A DNA stretch of 64,000 nt, taken from the NCBI RefSeq assembly GCF_007827695.1, contig NZ_VITA01000011.1:62001-126000 (forward strand), written 5' to 3'. The translations under genes and the position numbers were made by a program. Source of the DNA: Sinorhizobium medicae (GTDB taxonomy: Bacteria; Pseudomonadota; Alphaproteobacteria; Rhizobiales; Rhizobiaceae). Position 1 is the first letter of the stretch, and the number at the start of each line of letters is the position of its first letter. Positions 1 through 64,000 of the stretch are shown one piece after another. The notes under the pieces are model-generated. The model was given only the letters and a program-made list of their open reading frames with translations. It did no database searches and was not told the origin of the DNA.

Positions 1-666
1 GGCAAGGTACTGCTCACCCTCGACAACGGCCGCAAGATCACGACCGAAATGGTATTGTTCGCCGCCGGCCGGATGGGTGCAACCGACGCGCTCAACCTTC
101 CCGCCGCCGGCCTCGAGGCGGATGCCCGCGGGCGGCTGAAGGTCAATCCCGAGACCTTCCAGACGACGGTTCCGAACATCTACGCCGCAGGCGACGTCGT
201 GGGCTTTCCGAGTCTTGCTTCGACCTCGATGGAGCAGGGCCGCGTCGCGGCTCGCGTGGCTGTCGGCGCGATCGCCAAGGAACCGCAGAAGTATTTCCCT
301 TACGGAATTTATGCCGTGCCGGAGATCTCGACCTGCGGCCTCTCGGAAGAAGAGGTCAAAGAGCGGGGAATTCCGTACGAATGCGGCCTTGCGCGCTTCC
401 GGGAAACCTCACGCGGACATATCATGGGCCTGGATTCCGGCCTCTTGAAAATGATCTTTTCGCTGAGGACACGGCGGCTGCTGGGCGTACATATCATCGG
501 TGAAGGTGCTACCGAGCTCGTCCATATCGGACAGGCCGTGTTGAATCTGAAAGGCACCGTCGAATACTTCGTGGAGAATACTTTCAACTATCCCACGCTC
601 GCCGAAGCCTACAAGATCGCCGGCCTCGACGCATGGAACCGCATGGGAGAGATCAAGTCGGAGTAG
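1..666 (+). CDS. sthA: Soluble pyridine nucleotide transhydrogenase (C-terminal part)
   Basis: The gene enters from outside the window; 221 C-terminal residues are visible, in frame from base 1. SthA is a soluble FAD protein that moves hydride between NADPH and NAD+. The visible part has the end of the NAD(P)-binding domain (GRMGATDALNL), the second FAD-binding segment (IYAAGDVVGFPSLASTSMEQGR, where AAGD contacts FAD) and the dimerisation domain with GVHIIGEGATELVHIG. The redox-disulfide end of the protein lies upstream and cannot be checked. Dihydrolipoamide dehydrogenase is the nearest alternative, but the PSLASTSMEQGR segment and the C-terminal EAYKIAGLDAWNR fit SthA better. It converges on sufA with a 121-nt gap. 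Confidence 0.88.
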   Translation, partial: GKVLLTLDNGRKITTEMVLFAAGRMGATDALNLPAAGLEADARGRLKVNPETFQTTVPNIYAAGDVVGFPSLASTSMEQGRVAARVAVGAIAKEPQKYFPYGIYAVPEISTCGLSEEEVKERGIPYECGLARFRETSRGHIMGLDSGLLKMIFSLRTRRLLGVHIIGEGATELVHIGQAVLNLKGTVEYFVENTFNYPTLAEAYKIAGLDAWNRMGEIKSE

Positions 667-676
667 CGGAAGGGAT

Positions 677-702
677 TGCCGGCACTCATCCGCCTGCCGG
701 CA
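677..702. terminator. Possible hairpin between convergent sthA and sufA
   Basis: Two copies of the self-complementary octamer TGCCGGCA (677-684 and 695-702) flank a 10-nt loop and can form an 8-bp stem. It starts 11 nt after the sthA stop. No T-run follows on either strand, so an intrinsic terminator is only a guess. Confidence 0.3.
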
Positions 703-787
703 CGTTCTACGCGTTCTGACGGGAGAAGGAGATTCGCCGCTCCTGCCTCGCCAACTCCTGGGGGCTTGAACGCCGCAGGTGCTGAAA

Positions 788-1180
788 TCAGCTGGCGCGG
801 ACCACCGCGTCGCCTCGTGCGGCAAGTGCGGCCAGATCGGCTGGCTTCAACTCGACCGATTCACCGCAGCCGCAGGCCGAAGTCTGATTCGGGTTATTGA
901 AGGTGAAGCCGGAGCGCAGGGTTGTGGTCTCGAAATCCATCTGAGTACCGAGAAGATAGAGCACCGCCTCGGGGGCGACCCAGACTTTCGCACCCTCATG
1001 CTCGACCAGGTCGTCCTTCGAACTGGGTTCAGTGACCAGATCGATGGCATATTCCATGCCCGCGCATCCGCCCTTCTTGATGCTGACGCGAATGCCCTTA
1101 GCCTCGCCTCCGGCATTTTCCACGATCGACCGGACTCGGTTGGCGGCGGCATCGGTCAGGCTCATTATGGCAAAGCCCAT
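788..1180 (-). CDS. sufA: A-type iron-sulfur cluster carrier SufA (HesB/IscA family)
   Basis: 130 residues. A-type carriers bind a [2Fe-2S] or [4Fe-4S] cluster and pass it to apo-proteins. The three ligand cysteines are present: Cys39 in KKGGCAGMEY and Cys103/Cys105 in the C-terminal CGCGESV motif. I chose the ATG at 1180 because AAGGAG lies 9 nt upstream; an earlier in-frame ATG at 1270 would add 30 residues unlike the family. The protein continues about 14 residues past CGCGESV. It is the last gene of the suf operon, 103 nt after the DUF59 gene. Confidence 0.92.
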   Translation of the reverse strand: MGFAIMSLTDAAANRVRSIVENAGGEAKGIRVSIKKGGCAGMEYAIDLVTEPSSKDDLVEHEGAKVWVAPEAVLYLLGTQMDFETTTLRSGFTFNNPNQTSACGCGESVELKPADLAALAARGDAVVRAS

Positions 1181-1283
1181 GGGCTTCATCTCCTTCGCGT
1201 CGCCGGGGTAAAGGCCCGGCGCTTCCAGATTGAATGTAATGCCCGCTTGCTGGCGGATCAATATCGGCAAGTGCTCAATGCGC

Positions 1284-1664
1284 TCAATACCAGCCGAGCG
1301 CCACCTGTGCTTCTTCCGACATCCGGTCAGGCGTCCATGGGGGGTCGAAGGTCATCGACACTTCTACGCCCGAAATACCCTCGACAGTGCCGACGGCATT
1401 CTCGACCCATCCCGGCATCTCACCCGCAACCGGGCAACCCGGCGCGGTCAACGTCATGTCGATCTTCACCATCCGATCATCCTCGATGTCGATCTTGTAG
1501 ATGAGACCGAGTTCAAAGATGTCGGCGGGGATCTCCGGATCGTAGACCGTCTTCAGAGCGGCGATGATGTCGTCGCTGAGGCGCGCCAGTTCCTCCGGCG
1601 GAATCGCCGAATGAACGATACCTTCGCGGACGTCGATTTTTTCTTGTGTTTGCTCGAGACCCAT
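1284..1664 (-). CDS. sufT: SUF-associated DUF59/MIP18-family Fe-S assembly factor
   Basis: 126 residues of the DUF59 (MIP18) family, whose members help Fe-S proteins mature. The family signature DPEIPADIFELGLIY is near residues 42-56 and the conserved cysteine is in LTAPGCPVAGEMP. The first 20 or so residues are a short N-terminal extension. A purine-rich AGGGA precedes the ATG by 7 nt. It lies between sufS and sufA, 10 nt after sufS. As I recall, the same gene in the Agrobacterium operon is called sufX. The exact biochemical step is not established from sequence. Confidence 0.88.
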   Translation of the reverse strand: MGLEQTQEKIDVREGIVHSAIPPEELARLSDDIIAALKTVYDPEIPADIFELGLIYKIDIEDDRMVKIDMTLTAPGCPVAGEMPGWVENAVGTVEGISGVEVSMTFDPPWTPDRMSEEAQVALGWY

Positions 1665-1674
1665 GTCCGTTTCC

Positions 1675-2916
1675 CTAAGCGAAAAATTTGCGTGCGTGTT
1701 CCAGCGCGTCCGCCAGCGCGTCGACCTCGGCGCGGGTGTTGTAGAGACCGAAGGACGCTCGGCATGTGGAGGTGACGCCGAACCGATTCAAGAGCGGCTG
1801 CGCACAATGCGTGCCGGCCCTGACCGCTATGCCGGCACGGTCGATCACCATGGAGACGTCGTGGGCGTGGATGCCGGCGAGCTCAAAGGAAAAGATGCTT
1901 CCCTTGCCGGCCGCGTCGCCAAAGACGCGGAGAGAATTGACCCCGGACAGACGTTCGCGGGCGTAGGTCGTCAGATCCGCCTCATGCGCCCTGATGGCTT
2001 CACGACCGATCTTTTCCATGTAATCAAGCGCATAGCCGAGCCCGATCGCTTGGACGATCGGCGGCGTGCCGGCCTCGAAGCGGTGGGGCGGATCGTTATA
2101 GGTGACGCGTTCCTCGGTGACTTCCTCGATCATCTCGCCGCCTCCCATGAAGGGGCGCATTTCCTTCAACCGTTCGGTCTTGCCGTAGAGAACGCCGATG
2201 CCGGAAGGACCGTAGAGCTTGTGACCAGTCATCACATACCAGTCGCAATCGATGTCCTGGACGTCGACGGGCATATGCACCGCGCCCTGGCTACCGTCGA
2301 TGAGCACCGGGATTCCACGCTCGCGGGCAATGCGGCAAATCTCCTTCACCGGAACAACCGTACCCAGAGCATTCGACATGTGTGTGACGGCAATAAGTTT
2401 AGTGCGCTCCGTCAGGCACGCGACGAAATCCTCGATGTGAAACGCGCCATCGCCATCGACTGGCGCCCAAACGAGCTTGGCGCCCTGCCGCTCGCGTATG
2501 AAGTGCCAGGGCACGATGTTGGAGTGATGCTCCATGATCGAAATTACGATCTCATCCCCCTCGCCGAGCCTGGGCATTCCGTAGCCGTAGGCCACGGTGT
2601 TGATCGCCTCGGTCGAGGACTTGGTGAAGATGATATTGTCGACCGATGGCGCATTCAGGAAACGGCGTACCTTTTCGCGCGCCTGCTCATAAGCCTCCGT
2701 CGCGGCATTCGACAAAAAATGCAAGCCACGATGGACGTTGGCATACTCGTTGGAATAGGCATTGGAAACAGCATCGATGACGAGCTGCGGCTTCTGCGCC
2801 GATGCGCCGTTGTCGAGATAGACGAGCGGTTTGCCGTAGACCGATCTTGAGAGGATCGGAAAGTCCTTTCGGATCGCTTCTACGTCATAGGCCGGCACCG
2901 GCACAGAATGTTCCAT
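1675..2916 (-). CDS. sufS: Cysteine desulfurase SufS (group II)
   Basis: 413 residues. This PLP enzyme takes sulfur from cysteine as a persulfide for SUF cluster assembly. Visible are the histidines of IMEHHSNIVPW (130-131), the PLP lysine K233 in MTGHKLYGPSG and the persulfide cysteine C371 in RAGTHCAQPLL, with the RAGxHCAQP context of group II enzymes. The ATG at 2916 is used; an in-frame TTG at 2928, directly after the sufD stop, would add four residues. It is very close to sufD and so probably translationally coupled. Group II desulfurases normally need SufE or SufU; neither is in the operon. Confidence 0.93.
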   Translation of the reverse strand: MEHSVPVPAYDVEAIRKDFPILSRSVYGKPLVYLDNGASAQKPQLVIDAVSNAYSNEYANVHRGLHFLSNAATEAYEQAREKVRRFLNAPSVDNIIFTKSSTEAINTVAYGYGMPRLGEGDEIVISIMEHHSNIVPWHFIRERQGAKLVWAPVDGDGAFHIEDFVACLTERTKLIAVTHMSNALGTVVPVKEICRIARERGIPVLIDGSQGAVHMPVDVQDIDCDWYVMTGHKLYGPSGIGVLYGKTERLKEMRPFMGGGEMIEEVTEERVTYNDPPHRFEAGTPPIVQAIGLGYALDYMEKIGREAIRAHEADLTTYARERLSGVNSLRVFGDAAGKGSIFSFELAGIHAHDVSMVIDRAGIAVRAGTHCAQPLLNRFGVTSTCRASFGLYNTRAEVDALADALEHARKFFA

Positions 2917-2928
2917 ATTCTTGTCCAA

Positions 2929-4206
2929 TCAGGCGTGTTTTTCGAGCCAGGCCGAAATCACGCTCTCGAGCGACTCAACCAGGTCTTCGTCGTCTTCCAG
3001 CTCCTCGACGATCTCGGCGACGAAGGCGTTGACGAGCATCGCACGCGCCTTGTTCTCCGGTATGCCGCGTGCGAGCAAGTAGAAGAGTTGCGTATGATCG
3101 ATATCGATGACCGTCGCACCGTGACCGCACTGAACGTCATCAGCGAAGATCTCCAGCTCAGGCTTTGCCGAGAAGTCCGCATCGTCTGACAGGAGCAGCG
3201 TGTTGCACGACATTTTCGCGTCGGTTTTCTGCGCATCCTGCGCGACCAGGATCTTGCCCTGAAACACGCCCTTCGCCCGGTCGAAGACGACGTTGCGGAT
3301 GATCTCGCTCGATGTCGTGTGCGGCACATCATGGCTCAACGTGAACGTCAGATCCGTGTGGCTTTCACCGCCGAGAAGGTTGATCCCACGTAGCGTGAGG
3401 TCAGCGCCTTCTCCAGTCGCCCGGCCATGGAGCTCCTGACGGACCAGCTTTCCGCCGGCATTGATGACGAAGAGGTGCAGCTTCGCGTCCTTGCCGAGAT
3501 CGAAGCGAATCTGGCCGAGATGCGTATCCGCAGGTCCCTGCTGCTGCAGGATGATCCAGATCACGTCCGCACCTTCAGCAAGCGTCACGTCGCTGACCGA
3601 GGATACGAAGCTCTGCTCCGCGTTCGTCGAAAGATGCCGCTCGATTACGGTCGCTTTGGCACCGGCTCCGAAAGAAACCGGAAAGCGCGTATGCGCCTGT
3701 CCATGGCTCTGGACCACCTGGATTTCGACCGGAGCCTCGATCTCAACACCGGCTGCGACCGCGATTTCCAGTCCGCCGCGCACGAGCCCGCCATTGATCC
3801 GTCCGATCGCATCATCCGCGCCGAGCACGGAGAGGCCGGCTGCTGCCGAACCATCGAGCAGGCTCTCGGTGTATGAGCGCACGGTCAGCTGTTCCGGAAC
3901 GTTCTTGATGTCGGCCTGTCCGTTGCGCACCGAGAGAACCGACGAACCCGGAACGAGCGGATCGACGCGTTCGGCAAAGGCAGTCGGATCCGCCGCTGGT
4001 ACAGCCCGCAGCAGCGTGCGCAGGTCCGTATAATGCCATGCCTCGACGCGACGGGTCGGCAGGCCGGAAGTTTTCAACTCGTGAACCAGCGTGTCGCGCA
4101 GCGAGAGCACGGCGCCGTCACCCGGCAAATCACCGATCTGCGCCGTATAGGCATCGACGAGCGCCGTTTCCGCCGCCGTCATTTTAATGGCCTGTTGCAT
4201 ATTCAT
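2929..4206 (-). CDS. sufD: Fe-S cluster scaffold complex subunit SufD
   Basis: 425 residues. SufD partners SufB and SufC in the SufBC2D scaffold, where clusters are built and iron is taken up. The C-terminal beta-helix core is recognisable (AKMSCNTLLLSDDADFSAKPELEIFADD, then CGHGATVIDIDHTQLFYL and ARGIPENKARAMLVNAF), including the conserved Cys and His of DVQCGHGATV. The first 120 residues are more variable, as is usual. GAAGGAG sits 7 nt before the ATG. It follows sufC after 22 nt and nearly touches sufS. Confidence 0.93.
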   Translation of the reverse strand: MNMQQAIKMTAAETALVDAYTAQIGDLPGDGAVLSLRDTLVHELKTSGLPTRRVEAWHYTDLRTLLRAVPAADPTAFAERVDPLVPGSSVLSVRNGQADIKNVPEQLTVRSYTESLLDGSAAAGLSVLGADDAIGRINGGLVRGGLEIAVAAGVEIEAPVEIQVVQSHGQAHTRFPVSFGAGAKATVIERHLSTNAEQSFVSSVSDVTLAEGADVIWIILQQQGPADTHLGQIRFDLGKDAKLHLFVINAGGKLVRQELHGRATGEGADLTLRGINLLGGESHTDLTFTLSHDVPHTTSSEIIRNVVFDRAKGVFQGKILVAQDAQKTDAKMSCNTLLLSDDADFSAKPELEIFADDVQCGHGATVIDIDHTQLFYLLARGIPENKARAMLVNAFVAEIVEELEDDEDLVESLESVISAWLEKHA

Positions 4207-4228
4207 TCGAACACTCCTTCAACAGGCT

Positions 4229-4984
4229 TCAGGCCGCCGCCTCGATGATTTCAGCGTAGCCGTTAGCCTCGAGTTCGTGCGCCAGCGTCTTGTCACCGGA
4301 CTTGATGACCTGCCCTTTGTAGAGGACGTGGACGGTATCCGGAACGATGTAGTTGAGAAGACGCTGATAGTGCGTGATGACCACGACCGCACGATCGGGC
4401 GAACGCAGGGCATTGACTCCATCGGCAACGATCTTCAGCGCGTCGATGTCGAGACCGGAATCGGTTTCGTCGAGAACGCAGAGCTTCGGCTCGAGCAGAG
4501 CCATCTGCAGAATTTCCGCGCGCTTCTTTTCACCGCCGGAGAAACCGACATTGAGCGGACGGCGCAGCATTTCAGGCGCGATCTTCAGCTCGGCGGCGGC
4601 TTCCTTGACGCGACGCATGAATTCCGGCGTGGTCAATTCGTCTTCGCCGCGATACTTGCGCTGTTCGTTCATCGCCACCTTCAGGAACTGCATGGTCGCG
4701 ACGCCCGGGATCTCCACCGGGTACTGGAACGCCAGGAAGATGCCCTTTGCGGCTCGCTCGGAAGCGTCGAGCTCCAGAATGCTTTCGCCGTTATAAAGGA
4801 TGTCGCCTTCGGTCACTTCGTAATCTTCGCGTCCGGAGAGAATATAGGAGAGCGTCGATTTGCCGGAGCCGTTCGGCCCCATGATGGCCGCGACCTCGCC
4901 GGCCTTTACCGTCAGGTTCAGTCCGCGGATGATCTCGGTGCCGTCCTCGGCAATACGTGCGTGCAGGTTCTTGATTTCAAGCAT
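4229..4984 (-). CDS. sufC: Fe-S assembly ATPase SufC
   Basis: 251 residues, the normal length of this ABC-type ATPase that powers the SufBCD scaffold. Walker A GPNGSGKST is at 36-44, the signature FSGGEKKR at 148-155 and Walker B LCVLDETDSGLD at 168-179; the extended DETDSGLD form is typical of SufC. There are no membrane segments, as expected for a soluble member. The ATG at 4984 has AGAGGA 9 nt upstream. A 108-nt gap with a hairpin separates it from sufB. Confidence 0.96.
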   Translation of the reverse strand: MLEIKNLHARIAEDGTEIIRGLNLTVKAGEVAAIMGPNGSGKSTLSYILSGREDYEVTEGDILYNGESILELDASERAAKGIFLAFQYPVEIPGVATMQFLKVAMNEQRKYRGEDELTTPEFMRRVKEAAAELKIAPEMLRRPLNVGFSGGEKKRAEILQMALLEPKLCVLDETDSGLDIDALKIVADGVNALRSPDRAVVVITHYQRLLNYIVPDTVHVLYKGQVIKSGDKTLAHELEANGYAEIIEAAA

Positions 4985-5055
4985 TTATGTTCGTCCTCTT
5001 GGGCAACGAAATCTTCATTGCGCACAATTCCGTGCGCCGGTTCGGTATTCGGTCG

Positions 5056-5083
5056 GGACCTGGATTACGATGATCTCAGGTCC
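5056..5083 (-). repeat. Hairpin in the sufB-sufC intergenic gap
   Basis: GGACCTG (5056-5062) pairs with CAGGTCC (5077-5083) around a 14-nt loop, 9 nt beyond the sufB stop codon on the minus strand. No T-run follows. It may protect the 3' end of sufB mRNA or trim readthrough into sufC. Confidence 0.4.
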
Positions 5084-5092
5084 TCGTCCCGC

Positions 5093-6562
5093 TTAGCCCA
5101 CGGAGCCTTCGAGCGAGATGCCGATCAGCTTCTGCGCTTCGACGGCGAATTCCATCGGCAGTTCCTGGATGACTTCCTTAACGAAGCCGTTGACGATCAG
5201 AGCGATCGCCGCCTCTTCCGGGATGCCGCGCTGCAGGCAGTAGAAGAGCTGGTCTTCGGAAATCTTGGACGTGGTCGCCTCGTGCTCGAACTGAGCCGTC
5301 GAGTTCTTCGCCTCGATATAGGGTACCGTGTGGGCGCCGCACCTGTCGCCGATCAGAAGCGAGTCGCATTGCGTGAAGTTGCGGGCATTCTCCGCCTTAC
5401 GATGCGCAGAAACCTGACCGCGATAGGTGTTTTCCGAGACACCCGCCGCAATACCCTTCGAGATGATGCGGCTCGAAGTGTTCTTGCCGAGATGGATCAT
5501 CTTCGTACCGGAGTCGATCTGCTGATGACCGTTGGAAACAGCGATGGAATAGAATTCCCCGCGCGAACCGTCGCCGCGCAGGATGCAGGACGGATACTTC
5601 CAGGTGATCGCCGATCCGGTCTCGACCTGCGTCCAGGAGATCTTCGAGTTCTTGCCGCGGCAATCGCCGCGCTTGGTCACGAAGTTATAGATGCCGCCCT
5701 TGCCCTGCTTATCGCCAGGATACCAGTTCTGCACGGTCGAATATTTGATCTCGGCATCGTCGAGCGCAATCAGTTCGACCACTGCCGCGTGAAGCTGGTT
5801 TTCGTCGCGTTGCGGTGCCGTGCAGCCCTCGAGATAGGAGACGTAGGCGCCTTCGTCGGCGATGATGAGCGTCCGTTCGAACTGACCCGTGTTCTTCTCG
5901 TTGATACGGAAGTAGGTCGAAAGCTCCATCGGGCACCGAACGCCTTTCGGCACATAAACGAAAGAACCGTCGGTGAAGACCGCGGAATTCAATGTCGCAT
6001 AGAAGTTATCCGACTGCGGCACGACCGTACCGAGATACTTCCGCACGAGATCGGGGTGTTCCCGCATCGCCTCGGAGATCGACATGAAGATCACGCCGGC
6101 CTTCTTCAGCTCTTCCTTGAACGTGGTGACGACGGAGACGGAGTCGAACACCGCATCGACTGCGATCCTCGATTTCTCGACGCCGGCGAGAATCTCCTGC
6201 TCTTTCAGCGGAATTCCGAGCTTCTCATAAACCCTGAGCAGTTCCGGATCGACCTCGTCGAGCGACTTCGGCCCGCTCGTGCTTTTCGGCGCGGCGTAAT
6301 AGTGGAGATCGTTGAAGTCGATCTTGGGGTAGCGCACGCGCGCCCAGCTCGGCTCCTCCATGGTTTGCCAGCGGCTATAAGCCTGGAGGCGCCATTCGAG
6401 CATCCACTCCGGTTCGTTCTTCTTGGACGATATCAGGCGGATGATATCCTCGGACAGACCCTTCGGTGCCTTGTCCATCTCGATCGTCGTCTCGAAGCCG
6501 TATTTATACTGGTCCACGTCGATCTGGCGGACCTGATCAATGGTTTCCTGCACGGCAGGCAT
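5093..6562 (-). CDS. sufB: Fe-S cluster scaffold protein SufB
   Basis: 489 residues, the usual rhizobial SufB length. SufB is the main scaffold where sulfur arrives and the nascent cluster forms with SufC2 and SufD. Characteristic segments include [53 protein letters not shown] and the C-terminal [19 protein letters not shown] core. I chose the ATG at 6562 because GGAG lies 6 nt upstream; an earlier in-frame start at 6607 lacks family similarity. It is the second gene of the operon, 154 nt after the first desulfurase, with a strong hairpin in that gap. Confidence 0.96.
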
Positions 6563-6673
6563 GTCGTTCTCCAATCTCGCCGGATCAAAGGTCCGGCAGC
6601 TTGTCAATACGATGCAAGTATTCGCGCACCGCTTATGTAATGGCTAAAAGGCGCTTTTCACCCCATTTGCCAA

Positions 6674-6693
6674 GCGGAAAATTGCTTTTCCGC
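6674..6693 (-). repeat. Perfect 8-bp inverted repeat between the first desulfurase gene and sufB
   Basis: GCGGAAAA (6674-6681), loop TTGC, TTTTCCGC (6686-6693). It lies 23 nt past the desulfurase stop on the minus strand and 111 nt before the sufB start. It could be a leaky terminator/processing hairpin or a protein-binding site; there is no long T-run to decide. Confidence 0.5.
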
Positions 6694-6716
6694 AATTTCA
6701 TCCAAGGCTCTGCGTC

Positions 6717-7883
6717 TCAGGCCGCCTGTCCGGTCGAGGGTCGCCGCGCCGCCACTTTCGCGAATATCGCGGCGCAGCGCTCGATTTCCACCTGCGTCGT
6801 CGCTTCGCCGATCGAAATCCTGAGCGCGCCCTGTCGCGGATCGTAGCCCATAGCCGTCAGAACGTGACTTTGCCCGACCTTCCCGGATGAACAGGCCGAA
6901 CCTGCCGACAAGGCGACGCCCTCGAGATCGAATGCGATCTGCCCCGTTTCCGCCTTGAGGCCTGGAAGGGTAAAGAAGCACGTATTTGCGAGGCGCGAAA
7001 CGCTCTGCCCATGGATGATCACGTCAGGCGCGCTGGATCGCATTTTCATTTCGAGACTGTCGCGCATTGCGGCGACAGCGGCCATCCGCCCATCTATATG
7101 CCTGGCGGCGGCGCGGGCCGCGGCCGCAAAGCCCGCCAGTGCCGCTGCATTCTCGGTCCCCGAACGATGTCCCTTTTCCTGTCCGCCTCCGCGGATCAAG
7201 GAAGACGGCATCATGATTTCGCCTCGGGCGACGAGGGCGCCGGCCCCCTTCGGTCCGCCGATCTTATGCGACGACAGGATGAGGAAATCCGCACCGAGCG
7301 CCTCGATCGAAAGCGGGAGGCGCCCGGCCGCCTGCACCGCATCGACGACCAGTATGCCGCCATGCGCGCGCACGATGGCCGCAACGTCCGCGATCGGCTG
7401 GACAACGCCCGTTTCATTGTTGGCAAGCATGACCGCCACCATGGGTAGACCGGTCTCACGGTCATGCGCCTGCAGCTGGGTTTCGAGCGCTGCGCAGTCG
7501 ATGATCCCGGCGCTTGTCACCGCTATCTCACAAGTATTATCGCGCGAGAAGCGCCCGCCCTCTCGAACTGCCGGATGCTCGATCGCCGAAACATAGAGCT
7601 TCCCCGCCTTCAGCGGCGTGCGCCCCATGCGAAACTCCGGCGTCAGCACCATATTCGCCGCTTCCGTGGCGCCACTGGTGAAGACGACCGCCGCGGCTTG
7701 CGCGCCGCAGAGCGCGGCAATATCGCGCCGGGCGCTCTCGACAAGAGCCCGGACAGCACGCCCCTCGCCGTGAACAGAAGAAGGATTGCCGAGATGATCG
7801 AGCGCGGACACGAGCGCCTCGCGCGCTTCGGGCAGAAGCGGCGCCGTGGCGTTCCAGTCCATATAGATGCGCGATCCCGACAT
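6717..7883 (-). CDS. sufS2: Cysteine desulfurase, NifS/IscS type (first gene of suf operon)
   Basis: 388 residues, a group I (NifS/IscS-like) PLP desulfurase distinct from the SufS further down the same operon. The PLP lysine is K207 in SSHKIGGPKG and the catalytic cysteine is C331 in SAGSACSSGK, on the longer flexible loop of group I enzymes. The N-terminus YMDWNATAPLLPEA is also family-typical. I chose the ATG at 7883, with AAAGGA 5 nt upstream; an in-frame start at 7925 is less likely. In Agrobacterium the equivalent gene heads sufS2BCDS1XA and is needed for RirA function (published for that species). Here it is the promoter-proximal gene behind a candidate RirA box. Confidence 0.9.
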   Translation of the reverse strand: MSGSRIYMDWNATAPLLPEAREALVSALDHLGNPSSVHGEGRAVRALVESARRDIAALCGAQAAAVVFTSGATEAANMVLTPEFRMGRTPLKAGKLYVSAIEHPAVREGGRFSRDNTCEIAVTSAGIIDCAALETQLQAHDRETGLPMVAVMLANNETGVVQPIADVAAIVRAHGGILVVDAVQAAGRLPLSIEALGADFLILSSHKIGGPKGAGALVARGEIMMPSSLIRGGGQEKGHRSGTENAAALAGFAAAARAAARHIDGRMAAVAAMRDSLEMKMRSSAPDVIIHGQSVSRLANTCFFTLPGLKAETGQIAFDLEGVALSAGSACSSGKVGQSHVLTAMGYDPRQGALRISIGEATTQVEIERCAAIFAKVAARRPSTGQAA

Positions 7884-8000
7884 CGATCCTTTACCAGAGC
7901 CTCGGCCGATCGCATCGATCGGCACCGTTGCATTTTCCTTGAATTTTCCGCGCCGCTTGCCTTAAGAGACGAAGCACATGCGGAATTCCGCACCGAAGTT

Positions 8001-8029
8001 TTGAACGGTTCTAAAGTAGTTTCTAGAAA
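8001..8029 (+). promoter_or_regulatory. Predicted promoter of the alpha/beta hydrolase gene
   Basis: TTGAAC (8001-8006), 17-nt spacer, TAGAAA (8024-8029). The predicted start near 8036 falls inside the TGA-N9-TCA site at 8033-8047, so binding there would block initiation. Confidence 0.5.
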
Positions 8030-8048
8030 AGCTGACTGGTTTAGTCAA
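8020..8048 (-). promoter_or_regulatory. Predicted promoter of the suf operon
   Basis: Read on the minus strand: TTGACT (8048-8043), 17-nt spacer, TAGAAA (8025-8020). The -10 is half of the palindrome TTTCTAGAAA (8020-8029), whose other half is the -10 of the divergent promoter. The leader to the first suf gene is about 130 nt. Confidence 0.6.
8033..8047. promoter_or_regulatory. Candidate RirA iron-responsive operator (IRO box)
   Basis: TGACTGGTTTAGTCA is an exact match to the rhizobial IRO consensus TGA-N9-TCA, and its arms TGACT/AGTCA are fully palindromic. It overlaps the -35 of the suf promoter and the predicted start site of the opposite promoter. RirA is an Rrf2-family Fe-S repressor in rhizobia. 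The GACT-N5-AGTC core also resembles IscR-type sites of the same regulator family, so another Rrf2 protein could be the ligand. Confidence 0.6.
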
Positions 8049-8103
8049 GACAGATCGGCGCGAAGAACCACGAATTTGAACCAGAAACACTCCCGGAGAG
8101 CCA

Positions 8104-8781
8104 ATGCCCGAAATCATCTTCAACGGACCGGCCGGTCGCCTCGAGGGCCGTTATCAGCCTTCGAAGCAGAAGAGCGCACCGATTGCGATCATCCTGCACC
8201 CGCACCCGCAGTTCGGCGGCACGATGAACAACCAGATCGTTTACCAGCTCTTTTACATGTTCCAGAAGCGGGGCTTTACCACCTTACGCTTCAATTTCCG
8301 GGGTATCGGGCGCAGCCAGGGCGAATTCGACCATGGTGCAGGCGAGCTTTCCGACGCCGCATCCGCGCTCGATTGGGTGCAGAGCCTGCACCCTGATTCG
8401 AAGAGCTGCTGGGTTGCAGGCTACTCGTTCGGCGCATGGATCGGCATGCAGCTGCTGATGCGGCGCCCTGAAATCGAGGGCTTCATGGCCGTCGCGCCGC
8501 AGCCGAACATCTACGACTTTTCATTCCTGGCGCCCTGCCCCTCGTCCGGCCTGATCATCAATGGCGATTCGGACAGGGTCGCGCCGGAGAAAGACGTCAA
8601 TGGGCTCGTCGAGAAGCTGAAAGCACAGAAGGGCATCCTGATCACGCACAAAACGGTGCCGGGTGCGAACCACTTCTTCAATGGCCAGGTCGAAACCCTG
8701 ATGGCCGAATGCGAAGACTATCTCGACCGCCGCCTGAACGGTGAACTGGTACCGGAGCCTGTGGCGAAGCGGATTCGCTGA
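8104..8781 (+). CDS. Alpha/beta hydrolase (COG2945-like)
   Basis: 225 residues, soluble, no signal peptide. The fold is visible from HPHPQFGGTMNN (oxyanion region), FNFRGIGRSQGEF, the nucleophile elbow GYSFGAW with its serine, NGDSDRVAPEKDV with the acid, and GANHFFNG with the catalytic histidine. The substrate is unknown. CGGAGAG precedes the ATG. It is transcribed away from the suf operon from a promoter that overlaps the suf promoter and its candidate iron operator, so it may be iron-regulated; that is inference. Confidence 0.85.
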   Translation: MPEIIFNGPAGRLEGRYQPSKQKSAPIAIILHPHPQFGGTMNNQIVYQLFYMFQKRGFTTLRFNFRGIGRSQGEFDHGAGELSDAASALDWVQSLHPDSKSCWVAGYSFGAWIGMQLLMRRPEIEGFMAVAPQPNIYDFSFLAPCPSSGLIINGDSDRVAPEKDVNGLVEKLKAQKGILITHKTVPGANHFFNGQVETLMAECEDYLDRRLNGELVPEPVAKRIR

Positions 8782-8868
8782 ACGGAACGCCACGTAAATT
8801 ACAACCCGAGAATCGAGCTCGTTTCTCGGGCTGTTCCATATCTTCGGCTTTACCACATCGGTGGCGAT

Positions 8869-10065
8869 CTATTGCCTCATCCACTGGGAGACAACCGGTG
8901 TGACGACGCGGGCCGTCGGCTCGGCACATTCGACACGGTTTCGCCCGGCGGCCTTGGCCACATAAAGCGCCTTATCCGCCCTTTGCAGCGCCATTTCCAG
9001 TGACTCTCCCGGAGCTATCGCCGCAACGCCGAAACTTGCGGTAATCGTGGCCGTCTCCGGAAGGTCGGCAATCGGCGTCGAGGCGATCGCGGCTCGCATT
9101 CCTTGGGCAACCACTCGTGCATCGGCCAGGTCGACGCCGGGGAGGAAAACGGCAAACTCCTCGCCGCCCAGGCGTGCCGCCGCGGCGCGGCTGGGGATCA
9201 GGTCGAGAAGCACACGCGCGAACTGCCGAATGACCTCATCGCCGGTATGATGGCCATAGGTGTCGTTGACGCCCTTGAACCGGTCGAGGTCCGTAAGGAT
9301 CAACGCGCCGGGGCTCTTGGCGTTGCGGCTCAGCAACCAGGGCGCGACGCGCTCGATGAAGCCGCGCCGGTTCCAGAGGCCCGAGAGGGAGTCGATCTCG
9401 GAGCTGGCGCGGGCCGCGTCGACGATATCCTTGACCATGACGCCGAGGATCGCCACACCAGTCCCGACGATCAACGCGGCGCCGAGCGCCTGCGAGATCA
9501 AGGCGAATGGGCTCTGAAGATAGTCGGATGCCGTGGAGCCCGCCCCCGCGGCTATCGCGGCATAAACCTTCCCGAGGAAATGAAGAGCATTCAGCACCAG
9601 GAGTCCAACGAGAATCCTGTCTGCATAGGAACGGCGCGGGGAACGCATGATCGCGGCCGCGGTCCAGGCCTGAATGAGGAAGAAGGGCATTTGATAGAAG
9701 AAGGCGTGCTGCAGCGTTCCGCGCGGAAGGTCGTAAATCAACAGATCGACTACCACCGAAACGATCAGGAAAGCCGCAAGCGCCGCTGGTTTTGCCGGCA
9801 CCCCATAAAAGAGTCCCAGGCCAAAACGCAGCAGGCAGAAACCGGCAAGGACACTTGCAAAGGCCCCGACGGCAAAAAATTTGGGCACCGGTGTAAACGG
9901 CAGGACGGCTTCGCAAATCGCAGCCAGAGAGGCTATGGCGAATCCAGCGGCGCACCAGGCGGCGGCCCGGCCGTGCCGGCTTTTTACCGCAATGACGAGA
10001 AAGGCCGCCACGAATATCTGGGCAATGACGAAATTCACTGCCAGAAGTGAAATTGCACCACCCAT
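8869..10065 (-). CDS. Membrane-bound diguanylate cyclase (GGDEF protein)
   Basis: 398 residues. About six hydrophobic segments fill residues 5-210, followed by one GGDEF domain (about 220-385) with an intact active site GGEEF at 300-304 and the DLDRFKGVNDTYGH motif at 259-272. It should make cyclic di-GMP at the inner membrane in response to a signal read by the membrane part. The RxxD inhibitory site normally ending 5 residues before GGEEF is not present (the residues are RAAAARL), so product inhibition is not expected. I start at the ATG at 10065; a TTG two codons earlier is possible. It stands alone, with no partner gene adjacent. Confidence 0.9.
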   Translation of the reverse strand: MGGAISLLAVNFVIAQIFVAAFLVIAVKSRHGRAAAWCAAGFAIASLAAICEAVLPFTPVPKFFAVGAFASVLAGFCLLRFGLGLFYGVPAKPAALAAFLIVSVVVDLLIYDLPRGTLQHAFFYQMPFFLIQAWTAAAIMRSPRRSYADRILVGLLVLNALHFLGKVYAAIAAGAGSTASDYLQSPFALISQALGAALIVGTGVAILGVMVKDIVDAARASSEIDSLSGLWNRRGFIERVAPWLLSRNAKSPGALILTDLDRFKGVNDTYGHHTGDEVIRQFARVLLDLIPSRAAAARLGGEEFAVFLPGVDLADARVVAQGMRAAIASTPIADLPETATITASFGVAAIAPGESLEMALQRADKALYVAKAAGRNRVECAEPTARVVTPVVSQWMRQ

Positions 10066-10155
10066 CGACAATTCCCGAAAGTCCTTACCCAGCCAACGAA
10101 TCCCGGGATCTCCGCGGTCGTGAAACCATGTTAACGAAGGTGCACGAAAAAATCA

Positions 10156-11304
10156 TTAAGCGGTTTCCGCTCTCGACGGCTTCCGTGCCAGCCGTCCTCC
10201 GCTGACAGGACGGCTGACGCCGGTCGTCCCGGGGTAAGTCAAAGGCAAGCCGCATCGCGATCTCACCGCGAGATAGGCCCAGGCCTCCGCCTCCATGGAG
10301 TCTCCATTCAGACGCAGCGCTTCCGCTGCGACCACGCGCGCTCCCTCCGCTTCGGCTAGCATATGAAGGTCGCGCATGATCACGGGATTAAGGCGCCCGC
10401 CGCCACAGACAATGTAAGTCTCGGGGCGTGCCGGAAGGTGCTGCGCGGACCGGATGATTGCGGCGGCCGTCACATGCGCCAGGGTGCGCGCTCCATCTTC
10501 GAGGCTCGCCGCTTCGCCGGAGGGCGGCGCGAAGTCGTTCCGGTCGAGCGAGCGGCGTTTCTCTGCGCTGAAAAAGGGATGGGAAAGATAGCTCTCTGCG
10601 AGTTCCCGCATCACGCTGCCCTCGCTCGCGATCATGCCGCCCTGATCGAAGGGAATGCCGGCATGCGCCTCCACCCACTGATCGATCAGCGTGTTGCCGG
10701 GGCCACTGTCATAGGCGACGATTTCATCCCTCCAGCCAATAAAAGTGAGATTGGAAATGCCGCCGATATTGACGAATACGGCGGGCGCAACGATTTCACC
10801 GTTTTTTGAGAGTTCGTGCGCAAGGGCGGCGTGATAGGCCGGAATGAGTGGTGCGCCCTGACCTCCATGGGCCATGTCATTTGCCCGCATATCGTAGACG
10901 ACATCGATCCCGGTTTCCTGGGCCAGGAGATCGCCGTCGCCAAGCTGCACCGTCAGTGCCTCATCAGGCCGATGCAGGACAGTCTGCCCGTGAAAACCTA
11001 CTACATCAACACTTTCTGACAGTATGTTGTTTTGATGTAGGAATCCTCGAACAGCATCTGCGTGTCTGAGGGTCAGTTCATGTTCGAGGTCAGCCAGCGT
11101 TCCCGGACGCTCCTCTCGTTTGACAATCGATCGCGCATCGTCGAGACCCGTCTTAAGGCGCGCCCGGAACGCAGGATCATAGGTATACCCGGCAGACGGG
11201 CCGCGATCGACGATTGTCTCGCCATCCGTTCGCAAAAGCGCCACGTCTATGCCGTCCATGCTCGTGCCACTCATCAGGCCGATCGCCGTTACTGTCTTGC
11301 CCAT
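10156..11304 (-). CDS. anmK: Anhydro-N-acetylmuramic acid kinase
   Basis: 382 residues. AnmK cleaves and phosphorylates anhydroMurNAc to MurNAc-6-phosphate during cell-wall recycling. The ATP/sugar-kinase signature [12 protein letters not shown] is at residues 9-20, with [45 protein letters not shown] and [11 protein letters not shown] further on, all characteristic. The ATG at 11304 has GGAG about 8 nt upstream; an open frame extends to 11520 but overlaps the divergent tyrS and is not homologous. Divergent from tyrS with a 163-nt gap. Confidence 0.93.
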
Positions 11305-11467
11305 GCATTTTCTCCGCAACGTTCCTGCGATTGAGGTGACGTCAGCGCCGCCTCCGCCTGCACCCATGTTCATAGCAAAAAGGGTCGCCAAGCAAAAACG
11401 TGCACTTTCGACGAAACAGTGATAAAGGCGCGGCGCACACGTTCTACCCAGACGAAAGAGACAGCTT

Positions 11468-12721
11468 ATGTCCGAGTTCAAGTCCGATTTCCTGCACACC
11501 CTCAGCGAACGCGGTTTCATCCATCAGACGTCGGATAATGGCGGTCTCGATCAGCTGTTCCTGACGGAAACCGTGACTGCATATATCGGCTTCGATCCTA
11601 CGGCTGCGAGCCTGCATGCAGGCGGCCTTATCCAGATCATGATGCTGCATTGGCTGCAGGCGACCGGACACCGCCCCATTTCGCTGATGGGCGGCGGCAC
11701 AGGCATGGTTGGCGATCCGTCCTTCAAGGACGAGGCGCGGCAACTGATGACGCCTGAAACGATCGCCGCCAATATAGCGAGCATCAAGACTGTCTTCTCG
11801 AACTATCTGAAATACGGCGACGGCCCCAAGGACGCGCTGATGATCAACAATGCGGACTGGCTGCTCGGTATCAACTATCTCGAATTCCTGCGTGATGTCG
11901 GCCGGCATTTCTCGGTGAACCGCATGCTGTCCTTCGACAGCGTGAAGATGAGGCTCGAGCGCGAGCAGTCGCTCTCTTTCCTCGAATTCAACTACATGAT
12001 CCTACAGGCCTACGACTTCGTCGAGCTCTACCAGCGCACTGGCTGCCGGCTCCAGATGGGCGGTTCGGATCAGTGGGGCAATATCGTCAACGGCATCGAT
12101 CTCGGCCATCGCATGGGAACGCCGCAGCTCTACGCGCTCACCTCGCCGCTGTTGACCACTGCCTCCGGCGCAAAGATGGGCAAATCGCTGAGCGGCGCCG
12201 TCTGGCTCAATCCGGATATGCTCGGTCCCTACGAGTTCTGGCAATACTGGCGAAACACGGAGGATGCAGACGTCACGCGCTTCCTCAAGCTCTACACCAC
12301 GCTGCCGATGGCTGAGATCGACCGACTGTCGAAGCTCGGCGGCTCCGAGATCAACGAGGTTAAGAAGGTGCTGGCAACCGAGGTCACTGCCATGCTGCAC
12401 GGGCGCACGGCGGCGGAACAGGCCGCCGAGACGGCGCGCAAGACCTTTGAGGAAGGTGCGCTTGCCGAGAACCTGCCCTCGATCGAAGTACCCGCTCGAG
12501 AATTCGAATCGGGGCTCGGGCTGCTTGCATTGATGGTACGTGCCGGTCTTGCCGCTTCGAACGGCGAAGCTCGGCGCCATGTTCAGGGCGGCGCCGTCCG
12601 GATCAACGACGATCAGGTCACCGATGAGCGCCGTGTCGTCGGAAGCCGTGACGTGTCCGGGGACGGCGTGATCAAGCTCTCGCTGGGCAAGAAGAAGCAT
12701 CTGCTCGTCCGGCCCGTGTGA
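11468..12721 (+). CDS. tyrS: Tyrosyl-tRNA synthetase
   Basis: 417 residues, the normal length of bacterial TyrRS. It charges tRNA-Tyr. The class I HIGH-type motif appears as [12 protein letters not shown] (42-53), the tyrosine-binding region as [18 protein letters not shown], and the KMSKS equivalent as AKMGKS near residue 235. The C-terminal S4 RNA-binding domain ([19 protein letters not shown]) is complete. GAAAGAGA precedes the ATG. There is no T-box or other obvious leader element in the gap to anmK. Confidence 0.96.
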
Positions 12722-12763
12722 ATCCGAGGCCGGCATGAGATCGTAATGTTTCGGGTCGGCCTC

Positions 12764-15700
12764 TCATTGAAACTCGAAGATATTGCGGAAGACGCCCGGC
12801 GCTATGATCGACAGCGGGTTGATCGTCAGACTTGGCTGGCTGAACGGTCCGGCGAGTTTGAACGTGATCCCCAACAGGCCCCGGTCGCGCCCATTTCCGA
12901 GCAGGACACCGATCAGCGGCAATTCCCCGAAGAGCCGGTTTAATCCGTAAGCCGGCATGAACGTACCCGTCATGTCCATACGACCATTGGCGTCGCGGAC
13001 AGTTCCCTGGAAGGTCGCGCCCACATCGATACCGCGGACCACTCCGCTGCCGACCCGAATTGCGCCCTGATCCAGCAGGAGTTGCGCGAAGCCACGCTCG
13101 AACTGAGCCGTGCTCACGTCGATATCGCGTCGAACCGCTTCGTTGAGACTGCGACCGTCCTGGCCCGCCCGGGTCGAGACCATCGATTGCAGCCTTTGTT
13201 CGCCGACCAGCGAGAACTTGCGGATGTCCACGGTTCCGCGCCACGAGTTGGCACCGCGATCACGCAGGCGCAAATTGAGGAGTCCGCCCCGCATATTGCG
13301 GTAGATGTCGATGAAGCGTGCAAAGGCTCCGGCATCGCTTGTCGTCAGTTCCAGCGTGTTGTCCGCACCGGCCTTGACCAACCTGGCAACGACTGCCTGG
13401 CCGCTTGCCGTTATCGCTGAAAGGTTGACATCGTCGATCTGCTGGCCGCGGCTCGAATAGGTGAGATCAACATTCGACAGGACTTCGCCGTTGAAACCGG
13501 TGACCCGGTCGAGCCGCGCCTTGATCTTCACATTGCCGCCATCCTTTGAACTCGCGCCGCCCTTGACGCGAGCGAGCGCCGGTCGGATATCCGCTGCGGT
13601 GCCGGTTAGGTTTACCGAATAGCCTCCCTTGCTGCGTCCCACTGTGACGGAAAAATCGTCGCCGCTTGCCAGGCGCACGCCGCTCAGCCGCGCCGCTGCA
13701 AGGCCGGATTCGTCTACGCGCAATTCGCCATTGCCGCCAAAACCTTCTCCGGTGAGCCGCAGGTCGTTTATCTCCGTGATGCCACCGGCCGCCCGAATTG
13801 TGAATTGCGCCTTTGCTGGGATGCCCGAGCCCTTGCTCCAGCCAATCCAGGGAAGCGACAGCACGGCCTTTCCGAGGTCAACCTTGACCGACTGGCTGCC
13901 GTCTTCCGCAAGCGAAACGTCTATGCCCACGGGCCCGCTGACGATTCCGGACAGGGCCGGAGCGATTTTCGCCCGCGCCGCGTCGTCGAGCGTTCCGGAG
14001 ATTTCGCGCGTTCTCGCCACATTGGCCGAGGTGCCAACCGGCTCGGTGAGCGCGACGCGCATCTTCGCACCGTCGATTAGGGCGTTCGCCTGGAGCACTG
14101 CACGCTCGTTGTCGATCCTCATCGTCCCGTCGAGATCGGCGATCGAACGTCCTGCAACGGGCCGCTTTATCGTCACGTCCTCAAGCTCCATTTCCACCTG
14201 CCACAGTGGACGTGGCGGCTTCTGGTCGGAAATGAGACCAAACCGCGCACCCACCAGCGCCGTCATCGGGCCGGTAAAATCCTCGGGAGTGAAAGGCGTC
14301 TTCCGAAGCGCCTCTATCGGTTTGTAGCGGACGAGCTCGGCTATCGCGTCCGCCTCGCCCGCGACCTTGATCTTCATTTCCGCCATCAGCGGCTTTTTAT
14401 AGACGTCGGCAATGATGAAATCCCCGCCATTCAAGGCGACGGAGCGACCGGACGGGAAGAAGGCGGCGCCCTTCTCGACGGCGACGGACATCCGCTCGCC
14501 GCTCAGGCTGAAGCGTCCGGCCGTGTCACGCAACGGCGGTATCTCTCCCGCGATGTTGATGCGCGTCTCGTCGACGGCAAAGTTGATGTTGAGCTCCTTT
14601 TCGTTGAGCCTCAATTCTCCGCCGCTACTGGCAATACGCCCCTCCGGAATCGAGACCTCGATGCGTGCGTCGCTTACCATGCCTCCGAAGAGGTTTCCTA
14701 ACGCCCAGCGACGAGCCCCCTTCGCCAGCCACCAGGGCCACAGCTGCTTGACGGCGCTGGAGTGCATCCTGTCGCTGACCGCAGCGAAACTGATGCGCGG
14801 CGACGTCTTGCCGAAGGCGACCGAAAGCGAACCCGCCATGGAGCCAAGCGGACTCGATATCGCGAGTTGATCGAAGATCAGCCGGTGGGTGTCGGACTCG
14901 AAACGCCCGCTTGCCTTGGCATCGAAGGCAAGCGGGGGCGCCTGCATGTCCTCAGGGTCGGAGCTGGCGTTCTTGAACAGGAGATCGACCGCGAATCCTT
15001 TCCGGTCTGCGCCGGCAATCTTGTCGAGATCGATCAGGGCTCCCGTGAAGGGGAAGCTCGACCGGCCGATCCTGACCATCGACGACAATATCTCGACCGA
15101 GGCTCGCTCGAAATCGTAGGAGACGTTCAGTTCCGCGGAGTTGAGTTTGGAGGCGAGGCCGCCGGCGTGGAAGGAGCCCCTGGACGTCTTCACGGCCGCC
15201 GTGAGTGCCGGCTTCGTGCCATCCGCAGCGCGGGCGGCTTTGAGCGTCACATTGGCGGTGGCTTCGATGCCGAAGGCCTCCTCATTGCCCGACTTGCCGT
15301 GATGGAGGAACGGCGAAAGCGGCAGCGCGTCGAGCCCGGCCTCGAAGGCGGCGATGCGCCCCCTGTCGCCGAGAGCCTTTGCCGTAAGCTGAGATTCGAT
15401 GCCGTCAACCGCAATCGTGCCCTCAACTCGCATCGAACTGTCGGGGTCGTGACTGAATTGCAGTGTCTTGATTTCGACGGGAACGGCCCGCCCACGCGTG
15501 CCGCTGACCGTTAGGCTGAAGTCAGAGAGGACGACGGTCTGGGTCGACCGTCCGGCGGTCAAGCGCGACATCCGATCGCCCTGTGCGAACAATTCTTCGA
15601 GGGCAGTGCCTACGTCCGCTATGCGGATGGCTGTAAGATCGATGGGCTCGCCGCGCGGCAGGAGCCCGGTGTCGAGCTCGCCACCCTCCGCTTCAAGCCT

Positions 15701-16150
15701 CGAGACATTGATGCGGCCGGTCGCCAGGGCAAATGGATCGAGGGCGATCGAAATTGCACCGAGCTTGGCGAGATGCCGGCCGGATCCGCGCTCCTTCAGC
15801 GTCACGCCCCGCGCCTTGAGCGCAAGTGCGCCGCCGCCGGTCAGCCGGATCACCGTGCTCTCGACATCGGCGCTATAATCCTGTCCGAGTGCGGTGTTGA
15901 GCGCCGTCCTGGCCCTGGCATTCAGCGGCCCGTCTACAATTCCGCTTTCTATTATGGCGATAAGCGAAGCAACGGCGATGAAGACGAGCAGCGAGCAGCA
16001 GAGCAGAATCCTTCCGCACAGGCGCCAGGCACCGCCAGGCCGCGGCGTGTGCACGATGACCGGGTCGTGAGCTTGAGCCGAGGGCAAAGCGTGCAGCGCG
16101 ACGATGTCTTCCCTGCGAAAGTCCACTCTTTCGCCGCGGATGTCACTCAT
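12764..16150 (-). CDS. Large AsmA/YhdP-like envelope protein (DUF3971)
   Basis: 1128 residues. A cytoplasmic N-terminus is followed by one membrane anchor (about residues 41-68, GRILLCCSLLVFIAVASLIAIIESG) and a very long beta-rich periplasmic part, ending with an AsmA-type C-terminal segment (GTFMPAYGLNRLFGELPLIGVLLGNGRDRGLLGITFKLAGP). This matches the AsmA/TamB/YhdP group, thought to form lipid-conducting bridges from inner to outer membrane. The match to YhdP is by architecture and the terminal motif, so specific cargo is unknown. It converges on tyrS with 42 nt between stops. Confidence 0.8.
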   Translation of the reverse strand: MSDIRGERVDFRREDIVALHALPSAQAHDPVIVHTPRPGGAWRLCGRILLCCSLLVFIAVASLIAIIESGIVDGPLNARARTALNTALGQDYSADVESTVIRLTGGGALALKARGVTLKERGSGRHLAKLGAISIALDPFALATGRINVSRLEAEGGELDTGLLPRGEPIDLTAIRIADVGTALEELFAQGDRMSRLTAGRSTQTVVLSDFSLTVSGTRGRAVPVEIKTLQFSHDPDSSMRVEGTIAVDGIESQLTAKALGDRGRIAAFEAGLDALPLSPFLHHGKSGNEEAFGIEATANVTLKAARAADGTKPALTAAVKTSRGSFHAGGLASKLNSAELNVSYDFERASVEILSSMVRIGRSSFPFTGALIDLDKIAGADRKGFAVDLLFKNASSDPEDMQAPPLAFDAKASGRFESDTHRLIFDQLAISSPLGSMAGSLSVAFGKTSPRISFAAVSDRMHSSAVKQLWPWWLAKGARRWALGNLFGGMVSDARIEVSIPEGRIASSGGELRLNEKELNINFAVDETRINIAGEIPPLRDTAGRFSLSGERMSVAVEKGAAFFPSGRSVALNGGDFIIADVYKKPLMAEMKIKVAGEADAIAELVRYKPIEALRKTPFTPEDFTGPMTALVGARFGLISDQKPPRPLWQVEMELEDVTIKRPVAGRSIADLDGTMRIDNERAVLQANALIDGAKMRVALTEPVGTSANVARTREISGTLDDAARAKIAPALSGIVSGPVGIDVSLAEDGSQSVKVDLGKAVLSLPWIGWSKGSGIPAKAQFTIRAAGGITEINDLRLTGEGFGGNGELRVDESGLAAARLSGVRLASGDDFSVTVGRSKGGYSVNLTGTAADIRPALARVKGGASSKDGGNVKIKARLDRVTGFNGEVLSNVDLTYSSRGQQIDDVNLSAITASGQAVVARLVKAGADNTLELTTSDAGAFARFIDIYRNMRGGLLNLRLRDRGANSWRGTVDIRKFSLVGEQRLQSMVSTRAGQDGRSLNEAVRRDIDVSTAQFERGFAQLLLDQGAIRVGSGVVRGIDVGATFQGTVRDANGRMDMTGTFMPAYGLNRLFGELPLIGVLLGNGRDRGLLGITFKLAGPFSQPSLTINPLSIIAPGVFRNIFEFQ

Positions 16151-16568
16151 CGGCGCGAGCGCCCCCGACCTGATTGCCCCATTGCATGCCTTCCACCGGG
16201 CCCGCTACCATTTTAGCGACGGCCGGATCTTCCATTCGCCCCATCTAGATCACAACTCGTAGAACCAAGCCATCGCGATTCGCCTCTGGCACAAACGCCA
16301 AGGCATGGCCATGTCCATCCGCAAAGATTGCTTCACTCCCCTTGTGCTCGGTACCGCTTCTCCCTCCCGTCGAATCCGAATTGAAGGACAAAGCGGTAGC
16401 TACGTAGCCGTCCGGCAGCTGTCAAATTTATCACAAATCCGCTGGACGGCATCCGGCCATCTTCGATATGCCCCTAAAGCAGATTGCATTCGGGTCATGT
16501 GACACATTTTTCGCGACATGCATTAACCGTGGAATGTCCATAAAAATTGACGCAAGAAAGGTTTGATC
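16151..16568. other. 418-nt intergenic region between divergent genes
   Basis: This region lies between the YhdP-like gene (minus) and bcp (plus) and should hold both promoters, but no hexamer pair is convincing. A 10-bp palindrome GCTACGTAGC is at 16400-16409. A 65-codon open frame at 16305-16502 has no ribosome-binding site or recognisable similarity. I see no RNA gene. Confidence 0.5.
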
Positions 16569-17036
16569 ATGGCAGGATTGAGACAAGGCGATGTCGCTCC
16601 TGAGTTTGAACTTCCTCGCGAAGGAGGTGGCACTATCTCACTCGCTGCCCTGCGCGGCGGGCCCGTCGTTCTCTTCTTTTACCCGAAGGACGATACGAAA
16701 GGCTGCACGCAGGAGGCCATCTCCTTCTCGGCTCTGAAGGAGGAGTTCCAAAGCGCGGGAATTATGATCATCGGCATATCGCCCGATTCGGCCAAGAGCC
16801 ACGATCGCTTCACCAGGAAACACGGCCTCACCGTTGCACTTGCTTCGGACGAGGACAAGGCCGTGGCCAGCGCCTATGGCGTGTGGGTCGAGAAGAGCAT
16901 GTATGGCCGCAAATATATGGGTGTCGAACGGACCACCTTCCTGATTGACAGGCAGGGCGTCATCAGCCGCGTCTGGGAGAAGGTCAAAGTGCCCGGCCAC
17001 GCCGACGAGGTTCTGGCTGCGGCGAAGGCAATTTGA
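16569..17036 (+). CDS. bcp: Peroxiredoxin of the BCP/PrxQ family, one-cysteine type
   Basis: 155 residues, cytoplasmic. Reduces hydrogen peroxide and organic hydroperoxides. The peroxidatic cysteine is C46 in PKDDTKGCTQEA. It is the only cysteine in the protein: the resolving cysteine found five residues later in many BCPs is replaced (CTQEAIS), so reduction must use an external thiol. ATG at 16569 follows AAAGG by 7 nt; a TTG two codons earlier is possible. The stop is close to or overlaps the start of the next gene, implying coupled translation. Confidence 0.93.
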   Translation: MAGLRQGDVAPEFELPREGGGTISLAALRGGPVVLFFYPKDDTKGCTQEAISFSALKEEFQSAGIMIIGISPDSAKSHDRFTRKHGLTVALASDEDKAVASAYGVWVEKSMYGRKYMGVERTTFLIDRQGVISRVWEKVKVPGHADEVLAAAKAI

Positions 17037-17053
17037 GCAGGTTCGGCGAGACA

Positions 17054-17881
17054 ATGGCGAACCTTCCGCAATTCCACAGCCTGCGCGGCGCGGCTGTCGA
17101 AGCGATCCGCGCCGCCGACCTTAGCGTCAAGACCGAGCTCGCTCAGGAAGCGTCGCGGCGCTGGCAGGCGCGAAAGCTGTCCTTGCGCTCTCCCCTGGAC
17201 CGCGCCGTGCCCGAGCGGCCGGGCCGCCCGGAAAAGCCCGTTCTGACACCCCCGACTCAGGTCAAGCGGCGCTCGCTCGGTTCGCTGAAGGGACGTGTCG
17301 CCTTGCTTCACGCCATTGCTCATATTGAACTGAACGCCGTAGATCTGGCTCTCGACATCGTCGCACGCTTTGCGTCCGAACCGGTGCCGAATTCCTTCTT
17401 TGACGGCTGGATGCAGGTCGCCTTCGAGGAAGCCAAACATTTTCGAATGGTTCGGCAAAGACTGAACGATCTGGGGGCCGACTATGGCGACCTTCCCGCA
17501 CATGACGGCCTTTGGCAGGCGGCGCATGACACGCGCAACGACCTGACCGCCCGCCTCGCCGTCGTGCCGCTCATTCTAGAGGCCCGCGGTCTCGATGTGA
17601 CACCCGCATTGCGCGCGAAAATGCGAGAGACCGGCGACAACGAGAGCGCCGCTGTGCTCGACGTGATCTATGAGGACGAGAAGGGCCATGTCGCAATCGG
17701 AGCGAAATGGTTCCGCTTTCTTTGCGCCCGGCAAAGGAAGGACCCGGCCGTCGCCTTTCAAACCCTCGTGCGGGCAAACTTCCGCGGCCCGCTGAAGCCC
17801 CCCTTCAACGACATTGCCCGCGCCGAGGCGGGGTTGACCCCCTCGTTTTATCGGTCAATGACTGCCGCCACCAACATCTGA
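17054..17881 (+). CDS. Ferritin-like DUF455 protein
   Basis: 275 residues of the DUF455/COG2833 family, which has a ferritin-like four-helix fold. Potential metal ligands are spread as in that fold: HAIAHIELNAVDLALD, FEEAKHFRMVRQRL and DEKGHVAIGAKWF, each with the Glu and His expected of a di-iron centre. The function is not known. The start is uncertain: ATG at 17054 is used, while a TTG at 17033 overlapping the bcp stop would add seven residues. Its pairing with a peroxidase gene suggests an oxidative-stress or iron role, which is inference. Confidence 0.8.
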   Translation: MANLPQFHSLRGAAVEAIRAADLSVKTELAQEASRRWQARKLSLRSPLDRAVPERPGRPEKPVLTPPTQVKRRSLGSLKGRVALLHAIAHIELNAVDLALDIVARFASEPVPNSFFDGWMQVAFEEAKHFRMVRQRLNDLGADYGDLPAHDGLWQAAHDTRNDLTARLAVVPLILEARGLDVTPALRAKMRETGDNESAAVLDVIYEDEKGHVAIGAKWFRFLCARQRKDPAVAFQTLVRANFRGPLKPPFNDIARAEAGLTPSFYRSMTAATNI

Positions 17882-18019
17882 TCAAGCGTCGGCACAAACG
17901 CTTTATTAACCCTAACGAAGTGTAATCATCCGGAAGAAATGCGAGCTGGAGCGGAATGAAGGACAAGCGCCTGCGCTTCTCCTTCGGACGCGCGAAGTGA
18001 GCGCATCGTCGGGGGTGAT

Positions 18020-19351
18020 GTGGTGTCTGCTGGTTCGGAAAACGTCTTCGCGAAGCGTAGGCAAAGCCATGTCCTGATTCTGGCGAGCGGCGACAGGGTT
18101 CGGCACATGACGGTCCGTCCATGGATGGCTGCGCTGATCACCTGCTTCGCCGGCGTGTTCGGCACTGGATATCTTGCAGCGACAACCTACCTCGTGCTTC
18201 GCGACGACCTGATTGGCGGAACGATCGCGCGGCAGGCGCGGATGCAGCACGAGTACGAGGACCGGATCACTGCACTGCGCGCACAGGTGGATCGTGTGAC
18301 GAGCCGTCAATTGCTGGACCAGCAGATTGTCGAGGAAAAGGTCGAAAAACTGCTGCAGAGGCAATTGGAACTGACCTCCAGGAGCGCAAAGTTCGGAGAG
18401 TTCTCGGAAGCCGGCGACGCTTTTTCAGATACGGGGAAGGATGACGTTTCGCCGGGCACTGGGTCGCTGGGGGACGGCAATCAGGCAGGAACTGAGACCG
18501 GCGTCAAGGCAATCGAGGCGATGATGGGCATTGCCGGCAACGATATTGGTCGCTCTCCTCACTCCGCCGCACTCGGCTATGCCCCGACCTCCGCGGGAAG
18601 TTCCGGTGGCGAGAGCGCTTCCGACCGTGCCGATCGAGTTTTTTCCAGTGCTACGCTTTCACTCAAGGGATTGGAACTCGAACAGATGGCGCAGATGAAG
18701 CACATGACGGACACGGCGCTCAGGACGTCGGAGACGATCAGGGCGATCGTCGAAGATGCGGGTTTCACAATGCCGGTAGTCGAGGAAGCGCTCAACGTGG
18801 ACAGGTCGGCAGAGCCGGGTATCGGCGGTCCTTTCATCGAACCGCAGAACGGAGACGGGTTCGACCGATCGCTGCTCGACCTCGACACCGCTCTTGTGAA
18901 ACTCGAGCGGACCCGCGAGGCCGCAAAAAGGCTTCCTCTCGCCAGTCCGGCACCGGCAGCCGACGTCACCAGCAGCTTCGGAAACCGCGTGGATCCTTTC
19001 CTCGGCCGATTGGCGCTGCATGCCGGGATAGATTTCCGGACGGCGACCGGCACCCGCGTCCGCGCGACCGCCGGCGGCATCGTCACGGCAGTAGGCTCGG
19101 CCGGCGGCTATGGAAACATGATTGAGATCGATCACGGCAATGGCGTGTCGACCCGCTATGCGCATCTTTCGACCATTCTCGTCGATGTCGGCGAGGAAGT
19201 GAAGGCAGACGCGGTCATCGCCAAGTCGGGAAGCACGGGACGATCGACCGGACCGCATCTTCATTACGAGGTCCGTCTGAACGGGCGGCCCGTCGATCCG
19301 GCGCGGTTCCTGAGGGCCGGAACGGAGCTTTCCGGCTTCCTCGATCGATAG
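18020..19351 (+). CDS. Membrane-anchored LytM/M23 peptidase-like protein
   Basis: 443 residues. A cytoplasmic segment is followed by one membrane helix (36-59), a coiled coil (about 68-120), a low-complexity linker, and a LytM domain (about 315-435). The zinc ligands are present: H334 and D338 in LHAGIDF, and H413/H415 in GPHLHYEV. That makes it a probable active peptidoglycan endopeptidase, of the kind acting in cell growth or division. The start is GTG at 18020 after GGGGGTGAT; the next codon is also GTG. No other division gene is adjacent. Confidence 0.88.
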   Translation: MVSAGSENVFAKRRQSHVLILASGDRVRHMTVRPWMAALITCFAGVFGTGYLAATTYLVLRDDLIGGTIARQARMQHEYEDRITALRAQVDRVTSRQLLDQQIVEEKVEKLLQRQLELTSRSAKFGEFSEAGDAFSDTGKDDVSPGTGSLGDGNQAGTETGVKAIEAMMGIAGNDIGRSPHSAALGYAPTSAGSSGGESASDRADRVFSSATLSLKGLELEQMAQMKHMTDTALRTSETIRAIVEDAGFTMPVVEEALNVDRSAEPGIGGPFIEPQNGDGFDRSLLDLDTALVKLERTREAAKRLPLASPAPAADVTSSFGNRVDPFLGRLALHAGIDFRTATGTRVRATAGGIVTAVGSAGGYGNMIEIDHGNGVSTRYAHLSTILVDVGEEVKADAVIAKSGSTGRSTGPHLHYEVRLNGRPVDPARFLRAGTELSGFLDR

Positions 19352-19444
19352 GCCGCAAGGCCGGTCGCCATCTCTCGCGGACTTGATCAAAATGCAACAG
19401 ATTCGGCTGATTTCAACTTCCGGTGTTTCAACGGGCTGGATTTC

Positions 19445-19473
19445 TTGACTTTCGGCGCCTTTGGTCGTATGAG
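19445..19473 (+). promoter_or_regulatory. Predicted promoter of the RNA helicase gene
   Basis: TTGACT (19445-19450), 17-nt spacer, TATGAG (19468-19473). The predicted start is near 19480, giving a leader of about 68 nt before the TTG start codon. Confidence 0.5.
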
Positions 19474-19547
19474 CGCCGCCACATGCTGCTGCATTTTCCC
19501 TCGATCGAACAGAGTTCATCAGAACCGGAACGGAAACAGTTTCCCCT

Positions 19548-21047
19548 TTGACCAATTTCGCTGACCTTGGCTTGAGCCAGAAAGTTCTTTCCGCAGTTAC
19601 CGACGCGGGCTACACGATACCGACACCGATCCAGATTGGTGCAATCCCGCCGGCGCTTCAGCGCCGCGACATTCTCGGCATCGCCCAGACCGGCACCGGC
19701 AAGACCGCATCCTTCGTGTTGCCGATGTTGACCCTTCTGGAAAAAGGACGCGCCCGCGCACGGATGCCGCGCACGCTTATACTTGAGCCGACGCGCGAGC
19801 TCGCGGCCCAGGTCGCCGAGAATTTCGACAAATACGGCAAGAATCACAAGCTTAACATCGCGCTTCTGATTGGTGGCGTTTCCTTCGACGAGCAGGACCG
19901 CAAGCTCGAGCGCGGCGCCGACGTGCTGATTTGTACGCCCGGCCGGCTGCTCGACCACTGCGAGCGTGGCAAGCTTTTGATGTCAGGCGTCGAAATTCTT
20001 GTCATCGACGAGGCTGACCGAATGCTCGATATGGGATTCATTCCTGATATCGAACGTATCGCGAAGCTCATTCCCTTTACACGGCAGACCTTGTTCTTCT
20101 CAGCCACGATGCCGCCCGAAATCCAGAAGCTTGCGGATCGCTTTCTGCAGAATCCGGAGCGGGTCGAAGTGGCACGCCGGTCATCGACAGCCATAACGGT
20201 CACGCAGCGTCTCGTGGCAGCGCACGGCAAGGACTACGAAAAGCGAGCCGTCCTCCGTGAGCTCATTCGTTCCCAGGAAGACCTGAAGAACGCGATCATC
20301 TTCTGCAATCGCAAGAAGGATGTCGCCGAGCTTTTCCGCTCGCTCGACCGTCATGGCTTCTCGGTCGGCGCGCTGCACGGCGACATGGATCAGCGGTCGC
20401 GCATGGCCATGCTTGCCAATTTCAAGGACGGCAACATCAAGCTGTTGGTCGCCTCCGATGTCGCGGCGCGCGGGCTCGACATTCCCGACGTGAGCCATGT
20501 ATTCAATTTCGACGTGCCGATCCATGCGGAAGACTATGTCCATCGCATCGGACGAACCGGGCGCGCTGGCCGTTCCGGTGCCTCTTTCACAATCGTCACG
20601 AAGCGCGACATCAAGTTCGCCGACGCCATCGAAAAGCTGATCGGCCAGGAAGTCGAATGGCACAATGGCGACCTTTCGGAACTGCCCGAACCGATGGAAA
20701 GTCACGACAGCCGTCGTGACCGCGGCAGCGACGGGCGCAAGGATCGGAAGAGGGAGCGACCCGTGAAGACCCGCTCCGATCACAAAGCTGTCACGGCCGT
20801 AGACAATAATACTGAAGAACTCGAAACAGTCCCGGAAAGGGTCGACACGGTGAAGATCGAACGCAATGCCGAGAGCAAGGATCGCCATAACGGCCGCAGC
20901 GACCGTCCTGGCCGCGCGCAGAATGCGGCTAATGACGACAATCGCGATCGTCGGCAGCGTCACCGCCGCGACCATGACGACGGCCCTACGCCCGTGGGTT
21001 TCGGTGATGACATCCCAGCCTTCATGCTGATCGTCGGCAAGGCCTGA
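19548..21047 (+). CDS. rhlE: DEAD-box RNA helicase, RhlE type
   Basis: 499 residues. ATP-dependent RNA unwinding, with likely roles in ribosome assembly and RNA turnover in the cold. All motifs are seen: Q motif (FADLGLSQKVLSAVTDAGY, then PTPIQ), I AQTGTGKT, Ia PTRELA, II DEAD (about 154-157), III SAT, and VI HRIGRTGRAGR. After residue 385 comes a highly charged Arg/Asp/His-rich tail of about 110 residues, typical of RhlE and used for RNA binding. The start codon is TTG at 19548, supported by the family N-terminus MTNFADLGL; no upstream ATG is in frame. The Nudix gene follows after 10 nt. Confidence 0.93.
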   Translation: MTNFADLGLSQKVLSAVTDAGYTIPTPIQIGAIPPALQRRDILGIAQTGTGKTASFVLPMLTLLEKGRARARMPRTLILEPTRELAAQVAENFDKYGKNHKLNIALLIGGVSFDEQDRKLERGADVLICTPGRLLDHCERGKLLMSGVEILVIDEADRMLDMGFIPDIERIAKLIPFTRQTLFFSATMPPEIQKLADRFLQNPERVEVARRSSTAITVTQRLVAAHGKDYEKRAVLRELIRSQEDLKNAIIFCNRKKDVAELFRSLDRHGFSVGALHGDMDQRSRMAMLANFKDGNIKLLVASDVAARGLDIPDVSHVFNFDVPIHAEDYVHRIGRTGRAGRSGASFTIVTKRDIKFADAIEKLIGQEVEWHNGDLSELPEPMESHDSRRDRGSDGRKDRKRERPVKTRSDHKAVTAVDNNTEELETVPERVDTVKIERNAESKDRHNGRSDRPGRAQNAANDDNRDRRQRHRRDHDDGPTPVGFGDDIPAFMLIVGKA

Positions 21048-21057
21048 CCCTTCGCTC

Positions 21058-21465
21058 ATGGCACAGCCCGGTGTTGACTTCCCCGGTCTCGGCTGTGGTC
21101 TGGCGATTGTAAGGGATGGAAAAATCCTCCTCTGTCGTCGCCTGAAGGCGCCGGAGGCCCGCCACTGGAGCATTGTCGGCGGCAAAGTCGACCAGATGGA
21201 GCGTGCGCAGGACGCGGCACGGCGTGAAGCGCAGGAGGAAAGCGGTCTTTCCATCCATTCGATCCGCTTTCTGTGCATCAGCGAACAGTTGATCGAGGCC
21301 GAGCGGCAGCATTGGGTCTCGCTGATCTATGTGACGGAGGACTTCTCCGGCGAGCCGCGCCTCACTGAGCCGGACAAGCTTTCCGACATTCGCTGGTTCG
21401 ACCTGACCGCCCTGCCCCAGCCCCTATCCCGCTTTGCTGCCGACGCAATTCGCGCGCTCGCCTGA
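21058..21465 (+). CDS. Nudix hydrolase
   Basis: 135 residues. The Nudix box G-x5-E-x7-REUxEExGU is complete (GKVDQMERAQDAARREAQEESGL), so it should hydrolyse a nucleoside diphosphate linked to another group. The GLAIVRDGKILLCRR start resembles MutT/NudC-like proteins, but the substrate cannot be read from sequence. It starts 10 nt after the helicase stop and is probably in the same transcript. The ATG at 21058 is used; no good ribosome-binding site precedes it. Confidence 0.88.
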   Translation: MAQPGVDFPGLGCGLAIVRDGKILLCRRLKAPEARHWSIVGGKVDQMERAQDAARREAQEESGLSIHSIRFLCISEQLIEAERQHWVSLIYVTEDFSGEPRLTEPDKLSDIRWFDLTALPQPLSRFAADAIRALA

Positions 21466-21512
21466 ATGTTGTCGACACCGCCAGGAGGATTGGGCTTTCG
21501 CGGGTCCGCGCA

Positions 21513-21830
21513 TCACTTCTTCGACCTGAGCGCGGCCTCGTAGGCAAGTCTCACCCAGCGGGCCATGTCGTCCGGATCGTCCCAGGCCGCTTCGGGCGTA
21601 CTCCAATAGGGCATTTTCACCCGCTTGCCCTTGCCTTCGTAGGTCCATTGGCGCGCGCCCGCTTCCTCGAACGCCTGCGCCGTTTCTGCATCCCCCTTCA
21701 GAAGAATCTCGCCGTTCACCTCCAGTGCAAGGATGATGCCGTCGACATAGATGCCCTTGCCGCCGAACATGCGGCGGATCTTGACCGGGCCAAGTGTTTC
21801 GAACATCTCCTCGATTGCCGCATTATCCAT
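21513..21830 (-). CDS. TfoX N-terminal domain protein
   Basis: 105 residues containing only the TfoX N-terminal domain (MFGGKGIYVDGIILALEVNGEILLKGD, then PYWSTPEAAWDDPDDMARWVRLAYEAA). The domain occurs in competence regulators but also as a stand-alone protein of unknown role, and no HTH is visible. It starts 3 nt after the stop of the MoeA/MobA-like gene, so it is the last gene of the maturation operon. Confidence 0.85.
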   Translation of the reverse strand: MDNAAIEEMFETLGPVKIRRMFGGKGIYVDGIILALEVNGEILLKGDAETAQAFEEAGARQWTYEGKGKRVKMPYWSTPEAAWDDPDDMARWVRLAYEAALRSKK

Positions 21831-21833
21831 CGC

Positions 21834-23450
21834 TCAATCCTTCAAAATCCCACCCGCAGCCAGGATCGCCTCCGGTGTGTCGAGATCGAGACGCGCAGCA
21901 GGGCCGAGTTCGACATCGATCACCGGCAAGCCGCACCGCTCGACGATGTGCCTGGCCCCGACGTCGCCGACGAGCTGCCGGACGGCGTGGAATGTCTCCT
22001 TTGGCAGAATGACCGGATTGCCGCGCTGCCCACCGGCGACGGCACGCACCACTGCTCGGCCGGACTCGACTTCGAAGGCGGCGATCAATTCTGCCAGGTG
22101 TTCCGATGTGATCCCCGGCATATCGGCAAGCATGACGAGCATGCCGCCAGCACCGGTGTCGAGAGCGGAGAGGCCCGCAATCAACGAAGATGCCATCCCG
22201 CCCGCGTAGTCGGGATTTGAGACGAAGTTGGCGGACAAGCCTGCGAGTGCCGCCTGAATCTCGGCCTCCCTGTGCCCGGTCACCACCGTCACTCTGCCCG
22301 GAGCCGCGCCGATGGCCGCCTCCACTGACCGCCGCACGAGCGGCATCCCTTCGAACTCCGCCAGGAGCTTGTGCCGGCCCTCCGGCCCCATCCGGCTCGC
22401 CCTACCGGCTGCCAGAACGACGAGCTCAACAGGGCCGGCGCGCTTGTCGGCGATGCCTTCCCGTGGCTGCGGACGAGTCGGTATTTCCTTGAGCAACCCG
22501 CCGACGCCGAACCCTGTAATGTCTTCGCTGCTCGGCCACTCACCCGCGAGCAAACGATCGAGGATCCAGTCAAAGCCGTTTTCCCGCGGGCTTCGAGCAC
22601 AACCGGGAGCACCCAGGACAGGAATTTCGCCAAGTCTACCGAGCACAAGCAGATTGCCTGGATCGACGGGCATTCCGACATGTTCGACGACACCGCCGGC
22701 GCGCCGGATGGCAGCCGGGATAACATCGTCGGGATCGGCCACGGCCGAGGCGCCGAAGACGATGATCAGGTCATGCGTCGAGGCGGCCTCGACGATTGCT
22801 GCCGCGACCGCTTCGGTCGTATGCGCCACGCGTCGCTCGCTATCGAGCCGGCTGTCCGATTGCAGCAGCCGCGTGGTGAGAACGGCGCGCGTCTTGTCCA
22901 TTACCTGGCTCTTCAGGGAAGGCAGCTCGGTTGCCACCAGGGCCGCGCGCCGAGGCGTGAACGGCTTGACCTCGAAGGCCCGGTCCGCCCGAAGCAGTGC
23001 CTGCGCTTGCTCCACGAGCACTTGCTGCACCGCAAGAGGGATGATCTTGATCGTCGCCACCATGTCGCCGGCCTCGACGGCAACATGATCGGCAAGGCAG
23101 GCGAGCGTGATCGCCGGATCTATGCGGTTCAGCAGATCGACAACGGCGCGATTGGCCACGAAAAGACCGGCAGCGGTGGCATAGATGTTGACCCGGCCGG
23201 TCGCCGCCCGCGAGAATCGCAGATGATCCGGGGCGATGGCGGCCGCTATGCGTGACGCGGCTTCGTCCTCAGGCAGGTCGTCGGGCTCGAGCACCGCGAC
23301 AATGACCTCCGTTACATCCGCTTCTGCAAGCGCCGCGACATCGTCGGGGTTCAGGCGATGTCCCTTCGATAGCTTCACTGTGCCGATCTTTACCGAATGG
23401 CCGAGAAGAGCGCCTTCGGCATCCGCAGGCCGCACAGGTCCGAACCTCAT
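21834..23450 (-). CDS. MoeA-like molybdopterin-binding / MobA-like nucleotidyltransferase fusion
   Basis: 538 residues in two parts. Residues 1-320 resemble the molybdopterin-binding fold (GHSVKIGTVKLSKGHRLN at the start, IVFGASAVADPDDVIPAAIRRAGG and LVLGRLGEIPVLGAPGCARSPRENGFDWIL later). Residues 341-538 are a GT-A nucleotidyltransferase with LAAGRASRMG (346-355), related to MobA/MocA enzymes that attach CMP or GMP to molybdopterin. This suggests dinucleotide cofactor synthesis for a molybdenum hydroxylase; whether CTP or GTP is used cannot be decided here. The ATG overlaps the preceding XdhC-like stop by 4 nt. Confidence 0.85.
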   Translation of the reverse strand: MRFGPVRPADAEGALLGHSVKIGTVKLSKGHRLNPDDVAALAEADVTEVIVAVLEPDDLPEDEAASRIAAAIAPDHLRFSRAATGRVNIYATAAGLFVANRAVVDLLNRIDPAITLACLADHVAVEAGDMVATIKIIPLAVQQVLVEQAQALLRADRAFEVKPFTPRRAALVATELPSLKSQVMDKTRAVLTTRLLQSDSRLDSERRVAHTTEAVAAAIVEAASTHDLIIVFGASAVADPDDVIPAAIRRAGGVVEHVGMPVDPGNLLVLGRLGEIPVLGAPGCARSPRENGFDWILDRLLAGEWPSSEDITGFGVGGLLKEIPTRPQPREGIADKRAGPVELVVLAAGRASRMGPEGRHKLLAEFEGMPLVRRSVEAAIGAAPGRVTVVTGHREAEIQAALAGLSANFVSNPDYAGGMASSLIAGLSALDTGAGGMLVMLADMPGITSEHLAELIAAFEVESGRAVVRAVAGGQRGNPVILPKETFHAVRQLVGDVGARHIVERCGLPVIDVELGPAARLDLDTPEAILAAGGILKD

Positions 23451-24154
23451 TTGCCCCCCTCCGCCGGCAGGTCAACGTCGCGACGTCGCAGCGCCCCGAT
23501 GATCTCGGCGAGCACCGCGACGGCAATCTCCGCCGGGCTGGCGGCACCTATATCGAGGCCGATCGGTGCCTTGATACGCGCAACTGCCTCCGTCGCCACT
23601 CCTTGCGTCTGCAGGCGTTCCGACCGCGCCGCGTGGGTCTTGCGGCTGCCAAGCGCGCCGACATAGAAGCACCCTGCCTCCAATGCCGCTCTGAGCGGAT
23701 AGTCATCGATCTTCGGATCGTGCGTGAGAGCGGCGAGTGCCGTATAGCGATCGAGCGGCCGATCCGGCAGAACGTCTTCGGGCCAGTCCGCAAGAAGCTC
23801 GACGCCATGGAAACGCTCGGCCGTTGCAAAGGCCGTGCGCGGGTCGATGACCGCCATGTCGAAACCTGCGACCGGCGCCAGACGCGACAATGCCTGCGAA
23901 ATGTGAACCGCACCGATCGCAACGATACGCGGGGGCGGCAGATGCACGTTGAAGAAAAGCGCCCTTTCCTCGATCGTCAGAAGGCGGGGCCGGCCCGAAT
24001 GAAGCACTTCGGAGACGGGCGCTGCCCATTCAGCGCGAATGCGGTCGCCTTCGATGAAAGCCTGACTGGTGCCTTCCGAAAGATCGGTGACGACGACGGC
24101 AGCGCGGCGCGACGCGCGCGCGACATTGAGTGCCTGCAGTGTGCTCAGTTCCAT
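23447..24154 (-). CDS. XdhC-family protein, Rossmann-domain half
   Basis: 235 residues. The C-terminal 150 residues are the XdhC Rossmann domain (IVAIGAVHISQALSRLAPVAGFDMAVIDPR, YVGALGSRKTHAAR, PIGLDIGAASPAEIAVAVLAEI). The first 75 residues keep only a degenerate CoxI-like part without its cysteines. XdhC proteins bind molybdenum cofactor, help sulfurate it and insert it into xanthine dehydrogenase-type enzymes. It starts 3 nt after the other XdhC half and overlaps the next gene by 4 nt. Confidence 0.88.
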   Translation of the reverse strand: MELSTLQALNVARASRRAAVVVTDLSEGTSQAFIEGDRIRAEWAAPVSEVLHSGRPRLLTIEERALFFNVHLPPPRIVAIGAVHISQALSRLAPVAGFDMAVIDPRTAFATAERFHGVELLADWPEDVLPDRPLDRYTALAALTHDPKIDDYPLRAALEAGCFYVGALGSRKTHAARSERLQTQGVATEAVARIKAPIGLDIGAASPAEIAVAVLAEIIGALRRRDVDLPAEGGK

Positions 24155-24157
24155 CGT

Positions 24158-24490
24158 TCAGCCGTCAATTCGTTCGACATAGACACGGATCCGGCCACCG
24201 CAGGACAGGCCGACACGCCATGCGGTTTCGTCGGCTACGCCGAATTCGAGAAGCCGCGGGGTACCGGACGTAATCACGTCGGCAGCCTCCGCGATGACCG
24301 CGCCCTCGACGCAGCCGCCGGAAACGGAGCCTTGGAAATTGCCTTCCCCGTCGATTACCAGATGGCTGCCGACGGGACGGGGCGCCGAGCCCCAGGTTTC
24401 GATCACGGTCGCGAGCGCCACGGCACGACCTTGCTCGTGCCAGGTTTCAGCGACCGCCAATGGATCGAGGATGTTCGGCTCGTTCTGCAT
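24158..24490 (-). CDS. XdhC/CoxI-family protein, N-terminal domain half
   Basis: 110 residues: only the XdhC_CoxI domain, with ALATVIETWGSAPRPVGSHLVI, SVSGGCVEG (C60) and GLSCGGRIRVYVE (C97). The two cysteines are the ones proposed to hold or sulfurate the molybdenum cofactor. The Rossmann part found in full-length XdhC is encoded by the next gene. I use the ATG at 24490, with GGAG 7 nt upstream, rather than one ten codons earlier. The gap from coxE is 56 nt. Confidence 0.88.
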   Translation of the reverse strand: MQNEPNILDPLAVAETWHEQGRAVALATVIETWGSAPRPVGSHLVIDGEGNFQGSVSGGCVEGAVIAEAADVITSGTPRLLEFGVADETAWRVGLSCGGRIRVYVERIDG

Positions 24491-24546
24491 TCTGCATCTC
24501 CGAAAACTGCACTCAGGCAAGCATCCTGCATCGGATCAAGTTACAA

Positions 24547-25836
24547 TCACTGTGGCGCATTCGCCGGCGCTCGGTCAACGGCAAGCCGTCCATGGTTGAG
24601 GAAACGCCGTGGGTCGGCATCGCGTCCTCCCTGGCCGGACAGCGATTTCACCAGGTCGGAGACCGATTCGAGATTGTGTATAGGCCGGAACTCGTCAACG
24701 TGTGGCAACATGGCCCTCACGCCTCTCGCGCGCGCCTCGAAACCGTCGAAGCGCAGCAGCGGATTAAGCCAGACGAGCCGGCGGCAGGATCGATGCAGTC
24801 GGCCCAGTTCAGCCTCCAGACCCGCTGTGTCATCGCGCTCCAGCCCATCGGTCATCAGCAGCACGACTGCGCCCTGTCCTAATACCCGCCGCGACCAGCG
24901 CCGATTGAACGCGTGCAGCGTCTCTCCGATACGCGTGCCGCCCGACCAATCCTTGACCGCGGCAATGCACTCGTCCAGCGCCTCGTCAGGGTCGCGGTTG
25001 CGCATCTGCCTCGTGACATTCGTCAGCCGCGTTCCGAAAAGAAACGTCTGCACACGCTGCCGCTGTTCCGTCAGCGCGTGCAGAAAATGCAGGAATATTT
25101 TTGTGTACTGGCTCATCGATCCAGAGATATCGGCAAGCACGACCAATGGCGGATGAACGAAGCGTGGCTCGCGAAATCGCGGCAGGATGAAATCCCCTCC
25201 AAGCCGCATCGCGTCGCGCATGGTGGCGCGCGGGTCGATTCGCACTGGACGGCGGGAGGGGCGATAGCGGCGCGTGCGTATCCGGTCCAGCGGCAGCAGG
25301 ATCGAGGACAAGGCCCTTCTTGCCTCGGCGATCTCCTCGGCGGTCATCTGGCCGAAATCCGCTTTGCGCAAGAGTTCGCGCCCCGAAACGGTATAGCGTG
25401 CATCGACCTCGACCTCCGGCGCCTTGCTCGGCTGCTGTGCACCGTGCCGACCGGCAAGGAGCGCATCACGCATGCGTGCTTCGCCGGCACGCCGACGCCG
25501 GTCCTCCCCGGAGCGAGGCAAGGCAATGGGCGACATGAGCGCGATCATCTTGTTCACAAGGTCCGGAGAGCGCCAGAAGAGCCGGAACGCTTCGTCGAAC
25601 ACGGCCTGGTCTTCATGGCGCTTGACGAAGGTGCATTGGAGCGCCGCATAGAATTCGCCACGGGAACCGATTCCGATCAGCCTGACCGCATCGATCGCGT
25701 CAGCGACGGCGGCGGGGCCGATCCGCAATCCGGCGCGCCTCAGCGCGCGGGCGAAGAAGACGATATTGTCGGCAAGCCGTCCCTGTCCTTCGCGGGATGC
25801 AGAAGAGTTGGTCTCACCCGAATTGGCGCCGGTCAT
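24547..25836 (-). CDS. coxE: CoxE-like VWA domain protein
   Basis: 429 residues. The N-terminal part is helical and highly charged; a von Willebrand A domain follows from about residue 225, with an intact MIDAS motif DISGS (236-240), GGTRIGETL, and LLMTDGLERDD. In carbon monoxide dehydrogenase biogenesis CoxE works with the CoxD ATPase to mature the molybdenum-copper centre. Here it follows the MoxR/CoxD-like gene by 5 nt. No coxL, coxM or coxS gene is in the window, so the client enzyme is unknown. Confidence 0.9.
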   Translation of the reverse strand: MTGANSGETNSSASREGQGRLADNIVFFARALRRAGLRIGPAAVADAIDAVRLIGIGSRGEFYAALQCTFVKRHEDQAVFDEAFRLFWRSPDLVNKMIALMSPIALPRSGEDRRRRAGEARMRDALLAGRHGAQQPSKAPEVEVDARYTVSGRELLRKADFGQMTAEEIAEARRALSSILLPLDRIRTRRYRPSRRPVRIDPRATMRDAMRLGGDFILPRFREPRFVHPPLVVLADISGSMSQYTKIFLHFLHALTEQRQRVQTFLFGTRLTNVTRQMRNRDPDEALDECIAAVKDWSGGTRIGETLHAFNRRWSRRVLGQGAVVLLMTDGLERDDTAGLEAELGRLHRSCRRLVWLNPLLRFDGFEARARGVRAMLPHVDEFRPIHNLESVSDLVKSLSGQGGRDADPRRFLNHGRLAVDRAPANAPQ

Positions 25837-25841
25837 GATGT

Positions 25842-26771
25842 TCAGCCCTGCGCCAGCAATTCGGCTTTCACTTCGCCGAGCAGGCGGCTGCCTTCAGTGC
25901 CTTCGATCCGGGCAATATCATCCTGGTATTTGAGCAGGGTGCCGAGCGTGTCGGCCACCTTCTCGGGATCGAGTGCAAGAGCGTCTAGTTCCGTCAATGC
26001 GGTCGCCCAGTCGATCGTTTCCGCCACACCCGGGTTCTTGAAGAGGTCGAGCGTTCTCAATCTCTGAACATAAGCGACGATCTCGCGAGACAGCGCCGCG
26101 CTGCAGCCCGGCACCTTGCGGCGGATGATCTCCAGTTCCTGCGCCGCATTCGGGTAATCGACCCAATGATAGAGGCAGCGCCGCTTCAAGGCATCGTGAA
26201 TTTCGCGCGTTCTGTTGGTGGTGATGATGACGATCGGCGGCTCGTCCGCTTTGATCGTCCCGATTTCGGGGATTGTGACCTGGAAGTCGGAAAGCACCTC
26301 CAGGAGAAAGGCTTCGAAGGCTTCGTCGGTGCGATCGAGCTCATCGATCAGAAAAACCGGCGCGCCACCGGCGGTTGTCGATATCGCCTGCAACACCGGC
26401 CGCCTTATGAGGAAGCGTTCGGAAAAGATGTCGCTTTCCACCCTTTGCCGGTCGACCATTCCGGCCGCTTCCGAGAGGCGAATTTCCAACATTTGAGCAG
26501 GATAGTTCCATTCGTACACGGCCGAGGCGACATCCAGTCCCTCGTAGCACTGGAGCCGGATAAGGGGACGGTCGAGGGCGCGCGCCAGAACCTTGGCGAT
26601 TTCGGTCTTGCCGACGCCGGCCTCACCTTCGAGGAAAAGCGGGCGCTTCATCCTGAGTGCGAGAAAGAGAACGGTCGCGAGCGCGGTTCCGGCGAGATAG
26701 TCCTGTGCTTCCAGCAGTGCCCTCGTCTCGTCAATGGACTGGGGCAACTTTCCTCTAACCTGTCTCGCCAT
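25842..26771 (-). CDS. coxD: MoxR-family AAA+ ATPase, CoxD-like
   Basis: 309 residues. Walker A is GEAGVGKTE near residue 50, Walker B FLIDELDRTDEAF, followed by the sensor segment IVIITTNRTREIHDALKRRC. MoxR ATPases act as chaperones, usually with a VWA partner such as CoxE encoded beside them, as here. I use the ATG at 26771, preceded by GGAGG; an in-frame extension to 26978 overlaps the flavin reductase gene. The flavin reductase gene ends 23 nt upstream. Confidence 0.92.
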   Translation of the reverse strand: MARQVRGKLPQSIDETRALLEAQDYLAGTALATVLFLALRMKRPLFLEGEAGVGKTEIAKVLARALDRPLIRLQCYEGLDVASAVYEWNYPAQMLEIRLSEAAGMVDRQRVESDIFSERFLIRRPVLQAISTTAGGAPVFLIDELDRTDEAFEAFLLEVLSDFQVTIPEIGTIKADEPPIVIITTNRTREIHDALKRRCLYHWVDYPNAAQELEIIRRKVPGCSAALSREIVAYVQRLRTLDLFKNPGVAETIDWATALTELDALALDPEKVADTLGTLLKYQDDIARIEGTEGSRLLGEVKAELLAQG

Positions 26772-26794
26772 GCTTCCTCCGCCTGGAGAAAAAC

Positions 26795-27295
26795 TTATAG
26801 CGTGTGGTATCCACGGTCCACATAAATAAGCGGCGGCTGCTTCTCGCCGAGCTGGACGTCGACCACTTCGCCGATGAGGATGAGATGCGTCGCCACGATC
26901 TTGACTTCGATCAGGCGGCAATCGAAAGCAGCGATCGCATCGACGAGGATAGGCGCGCCGGTCGTGCGCTGCACCCATCGGCCGAGGGAAAAACGTCGCT
27001 CCATGTCGAGCTGATCGCGGCCCGAAAAGGCGTGAGCCAATGCGTGATGCCTGTCGCTCAGGAGGTTCAGCGCAAAACCGCCCCCGCGCGAGAAAATATC
27101 ATTGCGCCGATTCGCCGCGTTGAGGCAAGCGAGCACGGTAGGCGGATCGTCCGATACCGAGCAGGACGCGGTGATCGTCACGCCTCGCCGCTCATTGCCA
27201 TCGGCCGCAGTGATCAGCTGCACATGCGACGACATGCGGCTCATCGCGTCACGGTAGGTTATCGGGTCCAGCCGGGTTTTCTCCAACACACACAT
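26795..27295 (-). CDS. Flavin reductase domain protein
   Basis: 166 residues of the flavin reductase-like (RutF/HpaC) family, small FMN/FAD proteins that use NAD(P)H to reduce flavin for a partner oxygenase. Recognisable parts are GVTITASCSVSDDPPTVLACLNAANR, FALNLLSDRH and HLILIGEVVDVQLGE. The ATG at 27295 has GGAG 5 nt upstream. It is the first gene of the minus-strand maturation operon. Its partner is not evident; a role in supplying reduced flavin to the cofactor pathway would be speculative. Confidence 0.87.
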   Translation of the reverse strand: MCVLEKTRLDPITYRDAMSRMSSHVQLITAADGNERRGVTITASCSVSDDPPTVLACLNAANRRNDIFSRGGGFALNLLSDRHHALAHAFSGRDQLDMERRFSLGRWVQRTTGAPILVDAIAAFDCRLIEVKIVATHLILIGEVVDVQLGEKQPPLIYVDRGYHTL

Positions 27296-27432
27296 CTCGC
27301 TCCGGAACGGATATCTCGCACATACATAGACTCTCGCGAAAAATATGAAACCCGGCGAGGCGAGAATCTTGCGGATCGGCGGCACCTGGGAACAAGTCAG
27401 CGACAATGCCTGCAATGCCTCTATCTTTTCCT

Positions 27433-27460
27433 TTGACGAGCGCGACGACATCCTTAAAAC
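27433..27460 (+). promoter_or_regulatory. Possible promoter of the solute-binding protein gene
   Basis: TTGACG (27433-27438), 16-nt spacer, TAAAAC (27455-27460), 25 nt before the ATG. The leader would be under 20 nt. The match is moderate. Confidence 0.35.
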
Positions 27461-27485
27461 ATGGCGCTCGATAGCGGGAAAAAAC

Positions 27486-28574
27486 ATGCGGAAACCAATC
27501 GCCACCAGCATCCTAGTCGCCGCGCTCACGCTGAGCGGCCCTGCTTTCGCCGCCGGCGTAAAAATCGCCGTCGTAGCGCCCGCAGAAGGGCCCTTCGCCG
27601 CGTTGGGCAAGCAGATTTCTGCCGGAGCAGCATTCCAGGCCGGCGATCGTGGAAGCCAGGTAATCCCGATCAACGAAAGCTGTGATCCAGCGGGCAGCGA
27701 TGCGTTGACGAAAGCTCTGCTTGCGAGCGGCGCCGAAGCCGCGGTCGGATTTCTTTGCACCGAAAGTCTGGAAGCCGCGCTGCCGGCGCTCGCCGGAGCC
27801 GGCATTCCGGCCATTACCGTCAGCGTCCGCTCGGATATCCTCATGGAGGACGCGCTTAAGAAAAACTGGCCGTTCTACCGCCTTGCGCCCAGTGGAAAGT
27901 CGGAAGCGGCAGCGGTCACCGATGCCATCGTCTCCAACTGGAAAGGCAGGCCACTCGCACTCATAGATGACGGGACGATCCAAAGTCGCGAACTGGTGGA
28001 AAGTGTACGCAACGGCTTGGCCGAGATCGGCGTCACCCCCGTTTTCACCGACACCTACCGCCCTTCGCAGGAACAGCAGGTGAGCCTCGTGCGCAGACTG
28101 GCGAAGAGCGGTGCAACGCATGTCTTCACCGGAGGTGACCGTAACGACACCGCGGTGATTGCGCGCGACGCGAAGGCGGAAAATGTTCCAATTACCCTTC
28201 TCGGCGGCGATACACTGAAAGCCGCCGATCTCGACGTGCCGCTGGAACACGGCGTTCTCGCCATGACCATACCTGATCCCGCCCGTTCTGCGGAAGCCGC
28301 GCCGGTAGCGAAGGCGATGCGTGCAGCCGGGATCGAGCCGGAAGGCTATGTGCTTCCAGCCTTTGCCGCGGTGTCCCTGCTCGAACAGGCGAAGGACCAG
28401 GCAGAAAAAGATGACAACACGCTCGCCGTTGCTCTGGCGAAAGGGTCCTATACGACAGTCCTCGGGCCGATAGGGTTTACTCGCTCGCACGAGCTCGCCG
28501 AAACTCCCTTCAGGCTTATGCGATGGCAGGATGGACACTTCGTCGATGCAGCCAATAATGGCACGACCGAATGA
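27486..28574 (+). CDS. Periplasmic solute-binding protein, branched-chain amino acid type
   Basis: 362 residues with a signal peptide (MRKPIATSILVAALTLSGPAFA, cleavage after AFA). The mature part is a type I periplasmic-binding fold (KIAVVAPAEGPFAALGKQ, INESCDPAGSDALTKALLASGAEAAVGFLC, FTDTYRPSQEQQVSLVRRLAKSGATHVFTGG). Family members bring amino acids or related small molecules to an ABC importer; no permease or ATPase gene is adjacent. The gene overlaps the peptidase gene that follows by 4 nt (ATGA), so the ligand may relate to that enzyme. An open frame reaches further upstream but lacks a signal peptide. Confidence 0.85.
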   Translation: MRKPIATSILVAALTLSGPAFAAGVKIAVVAPAEGPFAALGKQISAGAAFQAGDRGSQVIPINESCDPAGSDALTKALLASGAEAAVGFLCTESLEAALPALAGAGIPAITVSVRSDILMEDALKKNWPFYRLAPSGKSEAAAVTDAIVSNWKGRPLALIDDGTIQSRELVESVRNGLAEIGVTPVFTDTYRPSQEQQVSLVRRLAKSGATHVFTGGDRNDTAVIARDAKAENVPITLLGGDTLKAADLDVPLEHGVLAMTIPDPARSAEAAPVAKAMRAAGIEPEGYVLPAFAAVSLLEQAKDQAEKDDNTLAVALAKGSYTTVLGPIGFTRSHELAETPFRLMRWQDGHFVDAANNGTTE

Positions 28575-29578
28575 TGCAGAAGGGCGCCAGAAATCTGATC
28601 ACGGACGTTCCGGGCTTGCTGGTGGGCAATGCTGAAGACCATCACCTGAAATCCGGTGTCACGACGGTGCTCTGCGATCCACCGGCGACGGCGGCGGTTC
28701 AGGTATTGGGTGGCGCCCCCGGCACGCGCGAAACCGACCTGCTCGCTCCGCACAACATGGTGCAGGCGGTCGACGCCATCGTGCTTTCCGGTGGCTCGGC
28801 CTTCGGCCTTGACGCAGCCTCCGGCGTGCAGGCGGCACTGCGCGAGATGGGGCGCGGTTTCGCCGTCGGGCCACACCGCGTACCGATCGTGCCTGCGGCG
28901 ATCCTCTTCGATCTTGCAAATGGCGGCGGCAAGGATTGGGCGCGCTACGCTCCCTACCGCGAGCTCGGCTACGAAGCGGCATATGCCGTATCCGCGGATT
29001 TCGTCACAGGCAGTTCCGGCGCAGGTACGGGCGCGCTCACGGCCACCTTCAAGGGAGGCCTCGGCTCAGCCTCGACGGTGCTGGCCAACGGAATCACGGT
29101 CGGTGCGCTGGTGGCGGTGAATGCCTTCGGTTCCGCGACCGTTGGCGAGACACGCCATTTCTGGGCCGCGCCCTTCGAGATGGAAAGAGAGTTCGGCGGG
29201 CTTGGCCAGCCATCGCCCTGGCCGGCGGACGCCGCTACCCCCCGGTTCAAGTTTCGGGAGCGGCAAGTCTCCCCGGCAAACACGACCATCGCCGTCATCG
29301 CCACCGATGCGTTGCTCAGCAAAGCGGAGGCGAAGCGGCTGGCAATCGCAGCCCATGACGGCTTTTCGCGCGCGCTCTGGCCCTCTCATACGCCGCTCGA
29401 CGGCGATCTCGTCTTCGCGCTTTCGACCGGCACGAGTGGAAAAGCTCCGTCGCTTCAGGATTCCATCGATCTCAGCGCCGCAGCCGCCGCCACTATGGCC
29501 CGCGCGATCGCGCGCGGCGTTTATGACGCATGCGATACAGGCAACGATCTGATACCAGCCTGGTCGGCCCGCTTCTGA
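28571..29578 (+). CDS. P1-family (S58) aminopeptidase, DmpA-like
   Basis: 335 residues. Self-processing N-terminal nucleophile hydrolases of this family cleave N-terminal amino acids, D-amino acid amides or beta-peptides. The proposed cleavage/nucleophile segment NTTIAVIATDA is near residue 237, and VLSGGSAFGLDAASGVQAALRE and GSSGAGTGALTATFKGGLG are family-typical. It has no signal peptide, so it should act in the cytoplasm. The four-base overlap with the solute-binding protein gene points to coupled expression: import of a peptide or amide followed by hydrolysis is a reasonable guess. Confidence 0.88.
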   Translation: MMQKGARNLITDVPGLLVGNAEDHHLKSGVTTVLCDPPATAAVQVLGGAPGTRETDLLAPHNMVQAVDAIVLSGGSAFGLDAASGVQAALREMGRGFAVGPHRVPIVPAAILFDLANGGGKDWARYAPYRELGYEAAYAVSADFVTGSSGAGTGALTATFKGGLGSASTVLANGITVGALVAVNAFGSATVGETRHFWAAPFEMEREFGGLGQPSPWPADAATPRFKFRERQVSPANTTIAVIATDALLSKAEAKRLAIAAHDGFSRALWPSHTPLDGDLVFALSTGTSGKAPSLQDSIDLSAAAAATMARAIARGVYDACDTGNDLIPAWSARF

Positions 29579-29734
29579 TCCCCGCGCCGGTTGTTCGGGA
29601 GGCTCCGCAATGCTACTCCATACGGTGAATCCCAGCCGATTCAAACAACATGCCGCGGATCAAATACAGCACAGATTTTCGCGTGTCTGACGGATGCGCG
29701 GCGCTGTACGGCGCGGGAAAGAGCCGGAGCCCTG

Positions 29735-30415
29735 ATGATGACCCACCCCATTCGCATTGCCCCGTCCATCCTGGCGGCCGACTTCTCCAAGCTCGGCCAG
29801 GAGGTTCGCGACGTCACCCAAGCGGGCGCCGACTGGATTCATCTCGATGTCATGGACGGGCATTTCGTGCCTAACATCACGTTCGGACCCGATGTCATCA
29901 AGTCGCTGCGCCCGCACACCCAGGCGACCTTCGACTGCCACCTGATGATCGCGCCGGCCGACCCCTTTCTCGAGGCATTTGCGAAGGCCGGTTGCGATAT
30001 CATTACCGTTCATGCCGAAGCAGGTCCGCATTTGCACCGTTCGCTGCAGACGGTGAGGTCCCTCGGAAAAAAGGCCGGCGTCTCGCTTAATCCGGCGACG
30101 CCGGAGGACGCTCTCGAATACGTGCTTGACACTGTCGACCTCGTTCTGGTCATGACGGTGAATCCGGGATTTGGTGGGCAAAAATTTGTCGACGCGACCG
30201 AGGAGAAGATCCGCCGGATAAAGGCAATGATCGGTAGCCGTCCGATCGAAATCGAGGTGGATGGCGGTATAGCGCCTGAAACGGCAGCAGTCGCGGCCAA
30301 AGCGGGTGCCAACGTACTGGTCGCGGGCTCAGCCATCTTCAAGGGCGGCTCCGTCGAATCCTATCGCGGCGCCATCGAAACGCTACGCGCACGGGCGGAA
30401 AAGGCGCGCGGATGA
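29735..30415 (+). CDS. rpe: Ribulose-phosphate 3-epimerase
   Basis: 226 residues. Interconverts ribulose-5-phosphate and xylulose-5-phosphate in the pentose phosphate pathway. Signature segments: [28 protein letters not shown] with metal-binding His and Asp, [13 protein letters not shown] and [15 protein letters not shown] lies 5 nt before the ATG at 29735; a second ATG follows immediately. The stop overlaps the DUF2259 start by 4 nt. Confidence 0.95.
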
Positions 30416-31167
30416 AATTTTGCCCGACAACCGCAAGCATGATTGCCGCCGCAAGCGCGATGGCGGCCGCGCTGACCGCATCGGGTGCCGCGGCCGGCGA
30501 TTATGCCGCCTTTCAACCCATCGGATTTTCGTCTGACGGCAACGTCTTCGCCTTCGAGGAATACGGAATCCAGGACGGCTCCGGCTTTCCCTATTCAACG
30601 ATCTACGTTCTCGACACGAATACAGACCGCTTCCTGCCGGGCGCTCCTGTGCGCGCCGTCGAGGAGGAAGACGGCGCCCATCTGCACAGAGCGCGTCGTC
30701 AGGCCAACAAGCGCTCCGCGCCCCTCATCGACGCTTACCGTCTCCACGACACGCCGGGAGTGCTCGCCGCCTATAATCCTGTAACGGAACTCGATGCGGC
30801 GCCGCGCACCCTGACCTATTCGTCATTTCCCGCCGATCCATCCTTTCGAAAGATCTATTCGCTGAAGCTCGAAGAGAAAACCTTCGAGCCGGAAGGGATC
30901 TGCAAGGAATTTCTGAAGGAGGTCAAAGGCTTCCGCCTCACGATGAACAAACAGGCCGGCAAGCCGGTGGCGCAGGTGCTCGAAGACGATCAGCGGATTC
31001 CGCTCAGCCGCCGCTGTCCGACGGGCTACCGCATCGGTGCCGTCGTGACCCATGTCAATACCGATGGGTCCGAGGTTCACGCGGTGATGATCCTTGTCGA
31101 GTCGCTCGGATTCGAAGGTACGGCCGACGGGCGCTGGATCGCGGTGCCGGTACGGATTCCCGGCTGA
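30412..31167 (+). CDS. Secreted DUF2259 protein
   Basis: 251 residues with an N-terminal signal peptide (hydrophobic stretch 8-28, cleavage near GAAAG). The mature part begins [33 protein letters not shown], the hallmark of DUF2259. These proteins are periplasmic and of unknown function. It is coupled to rpe upstream and shares a TGATG stop/start with the membrane protein downstream. Confidence 0.82.
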
Positions 31168-31724
31168 TGGAGGGGAAAACCGCCGTCGGGGAGAAAGTCT
31201 TCACAACGGACCAGAGCCGGCCGGAGCGTTTCCGCCTTGCGCACTCGGTTCCGAACCTGCGGGAAACGGTCGTGGGCGCGCTGTGCTGGGGTTTCATGAT
31301 GGCGCTGTCGGCATGGCTCGCATTGTGGTGCCGTGAAACCGACGCGGCTTTCCGTCTCGAGGCCATCCTTACTCTTTACGCAACCGGCGGGCTCATGGCC
31401 TGGCCGCCCGCGCTATTTGCCGCTCGTTGCCTGTCGCAGAACCGAACTGCCGAAACACGCTTTGCTGCCTTTTTCCTGTGCCTCGCCGCGGCGACGATCG
31501 GGACGACGGCATTCCTCTTCGCGCTCGACTACCGCTCTTTCTATGCACAGTGGCATGCAATGACTGGAACCCGCACCTGGCTGTTCCAATTTGCGTTCAC
31601 CTCGCTTGCCGCCTTCTACCAGTTCCTGGTTCTCGGCGTTCGCCTTTACCTGCCCCTCGGAGCCGTCGCGCTCATGGCCGCAAGTCTGCTGCTCGCGCGA
31701 TCGGACGCACGGCAACGGCGTTGA
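31167..31724 (+). CDS. Hypothetical membrane protein
   Basis: 185 residues. I do not recognise the family. About four hydrophobic segments are visible (near 37-55, 66-86, 98-117 and 145-178) after a polar N-terminal 30 residues. There is no signal peptide and there are no enzyme motifs. The ATG overlaps the DUF2259 stop by one base, so it belongs to the rpe transcript. Confidence 0.75.
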   Translation: MEGKTAVGEKVFTTDQSRPERFRLAHSVPNLRETVVGALCWGFMMALSAWLALWCRETDAAFRLEAILTLYATGGLMAWPPALFAARCLSQNRTAETRFAAFFLCLAAATIGTTAFLFALDYRSFYAQWHAMTGTRTWLFQFAFTSLAAFYQFLVLGVRLYLPLGAVALMAASLLLARSDARQRR

Positions 31725-31788
31725 GCTTAGCCGCCATCTTTGATAGAGGCACTGCCATCCCTCCACTCTCGACGAAAGCTTGAAGCCC

Positions 31789-33096
31789 ATGATCCCCCGT
31801 TACTCCCGGCCGGAAATGGTGGCCATCTGGTCGCCGGAAACCAAATTCCGAATTTGGTTCGAGATCGAGGCGCATGCCTGCGATGCCTTGGCCGAAATCG
31901 GCGTGATTCCCAAGGAGGCCGCGAAGACCATCTGGGAAAAGGGTGGCGCCGCCAAGTTCGACGTCGATCGCATCGACGAGATCGAAGCGGTCACCAAGCA
32001 CGATGTCATTGCCTTCCTGACCCATCTCGCCGAATTCGTCGGTCCCGACAGCCGCTTCATTCACCAAGGCATGACCTCGTCCGACGTTCTGGATACCTGC
32101 TTCAACGTTCAACTCGTCCGCGCGACGGATCTCATGCTCGCCGATCTTGACAAGTTGCTCGAAGCGCTGAAGCGGCGTGCCTTCGAACACAAGGACACGG
32201 TGACGATCGGCCGTTCTCACGGTATCCACGCCGAGCCGACCACCTTTGGTGTCAAACTTGCACTGGCCTATGCGGAGTTCGACCGGTGCAAGCAACGCCT
32301 TCTCGCCGCCCGCGAGGAAATTGCAATCTGTGCGATTTCCGGAGCAGTGGGCACCTTCGCCAATATCGATCCAAGGGTCGAGGAGCACGTTGCAAAGGCG
32401 CTTGGCCTCAAGCCTGAGCCCGTCTCGACCCAGGTGATCCCGCGTGATCGCCATGCGATGTATTTCGCGACGCTGGGCGTCATCGGCTCCTCGATCGAGC
32501 GTCTCGCAACCGAGATCCGGCATTTGCAGCGCACGGAGGTCCTGGAGGCGGAAGAGTATTTCTCTCCGGGTCAGAAGGGCTCTTCGGCGATGCCGCACAA
32601 ACGTAACCCGGTGCTGACGGAAAACCTGACCGGTCTTGCCCGCATGGTTCGAGCCTTTGTCGTTCCGGCCATGGAGAACGTCGCGCTATGGCACGAACGC
32701 GATATCTCGCATTCCTCCGTCGAGCGCATGATCGGCCCGGATGCGACAGTCACGCTTGATTTCGCTCTGGCGCGCCTCACGAGCGTGATCGACAAGCTTC
32801 TTGTCTACCCGGAGAACATGCTGAAGAATATGAACAAGTTCCGCGGGCTTGTTCATTCGCAGCGCGTTCTCCTGGCCCTCACGCAGGCAGGCGTGTCACG
32901 CGAGGACGCCTATCGGCTCGTCCAGCGCAACGCCATGAAAGTGTGGGAGCAGGGTAAAGACTTCCTCGAAGAACTGCTCGCCGACACTGAAGTGCGCGCG
33001 GCACTCTCCGAAGAGGAAATCCGTGAGAAGTTCGACCTCGGCTATCACACCAAGCATGTCGACACGATCTTTCAGAGGGTCTTCGGCGCCGTTTAG
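31789..33096 (+). CDS. purB: Adenylosuccinate lyase
   Basis: 435 residues. Acts twice in purine synthesis: on SAICAR and on adenylosuccinate. The fumarase-superfamily signature GSSAMPHKRNP is near residue 265 and includes the mobile catalytic serine; TSSDVLDTCFNVQLVRA and TIGRSHGIHAEPTTFG carry substrate-binding and catalytic histidine residues. I use the ATG at 31789; a TTG three codons earlier is possible. It is not co-directional with purC by proximity: three unrelated genes lie between. Confidence 0.95.
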   Translation: MIPRYSRPEMVAIWSPETKFRIWFEIEAHACDALAEIGVIPKEAAKTIWEKGGAAKFDVDRIDEIEAVTKHDVIAFLTHLAEFVGPDSRFIHQGMTSSDVLDTCFNVQLVRATDLMLADLDKLLEALKRRAFEHKDTVTIGRSHGIHAEPTTFGVKLALAYAEFDRCKQRLLAAREEIAICAISGAVGTFANIDPRVEEHVAKALGLKPEPVSTQVIPRDRHAMYFATLGVIGSSIERLATEIRHLQRTEVLEAEEYFSPGQKGSSAMPHKRNPVLTENLTGLARMVRAFVVPAMENVALWHERDISHSSVERMIGPDATVTLDFALARLTSVIDKLLVYPENMLKNMNKFRGLVHSQRVLLALTQAGVSREDAYRLVQRNAMKVWEQGKDFLEELLADTEVRAALSEEEIREKFDLGYHTKHVDTIFQRVFGAV

Positions 33097-33119
33097 AGCG
33101 TTCTGTTTTAGCGCTGGTT

Positions 33120-33163
33120 TTCGCCCGCATCTGACATCCGATGTTCAAATGCGGGCGAAGTCT
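33120..33163 (+). terminator. purB: Probable terminator hairpin after purB
   Basis: TTCGCCCGCAT (33120-33130) pairs perfectly with ATGCGGGCGAA (33149-33159) around an 18-nt loop, 23 nt after the purB stop. Only a weak T-tract (GTCTTT) follows. Confidence 0.45.
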
Positions 33164-33226
33164 TTAGCAGTCCTTTAGGTGCTCCATGAGAAGATCGAAC
33201 CTGCGCAATCTGGTTCCGAGGAAGCC

Positions 33227-33532
33227 ATGGTTTACAAGGAAAGCGTTCAGCGGGCCGCTCCACGCGAGCGGACCAGGATAACCGGTTCGGTAACCTGCAA
33301 GACGGGCTCCAGCAACGGTGTCGTTGTCGATCTTGCCGGCGAAGGAATTTGCTTCCAGCTGCTTTTCGATATCGGCGCCAGAATCGGCCAGGAAGTCACG
33401 ATTCGAAGCGAGGAGCTTGGCTTTCTTTCCGGCATGGTGCGCTGGGTGCGCGGCGACAGGATCGGCATCAAGCTGAACCTGAATTCGAACACGGCCGCCC
33501 AGATCTCGTCCTATTACAAATTCTTTCGCTGA
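33227..33532 (+). CDS. Single-domain PilZ protein
   Basis: 101 residues. PilZ domains bind cyclic di-GMP through an RxxxR and a (D/N)xSxxG motif. Here an RERTR segment at residues 13-17 fits the first, while the second reads DLAGEG, with alanine in place of the conserved serine, so binding may be weak. ATG at 33227 has GAGGA 4 nt upstream. The GGDEF enzyme at 8.9-10.1 kb could supply the ligand, but no link is shown by sequence. Confidence 0.8.
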   Translation: MVYKESVQRAAPRERTRITGSVTCKTGSSNGVVVDLAGEGICFQLLFDIGARIGQEVTIRSEELGFLSGMVRWVRGDRIGIKLNLNSNTAAQISSYYKFFR

Positions 33533-33550
33533 TTGGTTCGATAACCGATT

Positions 33551-33595
33551 GAGAGACGGGACGTTGAAGACGATGAACGTTCCAACGTCCCTCTC
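33551..33595. terminator. Hairpin between convergent PilZ and DUF2189 genes
   Basis: GGGACGTTG (33558-33566) pairs with CAACGTCCC (33583-33591), extended by GAGA/TCTC after a three-base bulge. Its place between two stops suggests a shared terminator, although there is no T-run. Confidence 0.4.
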
Positions 33596-33601
33596 CGAGC
33601 G

Positions 33602-34411
33602 CTATCGTGCCGTCCCGGGCGGCACGACCAGCTTGCGGTAGAGATGCCACGTGGCATGGCCGAGGATCGGCATGACCACGGCAAGCCCCACGAAGATCGG
33701 GATAGAGCCGATCACCAATCCGGCTGCGATGATCAAACCCCACAAGGCGACCGGTACGGGGTTGGCGAGCGTCGCCCTGATCGACGTCTCGACAGCCGTC
33801 AGCGCACCCACGTCTCGATCGAGGAGCAGCGGGAAGGTCACCACGCTGATCGATAGCACGACGACCGCAAAGACGAAGCCGACGAGATTGCCGACCAGGA
33901 TCAGGTTCCAGCCCTGCTCCGTGCCTATCACATTGTTCCAGAACTCCGAGATCGTGGCCGGAGGCGTCGGCCCGAACATGGTCGTGTAAAGGCCTTGGGC
34001 GACCAGCAGCCAGACAACGAAGATGACGAACAGAATGGCGGCTACGGCAAGGATCGACGGGATCGCCGGATGGCGATGCAGCCGCATGACATGCGGCCAA
34101 CGCGCATCCATGCCGAGTTCCCGGCGCCTGCTGACCTCGTAGAGGGCAATGGCAGCAACCGGCCCGATGAGGGCAAAGCCGGAGGCGAGCGGATAAAGCA
34201 GCGGCAACATGTTTGCTCCCGCGCTCCACGTCATCAATACGACGCCGGCGATGGGATATATGAGACAGAGAAACACATAATGCGACGGTTTCTCCCGGAA
34301 ATCATCGAGCCCGAGACGCAACGCGTCGAACACATCTGCAATGCCAATCTTTCGTATGCCGGGATGCGTGACAGTAGGATCTGCCCCCGACAGAACATGG
34401 AAGGTTGTCAT
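33602..34411 (-). CDS. DUF2189 multi-pass membrane protein
   Basis: 269 residues with about six membrane helices. The start TTFHVLSGADPTVTHPGIRKIGIADVFDALRLGLDDF and MDARWPHVMRLHRHPAIPSILAV are typical of DUF2189, sometimes annotated as cytochrome c oxidase subunit I-like, a label not supported by conserved haem ligands. The function is unknown. GAGG precedes the ATG. It is transcribed divergently from the RBBP9-like hydrolase. Confidence 0.8.
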   Translation of the reverse strand: MTTFHVLSGADPTVTHPGIRKIGIADVFDALRLGLDDFREKPSHYVFLCLIYPIAGVVLMTWSAGANMLPLLYPLASGFALIGPVAAIALYEVSRRRELGMDARWPHVMRLHRHPAIPSILAVAAILFVIFVVWLLVAQGLYTTMFGPTPPATISEFWNNVIGTEQGWNLILVGNLVGFVFAVVVLSISVVTFPLLLDRDVGALTAVETSIRATLANPVPVALWGLIIAAGLVIGSIPIFVGLAVVMPILGHATWHLYRKLVVPPGTAR

Positions 34412-34567
34412 GGCTCACACTCCTCAACGAACCAGAGCGGCCACGGACCGCGACAGCGGCGTAACAAAAAGGCCGCTGCCGAACCGCGACCGTAAAGGCG
34501 ATTATACATAAAATGCCGCGTCTGTCGCCTCCGCCTTGACTTCGGCCTTTTTCGTCGCCAAATCGCG

Positions 34568-35128
34568 ATGATCATGAAGGTTTCCGAAACTCACATCCTC
34601 ATCGTACCGGGTTACACCAACTCGGGTCCGAACCATTGGCAGACCCGATGGGAGCGCAAGCTGTCGACCGCACGCCGTGTCGAGCAGGCCGAGTGGTCGA
34701 AGCCGGTGCGGGAGGATTGGGTGGCCCGCATGATCGAAGAGGTGAATGCCGCCGAGAAGCCGGTCGTCATCGTCGCGCATTCGTTGGGCGTTGCCACGGC
34801 GATCCACGCGCTGCCACACTGCACGCAGCCGATTGCCGGCGCGTTCCTGGTCGCCCCGCCGGACGTCGCCAATCCCAAGATCCGGCCGAAGCACCTCATG
34901 ACCTTCGGCCCCTATCCGCGCGATCCCCTTCCCTTTCCATCGCTCATGGTGGCCAGCCGCAACGATTCCTTCGGCTCTTACGAGCACGCCGGCGACATCG
35001 CCAATGCCTGGGGATCACTGCTCGTCGATGCCGGAGATGCGGGCCACATCAACACCGAGTCCGGCCACGGGCCCTGGCCAGAAGGATCGATGGTATTTGC
35101 TCAGTTTCTGAGCCGCCTGCGGGCTTAA
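34568..35128 (+). CDS. RBBP9/YdeN-family alpha/beta hydrolase
   Basis: 186 residues. Small serine hydrolase: ILIVPGYTNSGPNHWQTRWE at the start, nucleophile in AHSLGV, acid in the MVASRNDSFGSYEHA segment, and histidine in GDAGHINTESGHGPW. Family members are esterases of unknown natural substrate. ATG at 34568 or two codons later. A bidirectional gap separates it from the DUF2189 gene, and it converges on the DUF1476 gene. Confidence 0.85.
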   Translation: MIMKVSETHILIVPGYTNSGPNHWQTRWERKLSTARRVEQAEWSKPVREDWVARMIEEVNAAEKPVVIVAHSLGVATAIHALPHCTQPIAGAFLVAPPDVANPKIRPKHLMTFGPYPRDPLPFPSLMVASRNDSFGSYEHAGDIANAWGSLLVDAGDAGHINTESGHGPWPEGSMVFAQFLSRLRA

Positions 35129-35341
35129 CGCTAAGCCTGACCCAGACCCGCTGCCGCAACTCGGAGATAGTCGAGAATGGTTTTCTGAAGCCTGCTCGGC
35201 AACCAGTTCTCCCGCACGGTGATACCGATGGTCCGCGTCCGGAGCCGGCTGCGCACTCGAGAAGAACCTGCAAAATAATGGCACTACCACATTTCCTTCA
35301 TCAAACAGATGAAGTTCAGGCGACCAATCCGCCAAGGCCTA

Positions 35342-35363
35342 CCGCCCGGTCGCATCCGGGCGG
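35342..35363. repeat. GC-rich hairpin between convergent genes
   Basis: CCGCCCGG (35342-35349), loop TCGCAT, CCGGGCGG (35356-35363), 18 nt past the stop of the DUF1476 gene. The perfect 8-bp stem may act as a 3'-end barrier; no T-run. Confidence 0.4.
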
Positions 35364-35381
35364 CGACATGCGTGCATCAAT

Positions 35382-35696
35382 TCAGCTTTTCTGAACCTGC
35401 GTGACCGCTTCCGAGAGCAATTCCACCATCCGGAGGCGAATGTCGTCGTCCGAAATGGCTACGCCAGCCGCGTCGAAATCGGCCTTGATCTTGCGCACGA
35501 CGTCCTCATGGCCGGCTTCCTCGAAGTCTGCGGCGACGATTTCGCGCGCATAGGCCTCCGGGTCCGACTTGGCGAGAAGACCGGCCGCCCAAAGGCCGAG
35601 CAGCTTGTTCCGGCGCGCGACGGCCCTGAACCTCAATTCCTCGTCCAGCGCAAACTTCGCCTCGAAAGCCTTCTCGCGGTCCTGCATCGTGTTCAT
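35382..35696 (-). CDS. DUF1476 protein, ATP synthase F1 inhibitor zeta-subunit homologue
   Basis: 104 residues. DUF1476 contains the zeta subunit that blocks ATP hydrolysis by F1-ATPase in alphaproteobacteria such as Paracoccus. The conserved N-terminus MQDREKAFEAKFALDEELRFRA, which carries the inhibitory region, is intact, followed by NKLLGLWAAGLLAK and the C-terminal four-helix region. The inhibitory strength differs between species, so activity here is not certain. I use the ATG at 35696 with GAGGGA 9 nt upstream. It is divergent from purC. Confidence 0.87.
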   Translation of the reverse strand: MNTMQDREKAFEAKFALDEELRFRAVARRNKLLGLWAAGLLAKSDPEAYAREIVAADFEEAGHEDVVRKIKADFDAAGVAISDDDIRLRMVELLSEAVTQVQKS

Positions 35697-35923
35697 CAGT
35701 CGATCTCCCTCAAATTTGCTGCCCGAAGCACCATCGTCATTAACCAAAAGGCTCCCGAAAGTGCAATGCGCCTTTTCGCCTTCGGCGGCTTTCATGATAG
35801 CCTAATCTAATTCGGGGATGGAAAGACAGGCCGATTGTTAATTGTCTTCTTTTCGGATATGGACCCGCTGAGAAAATTCCCAATGCGCCTCCCAAGAGCG
35901 CCAACAACCACAGAGACAAATCC

Positions 35924-36688
35924 ATGAATCGTCGCCGCCGTATCTACGAGGGCAAGGCCAAGATCCTTTACGAGGGCCCGGAACCGGGTACGCTGATCCA
36001 GTTTTTCAAGGACGACGCCACCGCCTTCAACAAGAAGAAACATGACGTCATCGACGGCAAGGGCGTGCTCAACAACCGCATTTCCGAGTACATTTTCACC
36101 CATCTGAACAAGATCGGCATTCCGACGCATTTCATCCGCCGCCTCAACATGCGTGAGCAGTTGATCAAGGAAGTGGAGATCATCCCGCTCGAGATCGTCG
36201 TGCGCAATGTTGCTGCCGGCTCTCTCTCCAAGCGCCTTGGAATCGAGGAAGGCACAGTGCTGCCGCGCTCGATCATCGAGTTCTATTACAAGGCCGACGC
36301 GCTTGACGATCCGATGGTCTCCGAAGAGCACATCACAGCTTTCGGCTGGGCGAGCCCGCAGGAACTCGACGACATCATGGCGCTCGCCATCCGCATCAAC
36401 GATTTCCTTTCCGGCCTCTTCCTCGGCGTCGGCATCCAGCTCGTCGATTTCAAGATCGAATGCGGCCGCCTCTACGAGGGCGACATGATGCGCATCATCC
36501 TTGCCGACGAGATTTCCCCCGACAGCTGCCGTCTCTGGGACATCGAGACGAAAGAAAAGATGGACAAGGACCGCTTCCGCCGCGATATGGGCGGTCTCGT
36601 CGAAGCCTATCAGGAAGTGGCCCGCCGCCTCGGCATCATCAACGAAAACGAGCCGCCGCGCGGTTCGGGTCCGGTGCTGGTCAAGTAA
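35924..36688 (+). CDS. purC: Phosphoribosylaminoimidazole-succinocarboxamide synthase
   Basis: 254 residues. Joins CAIR and aspartate with ATP to give SAICAR. Starts [33 protein letters not shown], with [39 protein letters not shown] and the second signature [16 protein letters not shown]. The first residues [13 protein letters not shown] are usual for rhizobia. It begins the purC-purS-purQ cluster, with purS 18 nt after its stop. Confidence 0.96.
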
Positions 36689-36706
36689 TCTCGAGGGTAA
36701 GTCAAA

Positions 36707-36949
36707 GTGATCAAGGCACGCGTAACCGTGACGCTTAAGAACGGTGTTCTCGACCCGCAGGGCAAGGCGATCGAAGGCGCGCTCGGCGCCCTCGGCTTTG
36801 ACGGCATAGGCCTGGTTCGGCAAGGCAAGGTCTTTGATCTGCAGCTGGAAACAGCCGACAAGGCGCAGGCTGAGGCCGACCTCAAGGCGATGTGCGAAAA
36901 GCTGCTCGCCAATACTGTTATCGAAAATTACAGCATTTCCCTCGCCTGA
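36707..36949 (+). CDS. purS: FGAM synthetase small subunit PurS
   Basis: 80 residues, GTG start. PurS bridges PurQ and PurL in the three-part FGAM synthetase and is needed for ammonia channelling. The sequence [29 protein letters not shown] at the start is diagnostic. It is 18 nt after purC and 80 nt before purQ. Confidence 0.95.
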
Positions 36950-37029
36950 CGGCGGGGGCGCCATTGCACTGCGTTGAAACGGCCCCGGAAGTCCTTATAT
37001 GCCGGGGGCAAAGGCAAGATAGGTACGTC

Positions 37030-37701
37030 ATGAAATCCGCCGTCGTTCAGCTTCCAGGTCTCAATCGCGACCGCGACATGATCGCTGCCCTGACCAAGAT
37101 CTCCGGCAGCGCGCCAGTCACCGTCTGGCAGACCGAGACCGAGATCCCGGACGTTGATCTGATCGTCATCCCCGGCGGCTTTTCCTATGGCGATTATCTG
37201 CGCTGCGGCGCGATCGCGGCACGCATGCCCGTGATGCAGGCGATCAAGGCCCGGGCGGAACAAGGTGTCCGCGTCCTCGGCGTCTGCAACGGCTTCCAGA
37301 TCCTGGTCGAAGCAGGCCTCCTGCCCGGCGCGCTGATGCGCAACGCCTCGCTGAAATTCGTCTGCCGAGAGGTGAAGCTGGAAGTCGTCAACTCGGACAC
37401 GGCGTTTACCCGCGCCTACGCCAAAGGCCAGGTGATCCGCAGCCCCGTTGCCCACCACGATGGCAACTATTTCGCCGATGCGGAAACGTTGAAGGCGGTA
37501 GAAGGCAATGGCCAGGTCGTGTTTCGCTATGCCGAAGGAACCAATCCCAACGGCTCCGTCAACGACATTGCAGGCATCATAAACGCGAAGGGCAACGTGC
37601 TCGGAATGATGCCGCATCCGGAGAACCTGATCGAGTCAGCGCATGGCGGCGCCGACGGCCGGGGACTGTTCGCCTCCGCGCTCGACGTCATCGCTGCCTG
37701 A
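37030..37701 (+). CDS. purQ: FGAM synthetase glutaminase subunit PurQ
   Basis: 223 residues. Class I glutamine amidotransferase that supplies ammonia to PurL. The nucleophile is C86 in GVCNGFQIL, the oxyanion strand [13 protein letters not shown] is near 49-60, and the His/Glu pair is in [11 protein letters not shown] at 37030 is used; an upstream in-frame extension overlaps purS and is not homologous. The usual neighbour purL begins 3.2 kb downstream. Confidence 0.96.
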
Positions 37702-37826
37702 TCTTCATTCACCGCGATTCCAGACGGAACCCGCACGCACATTTCCTGAAATTGCTTGGCCTTGTCTGAAATTGCTCCAGTTGCTGCTGCAAGGCGGCAT
37801 TCGCAACGATCTCCCGCGGGACTCCT

Positions 37827-38234
37827 ATGCAATCCATCCGTTTCGGACGTTTCCTTGCTCTCGCCTGTGTTACCGCGAGCCTGACGCTCATCACCGCTTG
37901 CCAGTCGGGACGTCCCGCAGCGCCGGCCGCCAGCTCCGCCGCCCTGCCGACGATGGAGCGCGTCGCTCTCGGGGCGAACGGTTGCTGGTTCAAGTCGGGC
38001 GATGCAGCGTTCAAGGCCTATCGCCTCGCTCCGGAACTCAACTCATTCTCCGGACGTCCCCGCATCCTGATCGTCCCGCGCAACTCACCGGAATCACGGC
38101 CGCTTGCCGTGGTGGAGGCCGAGGGTCACCCCGCCAGACTGCAGGCCTTCGGCCCTCTGATGAGCGAGCCGGTAGGCACGCGCATGGCCGCCGACGTGCG
38201 CCGTTGGGCAGTGGGCGGCAAGGGCTGCAGCTGA
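37827..38234 (+). CDS. Hypothetical lipoprotein
   Basis: 135 residues. A signal peptide ends in the lipobox ITAC with the lipidated cysteine at C25, followed by a Ser/Ala/Pro-rich linker. The remaining 90 residues (beginning ERVALGANGCWFKSGDAAFKAYRLAPELNSFSG) have two cysteines that could form a disulfide. I do not recognise the family. It is the first gene of the block between purQ and purL. Confidence 0.75.
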   Translation: MQSIRFGRFLALACVTASLTLITACQSGRPAAPAASSAALPTMERVALGANGCWFKSGDAAFKAYRLAPELNSFSGRPRILIVPRNSPESRPLAVVEAEGHPARLQAFGPLMSEPVGTRMAADVRRWAVGGKGCS

Positions 38235-38333
38235 TCTGTCATCTGCGGCAACGCGACCGCCGCGTTGCCGCGCTCTGCCTCCCGTCACTCCCGTTCTGTG
38301 GCAGGAGTGAGGAAGGAAGCATTGCCTCACACC

Positions 38334-38576
38334 CTACCGCCAGAACGGGACCGCAGACTCGCGCCGCGCCTGGGATTCGCTCACACCTATGTCGTCGAGC
38401 AGATGTGTGCTCAGTTCATCAAGCGCCAGACGGCTGCGCCGTTTGGCAGCCAAGGCGCAGTAAAACTGCCAGAGCCGTGAAAACAGGTTTCCCGCATTCC
38501 TAACCGGATCAATGTCGAAGTGAACCGGCGGCGGCGGCAGCCGCTTCAGAGGTCGAATTGTATCAATTGCACCCAT
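38334..38576 (-). CDS. DUF1127 small protein
   Basis: 80 residues. The last 45 residues are the DUF1127 motif (LWQFYCALAAKRRSRLALDELSTHLLDDIGVSESQARRESAVPFWR), a short Arg-rich domain linked in other alphaproteobacteria to RNA metabolism and phosphate or stress responses. The N-terminal 35 residues are a proline-rich extension. It is transcribed divergently from the MocR regulator with an 80-nt gap holding repeated operator-like sites, so the regulator may control it. Confidence 0.82.
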   Translation of the reverse strand: MGAIDTIRPLKRLPPPPVHFDIDPVRNAGNLFSRLWQFYCALAAKRRSRLALDELSTHLLDDIGVSESQARRESAVPFWR

Positions 38577-38612
38577 TGTACCACCAATGTCCTCATTGCA
38601 CTCCTACGACAG

Positions 38613-38654
38613 AGATAATTGACAGCGTTTGGCGCGCAATATAGATAATTGTCA
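38613..38654 (+). promoter_or_regulatory. Direct-repeat operator candidate of the MocR regulator
   Basis: AGATAATTGACA (38613-38624) and AGATAATTGTCA (38643-38654) match in 11 of 12 positions and are 30 bp apart, about three helical turns, so both face the same side of DNA. MocR-type regulators commonly bind such direct repeats. Confidence 0.55.
38619..38647 (+). promoter_or_regulatory. Predicted promoter of the MocR gene, nearly leaderless transcript
   Basis: TTGACA (38619-38624), 17-nt spacer, TAGATA (38642-38647). The first operator repeat covers the -35 and the second covers the -10. The start would be near 38654, only about 3 nt before the ATG at 38657, and no ribosome-binding site is present. 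Confidence 0.6.
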
Positions 38655-38656
38655 CT

Positions 38657-40075
38657 ATGACAACTTGGCTGCCAGACATCGAACAGGGCCACGGCCCGCT
38701 TTACGCGCGCATCGCCGACCAGATTGAAGAGGCGATAGGCAACGGCACCCTGCCCGTCGGCACGAAGTTGCCGCCCCAACGCAATCTTGCATTCGATGTC
38801 GGCGTGACGATCGGCACGATCGGACGCGCCTATGGGATTGTCCGCGAGCGAGGCCTGGTCAGCGGCGAGGTCGGGCGCGGTACCTACGTTCTCGACCACC
38901 CGGAGAGCCGGCCGCCGGAACAGTCGGACCCGCTGACGACGTCGCTGTCAGGGACGCGCCCGCTCATCGCCCCTGCCGGAAAGCTCCGCTTCGACAGCAC
39001 GGCCGCGCCCGACATAGGACAGGGTGACATTCTGGCTAGATTGCTCAGCGAGATCAGCCGCGAGCATCATCGGGACATTGCGAGCTATGCCCGCAATTTT
39101 CCAGAGCATTGGTTCGAGGCAGGGTCTCAATGGCTCGCACGGGAGAGCTTCCGCCCGGCGCCGGAAACGGTGGTTCCGACGCTCGGCGCCCACGCCGCAG
39201 TCGTCGCGGTAATCTCCGCCGTCACCTCGCCTGGCGATCGCATTGCCTTCGAGACTCTGACCTACTCCCAGATCAGCCGCAGCGCAGGCCTCATCGGCCG
39301 GCGGATCGCACTGGTCGAGAGCGACGAGTTCGGAATGCGGCCGGAAGACTTCGAGCGCGTCTGCGCACAACAGCACCCGAAACTCGCCTTTCTCATGCCC
39401 GGCGCCCAGAATCCGACCGTCGCCGTCATGCCCCTCGACCGGCGCCGGGCGATTGCCGATATAGCGCGCAAGTACGGCGTCTGGCTGATCGAGGACAACC
39501 TCTACGGCTCGATGACCGGAGACCCGCTTCCGCTGCTCGTGGAGCTTGCGCCCGAGCGGACTTTTCTTGTCGGCGGGCTCTCGAAGTCCGTTGCAGCCGG
39601 CGTACGCGGCGGCTGGGTCGCTTGCCCGCCGCATTTCAGTCAACGTATTCGCGTGGCCCATAAGATGGTGAGCGGCGGCCTGCCTTTCATTCTCGCAGAA
39701 CTATGCGCCCGCCTGGTCCTCTCGGGATCCGCATCCGTATTGCGTAATCGCGGCGTGGAGGAAATCGGTGCGCGCGTAGCGTTGGCTCGCGAAATCTTTT
39801 CCGGGTTCGAGTTCAACTCGCATTCCAAGATCCCGTTTTTCTGGCTGAAACTGCCCGAGCCGTGGCTTTCCGGAACATTCAAGCAGGCCGCTCTTCAGGA
39901 AGGCGTGCTCATCGACGACGAGGACGAGTTCAAGGCCGGACGTTCCGACCGGGTTTTCCATCGCATCCGCGTCGGCTTCTCCTCTCCCGTCGACCGATCG
40001 GAGGTGAAGCGAGGCTTCGACGTTCTGCGGCGTCTGCTCGACAGTGGACGCGTCGGATACGACAGTTTCGATTGA
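38657..40075 (+). CDS. MocR-type regulator (GntR DNA-binding domain plus PLP aminotransferase fold)
   Basis: 472 residues. Residues 10-80 are a GntR winged helix (GPLYARIADQIEEAIGNGTLPVGTKLPPQRNLAFDVGVTIGTI, then GLVSGEVGRGTYVL). Residues 105-470 form a type I aminotransferase fold with the PLP lysine K310 in VGGLSKSVAAG and the cofactor motif PTVAVMPLDRRRAI. Such proteins usually sense amino acids, GABA or PLP and are rarely true enzymes. The family start MTTWLPDIEQGHGPLY agrees with the ATG at 38657. Likely autoregulated through the repeats overlapping its promoter. Confidence 0.92.
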   Translation: MTTWLPDIEQGHGPLYARIADQIEEAIGNGTLPVGTKLPPQRNLAFDVGVTIGTIGRAYGIVRERGLVSGEVGRGTYVLDHPESRPPEQSDPLTTSLSGTRPLIAPAGKLRFDSTAAPDIGQGDILARLLSEISREHHRDIASYARNFPEHWFEAGSQWLARESFRPAPETVVPTLGAHAAVVAVISAVTSPGDRIAFETLTYSQISRSAGLIGRRIALVESDEFGMRPEDFERVCAQQHPKLAFLMPGAQNPTVAVMPLDRRRAIADIARKYGVWLIEDNLYGSMTGDPLPLLVELAPERTFLVGGLSKSVAAGVRGGWVACPPHFSQRIRVAHKMVSGGLPFILAELCARLVLSGSASVLRNRGVEEIGARVALAREIFSGFEFNSHSKIPFFWLKLPEPWLSGTFKQAALQEGVLIDDEDEFKAGRSDRVFHRIRVGFSSPVDRSEVKRGFDVLRRLLDSGRVGYDSFD

Positions 40076-40170
40076 CGGTCCATTCTCGAATGGTGACTTT
40101 CGCGCAAGCCTCGGCAATCTATCCACGCTTTTGATACCGCGTTGATTGATTCGCACTGGAAGGTTTCAGC

Positions 40171-40758
40171 ATGAGAGATTTTCGCTCGTTTGCAGGTCGG
40201 GGCAGAAAGGCCTTCGTTGTCGCTCTGGTCTTGTCAAGCGCTTCGATGGCCGGCATTACGCAAGCGAGTGCTGCAGAGATCTTCGATGAGCTCCGGTTCG
40301 GCGCTACGGCCTCGATCAGTGACGGCTCAAATCAGGAGAATGGCGCCTTTCCCTCCCTCACAGTTTTTTTTGACCCGCTCGGCGCCGACAGCGCGAACGG
40401 CTTGGTGGAAAAAATCCTGCGGCCCCGGTTCCATGCCGGCGCGTCCGTTGCGACGTCGTCAACCGGAGTGAGCGAGATCTACAGCGGCCTCAGTTGGACC
40501 GCCGACGTCACCGAGCGGTTCTTCGTCGAGATCGGCGCCGGCGCTACCGTTCATGACGGCAATCTCAACGATGATGGATCCGAAGGTCCAAAACTCGGCT
40601 GTCGCCTGTTGTTTCGCGAATATGCAGCCGCGGGCTACCGGTTCGACGACCACTGGAACCTCTCGGCCACAGTCGAACATGCATCCAATGCCAACCTTTG
40701 CGACGGCCCGAACGACGGCCTGACGCGTGCGGGGCTGATGCTCGGATACGAGTTCTAG
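40171..40758 (+). CDS. pagL: PagL-like lipid A 3-O-deacylase (acyloxyacyl hydrolase)
   Basis: 195 residues with a signal peptide (cleavage near residue 35, ASAAE) and a C-terminal aromatic residue typical of outer-membrane beta barrels (LGYEF). The catalytic His-x-Ser is H170/S172 in VEHASNANL, the PagL active-site pattern. PagL removes the 3-O acyl chain of lipid A at the outer membrane, and such lipid A is known in Rhizobium etli. The gene name is by motif and topology, not full alignment. The MocR gene ends 95 nt upstream. Confidence 0.82.
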   Translation: MRDFRSFAGRGRKAFVVALVLSSASMAGITQASAAEIFDELRFGATASISDGSNQENGAFPSLTVFFDPLGADSANGLVEKILRPRFHAGASVATSSTGVSEIYSGLSWTADVTERFFVEIGAGATVHDGNLNDDGSEGPKLGCRLLFREYAAAGYRFDDHWNLSATVEHASNANLCDGPNDGLTRAGLMLGYEF

Positions 40759-40928
40759 AGGGATCGATTCGACCTGAAAACATCGTCCGATAGAACGCCT
40801 TTCCGTGATACAAATCTGCGCCGACGCCCTGTTGATCGCCCGTATTTTTCTGTCGCACCATGCCGCGGCATAGGCTAAAGAAGCCGCAAAGTGCCCTATA
40901 GCGCCGCGCGAAGGATTGACGGTCGACG

Positions 40929-43160
<2,232 letters not shown>

Positions 43161-43284
43161 TCCGCCGACCGGGCGGACGGCGGAAACAGCATTTGCGTTC
43201 GGCCCCTGAATCGTGTTTCCCTTGGGACCATAGCGAGCGGCAGCAATGTTGCCGCCCCAAAAATGACAAGGGAGTTGGCGTATC

Positions 43285-43518
43285 ATGCCCATGGCACCAG
43301 GCGATATCGAAGACATGATCAAAGCCGGGATTCCGGGTGCGAAGGTCACGATCCGCGATCTGGCCGGTGACGGCGACCACTATGCCGCCGAAGTCGTGGC
43401 CGAAGCGTTTCGCGGCAAGACGCGCGTGCAGCAGCACCAGATGGTTTACAATGCTCTGAAGGGCAATATGGGCGGCATTCTTCATGCACTTGCCCTGCAG
43501 ACCAGCGCGCCGGAGTAG
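43285..43518 (+). CDS. bolA: BolA-family protein
   Basis: 77 residues, with the class II-like BolA fold: MIKAGIPGAKVTIRDLAGDGDHYAAEVVAEAF, then KTRVQQHQMVYNALKGNMGGILHALALQT. The histidine of the RVQQHQ segment is the conserved ligand by which BolA and a CGFS glutaredoxin hold a [2Fe-2S] cluster. Such a glutaredoxin (grxD) lies 400 nt downstream. The next small gene begins 5 nt after the stop. Confidence 0.93.
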   Translation: MPMAPGDIEDMIKAGIPGAKVTIRDLAGDGDHYAAEVVAEAFRGKTRVQQHQMVYNALKGNMGGILHALALQTSAPE

Positions 43519-43523
43519 CCGGA

Positions 43524-43766
43524 ATGGCCAACCTGGTCAAGGAGCTCGTGAGCGGGGTCGTTGACAGCGCACTGAAAGAGATACTCAAGAAAACGAGAAC
43601 GACCGCGACCAAGCGGACCAGACGGCGAAACAGAAAAACCGCATCCGACGGCGGCATACTGGCGGATATCGTTGAGGTGGCTTTCCGTAAGCCGGCAAAA
43701 AAGCAGGTGAGCCGTCGCCGGACCGCGGCCTCCCGGAATAAACTGCGCCGCCGCGCAAAGTCGTAA
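43524..43766 (+). CDS. Hypothetical small, highly basic protein
   Basis: 80 residues. Not recognised. The first 25 residues could form an amphipathic helix (ANLVKELVSGVVDSALKEILKK). Two Arg/Lys-rich clusters follow (TKRTRRRNRKT and KKQVSRRRTAASRNKLRRRAKS), flanking a short hydrophobic segment ILADIVEVAF. It looks nucleic-acid- or acidic-surface-binding. GGAG lies 8 nt upstream, and it is 5 nt from bolA, so it probably shares that transcript. Confidence 0.6.
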   Translation: MANLVKELVSGVVDSALKEILKKTRTTATKRTRRRNRKTASDGGILADIVEVAFRKPAKKQVSRRRTAASRNKLRRRAKS

Positions 43767-43928
43767 TCGCGTTCAGCTTCCTCATTCCGCTGCTAGAGTG
43801 GTGCGGAAGCCGAACTTTGAGGGCCCATCAATAATTTTGTGATTGGGTGGTGAAAACCACGCGCATGCGTGCTATCTAGACCCCGATCGACATCCGGTCC
43901 TTGAAACCGGTGCAGGAAGGAAGACGAG

Positions 43929-44264
43929 ATGAGCGGAATCAACGATTTCATCGACGCCGAAGTCAAGACGAACGACGTCGTTCTTTTCATGAAGGGAACG
44001 CCCCAGTTTCCGCAGTGCGGCTTCTCCGGCCAAGTGGTGCAGATCCTGGATTATGTCGGCGTCGACTACAAGGGCATCAACGTGCTCGCCGATGCGGATC
44101 TGCGCCAGGGCATTAAGGATTATTCCAGCTGGCCGACCATTCCGCAGCTTTATGTGAAGGGCGAATTCGTCGGCGGCTGCGACATCGTGCGGGAAATGTT
44201 CCAGGCGGGAGAGCTTCAGTCGCTTCTTCAGGGACAGGGCATCTCCGTCAAGGGTGCCGCGTAG
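43929..44264 (+). CDS. grxD: Monothiol CGFS glutaredoxin
   Basis: 111 residues. Grx4-type glutaredoxins carry and transfer [2Fe-2S] clusters with glutathione and BolA, rather than reducing disulfides. The active site is CGFS (C30-S33) in [13 protein letters not shown]; the glutathione-binding [20 protein letters not shown] segment is intact. AGGAAGGAAGA precedes the ATG. It follows bolA and the small basic protein on the same strand. Confidence 0.96.
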
Positions 44265-44306
44265 CAACGCTCCAACACCTCCGAACCGCATCTTTGCGTT
44301 TATCGG

Positions 44307-44330
44307 AAAAGGCGGGTAACCGCCTTTTTT
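44307..44330 (+). terminator. grxD: Intrinsic terminator of grxD
   Basis: AAAAGGCGG, loop GTAA, CCGCCTTTTTT: a 7-bp GC-rich stem (extended by A-T pairs) with a T-run, 42 nt after the grxD stop. Confidence 0.85.
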
Positions 44331-44504
44331 GATTCCCAAGCAATATGCCGCAGCTCTAATTTTCGATGCGCTTCATGAGCGAGCGGCGATACTCCAATCA
44401 GATATGACGCGCCGTAAGCATCGGCGTGCCTGCTTTTTTCGGGCATCTTCTTCGATCTCCGCCGAATAGCGTACTGCGTCCATTTCGATCCAACACAACA
44501 AAAG

Positions 44505-44518
44505 ACTGAATATTCAGT
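44505..44518. promoter_or_regulatory. 14-bp perfect palindrome, candidate efflux operator
   Basis: ACTGAATATTCAGT lies 90 nt before the first of two tandem Bcr/CflA transporter genes. TetR-family repressors of efflux pumps often use palindromes of this size. No regulator gene is adjacent. Confidence 0.45.
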
Positions 44519-44607
44519 GAACTCGATCATTGCGAAACGTGCCACGCACTGGCTCAGCGCGGCAAAGAACCGGCTGCGGGCAAGCTGCAGCCGGCAGGAT
44601 GTATGAA

Positions 44608-45846
44608 ATGACAAGGCCACTAGATCAAACTGCCACCCTCTCCGGATTGACCAAGGTTCAGTTCATTGCTCTCATGGCAATGCTTATGTCGATCAACGCG
44701 ATCTCGATCGACATCATGTTGCCGGGGCTGCAGGAAATCGGCGCGAGCCTCGGTGTGGCCGATGAGAACCACCGGCAATACGTCATAACCGCCTACCTGC
44801 TCGGCATGGGATTTGCGCAGCTGTTCTTTGGCCCGCTATCCGATCGTTTCGGGCGAAAGGCACCCTTGTTGGGAGGCCTGGCGCTTTACGGCGTCTGCGC
44901 ACTCGCGATCGTCTTCGTCCCGACATTCACGACGCTCCTGTTCCTTCGGCTCGTACAGGGCGTAGGCGCGGCGGCAACCCGCGTCATCACTGTCTCAATA
45001 GTGCGCGATGTCTATGGCGGGCGGCAAATGGCAGAGATCATGTCGCTGGTCATGATGGTGTTCATGATCGTCCCGGTCATTGCACCGAGTATCGGGCAAT
45101 TGATCATGCTGTTTTCCGAATGGCACATGATCTTCGTCGTAATCGGATTGTTTGCGGTCGCCGTCGCGCTTCCCGTATCGCTGCGGCTTCGTGAAACCCT
45201 GGCCCCCGAGAACCGGCGCGCCTTCACGGCGTCATCCGTGATCGCCGGCTTCCGCATCGTCCTGACGAACCGGCTGGCGCTCTTCTACACCCTGGCAACC
45301 TCGGCGCTTCTCGGCGGCCTGTTCGGCTTTATCAACTCTGCGCAGCAGATTCTCGTCGGAGTCTATGGTCTCGGCGTCTGGTTTCCGGCTGTTTTCGCCG
45401 CTTTCGCCGGCATGATGGCGGTCGCCTCCTTCACCAATTCGCGCCTCGTGCGGACGTTCGGCATGCGGGCATTGTCGCATGCCGCACTTCTCGGCTTCAC
45501 GCTGGCGAGTTTCATCTGGATGTCGGCTTCCCTGATCGGGCCGCTGCCTCTGCCGCTCTTCATGCTTCTCCATGCCGCCACCATGTTTCAGTTCGGGCTG
45601 ATAGCCGCAAACTTCAACGCCATGGCGATGGAGCCGCTCGGTCACGTGGCTGGCACCGCCTCCTCTGTTCTTGGTTTCACGCAGACGATCGGCGGCGGCA
45701 TCATCGGTGCGTTCATCGGCCAAGCCTTCGACAATAGCGTCACGCCCCTTGCGATCGGCTTCTTTACAGTGGCCGTCGTCGCCCTGGCCTGTGTGCTGAT
45801 CGCAGAGGGCGGAAAGCTATTCAAACCGCACAATCCGGCGGGTTAG
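44608..45846 (+). CDS. Bcr/CflA-family MFS drug efflux transporter (first copy)
   Basis: 412 residues with 12 predicted membrane helices. MFS drug/H+ antiporter signature AQLFFGPLSDRFGRK is in the loop 2-3 region, and LRLVQGVGAAATRVITVSIVRDVYGGRQMAEIMSLVMMVFMIVPVIAPSIGQ in helices 4-5 is characteristic of Bcr/CflA. Substrates of the family include bicyclomycin and chloramphenicol; the real one here is unknown. ATG at 44608 is used because AGGAT is 8 nt upstream. A second copy follows at 45889. Confidence 0.88.
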   Translation: MTRPLDQTATLSGLTKVQFIALMAMLMSINAISIDIMLPGLQEIGASLGVADENHRQYVITAYLLGMGFAQLFFGPLSDRFGRKAPLLGGLALYGVCALAIVFVPTFTTLLFLRLVQGVGAAATRVITVSIVRDVYGGRQMAEIMSLVMMVFMIVPVIAPSIGQLIMLFSEWHMIFVVIGLFAVAVALPVSLRLRETLAPENRRAFTASSVIAGFRIVLTNRLALFYTLATSALLGGLFGFINSAQQILVGVYGLGVWFPAVFAAFAGMMAVASFTNSRLVRTFGMRALSHAALLGFTLASFIWMSASLIGPLPLPLFMLLHAATMFQFGLIAANFNAMAMEPLGHVAGTASSVLGFTQTIGGGIIGAFIGQAFDNSVTPLAIGFFTVAVVALACVLIAEGGKLFKPHNPAG

Positions 45847-45888
45847 CCGGATTCCCCAGTTTTCCCCATCCATTTCGGAATTTCAGAC

Positions 45889-47202
45889 ATGTCTTCCGTT
45901 TCCCAGCAATCTTCACTCGGTGAGCAGTCATCCGGGCACAGCAATCAGGTCTCGGGTGCCGCGCGCCTCGGAATGGGCCTCGTCGAATTCATCGTCACCA
46001 TAGCGGTCATGACCGCAAGCATCGCGCTGGCGATCGACAGCATGCTGCCGGCTTTGCCGGCCATCGGCCGGACGCTCAACGTTGCCAATGCCAACGACAC
46101 GCAACTCGTGATCGGCGTCTTCTTTCTTGGATTCGGTCTCTCCCAGATCTTTTTCGGAAGCCTCTCCGATACATTCGGTCGCCGGTCGGTGCTGCTTGCG
46201 GGCCTTGCCCTCTTCAGCCTGTCGATGTTCGCCGCCTCCTGGGTCGAAAGCATCGAAGCGCTGCTGTTGCTCCGCTTCGTTCAGGGTATCGGCGGTGCCG
46301 CCGTGCGCATTACGACCATGGCGATCGTCCGCGACTGTTTCGGGGGCCGTGAGATGGCGCGCGTCATGTCCTATGTCATGATCGTCTTCATGATCGTGCC
46401 GATCGTCGCCCCGACGCTTGGCCAGCTGGTGATCGCCTATGCCGATTGGCACTGGATCTTCATCCTGATCGGCGTCGTCGGCGCGGCCCTTTTCGTTTGG
46501 GCACTTACCCGAATGAAAGAGTCGCTGCCGAGGGAGGAGCGCCTGCCGCTTTCAGTCGGCGCGGTTTTGTCCGGTTTTCGTACGGTCCTTACAAACCGCA
46601 TCACCTGTGGCTACATGATCGGTATGACTCTGTTCACGGCCGTCATTTGCGCCTATGTCGTCAGCGTCCAGCAGGTCTTCGGTGAAGTCTACAATCTCAG
46701 CGACTGGCTGCCGATCGCCTTTGCGGGCACCGCGGGCGGCATTGCGGTCGCGAACTTCGCCAATGGCTATTTCGTGCGCAGTTTCGGAATGCGGCGCATC
46801 TCGCACACAGCCATGATCCTCTTCACCGTCGTCGCGGCAATCGGATACGTTCTTTCGCTCGCGGGCACTCCGGCTTTCACCATCAGCTACCTGCTGTTTT
46901 CTCTTTTGCTGATGTTCTTTGCCGTCATCGCCACCAACTTCACCGCCATAAGCCTCGAACCCATGGGGCATCTCGCGGGAACAGCAACCGCGATCACCGG
47001 TTTCGTCTCGACCACCGGCGGTGCGCTGATCGGCGGCGCCGTCGGCCAGCTCTTCAACGGCACGCTGCAGCCACTCTTCGGCGGCTACGCTCTTTTCGGA
47101 GTGCTGACCATCCTCGCAACGCTCTGGGCCGAAAACGGGAAGCTGTTCACCCATCCGGGCGATAGCGATACGACGCACGAACACGGCGGCGGCCATTTGT
47201 GA
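45889..47202 (+). CDS. Bcr/CflA-family MFS drug efflux transporter (second copy)
   Basis: 437 residues, 12 helices, clearly a paralogue of the preceding gene: SQIFFGSLSDTFGRR matches the same signature, and LRFVQGIGGAAVRITTMAIVRDCFGGREMARVMSYVMIVFMIVPIVAPTLGQ aligns with helices 4-5. A 30-residue hydrophilic N-terminus and a His-rich end (THEHGGGHL) are extra. It starts 42 nt after the first copy, so the two are probably co-transcribed. Substrate unknown. Confidence 0.88.
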   Translation: MSSVSQQSSLGEQSSGHSNQVSGAARLGMGLVEFIVTIAVMTASIALAIDSMLPALPAIGRTLNVANANDTQLVIGVFFLGFGLSQIFFGSLSDTFGRRSVLLAGLALFSLSMFAASWVESIEALLLLRFVQGIGGAAVRITTMAIVRDCFGGREMARVMSYVMIVFMIVPIVAPTLGQLVIAYADWHWIFILIGVVGAALFVWALTRMKESLPREERLPLSVGAVLSGFRTVLTNRITCGYMIGMTLFTAVICAYVVSVQQVFGEVYNLSDWLPIAFAGTAGGIAVANFANGYFVRSFGMRRISHTAMILFTVVAAIGYVLSLAGTPAFTISYLLFSLLLMFFAVIATNFTAISLEPMGHLAGTATAITGFVSTTGGALIGGAVGQLFNGTLQPLFGGYALFGVLTILATLWAENGKLFTHPGDSDTTHEHGGGHL

Positions 47203-47259
47203 CGAAAGAACCCGCCCGGCAATCGGGGCGGGTTCCATCTCGCCGGCGATGTCTTCCGA

Positions 47260-48084
47260 TCAGACGGTGAAGACCTCTCGCCGCAATTCCTGCCAGCTCT
47301 CCTTGTCGGTCGCCAGAAGCAATCCGCCATCCGTATGCGCCGGCAGATAGCGCGAACCGTTGAAGCGAGCCGCATAGGCGCCGGCCTCTTCGGCGATCAG
47401 GGTACCGGCAAGGTGATCCCAGGGCATCAGCTTCTGGTACATGAGGAAGTGCAGATGGCCCCCGGCGAAGATGCGGTATTCATGCGCCGCGCAGCGATAA
47501 CTGGTGGCCATCCGGACCTTGGCCATATTTCCCATGACGATACGGCGCTCGGCCTGCTTGTAGAACCCGGCCGAAGCAACGCCAACCATGTTCTCAACAG
47601 GCACCCCCGCGGTAACCGATAGCCTCTCCTGCGTGCCGTCGGCCCGGCACATCCACGCACCGGAACCTCGCTCTGCGATTACCCAGTCGTTTCCGAGCGG
47701 ATCGTAGATGATCCCGGCAACGGTCTCGCCCCCCGCGACGACGCTCGCCATGACACCGAAGAGCGGCAGGCCAGCAGCGAAATTGAAGGTGCCGTCGATC
47801 GGATCCACGATGATGGCCAGATCGGCGCCGGCTAGCTTCTCAAGCAGGGCGGGATCAGCGGCCACGGACTCCTCGCCGATGAACACGGCCCCCGGCGCGA
47901 TGGAGCCGATCTTCTCCTTGATCAGCCTCTCGGCTGCTTCGTCGCCTTCGGTCACGAGGTCGATCGCTTCCGATTTCATCCGCACGTCGCCGGAGCCCAG
48001 ATTGCGAAAGCGCGGAAGGATCTCCTTTACCGCCGCCTCTTGCAGTAGGTTGGCAAGTGCGGCGATGTCGACGGAATGGCTCAT
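47260..48084 (-). CDS. Inositol monophosphatase-family phosphatase
   Basis: 274 residues. Metal-dependent sugar phosphatase of the IMPase/SuhB/CysQ superfamily. The metal site is VDPIDGTFNFAAGLPLFG, preceded by GEESVA; the second motif WDHLAGTLIAEEAGAYAARFNG is complete. The exact substrate (inositol-1-phosphate, histidinol phosphate or PAP) cannot be assigned. ATG at 48084 with GGAG 8 nt upstream; 2 nt separate it from the ttcA stop, so it is co-transcribed. Confidence 0.88.
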   Translation of the reverse strand: MSHSVDIAALANLLQEAAVKEILPRFRNLGSGDVRMKSEAIDLVTEGDEAAERLIKEKIGSIAPGAVFIGEESVAADPALLEKLAGADLAIIVDPIDGTFNFAAGLPLFGVMASVVAGGETVAGIIYDPLGNDWVIAERGSGAWMCRADGTQERLSVTAGVPVENMVGVASAGFYKQAERRIVMGNMAKVRMATSYRCAAHEYRIFAGGHLHFLMYQKLMPWDHLAGTLIAEEAGAYAARFNGSRYLPAHTDGGLLLATDKESWQELRREVFTV

Positions 48085-48086
48085 TC

Positions 48087-48968
48087 TTAAGGCTCCGGAG
48101 AGAGGGACTGGAAATCGAAAAGTTTCGGGTCGAGCAGATGCGAGGCATTCACATGTCCGAGCGCGCGAAGCATCGTATCCTTGCGGCCCGGCATGCGCCG
48201 CTCGATATCGGAAAGCATCGCCTTCATCGCGTTGCGCTCGAGCCCGTCCTGCGAACCGCAAAGATCACAGGGGATGATCGGAAACTCCATGGCAGCGGCG
48301 AATTTCGCGATATCGTCTTCCGCCGCATAGGCAAGCGGCCGAAGAACCATCAGGTCGCCCTCGTCGTTCAAAAGCTTCGCCGGCATCGACGCGAGGCGCC
48401 CGCCATGGAAAAAGTTCATGAAGAACGTTTCGAGGATGTCCTCGCGGTGATGGCCAAGCACCAAAGCGTCACAACCCTCCTCCCGGGCAATGCGGTAAAG
48501 ATTGCCCCGCCGAAGCCGCGAACAGAGCGAACAATAGGTGGCACCCGCCGGCACCTTCTCCTTTACGATCGAATAGGTGTCGCGGTATTCGATGCGATGC
48601 CTGACCCCTATCGACTGAAGATAGTCGGGCAACACATGCTTCGGAAAATTCGGCTGTCCCTGGTCCAGATTGCAGGCCACAAGCTCGACGGGAAGCAGAC
48701 CACGCCACTTCAGATCCATCAGGAGTGCAAGAAGGCTATAGCTGTCCTTGCCGCCCGACACGCCGACGAGCCATCGCTTGGAGCCCTTGAGCATGCCGAA
48801 GTCGTCAAGTGCCTGACGCACCTGCCTGAGCAGGCGCTTGCGCAGCTTGTTGAAGGAGACGGAGGACGGCATGCGGGAGAAAAGCGGATGGGCACCGGCG
48901 TCGAAGACGGCCTCTTCGCCGGCGGAGATCTCCGTCGTTTCGTTCAAGGATGATTGTGCGAGTTCCAT
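48087..48968 (-). CDS. ttcA: tRNA 2-thiocytidine biosynthesis protein TtcA
   Basis: 293 residues. TtcA thiolates C32 of some tRNAs using ATP and a [4Fe-4S] cluster. The PP-loop SGGKDS is at 71-76. Cysteine pairs C146/C149 ([12 protein letters not shown]) and C234/C237 (CDLCGSQDG) are visible. It therefore depends on the Fe-S machinery encoded at the start of the window. The ATG at 48968 is used. It is the first gene of a two-gene unit with the phosphatase. Confidence 0.94.
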
Positions 48969-49109
48969 GGCGGCAGTCTCGGGTTCTGCTGGCGACGGTG
49001 ACGCGCCCTGCTGTAGTCGTTACCAGCACTTGCCCCGTACGGTAGCGAAGATCAAGGAAAAACAGACCGTGGGCGGCCAACGACCGCTGAGGCCGCCGAT
49101 CAACCGCAC

Positions 49110-50057
49110 TTACGGTCCGAACACCGACCAGCCAGTCCGCGCAGCCAGCATCTCCAGCGCCAGCGATCCCAGGAGCGAATTGCCATAGTCGTTGAGGCCC
49201 GGCGACCAGACGGCAATGGATGCCTTGCCCGGCGCCACCGCCATGATGCCGCCGCCGACGCCGCTCTTGCCGGGCAAACCGACCCGGTAGGCGAAGTCGC
49301 CGGAGCCGTCATAATGGCCGCAGGTAAGCATAAGCGCATTGATGCGTCGCGCGCGCTGGCGCGAAACGACCGAATGGCCGGTCAGTGGATTGGTTCCGCC
49401 GGCGGCAAGAAACAGCCCCGATCTGGCAAGCTGGCTGCAGGTCATGGCGAGTGCGCAGTGATGAAAATAGACGCCGAGCACATGTTCGACCGGATGATCA
49501 AGGCAGCCAAATGACCGCATGAAATTCGCTAGCGCTATATTGCGATATCCGGTTGCGGCTTCCGAACGCGCGACCTCATGGTCGATTACGATATTCTCGT
49601 CGTCCGCAAGATAACGAACGAACCGCACGATCTCGCCGATCAATTCTTTCGGGGTATGGCCGGCAAGAATGAGGTCGCTTATCCTGATGGCACCGGCATT
49701 AATGAACGGGTTGCGCGGCTTGCCACCCTCATGCTCGAGCTGGACAATCGAATTGAAGGCCGAGCCCGATGGCTCGCGACCCACCCGGCTCCAGATGTTC
49801 TCGCCGTGCTTGCCCAGCGCCAGCGTGAGCGTGAACACCTTGGAGATGCTTTGGATGGAGAACGGCACCTCAGCGTCGCCGGCACGATAAAGCTCCCCGC
49901 CGGTCGTGACGACTGCCATGCCGAAGTGGCGCGCATCGACTCGTGCAAGCTGAGGAATATAGTCCGCGACCCTGCCTTCGCCGAGGCGCGGCGTCAGTTC
50001 CCGATAGATGTCGTCGATGATCGACTGAAGGCCTTTTTGCTGTTCTAGATCGCGCAT
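49110..50057 (-). CDS. glsA: Glutaminase
   Basis: 315 residues, close to the usual 305-310. Converts glutamine to glutamate and ammonia with a beta-lactamase-like fold. The serine-lysine motif is S70xxK73 in [11 protein letters not shown]; other family segments are [30 protein letters not shown] and [16 protein letters not shown] use the ATG at 50057; an ATG-less extension to 50093 is less likely. It lies between ttcA and rpsD on the same strand, separated from rpsD by a terminator, so it has its own promoter. Confidence 0.93.
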
Positions 50058-50101
50058 GATGCACTTTCTCACTTCGGAAGCGTCGTCCAACATCTTCCTA
50101 C

Positions 50102-50130
50102 AAAAAAACCGCCCGTTTCCGGGCGGTTTT
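50102..50130 (-). terminator. rpsD: Intrinsic terminator of rpsD
   Basis: On the minus strand AACCGCCC, loop GGAAAC, GGGCGGTT and a run of Ts (plus-strand A run 50102-50108). It begins 25 nt after the rpsD stop and separates it from glsA. Confidence 0.88.
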
Positions 50131-50152
50131 AAACTCGTCAGGCGCGGCCTGA

Positions 50153-50770
50153 TTAACGCGAATAGAATTCGACGACCAGGTGCGGTTCCATGATGACGGG
50201 GTACGGCACGTCAGCGAGAGCGGGAACGCGAACGAAGGTCGCGACCATCTTGTTGTGATCGGCTTCGATATAGTCAGGAACGTCGCGCTCGGCCAGCTGC
50301 ACGGCTTCGAGAACCGTAACGAGCTGCTTGGACGATTCCTTAACTTCGATGACGTCGCCCGGCTTGCAACGATAAGAACCGATGTTGACGCGAACGCCGT
50401 TGACCTTGACGTGGCCGTGATTGACGAACTGGCGCGCGGCGAAAACGGTCGGAACGAACTTGGCGCGGTAAACGATCGCGTCGAGGCGAGACTCGAGCAG
50501 GCCGACCAGGTTTTCCGGGGTGTCGCCCTTGCGGCGAGATGCTTCGGCGAAGATCGCACGAAACTGCTTTTCACGGATATCGCCGTAGTAGCCCTTCAGC
50601 TTCTGCTTGGCGCGCAGCTGCACGCCGAAGTCGGAAAGCTTGGACTTGCGGCGCTGGCCGTGTTGACCGGGGCCATATTCACGGCGGTTGACCGGGGACT
50701 TCGGACGGCCCCAGATGTTTTCGCCCATGCGGCGGTCAATTTTATACTTGGACGATTCGCGCTTGCTCAT
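50153..50770 (-). CDS. rpsD: 30S ribosomal protein S4
   Basis: 205 residues. Primary 16S rRNA-binding protein. The start [37 protein letters not shown] is the alphaproteobacterial form without the zinc-cysteine cluster of other S4 proteins. The S4 RNA-binding domain [29 protein letters not shown] is complete. AAGGGAAATGCG precedes the ATG at 50770. It stands alone rather than in the alpha operon, with a long leader. Confidence 0.97.
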
Positions 50771-50942
50771 CGCATTTCCCTTCAAAGTGTTATGCCGGCT
50801 TGTTACCAAACCGGGTCAAGGAAACACGCCCTCCTCTGAACCCATTTTAGGATTCTGACAGGCCTCTCACGATCACGCTGCCGGAGAAGCCACGGGACAT
50901 GTCAAATGAAACACCGGACATTGCTGCCCGGCGTTGAGCGGG

Positions 50943-50971
50943 TCTTTAAGCACTGGGCTCCGAATTGTCAA
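50943..50971 (-). promoter_or_regulatory. rpsD: Predicted promoter of rpsD
   Basis: On the minus strand TTGACA (50971-50966), 17-nt spacer, TAAAGA (50948-50943). The predicted start near 50936 gives a leader of about 165 nt. A second, weaker TTGACC element lies much closer to the gene. Confidence 0.6.
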
Positions 50972-51022
50972 CGGAATATGACAGGAACAATGGCGAATTC
51001 AGCCGTATTTCGGAACGCAGCT

Positions 51023-52537
51023 TCATTCGGCAGCCGCGCATGTCGAGTTCCCAACGTCGAGCGCGCTGGCGTCGCCCGGCGCCGTCTCCCGGCCGAGATC
51101 CGGGAAAGCGACGATGCGCCTGCCGGAGAAATCCGCATGCACGACGATCAAAGCCTGCTCTTCGAAATAGCCGAGCAAGCGCCTGGCGCGGCGTGCCGAA
51201 TGCGTTCCGTAGGCACGCGCGATCATCGCATCCGATGGGCACGGCAGCCCGCGCAGCGCCGCATGGGCCAGCATCAGGAAAACCGCCTGCAGGTCTTCCG
51301 TCACCCGGTCGGCCAGCCCAAGGGCCAAGGCCCAGGCTTCGCTCGCCGCCGTTTCGGCGTCGACGCCTGACCGGGCGACCGCCATTTTGCGACGAAACGC
51401 GCTCAAGTAGAGCGCGGGTCCGGGAACGCGGCGAATGCGGCAACGAACGAGAAAATCCTGAAAGAGTTCCGCATCAGGCCTGAAGGCGGCCTCGGGATTT
51501 GCGACGATCTCGGCGAAGAGGCCGTTGATCAGAGCGTCCCGCTCCGCTGCTGAGATTTCCGGCTGCGCCGGCTTGACCTCTGCCGGCGCTGCAGCCTCCG
51601 GCCTGGGACGCGACAATTCGGCGAGTATGTCGCTCGCGGGCCGCGGTTGCGGCGCTGCGCGGCGGATGGCCGGACGGGTAAATTCCTCCGGATCGGGCGT
51701 GAAGATCAGGTCTGCCACGTCCTGCGGTGCTTCCGGAAGCGGCATCAATTTCGGGCTCATGGAGCGCGCCGAGGTCTCGACCGAACCGATCGTCACCCTC
51801 AAAGGGCGACGGGACAGCGCGGGACCGAGCGCCACGAAAGAGCCGCGCTTCAGGTCTCGAAACATCTCGGCCGTGCGACGATCCATGCCGAGCAGGTCCG
51901 CGGCGCGCAGCATGTCGATGTCGAGAAAGGTGCGCCCCATCAGGAAGTTCGACGCTTCCGCCGCAACATTCTTGGCGAGCTTGGCCAGGCGCTGCGTTGC
52001 GATAACGCCGGCAAGCCCGCGCTTGCGGCCGCGGCACATGAGATTGGTCATGGCGCCGAGGGAAACCTTGCGTATTTCCTCCGAAACGTCCCCGCCTACC
52101 GAGGGCGCGAACATCTGCGCCTCGTCGACCACCACCAGAACGGGATACCAATATTCCCGATCTGCATCGAACATTGCGTTCAGGAACACGCCGGCGCTGC
52201 GCATCTGCTGCTCGACGTCCAACCCTTCGAGTGACAGCACGCAGGAAACGCGGTGCTGACGAATACGCGTCGCAATGCCGATAAGCTCGGTATCCGTGCG
52301 CTCCCCCTCGATCACGACATGGCCGAACTTGTCGGCCAATGTCACGAAATCGCCTTCCGGATCGATGATGCACTGCTGCACCCAAGGCGCGGATTGCTCG
52401 AGCAGACGGCGCAGCAGATGCGACTTTCCGGAGCCGGAATTGCCCTGGACCAGAAGACGCGTCGCCAGAAGCTCTTCGATATCGAGCGAGGCCGAAGTCC
52501 CTTCGGACGTCGTTCCCATGTCGATGCCGACTTTCAT
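51023..52537 (-). CDS. HerA-like P-loop ATPase (DUF87)
   Basis: 504 residues. Walker A QGNSGSGKSHLL at 31-42, Walker B LVVVDEAQMF at 134-143 and MCRGRKRGLAGVIATQRLAKLAKNVAAEASNFLMGR place it among HerA/FtsK-type ATPases (DUF87), hexameric motors that move DNA or protein. The C-terminal 250 residues are rich in Pro/Ala/Glu, with a second half of unknown fold. No NurA nuclease gene is adjacent, so it is an orphan. ATG at 52537 has GAGG about 5 nt upstream. Confidence 0.82.
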   Translation of the reverse strand: MKVGIDMGTTSEGTSASLDIEELLATRLLVQGNSGSGKSHLLRRLLEQSAPWVQQCIIDPEGDFVTLADKFGHVVIEGERTDTELIGIATRIRQHRVSCVLSLEGLDVEQQMRSAGVFLNAMFDADREYWYPVLVVVDEAQMFAPSVGGDVSEEIRKVSLGAMTNLMCRGRKRGLAGVIATQRLAKLAKNVAAEASNFLMGRTFLDIDMLRAADLLGMDRRTAEMFRDLKRGSFVALGPALSRRPLRVTIGSVETSARSMSPKLMPLPEAPQDVADLIFTPDPEEFTRPAIRRAAPQPRPASDILAELSRPRPEAAAPAEVKPAQPEISAAERDALINGLFAEIVANPEAAFRPDAELFQDFLVRCRIRRVPGPALYLSAFRRKMAVARSGVDAETAASEAWALALGLADRVTEDLQAVFLMLAHAALRGLPCPSDAMIARAYGTHSARRARRLLGYFEEQALIVVHADFSGRRIVAFPDLGRETAPGDASALDVGNSTCAAAE

Positions 52538-52665
52538 CCTTACCTCTTCAAGCAGATTGATTCGCGACCACCGATGGGCCACTAAACCGGGCAATACCTA
52601 GCACGGATCCTATCCTCGCGAGCCGCCGATTATGAAAACCCACAGGGAATAATCGGTTGCTGCGC

Positions 52666-53481
52666 TTAGCCGAGAGAACCAACGGCTGCGACTTTCAGGC
52701 CAAAACCCTGCATCAGCCGGCGCGTGGCGAAATCGGGCTTGCCGGACGTGAAGATCGCCGGATCCTCGCCATTCAATGGCTCGAATCCGTTCGGAAGCGG
52801 CACCAGCGAGCGCGCTCGCCTCGCAATCGCCTCGGCCGGATCCAGCCAGTCGACCGGCCAGGGCGCGAGTCGACGGAAAACATTGGCCACGAAAGGATAG
52901 TGCGTGCAGGCGAGCACAACGATATCGGTTCTCTTTCCATCCACCTCGACAAAGCAAGGCGCGATCTCGGCGCGAACCGCATCATCGGTCAATGCTTCAC
53001 CCCGGATATAGGCCTCAGCCATGCGTGCAAGGTTCTCCGACCCGACCAGCCTGACATGGCATTGCGAAGCGAAGGACTGGATGAGATCGCGTGTGTAGGC
53101 ACGCTTCACTGTGCCCGGTGTCGCGAGCACCGAAACGAGGCCCGAACGCGTACGCTCGGCCGCAGGCTTGATAGCCGGCACCGTGCCGACGAAGGTCATT
53201 TGCGGATAGACGATGCGCAGGTCCGCCCCGACGAGGGTGAATGCCGTATTGCACGCGATGATGCAGATTTCCGGATCGTGCTCGGCGAGCAACCGACCGA
53301 AAAGCGCGATCACGCGCTCCTTCAAGGCGCCCTCCTCCCAGCCGCCATAGGGAAACCCGGCATCGTCGGCGACATAGATAAAGTGGCGCTCCGGCATCAG
53401 AACGCGCGCCTCGCGCAGCACAGTCAGGCCACCGATCCCGCTGTCAAAGACGAGGATGGGCTTCAGCTCAGTCTTTGTCAC
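52666..53481 (-). CDS. murI: Glutamate racemase
   Basis: 271 residues. Supplies D-glutamate for peptidoglycan. The two catalytic cysteines are C77 in ACNTAFT and C192 in ACTHYPF, and the N-terminus [18 protein letters not shown] is diagnostic. The start is uncertain: GTG at 53481 is used, giving a 14-nt overlap with the upstream methyltransferase gene; a GTG at 53529 would add 16 residues and overlap more. No in-frame ATG exists near either. Confidence 0.92.
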
Positions 53482-54298
53482 CGCCGCTATGTTCTTTCCT
53501 GCTGTATCCGGGCGGTGCGGCGGAGCCACGCGGACTTTCGCGTGTGAAACGGTCGAGCGACGAGATGACGCCGCGCAGCACCTGGATTTCCGACTCGGTA
53601 AAAGATGGTCTGGTCAGAACCGCGCGCAGGTTCTCGACCAATTTCGGCTTTTTATCGGCGGAACGGAAATAGTTGCGCGCGTCGAGCGCCTCCTCCAGAT
53701 GCTCGCAGAGCCCGTGCAACTGTTCCTTGGTCGCCGGCCGCTGCTCGCTTGGCTGGAAAAACGTCTCGTCTTCAGAGGCCATTCCGGTCTTGAGCCACTC
53801 ATAGGACATCAGCAGCACGGCCTGGGCAAGGTTCAGCGAAGCAAAGGCAGGGTTGACCGGGAAAGTCACGATCTCGTCGGCGAGCGCGACTTCGGCATTG
53901 GTCAGACCGGTACGCTCCCGGCCGAAAATGATCCCGACCTTCTGACCGACGCTGAACCTCTGGCGCAGTTCCCGCGCGGCGACGATCGGCGAACGCACGG
54001 GCTTGAAGCCGTCGCGGTCGCGTGCCGTAGTCGCATAGACGAAATTGAGATCGGCGAGCGCCTCTTCTAGCGTTTCGTAAAGCTTGGCACCGTCGATCAC
54101 ATGATCGGCGCGGCTGGCAGCGGAACGTGCCTTTTCACTCGGCCAGCCGTCGCGCGGGCTCACGAGGCGCAGCTCGGACAGGCCGAAATTCGCCATGGCG
54201 CGCGCCACCATTCCAATATTTTCGCCAAGCTGCGGAAAGGCGAGAATGATCGCCGGGCCTTCCGTCAAAAGTTCGCGCTCGCTGTTGGTGCCTGCCAT
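53468..54298 (-). CDS. trmJ: TrmJ-like tRNA/rRNA 2'-O-methyltransferase (SPOUT)
   Basis: 276 residues. SPOUT fold with SAM-binding knot: [37 protein letters not shown] at the start, [18 protein letters not shown], and [23 protein letters not shown]. TrmJ methylates the 2'-OH of position 32 in some tRNAs; a related rRNA target is possible. The last 60 residues are a helical region and charged tail. ATG at 54298 has AAGG upstream. It overlaps murI, making the two translationally linked. Confidence 0.9.
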
Positions 54299-54348
54299 TT
54301 CTGCCTTGCCTTCTGTTCGGCGCTTCCCTCGCATATATGAACACGAAT

Positions 54349-56349
54349 TTAAAGACCGCGCTCCTCGCCGACGGGCGGCGGCGGAAAATGGAGGCGCCCG
54401 AGCGAAACGGCGACCATCTCCAGCCCAAGGCCGGCATCGTCGCGCGACACTGGCAGGTGACGTTCTATCGGACCGGCGACGCTGTGGGACTGGTAGAAAT
54501 AGCCAGCTGCGTTTTCGCGCACCTTGCCGGCGAGCTTTAGATTTTCTTCTATCCGAGCCGTGAAGGCCGCGGGGTCTTTCATTGTCTGCGACATCTTCCG
54601 CGCGACGATTCGCGCCCAATAGGTGCATCCCATGAACACGGCCAGCGTCTGGCGCACGTGCCCCGGTCGGGTGACGAGCTGCCAGGAAACGCCGAGCGGC
54701 TTGGCGGCCGCGGTGAGATCCCTGTAGGCACGATCGAGCGCCTGCGACCGGCTGACCAAATTCAGGCCGGTCGTTCCCTTCTTTGCCTCCTCGAGCAGGT
54801 CGACCAGCCTGTCGCACCAATTCCTGATTGCGGCATCGAGCGTCGTGCGGGTACTCGTCGGGAACACCACGAAAGCCACAGCAGCACCGGCCACGGAGCC
54901 GATCAGCGTTTCCTCAAGGCGCAACTCCAGAAGTTGCGGCGTCAAAACGCCCAGGAGGCTGTAGGCGAGAGATAGTACGACCGAGACGAAGAAGGTCATG
55001 GTCGCGTAGGAAACCGGGAGAAAATAAAATGCCAGGAAAATGCAGGCGGCACCCAATGGCAGGACGACATAGATGTTCCCGCCGATGGCGCTTGCCGCAG
55101 CAAGTCCGACGATGATGCCCGCAAGCGTGCCGGCCGACCGCTGCAGGGCCTTGACTACGGTGTCTCCGCGCGAGCGCGTATTGGTGAAGACGAGGAAGGC
55201 GGCGAGGACTGCCCAGAACCAGCGCTCGCGCGAAAGCATCAGGCCAAACACCATCGCGATCCCCGAGGCAAGCGTGATCTGGATTGCATTGCGTAAAGCC
55301 GGGTTCGCGATGGAAAGGCGAGTGGCTGACAGCTTTGGTGGTTGAGCCGAAGGCAGTTCCTCGAGGTCCTCCTCCCTGATGCCGGCCAGGCTCGAATGCA
55401 GTCGTTCGCGGACCGAATGAAGCCAGAGCAAAGCTTTGGCCGACTCGACCTGTTTGACGTTCTCTCCGTCAAGGGACAGCATCCGTTCTTCGATGGTCTT
55501 CGCATCGCGCGCCATCACCGCCTCGACGAGGGCCGCAGGCGGCATGGCCTGAAGGCTGAGTACGATCACGCTCTCCGCGGCGAGGTGAATGTCGAAGAGC
55601 ACTATGGCGAGGTCCGCAGATGCGGCGCCAGGCTCCGGTGCCGGGCGGCTGCTGTCCATGGGGATAAAGCTCTCCGCCATCAGCACGGATTCCTTCAGCC
55701 GCTCCTCGAGCGCGTGCAGCCTGCGGCGATCGGCAATCCTCGATTTCCGCGCGGCGGCCACGATCCCGAGGAGAATATCATCCACCCTCTGCTGGACGCT
55801 CGCGATCGCCCGCAAGAGGTCACGGTACCGGTCGTCCGGGAGCAGGACCGTCCGCACCAGATGCGCGACGGCAGCCGAAATTCCGGCGCCGAGAACGAGC
55901 GCCGGCAACTGGTCGAGAGACGGCCGCAGATAGGCTCCTGTGAAATAGGACATGAAAGCGAACATGCCGACGGCGAACCAGCGTTGACCGAAGGCGCGGC
56001 CATAGACGGCCACGAAGATGATGACGAGAAAAACAAAGTCTGAAATGTGCCGGTGGTCTTCCAGGGCCGAAGCGAGCGTGACCATTGCGACCGCGGTGAC
56101 GACCGCAAGAATGCGTGTGACCAATTGTTCCGATGCGGTCCTGTCGCGAACTGCCAGACCGCCTTCGATCGACAGCGTTATCGCAAGCCCATAGGCAGCC
56201 GGCGGAAGCGATGTGACGATGAAATGGAAAAGAACGAGCAGCGCGGTTGAGAACACCACCGTCGCGGTAATGCGCGACGCCTGCCTCAGCCGGGATAAGG
56301 CCGGGTCGTTGGCCAGCAGCCAGTCCCGCAAGCCAAGCCTGAACGTCAT
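54349..56349 (-). CDS. FUSC-family membrane protein (YccS/aromatic acid exporter type)
   Basis: 666 residues. Two membrane blocks (about residues 28-190 and 350-510), each with hydrophobic helices, flank a soluble helical region rich in Glu and Arg. The ITATVVFSTALLVLFHFIVTSLPPAAYGLAITLS and AAFLVFTNTRSRGDTVVKALQRSAGTLAGIIVG segments match FUSC proteins such as YccS and AaeB. Substrate not predictable; aromatic acids are one family example. ATG at 56349 has GGAGG 6 nt upstream. Confidence 0.85.
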   Translation of the reverse strand: MTFRLGLRDWLLANDPALSRLRQASRITATVVFSTALLVLFHFIVTSLPPAAYGLAITLSIEGGLAVRDRTASEQLVTRILAVVTAVAMVTLASALEDHRHISDFVFLVIIFVAVYGRAFGQRWFAVGMFAFMSYFTGAYLRPSLDQLPALVLGAGISAAVAHLVRTVLLPDDRYRDLLRAIASVQQRVDDILLGIVAAARKSRIADRRRLHALEERLKESVLMAESFIPMDSSRPAPEPGAASADLAIVLFDIHLAAESVIVLSLQAMPPAALVEAVMARDAKTIEERMLSLDGENVKQVESAKALLWLHSVRERLHSSLAGIREEDLEELPSAQPPKLSATRLSIANPALRNAIQITLASGIAMVFGLMLSRERWFWAVLAAFLVFTNTRSRGDTVVKALQRSAGTLAGIIVGLAAASAIGGNIYVVLPLGAACIFLAFYFLPVSYATMTFFVSVVLSLAYSLLGVLTPQLLELRLEETLIGSVAGAAVAFVVFPTSTRTTLDAAIRNWCDRLVDLLEEAKKGTTGLNLVSRSQALDRAYRDLTAAAKPLGVSWQLVTRPGHVRQTLAVFMGCTYWARIVARKMSQTMKDPAAFTARIEENLKLAGKVRENAAGYFYQSHSVAGPIERHLPVSRDDAGLGLEMVAVSLGRLHFPPPPVGEERGL

Positions 56350-56652
56350 TGCGCCTCCGCCGATTTGCGCTTCACGGTGTCCCGCGTTCGTAGGATAGCG
56401 GCATGGGTAAGACAACCCGAGCACGCCGCCGTTCAATCCTGAATAGCCGTTCCGGCGTCCTTTTCAAAGCTGCGAGGCAAGCGGGCGCCGGTCTGAGCGG
56501 AGCGTGCAGCGGCACGAAATCCAAGGGCCGCGCCTTGGTCCAAAGTTTCGGCCGAGCATGCTTTGCCTTGCCGGCTCACAGTGCTATAGGGCTCTGGATT
56601 TCTCCCACGGGGGGCATCGCGCCGATGTCCCGCAAAGCTACGAGGCATATCA
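56350..56652. other. 303-nt divergent region upstream of icd
   Basis: Contains a possible icd promoter (56563-56590). No coding frame here has similarity or a ribosome-binding site; the short frames on both strands are high-GC noise. Confidence 0.5.
56563..56590 (+). promoter_or_regulatory. icd: Possible icd promoter
   Basis: TTGCCT (56563-56568), 16-nt spacer, TATAGG (56585-56590), about 55 nt of leader. The -35 is weak. Confidence 0.35.
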
Positions 56653-57867
56653 ATGGCAAAGATCAAGGTCGCCAATCCGGTCGTCGAACTCGACGGCGAC
56701 GAGATGACCCGCATCATATGGCAGTTCATCAAGGACAAGCTGATCCATCCCTATCTCGACCTCGATCTCGAATATTATGACCTCGGCGTCGAGAACCGCG
56801 ACGCAACCGACGATCAGGTGACGATCGACGCCGCGAACGCGATCAAGAAGCACGGCGTCGGCGTCAAATGCGCAACGATCACGCCGGACGAAGGCCGCGT
56901 CGAGGAGTTCAAGCTGAAGAAGATGTGGAAGTCGCCCAACGGCACGATCCGCAACATCCTCGGCGGCGTCATTTTCCGCGAGCCGATCATCTGCAAGAAC
57001 GTGCCTCGCCTCGTGCCCGGCTGGACAAAGCCGATCATCGTCGGCCGCCACGCCTTTGGCGACCAGTATCGCGCGACCGATTTCAAGTTTCCGGGAAAGG
57101 GCAAGCTTTCAATCAAATTCGTCGGCGAAGACGGCCAGACGATCGAGCATGACGTTTACGACGCGCCGGGCGCCGGTGTGGCACTCGCCATGTACAATCT
57201 CGATGAGTCGATCACCGAATTTGCGCGCGCCTCGTTCAATTACGGCCTGCAGCGCAAGGTCCCCGTTTATCTCTCGACCAAGAACACCATTCTCAAAGCC
57301 TATGACGGCCGCTTCAAGGACATTTTCCAGAAGGTGTTCGAGGAGGAGTTCGCCGACCAGTTCAAGGCCGAGAAGCTCTGGTACGAACATCGTCTGATCG
57401 ACGACATGGTCGCCTCGGCGCTGAAATGGTCCGGTGGCTATGTCTGGGCCTGCAAAAACTATGACGGCGACGTCCAGTCCGATATCGTTGCGCAGGGCTT
57501 CGGCTCTCTCGGCCTGATGACTTCCGTTCTGATGACGCCGGACGGCAAGACGGTCGAGGCGGAAGCTGCGCACGGCACGGTCACCCGCCACTACCGGCAG
57601 CATCAGAAGGGCGAGGAAACCTCGACCAACTCGATCGCCTCGATCTTCGCCTGGACCCGCGGCCTCGCGCACCGTGCCAAGCTCGACGGCAACACCGAAC
57701 TTGCGAAGTTCTCGGAGACGCTGGAGCGCGTCTGCGTCGATACGGTCGAATCGGGCTTCATGACCAAGGATCTGGCGCTGCTCATCGGTCCCGACCAACC
57801 CTGGCTGTCGACCACCGGCTTCCTCGACAAGATCGACGAGAACCTCCGGAAGGCCATGGCGGCCTGA
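56653..57867 (+). CDS. icd: NADP-dependent isocitrate dehydrogenase
   Basis: 404 residues, the dimeric type II enzyme shared by alphaproteobacteria and eukaryotes. Converts isocitrate to 2-oxoglutarate, making NADPH. Starts [30 protein letters not shown]; has [29 protein letters not shown] with the isocitrate-binding Ser and Arg, and the metal-binding [22 protein letters not shown], with [32 protein letters not shown] precedes the ATG by about 10 nt. Confidence 0.97.
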
Positions 57868-57891
57868 CGCCTGCTTCATCGCCGATATTCG

Positions 57892-57921
57892 GAAACCCGG
57901 CCTTGCGCCGGGTTTCTTTTT
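57892..57921 (+). terminator. icd: Intrinsic terminator of icd
   Basis: GAAACCCGG (57892-57900), 7-nt loop, CCGGGTTTC (57908-57916), then TTTTT, 24 nt after the icd stop. Confidence 0.88.
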
Positions 57922-58709
57922 GGCCTGGGCCACTATACGACGCCGATGCTCCGAACATCATATCGCCCTCGCGCGCTTTCCCCAACCGTGTTCAAGCCAC
58001 GGATCGATCTGGCAAATCCCGCTGACCTGACACAACCCGCCGGCGCGCTTGTGCGGCATGGCGACTCAGATAGGCTGAGCATGCCCGGCACGTACGATCC
58101 CGCCAACGTGGCCGATCCGGACCATGCCCGATTCCCTCATGCCCAAGACGGTCAGCATTCTCGAGGAAGGATATGGTCCCGCCCGTCTGAAAACGGACGC
58201 GCTCGCCGGTCTGACGGTTGCAATCGTGGCACTGCCGCTCTCCATGGCGATCGCCATCGCCTCGGGCGTTACGCCCGATCGCGGACTTTATACCGCGATC
58301 GTCGGCGGCTTCGTCGTTTCGCTGCTAGGCGGCAGCCGCGTCCAGATCGGCGGTCCGGCCGGCGCCTTCATCGTGCTCGTCGCCGCCACGGTTGCGCGGC
58401 ATGGCGTCGACGGCCTGCTGCTCGCAACCCTCATGTCCGGGTTCATGCTGATCGCCGCCGGTTACCTCAGGCTCGGGCAATACATCAAGTTCATCCCCTA
58501 TCCTGTCACGGTCGGCTTCACAGCAGGGATCGCGGTCATCATTTTTGCAAGCCAGCTTCGCGACCTCTTCGGCCTGACGCTTGCCGGCGCGGAGCCCGGC
58601 CCGATCGTCGACAAAGCCGTGGCCCTCGCTCAGGCAGCCGGAACAGTCAATTGGGCGGCGGTGCTGACCGCGGCGCTTACCGTCTGCCTCATTCTCGTGC
58701 TGCGGCGCT

Positions 58710-61373
<2,664 letters not shown>

Positions 61374-61533
61374 CTTGCGTCCTATCTGTGTACCACTCCG
61401 GCGAGCCAACCTTGCCGTTGCCCGCCTCAGTCTCAAGCCCGCGACCTGTCGCTGTAGCCGCATCCTCCCGCGGCCGCAGCCGCCAGAACCACAGGCTTTT
61501 ATCGTCCGCATATCATGCTGTCCAGCGGCCATC

Positions 61534-61561
61534 AAAAAACCGGCCGTGACGACGGCCGGTT
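61534..61561 (-). terminator. recA: Intrinsic terminator of recA
   Basis: On the minus strand ACCGGCCGT, loop CGTC, ACGGCCGGT, followed by TTTTTT (plus-strand A run 61534-61539). The stem starts 31 nt after the recA stop. Confidence 0.88.
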
Positions 61562-61591
61562 CTGGATGCTTCAGCGAGAGGATGCCCTCTA

Positions 61592-62677
61592 TTACATATC
61601 GGCGGCTTCGTCGCCTTCGCTCTCCGGTCCGCCATTTTCCAGGAACCGGTCGGCAATGAGACCCGCATTCTGCCGCAGAGCGGTCTCGATTTCGCGCAAC
61701 AGTTCGGGATTGTCCCGCAGGAAGAGCTTGGCATTTTCCCGTCCCTGGCCAAGCCGCTGGCTGTTATAGGAGAACCAGGCCCCCGATTTTTCGACGATGC
61801 CCGCCTTGACGCCGAGATCGATCAATTCGCCCGTCTTCGAAACGCCTTCGCCGTACATGATGTCGAACTCCACCTGCTTGAAGGGGGGTGCCATCTTGTT
61901 CTTGACGACCTTGACGCGGGTCTGGTTGCCGACGACTTCCTCGCGCTCCTTGACCGAGCCGATGCGCCGGATATCGAGGCGCACCGAAGCGTAGAATTTG
62001 AGCGCATTGCCGCCCGTGGTCGTTTCAGGCGAGCCGAACATTACGCCGATCTTCATGCGGATCTGGTTGATGAAGATAACCATGCAGTTTGACTTGGAGA
62101 TCGAGGCCGTCAGCTTGCGCAGCGCCTGGCTCATGAGACGCGCCTGCATGCCCGGCAGACTGTCGCCCATCTCGCCCTCGATTTCCGCACGCGGCACGAG
62201 TGCCGCAACCGAGTCGACGACAAGAACATCGATCGCGCCGGAGCGGACCAGCGTATCGGTGATCTCCAGCGCCTGCTCGCCGGTATCAGGCTGTGAAATC
62301 AGGAGATTCTCGAGATCGACGCCGAGTTTGCGCGCATAGATCGGGTCGAGGGCATGCTCGGCATCGACGAAGCCGCAGATGCCGCCCTTCTTTTGTGCCT
62401 CGGCAATGGTCTGAAGCGCCAGCGTGGTCTTGCCCGAGCTTTCCGGACCGTAGATTTCGACGATACGGCCCTTCGGCAGGCCGCCTATGCCGAGCGCAAT
62501 ATCGAGGCCGAGCGAACCGGTGGATACGGTTTCGATCTCGACCACACTGTCTTTTGCTCCGAGCTTCATGATCGATCCCTTACCGAACGCACGTTCGATC
62601 TGAGAAAGAGCCGCTTCAAGTGCCTTGCTTTTGTCCACCGATTTGTCCTCTACGAGCCGCAAAGAATTTTGTGCCAT
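61592..62677 (-). CDS. recA: Recombinase RecA
   Basis: 361 residues. Homologous recombination and SOS induction. Walker [10 protein letters not shown] at 77-85, Walker [11 protein letters not shown], and the DNA-binding loops [17 protein letters not shown] and [28 protein letters not shown] are intact. The acidic C-terminal tail ends [16 protein letters not shown] precedes the ATG. Two LexA-type sites lie upstream. Confidence 0.98.
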
Positions 62678-62735
62678 TGGTCCACCTTTAGGTTATTGGA
62701 GCTATCGAGGCAATGAAGCCGCCGCAGACGTTTTT

Positions 62736-62750
62736 GTACATGTTTTGTTC
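62736..62750 (-). promoter_or_regulatory. recA: LexA (SOS) box of recA, GAAC-N7-GTAC
   Basis: On the minus strand GAACAAAACATGTAC, which fits GAAC-N7-GTAC, the motif defined by mutagenesis for the Rhizobium etli recA operator. It ends 59 nt before the recA ATG. Confidence 0.8.
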
Positions 62751-62803
62751 CATTCTGGCAATGGCAGATCAAATCATTGAAAACGTTCGGTTCCTTTCAT
62801 TTC

Positions 62804-62818
62804 GTTCGGTTCTTGTTC
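62804..62818 (-). promoter_or_regulatory. recA: Second LexA-type site, GAAC-N7-GAAC
   Basis: On the minus strand GAACAAGAACCGAAC, an exact match to the alphaproteobacterial GAAC-N7-GAAC LexA consensus, 53 bp upstream of the first site. It is also placed to affect the divergent kinase gene. Confidence 0.6.
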
Positions 62819-63011
62819 ACCCTGTCTCATCCACTGCATTCGCCGGTTGAGCGTGAACGCACGGGGGCTTTTATACTCCGCCCCGATTCGTCTCGCGATT
62901 CACCATGGATCAAATCCGGCCAAAGCCATAAAACATGGACTTGACCGTTGGATCGGAATGCCGCGAAAGAGAGCAACGTCGCACTTTGCTACGCACGTGT
63001 TCGAGGACCAG

Positions 63012-63971
63012 ATGCCAGTACAGATGACGCCGCGGAATATAGCTGTTTTCGGCGGCGCACACATCGATCGTCGCGGCCGGATCAGCGGTTCAACGGCACC
63101 GGGCGCGAGCAATCCGGGCACGTGGTTCGAGGAAGCCGGCGGCGGCGGCTTCAATGCCGCCAGAAATCTCTCGCGTCTCGGCCATTGCGTGACCATGATC
63201 GGCCCGCGTGGCGGCGATGCCGCCGGCGACATCGTGGCAGCCGCGGCGGAAGCTGCGGGTGTAATCGACCGCCCCTTCATTTTCCTGGATCGGAAGACGC
63301 CGAGTTATACGGCTATTCTCGAGAATGACGGCAATCTCGTCATCGCGCTCGCGGACATGGATCTCTATGCTCTGTTTACGCCGCGCCGGCTGCAGCAGCG
63401 GGCAACGCGAGAGATCGCGACTGCGAGCGAGCTCGTGCTGATGGACGCCAATCTGCCGCCGGAGACATTGGCGTCTCTCCTCGGTTCAGCCGGGACGGAT
63501 AAGCGGTTGCGCGCGGGAATCGCGGTATCTCCGGCAAAGGTGGTCCGTTACCGCGAATGCCTGGCTGGGCTCGATTTCCTGTTCATGAATGAGGCCGAAG
63601 CACGAGCGCTAACCGGTGCCGAGCCCGCAACCGCCGAGGAATGGCCCTTGCTGCTGCGCTCCGCCGGCCTCTCCGGCGGCGTTGTGACACGCGGAAGCCG
63701 GGCCGCGGTCGCCTTTGATCGCGAGGGCGCCTGTCTCGGCCGCCCGCCGGCTCTCCCGGCACTTGCCGACGTTACCGGCGCCGGCGACGCGCTCGCCTCG
63801 GGTTTTCTCTCCGCCCGCCTCGCAGGCGGTGACATTTGCGCCTGCTTGCGACACGGCATCGCAGCAGCGGTGATAACGCTGCATTCCCCCCTTGCCGTAT
63901 CCGAAGATTTGTCGGCCGAGAGGCTGGAGCAGGTGCTGCAACTTGTGCCGGGAGCGGAAATGCTGTCATGA
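63012..63971 (+). CDS. psuK: PfkB-family carbohydrate kinase, probable pseudouridine kinase
   Basis: 319 residues. Ribokinase fold: NIAVFGGAHIDRRGRISGSTAPGASNPGTWFEEAGGGGFNAARNLSRLG, then TPSYTAILENDGNLVIALADMDLY and the ATP/anion-hole signature DVTGAGDALASGFL. The ALADMDLY segment and the absence of fructose-kinase features suggest a pseudouridine kinase, which is often followed by psuG; the next gene would begin just beyond the window, so this is unconfirmed. ATG at 63012 with GAGGA 4 nt upstream. Confidence 0.8.
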   Translation: MPVQMTPRNIAVFGGAHIDRRGRISGSTAPGASNPGTWFEEAGGGGFNAARNLSRLGHCVTMIGPRGGDAAGDIVAAAAEAAGVIDRPFIFLDRKTPSYTAILENDGNLVIALADMDLYALFTPRRLQQRATREIATASELVLMDANLPPETLASLLGSAGTDKRLRAGIAVSPAKVVRYRECLAGLDFLFMNEAEARALTGAEPATAEEWPLLLRSAGLSGGVVTRGSRAAVAFDREGACLGRPPALPALADVTGAGDALASGFLSARLAGGDICACLRHGIAAAVITLHSPLAVSEDLSAERLEQVLQLVPGAEMLS

Positions 63972-64000
63972 GATTTGGCGGCTGAATTGGGCGCCGGTCA

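Follow-up and report, generated by a model that had tools for sequence, protein, structure and literature searches.

We analysed a stretch of 64,000 nucleotides of Sinorhizobium medicae DNA (the window) in which a suf unit for Fe-S cluster assembly and an alpha/beta hydrolase gene diverge from a common intergenic region (Table 1). The suf unit runs leftward on the minus strand. Its first gene, assigned from its open reading frame (ORF) and an NCBIfam profile search, encodes an IscS/NifS-type cysteine desulfurase; the best family, TIGR03402, scored 283 bits, below its cut-off of 530, and no family's cut-off was reached. The ORF opens with GTG at 7925, and the ATG at 7883 is probably a likelier start. 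The remainder of the unit (788..6607) comprises six minus-strand ORFs, each scoring above its NCBIfam cut-off. This one suf unit holds two unlike cysteine desulfurases, SufS and the IscS/NifS-type enzyme. The hydrolase, encoded on the plus strand, is a relative of Atu1826; in the literature covered, Atu1826 is matched by one paper, on the hydrolase fold. RirA (NF008886, 289 bits against a cut-off of 193 in the profile search), Irr and RpoH are all encoded in the S. medicae genome.

For comparison, 151 genomes from the same family were searched for the hydrolase, with a match in 149 and none in two, and its upstream DNA was compared at 148 loci; the locus of genome G089 was excluded, as only 388 bases precede the gene before the contig ends. 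A divergent cysteine desulfurase lies within 1500 bases of the hydrolase at all 148 loci. The gene pair is thus old, and the region between the genes is open to footprinting. We refer to the 30 loci whose hydrolases are the most similar (L001-L030, where L001 is the S. medicae window itself) as near loci, and to the 125 loci that carry the ICE-like box and GTCAA in register, both described below, as the 125-locus set. The other 23 of the 148 fall outside this set, and counts out of 95 refer to the 125 minus the 30 near loci. Shuffled controls were single-base (mononucleotide) shuffles throughout.

Table 1. Genes, promoter elements and candidate operators at the locus, and the other exact ICE-like sites in the S. 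medicae genome
Feature	Positions	Strand	Basis or status
sufA	788-1270	-	NCBIfam, above cut-off
SUF-associated protein	1284-1664	-	NCBIfam, above cut-off
sufS	1675-2928	-	NCBIfam, above cut-off
sufD	2929-4206	-	NCBIfam, above cut-off
sufC	4229-4984	-	NCBIfam, above cut-off
sufB	5093-6607	-	NCBIfam, above cut-off
Cysteine desulfurase, IscS/NifS kind	6717-7925	-	suf unit gene 1; ORF and NCBIfam profile search
Predicted hydrolase -35, CTTGAA	7938-7943	+	TTGAAN-N18-TA in 124/148 loci, shuffle mean 1.1
Predicted hydrolase -10, TAAGAG (weak here)	7963-7968	+	TA exactly N18 after the -35 hexamer, 129/135 loci
Dyad TGCGGAATTCCGCA	7979-7992		lies between the predicted suf and hydrolase starts; may form a hairpin in both leaders
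Irr/ICE-like box, TTTTGAA-CGG-TTCTAAA	7999-8015		over the predicted suf start; candidate Irr site
Initially annotated hydrolase promoter, TTGAAC-N17-TAGAAA	8001-8029	+	rejected as a conserved promoter, 10/125 loci
suf -10, TAGAAA (plus strand: TTTCTA)	8020-8025	-	N17 from the -35; TA in 120/125 loci
IRO-like site TGACTGGTTTAGTCA, TGA-N9-TCA	8033-8047		over the suf -35; candidate RirA operator
suf -35, TTGACT (plus strand: AGTCAA)	8043-8048	-	GTCAA in register with the ICE-like box, 125/148 loci
Alpha/beta hydrolase, 225 aa	8104-8781	+	ORF; Atu1826 relative (PDB 2i3d), E 7.5e-148
Exact ICE-like site, siderophore-binding-like neighbour	1501 in L162		
Exact ICE-like site, mbfA	1501 in L163		
Exact ICE-like site, NfuA-like neighbour	1501 in L164		
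Exact ICE-like site, rirA	1501 in L166		
Exact ICE-like site, no evident iron gene	1501 in L167		
Exact ICE-like site, hemA (5-aminolevulinate synthase)	1501 in L168		

The suf promoter and two candidate iron operators

The initial annotation had placed two back-to-back promoters and one iron operator within 8001-8048, and all the letters and coordinates that it gave are present. Its suf promoter on the minus strand is conserved in both hexamers across the 125-locus set, where the -10 reads TA[AG]AA in 81 of 125 loci. The ICE-like sequence and GTCAA are separated by 24 to 30 bases at 125 of the 148 loci and by exactly 28 at 87. Within these 87, the two ICE-like halves, the TA of the suf -10 and CGTCAAG carry 1.4 to 2.3 bits per base, and most flanking positions carry less than 0.2 bits. 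From the spacing, suf transcription is predicted to start at about 8012-8014. A strict sigma-70 scan of both strands of 7880-8110 returned no promoter, and a terminator scan was likewise empty; the former misses the suf promoter too because it demands a T at the last -10 position. An Rfam search of 7700-8300 gave no match at gathering scores. In the predicted suf leader, a mini-ORF of ATG TGC TTC GTC TCT TAA (MCFVS) occupies 7962-7979 of the minus strand. Its stop codon overlaps the hydrolase -10 proposed below; some near relatives have a similar ending, and in others the ATG is absent.

Over the predicted suf start lies a box that the initial annotation had overlooked, although the hexamer TTGAAC, there taken for the hydrolase -35, sits within it. 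The Irr/ICE consensus is of the type TTTAGAA-N3-TTCTAAA. The corresponding pattern TTTNGAANNNTTCNAAA occurs at 109 of the 148 loci, compared to 0 in each of 20 shuffled sets. Seven exact sites exist in the S. medicae genome including the one at 7999-8015, and allowing one mismatch gives 19 sites versus 6 for the reversed pattern. Five of the other six exact sites adjoin iron, haem or Fe-S genes (Table 1); here, the mbfA, hemA and rirA neighbours scored above their NCBIfam cut-offs and the NfuA-like and siderophore-binding-like neighbours below. Across the 125-locus set, the outer TTT, GAA, TTC and AAA of the box are almost fixed, while the fourth base is free (T 81, C 27, G 9, A 8). Judged by its sequence, this is the pattern of an operator and unlike that of a -35. 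Correspondingly, the hexamer at 8001-8006 reads TTGAAC in 40, TTGAAT in 33 and TCGAAT in 19 of these loci.

The presence of the box also follows that of Irr. It is found in 0 of 6 genomes that score below the Irr cut-off versus 125 of 142 others (Fisher 7.7e-6, or 6e-5 if G005, at 168.6 bits only 1.4 short of the cut-off of 170, is counted as Irr-positive), and both values overstate independence, since these six genomes, all small at 1.1-2.0 Mb, are possibly related. Among the 23 loci without an in-register box, L121 is one and L051 two mismatches away from it. Three fairly close relatives that possess Irr (L035, L037 and L039) have lost the register of ICE-like box and suf -35 and kept the CTTG-N-TA element described below. 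By its sequence, its conserved placement and its tie to the presence of Irr, the box thus matches the Irr/ICE type and is a candidate Irr site.

Published work, as far as the accessible portions of the reports go, bears on this assignment in several ways. A bound Irr site of R. sphaeroides, TTAGAAATATTCTAGA, is of the same type (PMC6956336), and at mbfA an Irr box over the start site fits repression (PMC3413700). In an R. sphaeroides irr mutant the suf genes were raised (PMC3413700); in vitro, Irr of this species bound near P3 and not to the predicted P1 and P2 regions (PMC6956336). sufS and sufB are absent from the Brucella Irr DAP-seq paper.

The second candidate operator is the exact TGA-N9-TCA at 8033-8047, which the initial annotation had correctly read over the suf -35 and attributed to RirA. 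Taken by frequency alone, this motif is about as common as chance would have it (16 in the window, shuffle mean 12.2), and its TCA half is at the same time part of the complement of the suf -35. The published data on sufB in a S. fredii rirA mutant, given below, point in the same direction, and the motif might accordingly be a by-product of the -35 and a chance TGA that RirA does not bind. We consider this improbable, given that at 30 of 30 near loci the TGA precedes the TCA of the suf -35 by exactly 12 bases while the core between the halves varies. Only 2 of the 95 other loci have it there, and for the remaining offsets examined (-26 to -3) the number of loci with a TGA ranges from 0 to 8 out of 125. 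With both halves kept at the promoter in near loci and rirA in the genome, the site is a candidate for RirA binding by its sequence and position. RirA scores above its cut-off in 144 of the 151 genomes and the IRO occurs at 32 of the 148 loci, so the site tracks a lineage rather than RirA as such; it is found in none of the seven genomes below the RirA cut-off. Of the two features that the initial annotation proposed to look for before suf in other Rhizobiaceae, the IRO recurs in the near loci, and the palindromic -10 occurs at 3 of 125 loci.

The published record on RirA control of suf, in the sections of the reports that were available, is mixed. Such control is stated for R. leguminosarum (PMC6386902, PMC5863699), and for A. 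tumefaciens, sufS2 is described as under RirA regulation, with derepression upon oxidative stress (PMC5863699). The suf genes of S. meliloti are listed as a RirA regulon member that is not iron-responsive, and those of S. fredii HH103 are up at low iron; in the rirA mutant of the latter, sufB was slightly down (2 +/- 1.3 fold), without derepression (PMC6386902). The word 'suf' is absent from the main text of the S. fredii RirA ChIP-seq paper.

The predicted hydrolase promoter

On the plus strand, a conserved element upstream of the hydrolase is TTGAAT-N18-TA at 7939-7964, within the suf leader. The general form TTGAAN-N18-TA is found at 124 of the 148 loci, compared to a shuffle mean of 1.1 and a maximum of 5. 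Other spacings from 12 to 25 occur at 0 to 9 loci, except for 58 at N22 that stem from the second TA of TATYTA, and on the opposite strand the count is 0 or 1. The element is kept at 15 of the 23 loci without an in-register ICE-like box. If the -35 is relaxed to TTG[AT]NN, all 30 near loci and 113 of the 118 others carry it. TATCTA and TATTTA are the commonest -10 sequences and together account for 53 of 135 loci. A narrower expression for the element matched 71 of 148 loci. Its widened version fixes the C before TTG, and this C is hence no evidence in itself; the regular element is visible in L016 and L029, and also in L011 with a different base before TTG. The spacing predicts a hydrolase start at about 7974-7976. 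These patterns suggest that the hydrolase is more likely transcribed mainly from 7938-7968 than from 8001-8029.

CTTGAA together with CCTAT[CT]T, the form of the -10 block in the wider family, resembles the RpoH1 promoter of S. meliloti, with 17 bases between the blocks and a weak -10 in the window. In the accessible text of two reports, RpoH1 promoters are given as CTTGAA-N16-CCTATAT (PMC8844928) and with a spacer of N15-16 (PMC4843759). The hydrolase element thus shares CTTGAA with them and differs in a spacer that is one base longer and, in S. medicae, in a degenerate -10. An exact RpoH-type pattern, CTTGAAN{15,18}CCTATNT, had 0 matches in the S. medicae genome, and four groES upstream regions used as RpoH controls contained no clear copy.

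Around the proposed -10, conservation among the near loci (CTTGCCTTATGACAC-like, 7952-7970) reaches well past the two hexamers, which an extra site or a function in the leader may explain. This breadth would also suit a different reading, in which CTTGAA-N18-TA is the site of another protein or an element of the suf leader and not a promoter at all. Its location inside that leader, the weak -10 in the window and the lack of an exact RpoH-type match in the genome or a clear copy at the four groES regions are in line with such a role. Against it, the element has a fixed spacing and the make-up of a -35 and -10, occurs in a single direction only, and is also present upstream of the hydrolase in L198, where the fetched stretch holds no suf match. 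We therefore regard a non-promoter function as unlikely.

The initial annotation had instead assigned the hydrolase to TTGAAC (8001-8006), N17 and TAGAAA (8024-8029), so that two back-to-back promoters would share a palindromic -10, TTTCTAGAAA (8020-8029), and one RirA operator would shut both. The hexamers do exist, the opposed -10 sequences (8020-8025 on the minus, 8024-8029 on the plus strand) overlap by two bases at 8024-8025, and the palindrome is rare, with one occurrence in the window where shuffles average 0.02. In addition, TAGAAA is found on the plus strand at 34 of 125 loci, including 26 of the 30 near loci with a spacing of N16 or N17 to the supposed -35. However, the palindrome is present at only 3 of the 125 loci (the S. 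medicae window, L003 and L006), and TTGAA-N17-TAGAAA at 10 of 125 and 7 of the 30 near loci. A T ends the plus -10 in just 3 of 125 loci, variation in the supposed -35 falls on the free base of the ICE-like box (TCGAAT at 19 of 125 loci), and a better conserved predicted plus-strand promoter exists upstream. Back-to-back promoters with one shared -10 are accordingly a highly improbable arrangement. As conserved features, both the palindrome and the promoter at 8001-8029 were discarded on these counts (3/125 and 10/125).

A compromise would be that the conserved upstream promoter of the hydrolase is joined, in the nearest relatives, by a secondary promoter at 8001-8029, which would rival suf and be accessible to Irr and RirA. 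Such bacteria commonly have tandem promoters, and the plus-strand TAGAAA is kept at 26 of 30 near loci. Yet a matching -35 (TTGAA at N17) accompanies it in only 7 of these 30, and the suf -10 together with the IRO flank can account for the conservation of 8024-8029. We consider a second promoter unlikely, and retain 7938-7968 as the predicted hydrolase promoter.

Probable facing promoters between two iron signals

So far, the patterns point to 7999-8048 as the regulatory core of a leftward suf promoter under two iron signals, faced by a separate hydrolase promoter at 7938-7968. We put the probability of this reading at roughly two in three. The data directly show the elements with their spacing, conservation and distribution among genomes, the kept gene neighbourhood, and the genes for RirA, Irr and RpoH; binding by the regulators, the start sites, the direction of the Irr and RirA effects, the sigma factor and interference are inferred. 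With ample iron and Fe-S clusters, RirA would occupy the IRO-like site over the suf -35; under haem or iron shortage, Irr would occupy the ICE-like box over the suf start. This would place suf between two opposing iron signals. The suf RNA would run leftward from about 8013 and the hydrolase RNA rightward from about 7975, through both operators and the suf promoter, so that each polymerase would cross the other unit's promoter. The two RNAs would be complementary over about 38 nt of their 5' ends (about 7975-8013), and both iron sites would be located in the hydrolase leader. Between the two predicted starts, inverted repeats of at least 5 pairs occur in 38% of 112 loci compared to 14% in mononucleotide shuffles, a moderate excess; the one in S. 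medicae is the dyad listed in Table 1.

This arrangement alters how the two units may be coupled. The initial proposal that one bound repressor could shut both stands insofar as a repressor could touch both; the sites lie downstream of the predicted hydrolase start, where they might act as roadblocks, and not over its promoter. Interference between the polymerases is possible in the form of head-on transcription rather than as rivalry for one -10. What had first been observed at 8001-8048 is thus partly confirmed, and the interpretation attached to it partly supported.

Beyond the family, an order-level search yielded loci from the best 30 of 120 matching genomes, of which 28 were new; two of them (L177 and L178, the latter from a genome already sampled) belong to the same family and 26 to others. 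Among the 26 other-family loci from these best 30 of 120 genomes, 24 have a divergent cysteine desulfurase match, 10 the ICE expression and 5 CTTGA[AT]-N18..20-TA. For all 28 loci from the same best 30 of 120 genomes, the counts are 12 for the ICE expression and 7 for CTTGA[AT]-N18..20-TA (shuffle mean 0.3).

Rodionov and colleagues reportedly predicted RirA and Irr sites before suf in the Rhizobiales in 2006, and together with a prediction for R. sphaeroides this makes dual control of suf an arrangement of a known kind. At the isc-suf promoter P2 of R. sphaeroides, the available part of the report gives a predicted IscR box at -36 to -19 and an Irr box at -13 to +1 (PMC6956336). P2 and the S. 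medicae suf promoter are alike in that the -35 region carries a site for an Rrf2-family regulator and the start of the Fe-S assembly operon an Irr site. They differ in that the former site is of the RirA type in S. medicae and not of the IscR type; for P2, Irr binding is unconfirmed and a facing hydrolase promoter goes unmentioned in that part of the text (PMC6956336). The suf operons of R. leguminosarum and A. tumefaciens, compared at the level of operon, regulators and site types, are of the same type, with the same two regulators and site types in the accessible descriptions. In the portion of the mbfA report at hand, the Irr box has the same repressor geometry, over the start, and mbfA differs from S. 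medicae suf in having a single promoter and no IRO (PMC3413700). Among the literature matches listed, which leave subscription journals largely uncovered, no title pairs the suf operon with the hydrolase.

The dual RirA/Irr control has known counterparts; the less ordinary feature is the predicted head-on hydrolase promoter. The rereading of a supposed -35 as part of an operator also counsels caution when promoters are called by eye. More speculatively, Fe-S assembly and the Atu1826-type hydrolase may form an ancient regulatory pair in the family, in which the promoters face each other, each transcript crosses the opposite promoter, the 5' ends are complementary, the Irr and RirA sites serve as roadblocks for the hydrolase, and the two units are driven in opposite directions by iron and a heat or stress sigma factor; we offer this tentatively and think it considerably less probable than not. 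If it were true, the locus would offer a natural example of head-on promoters gated by iron and retained in more than 100 genera. It would also make the hydrolase a so far unrecognised partner in Fe-S metabolism or in stress repair, and Atu1826 (PDB 2i3d), whose structure is solved and which has no assigned role, would gain a testable link to Fe-S cluster assembly.
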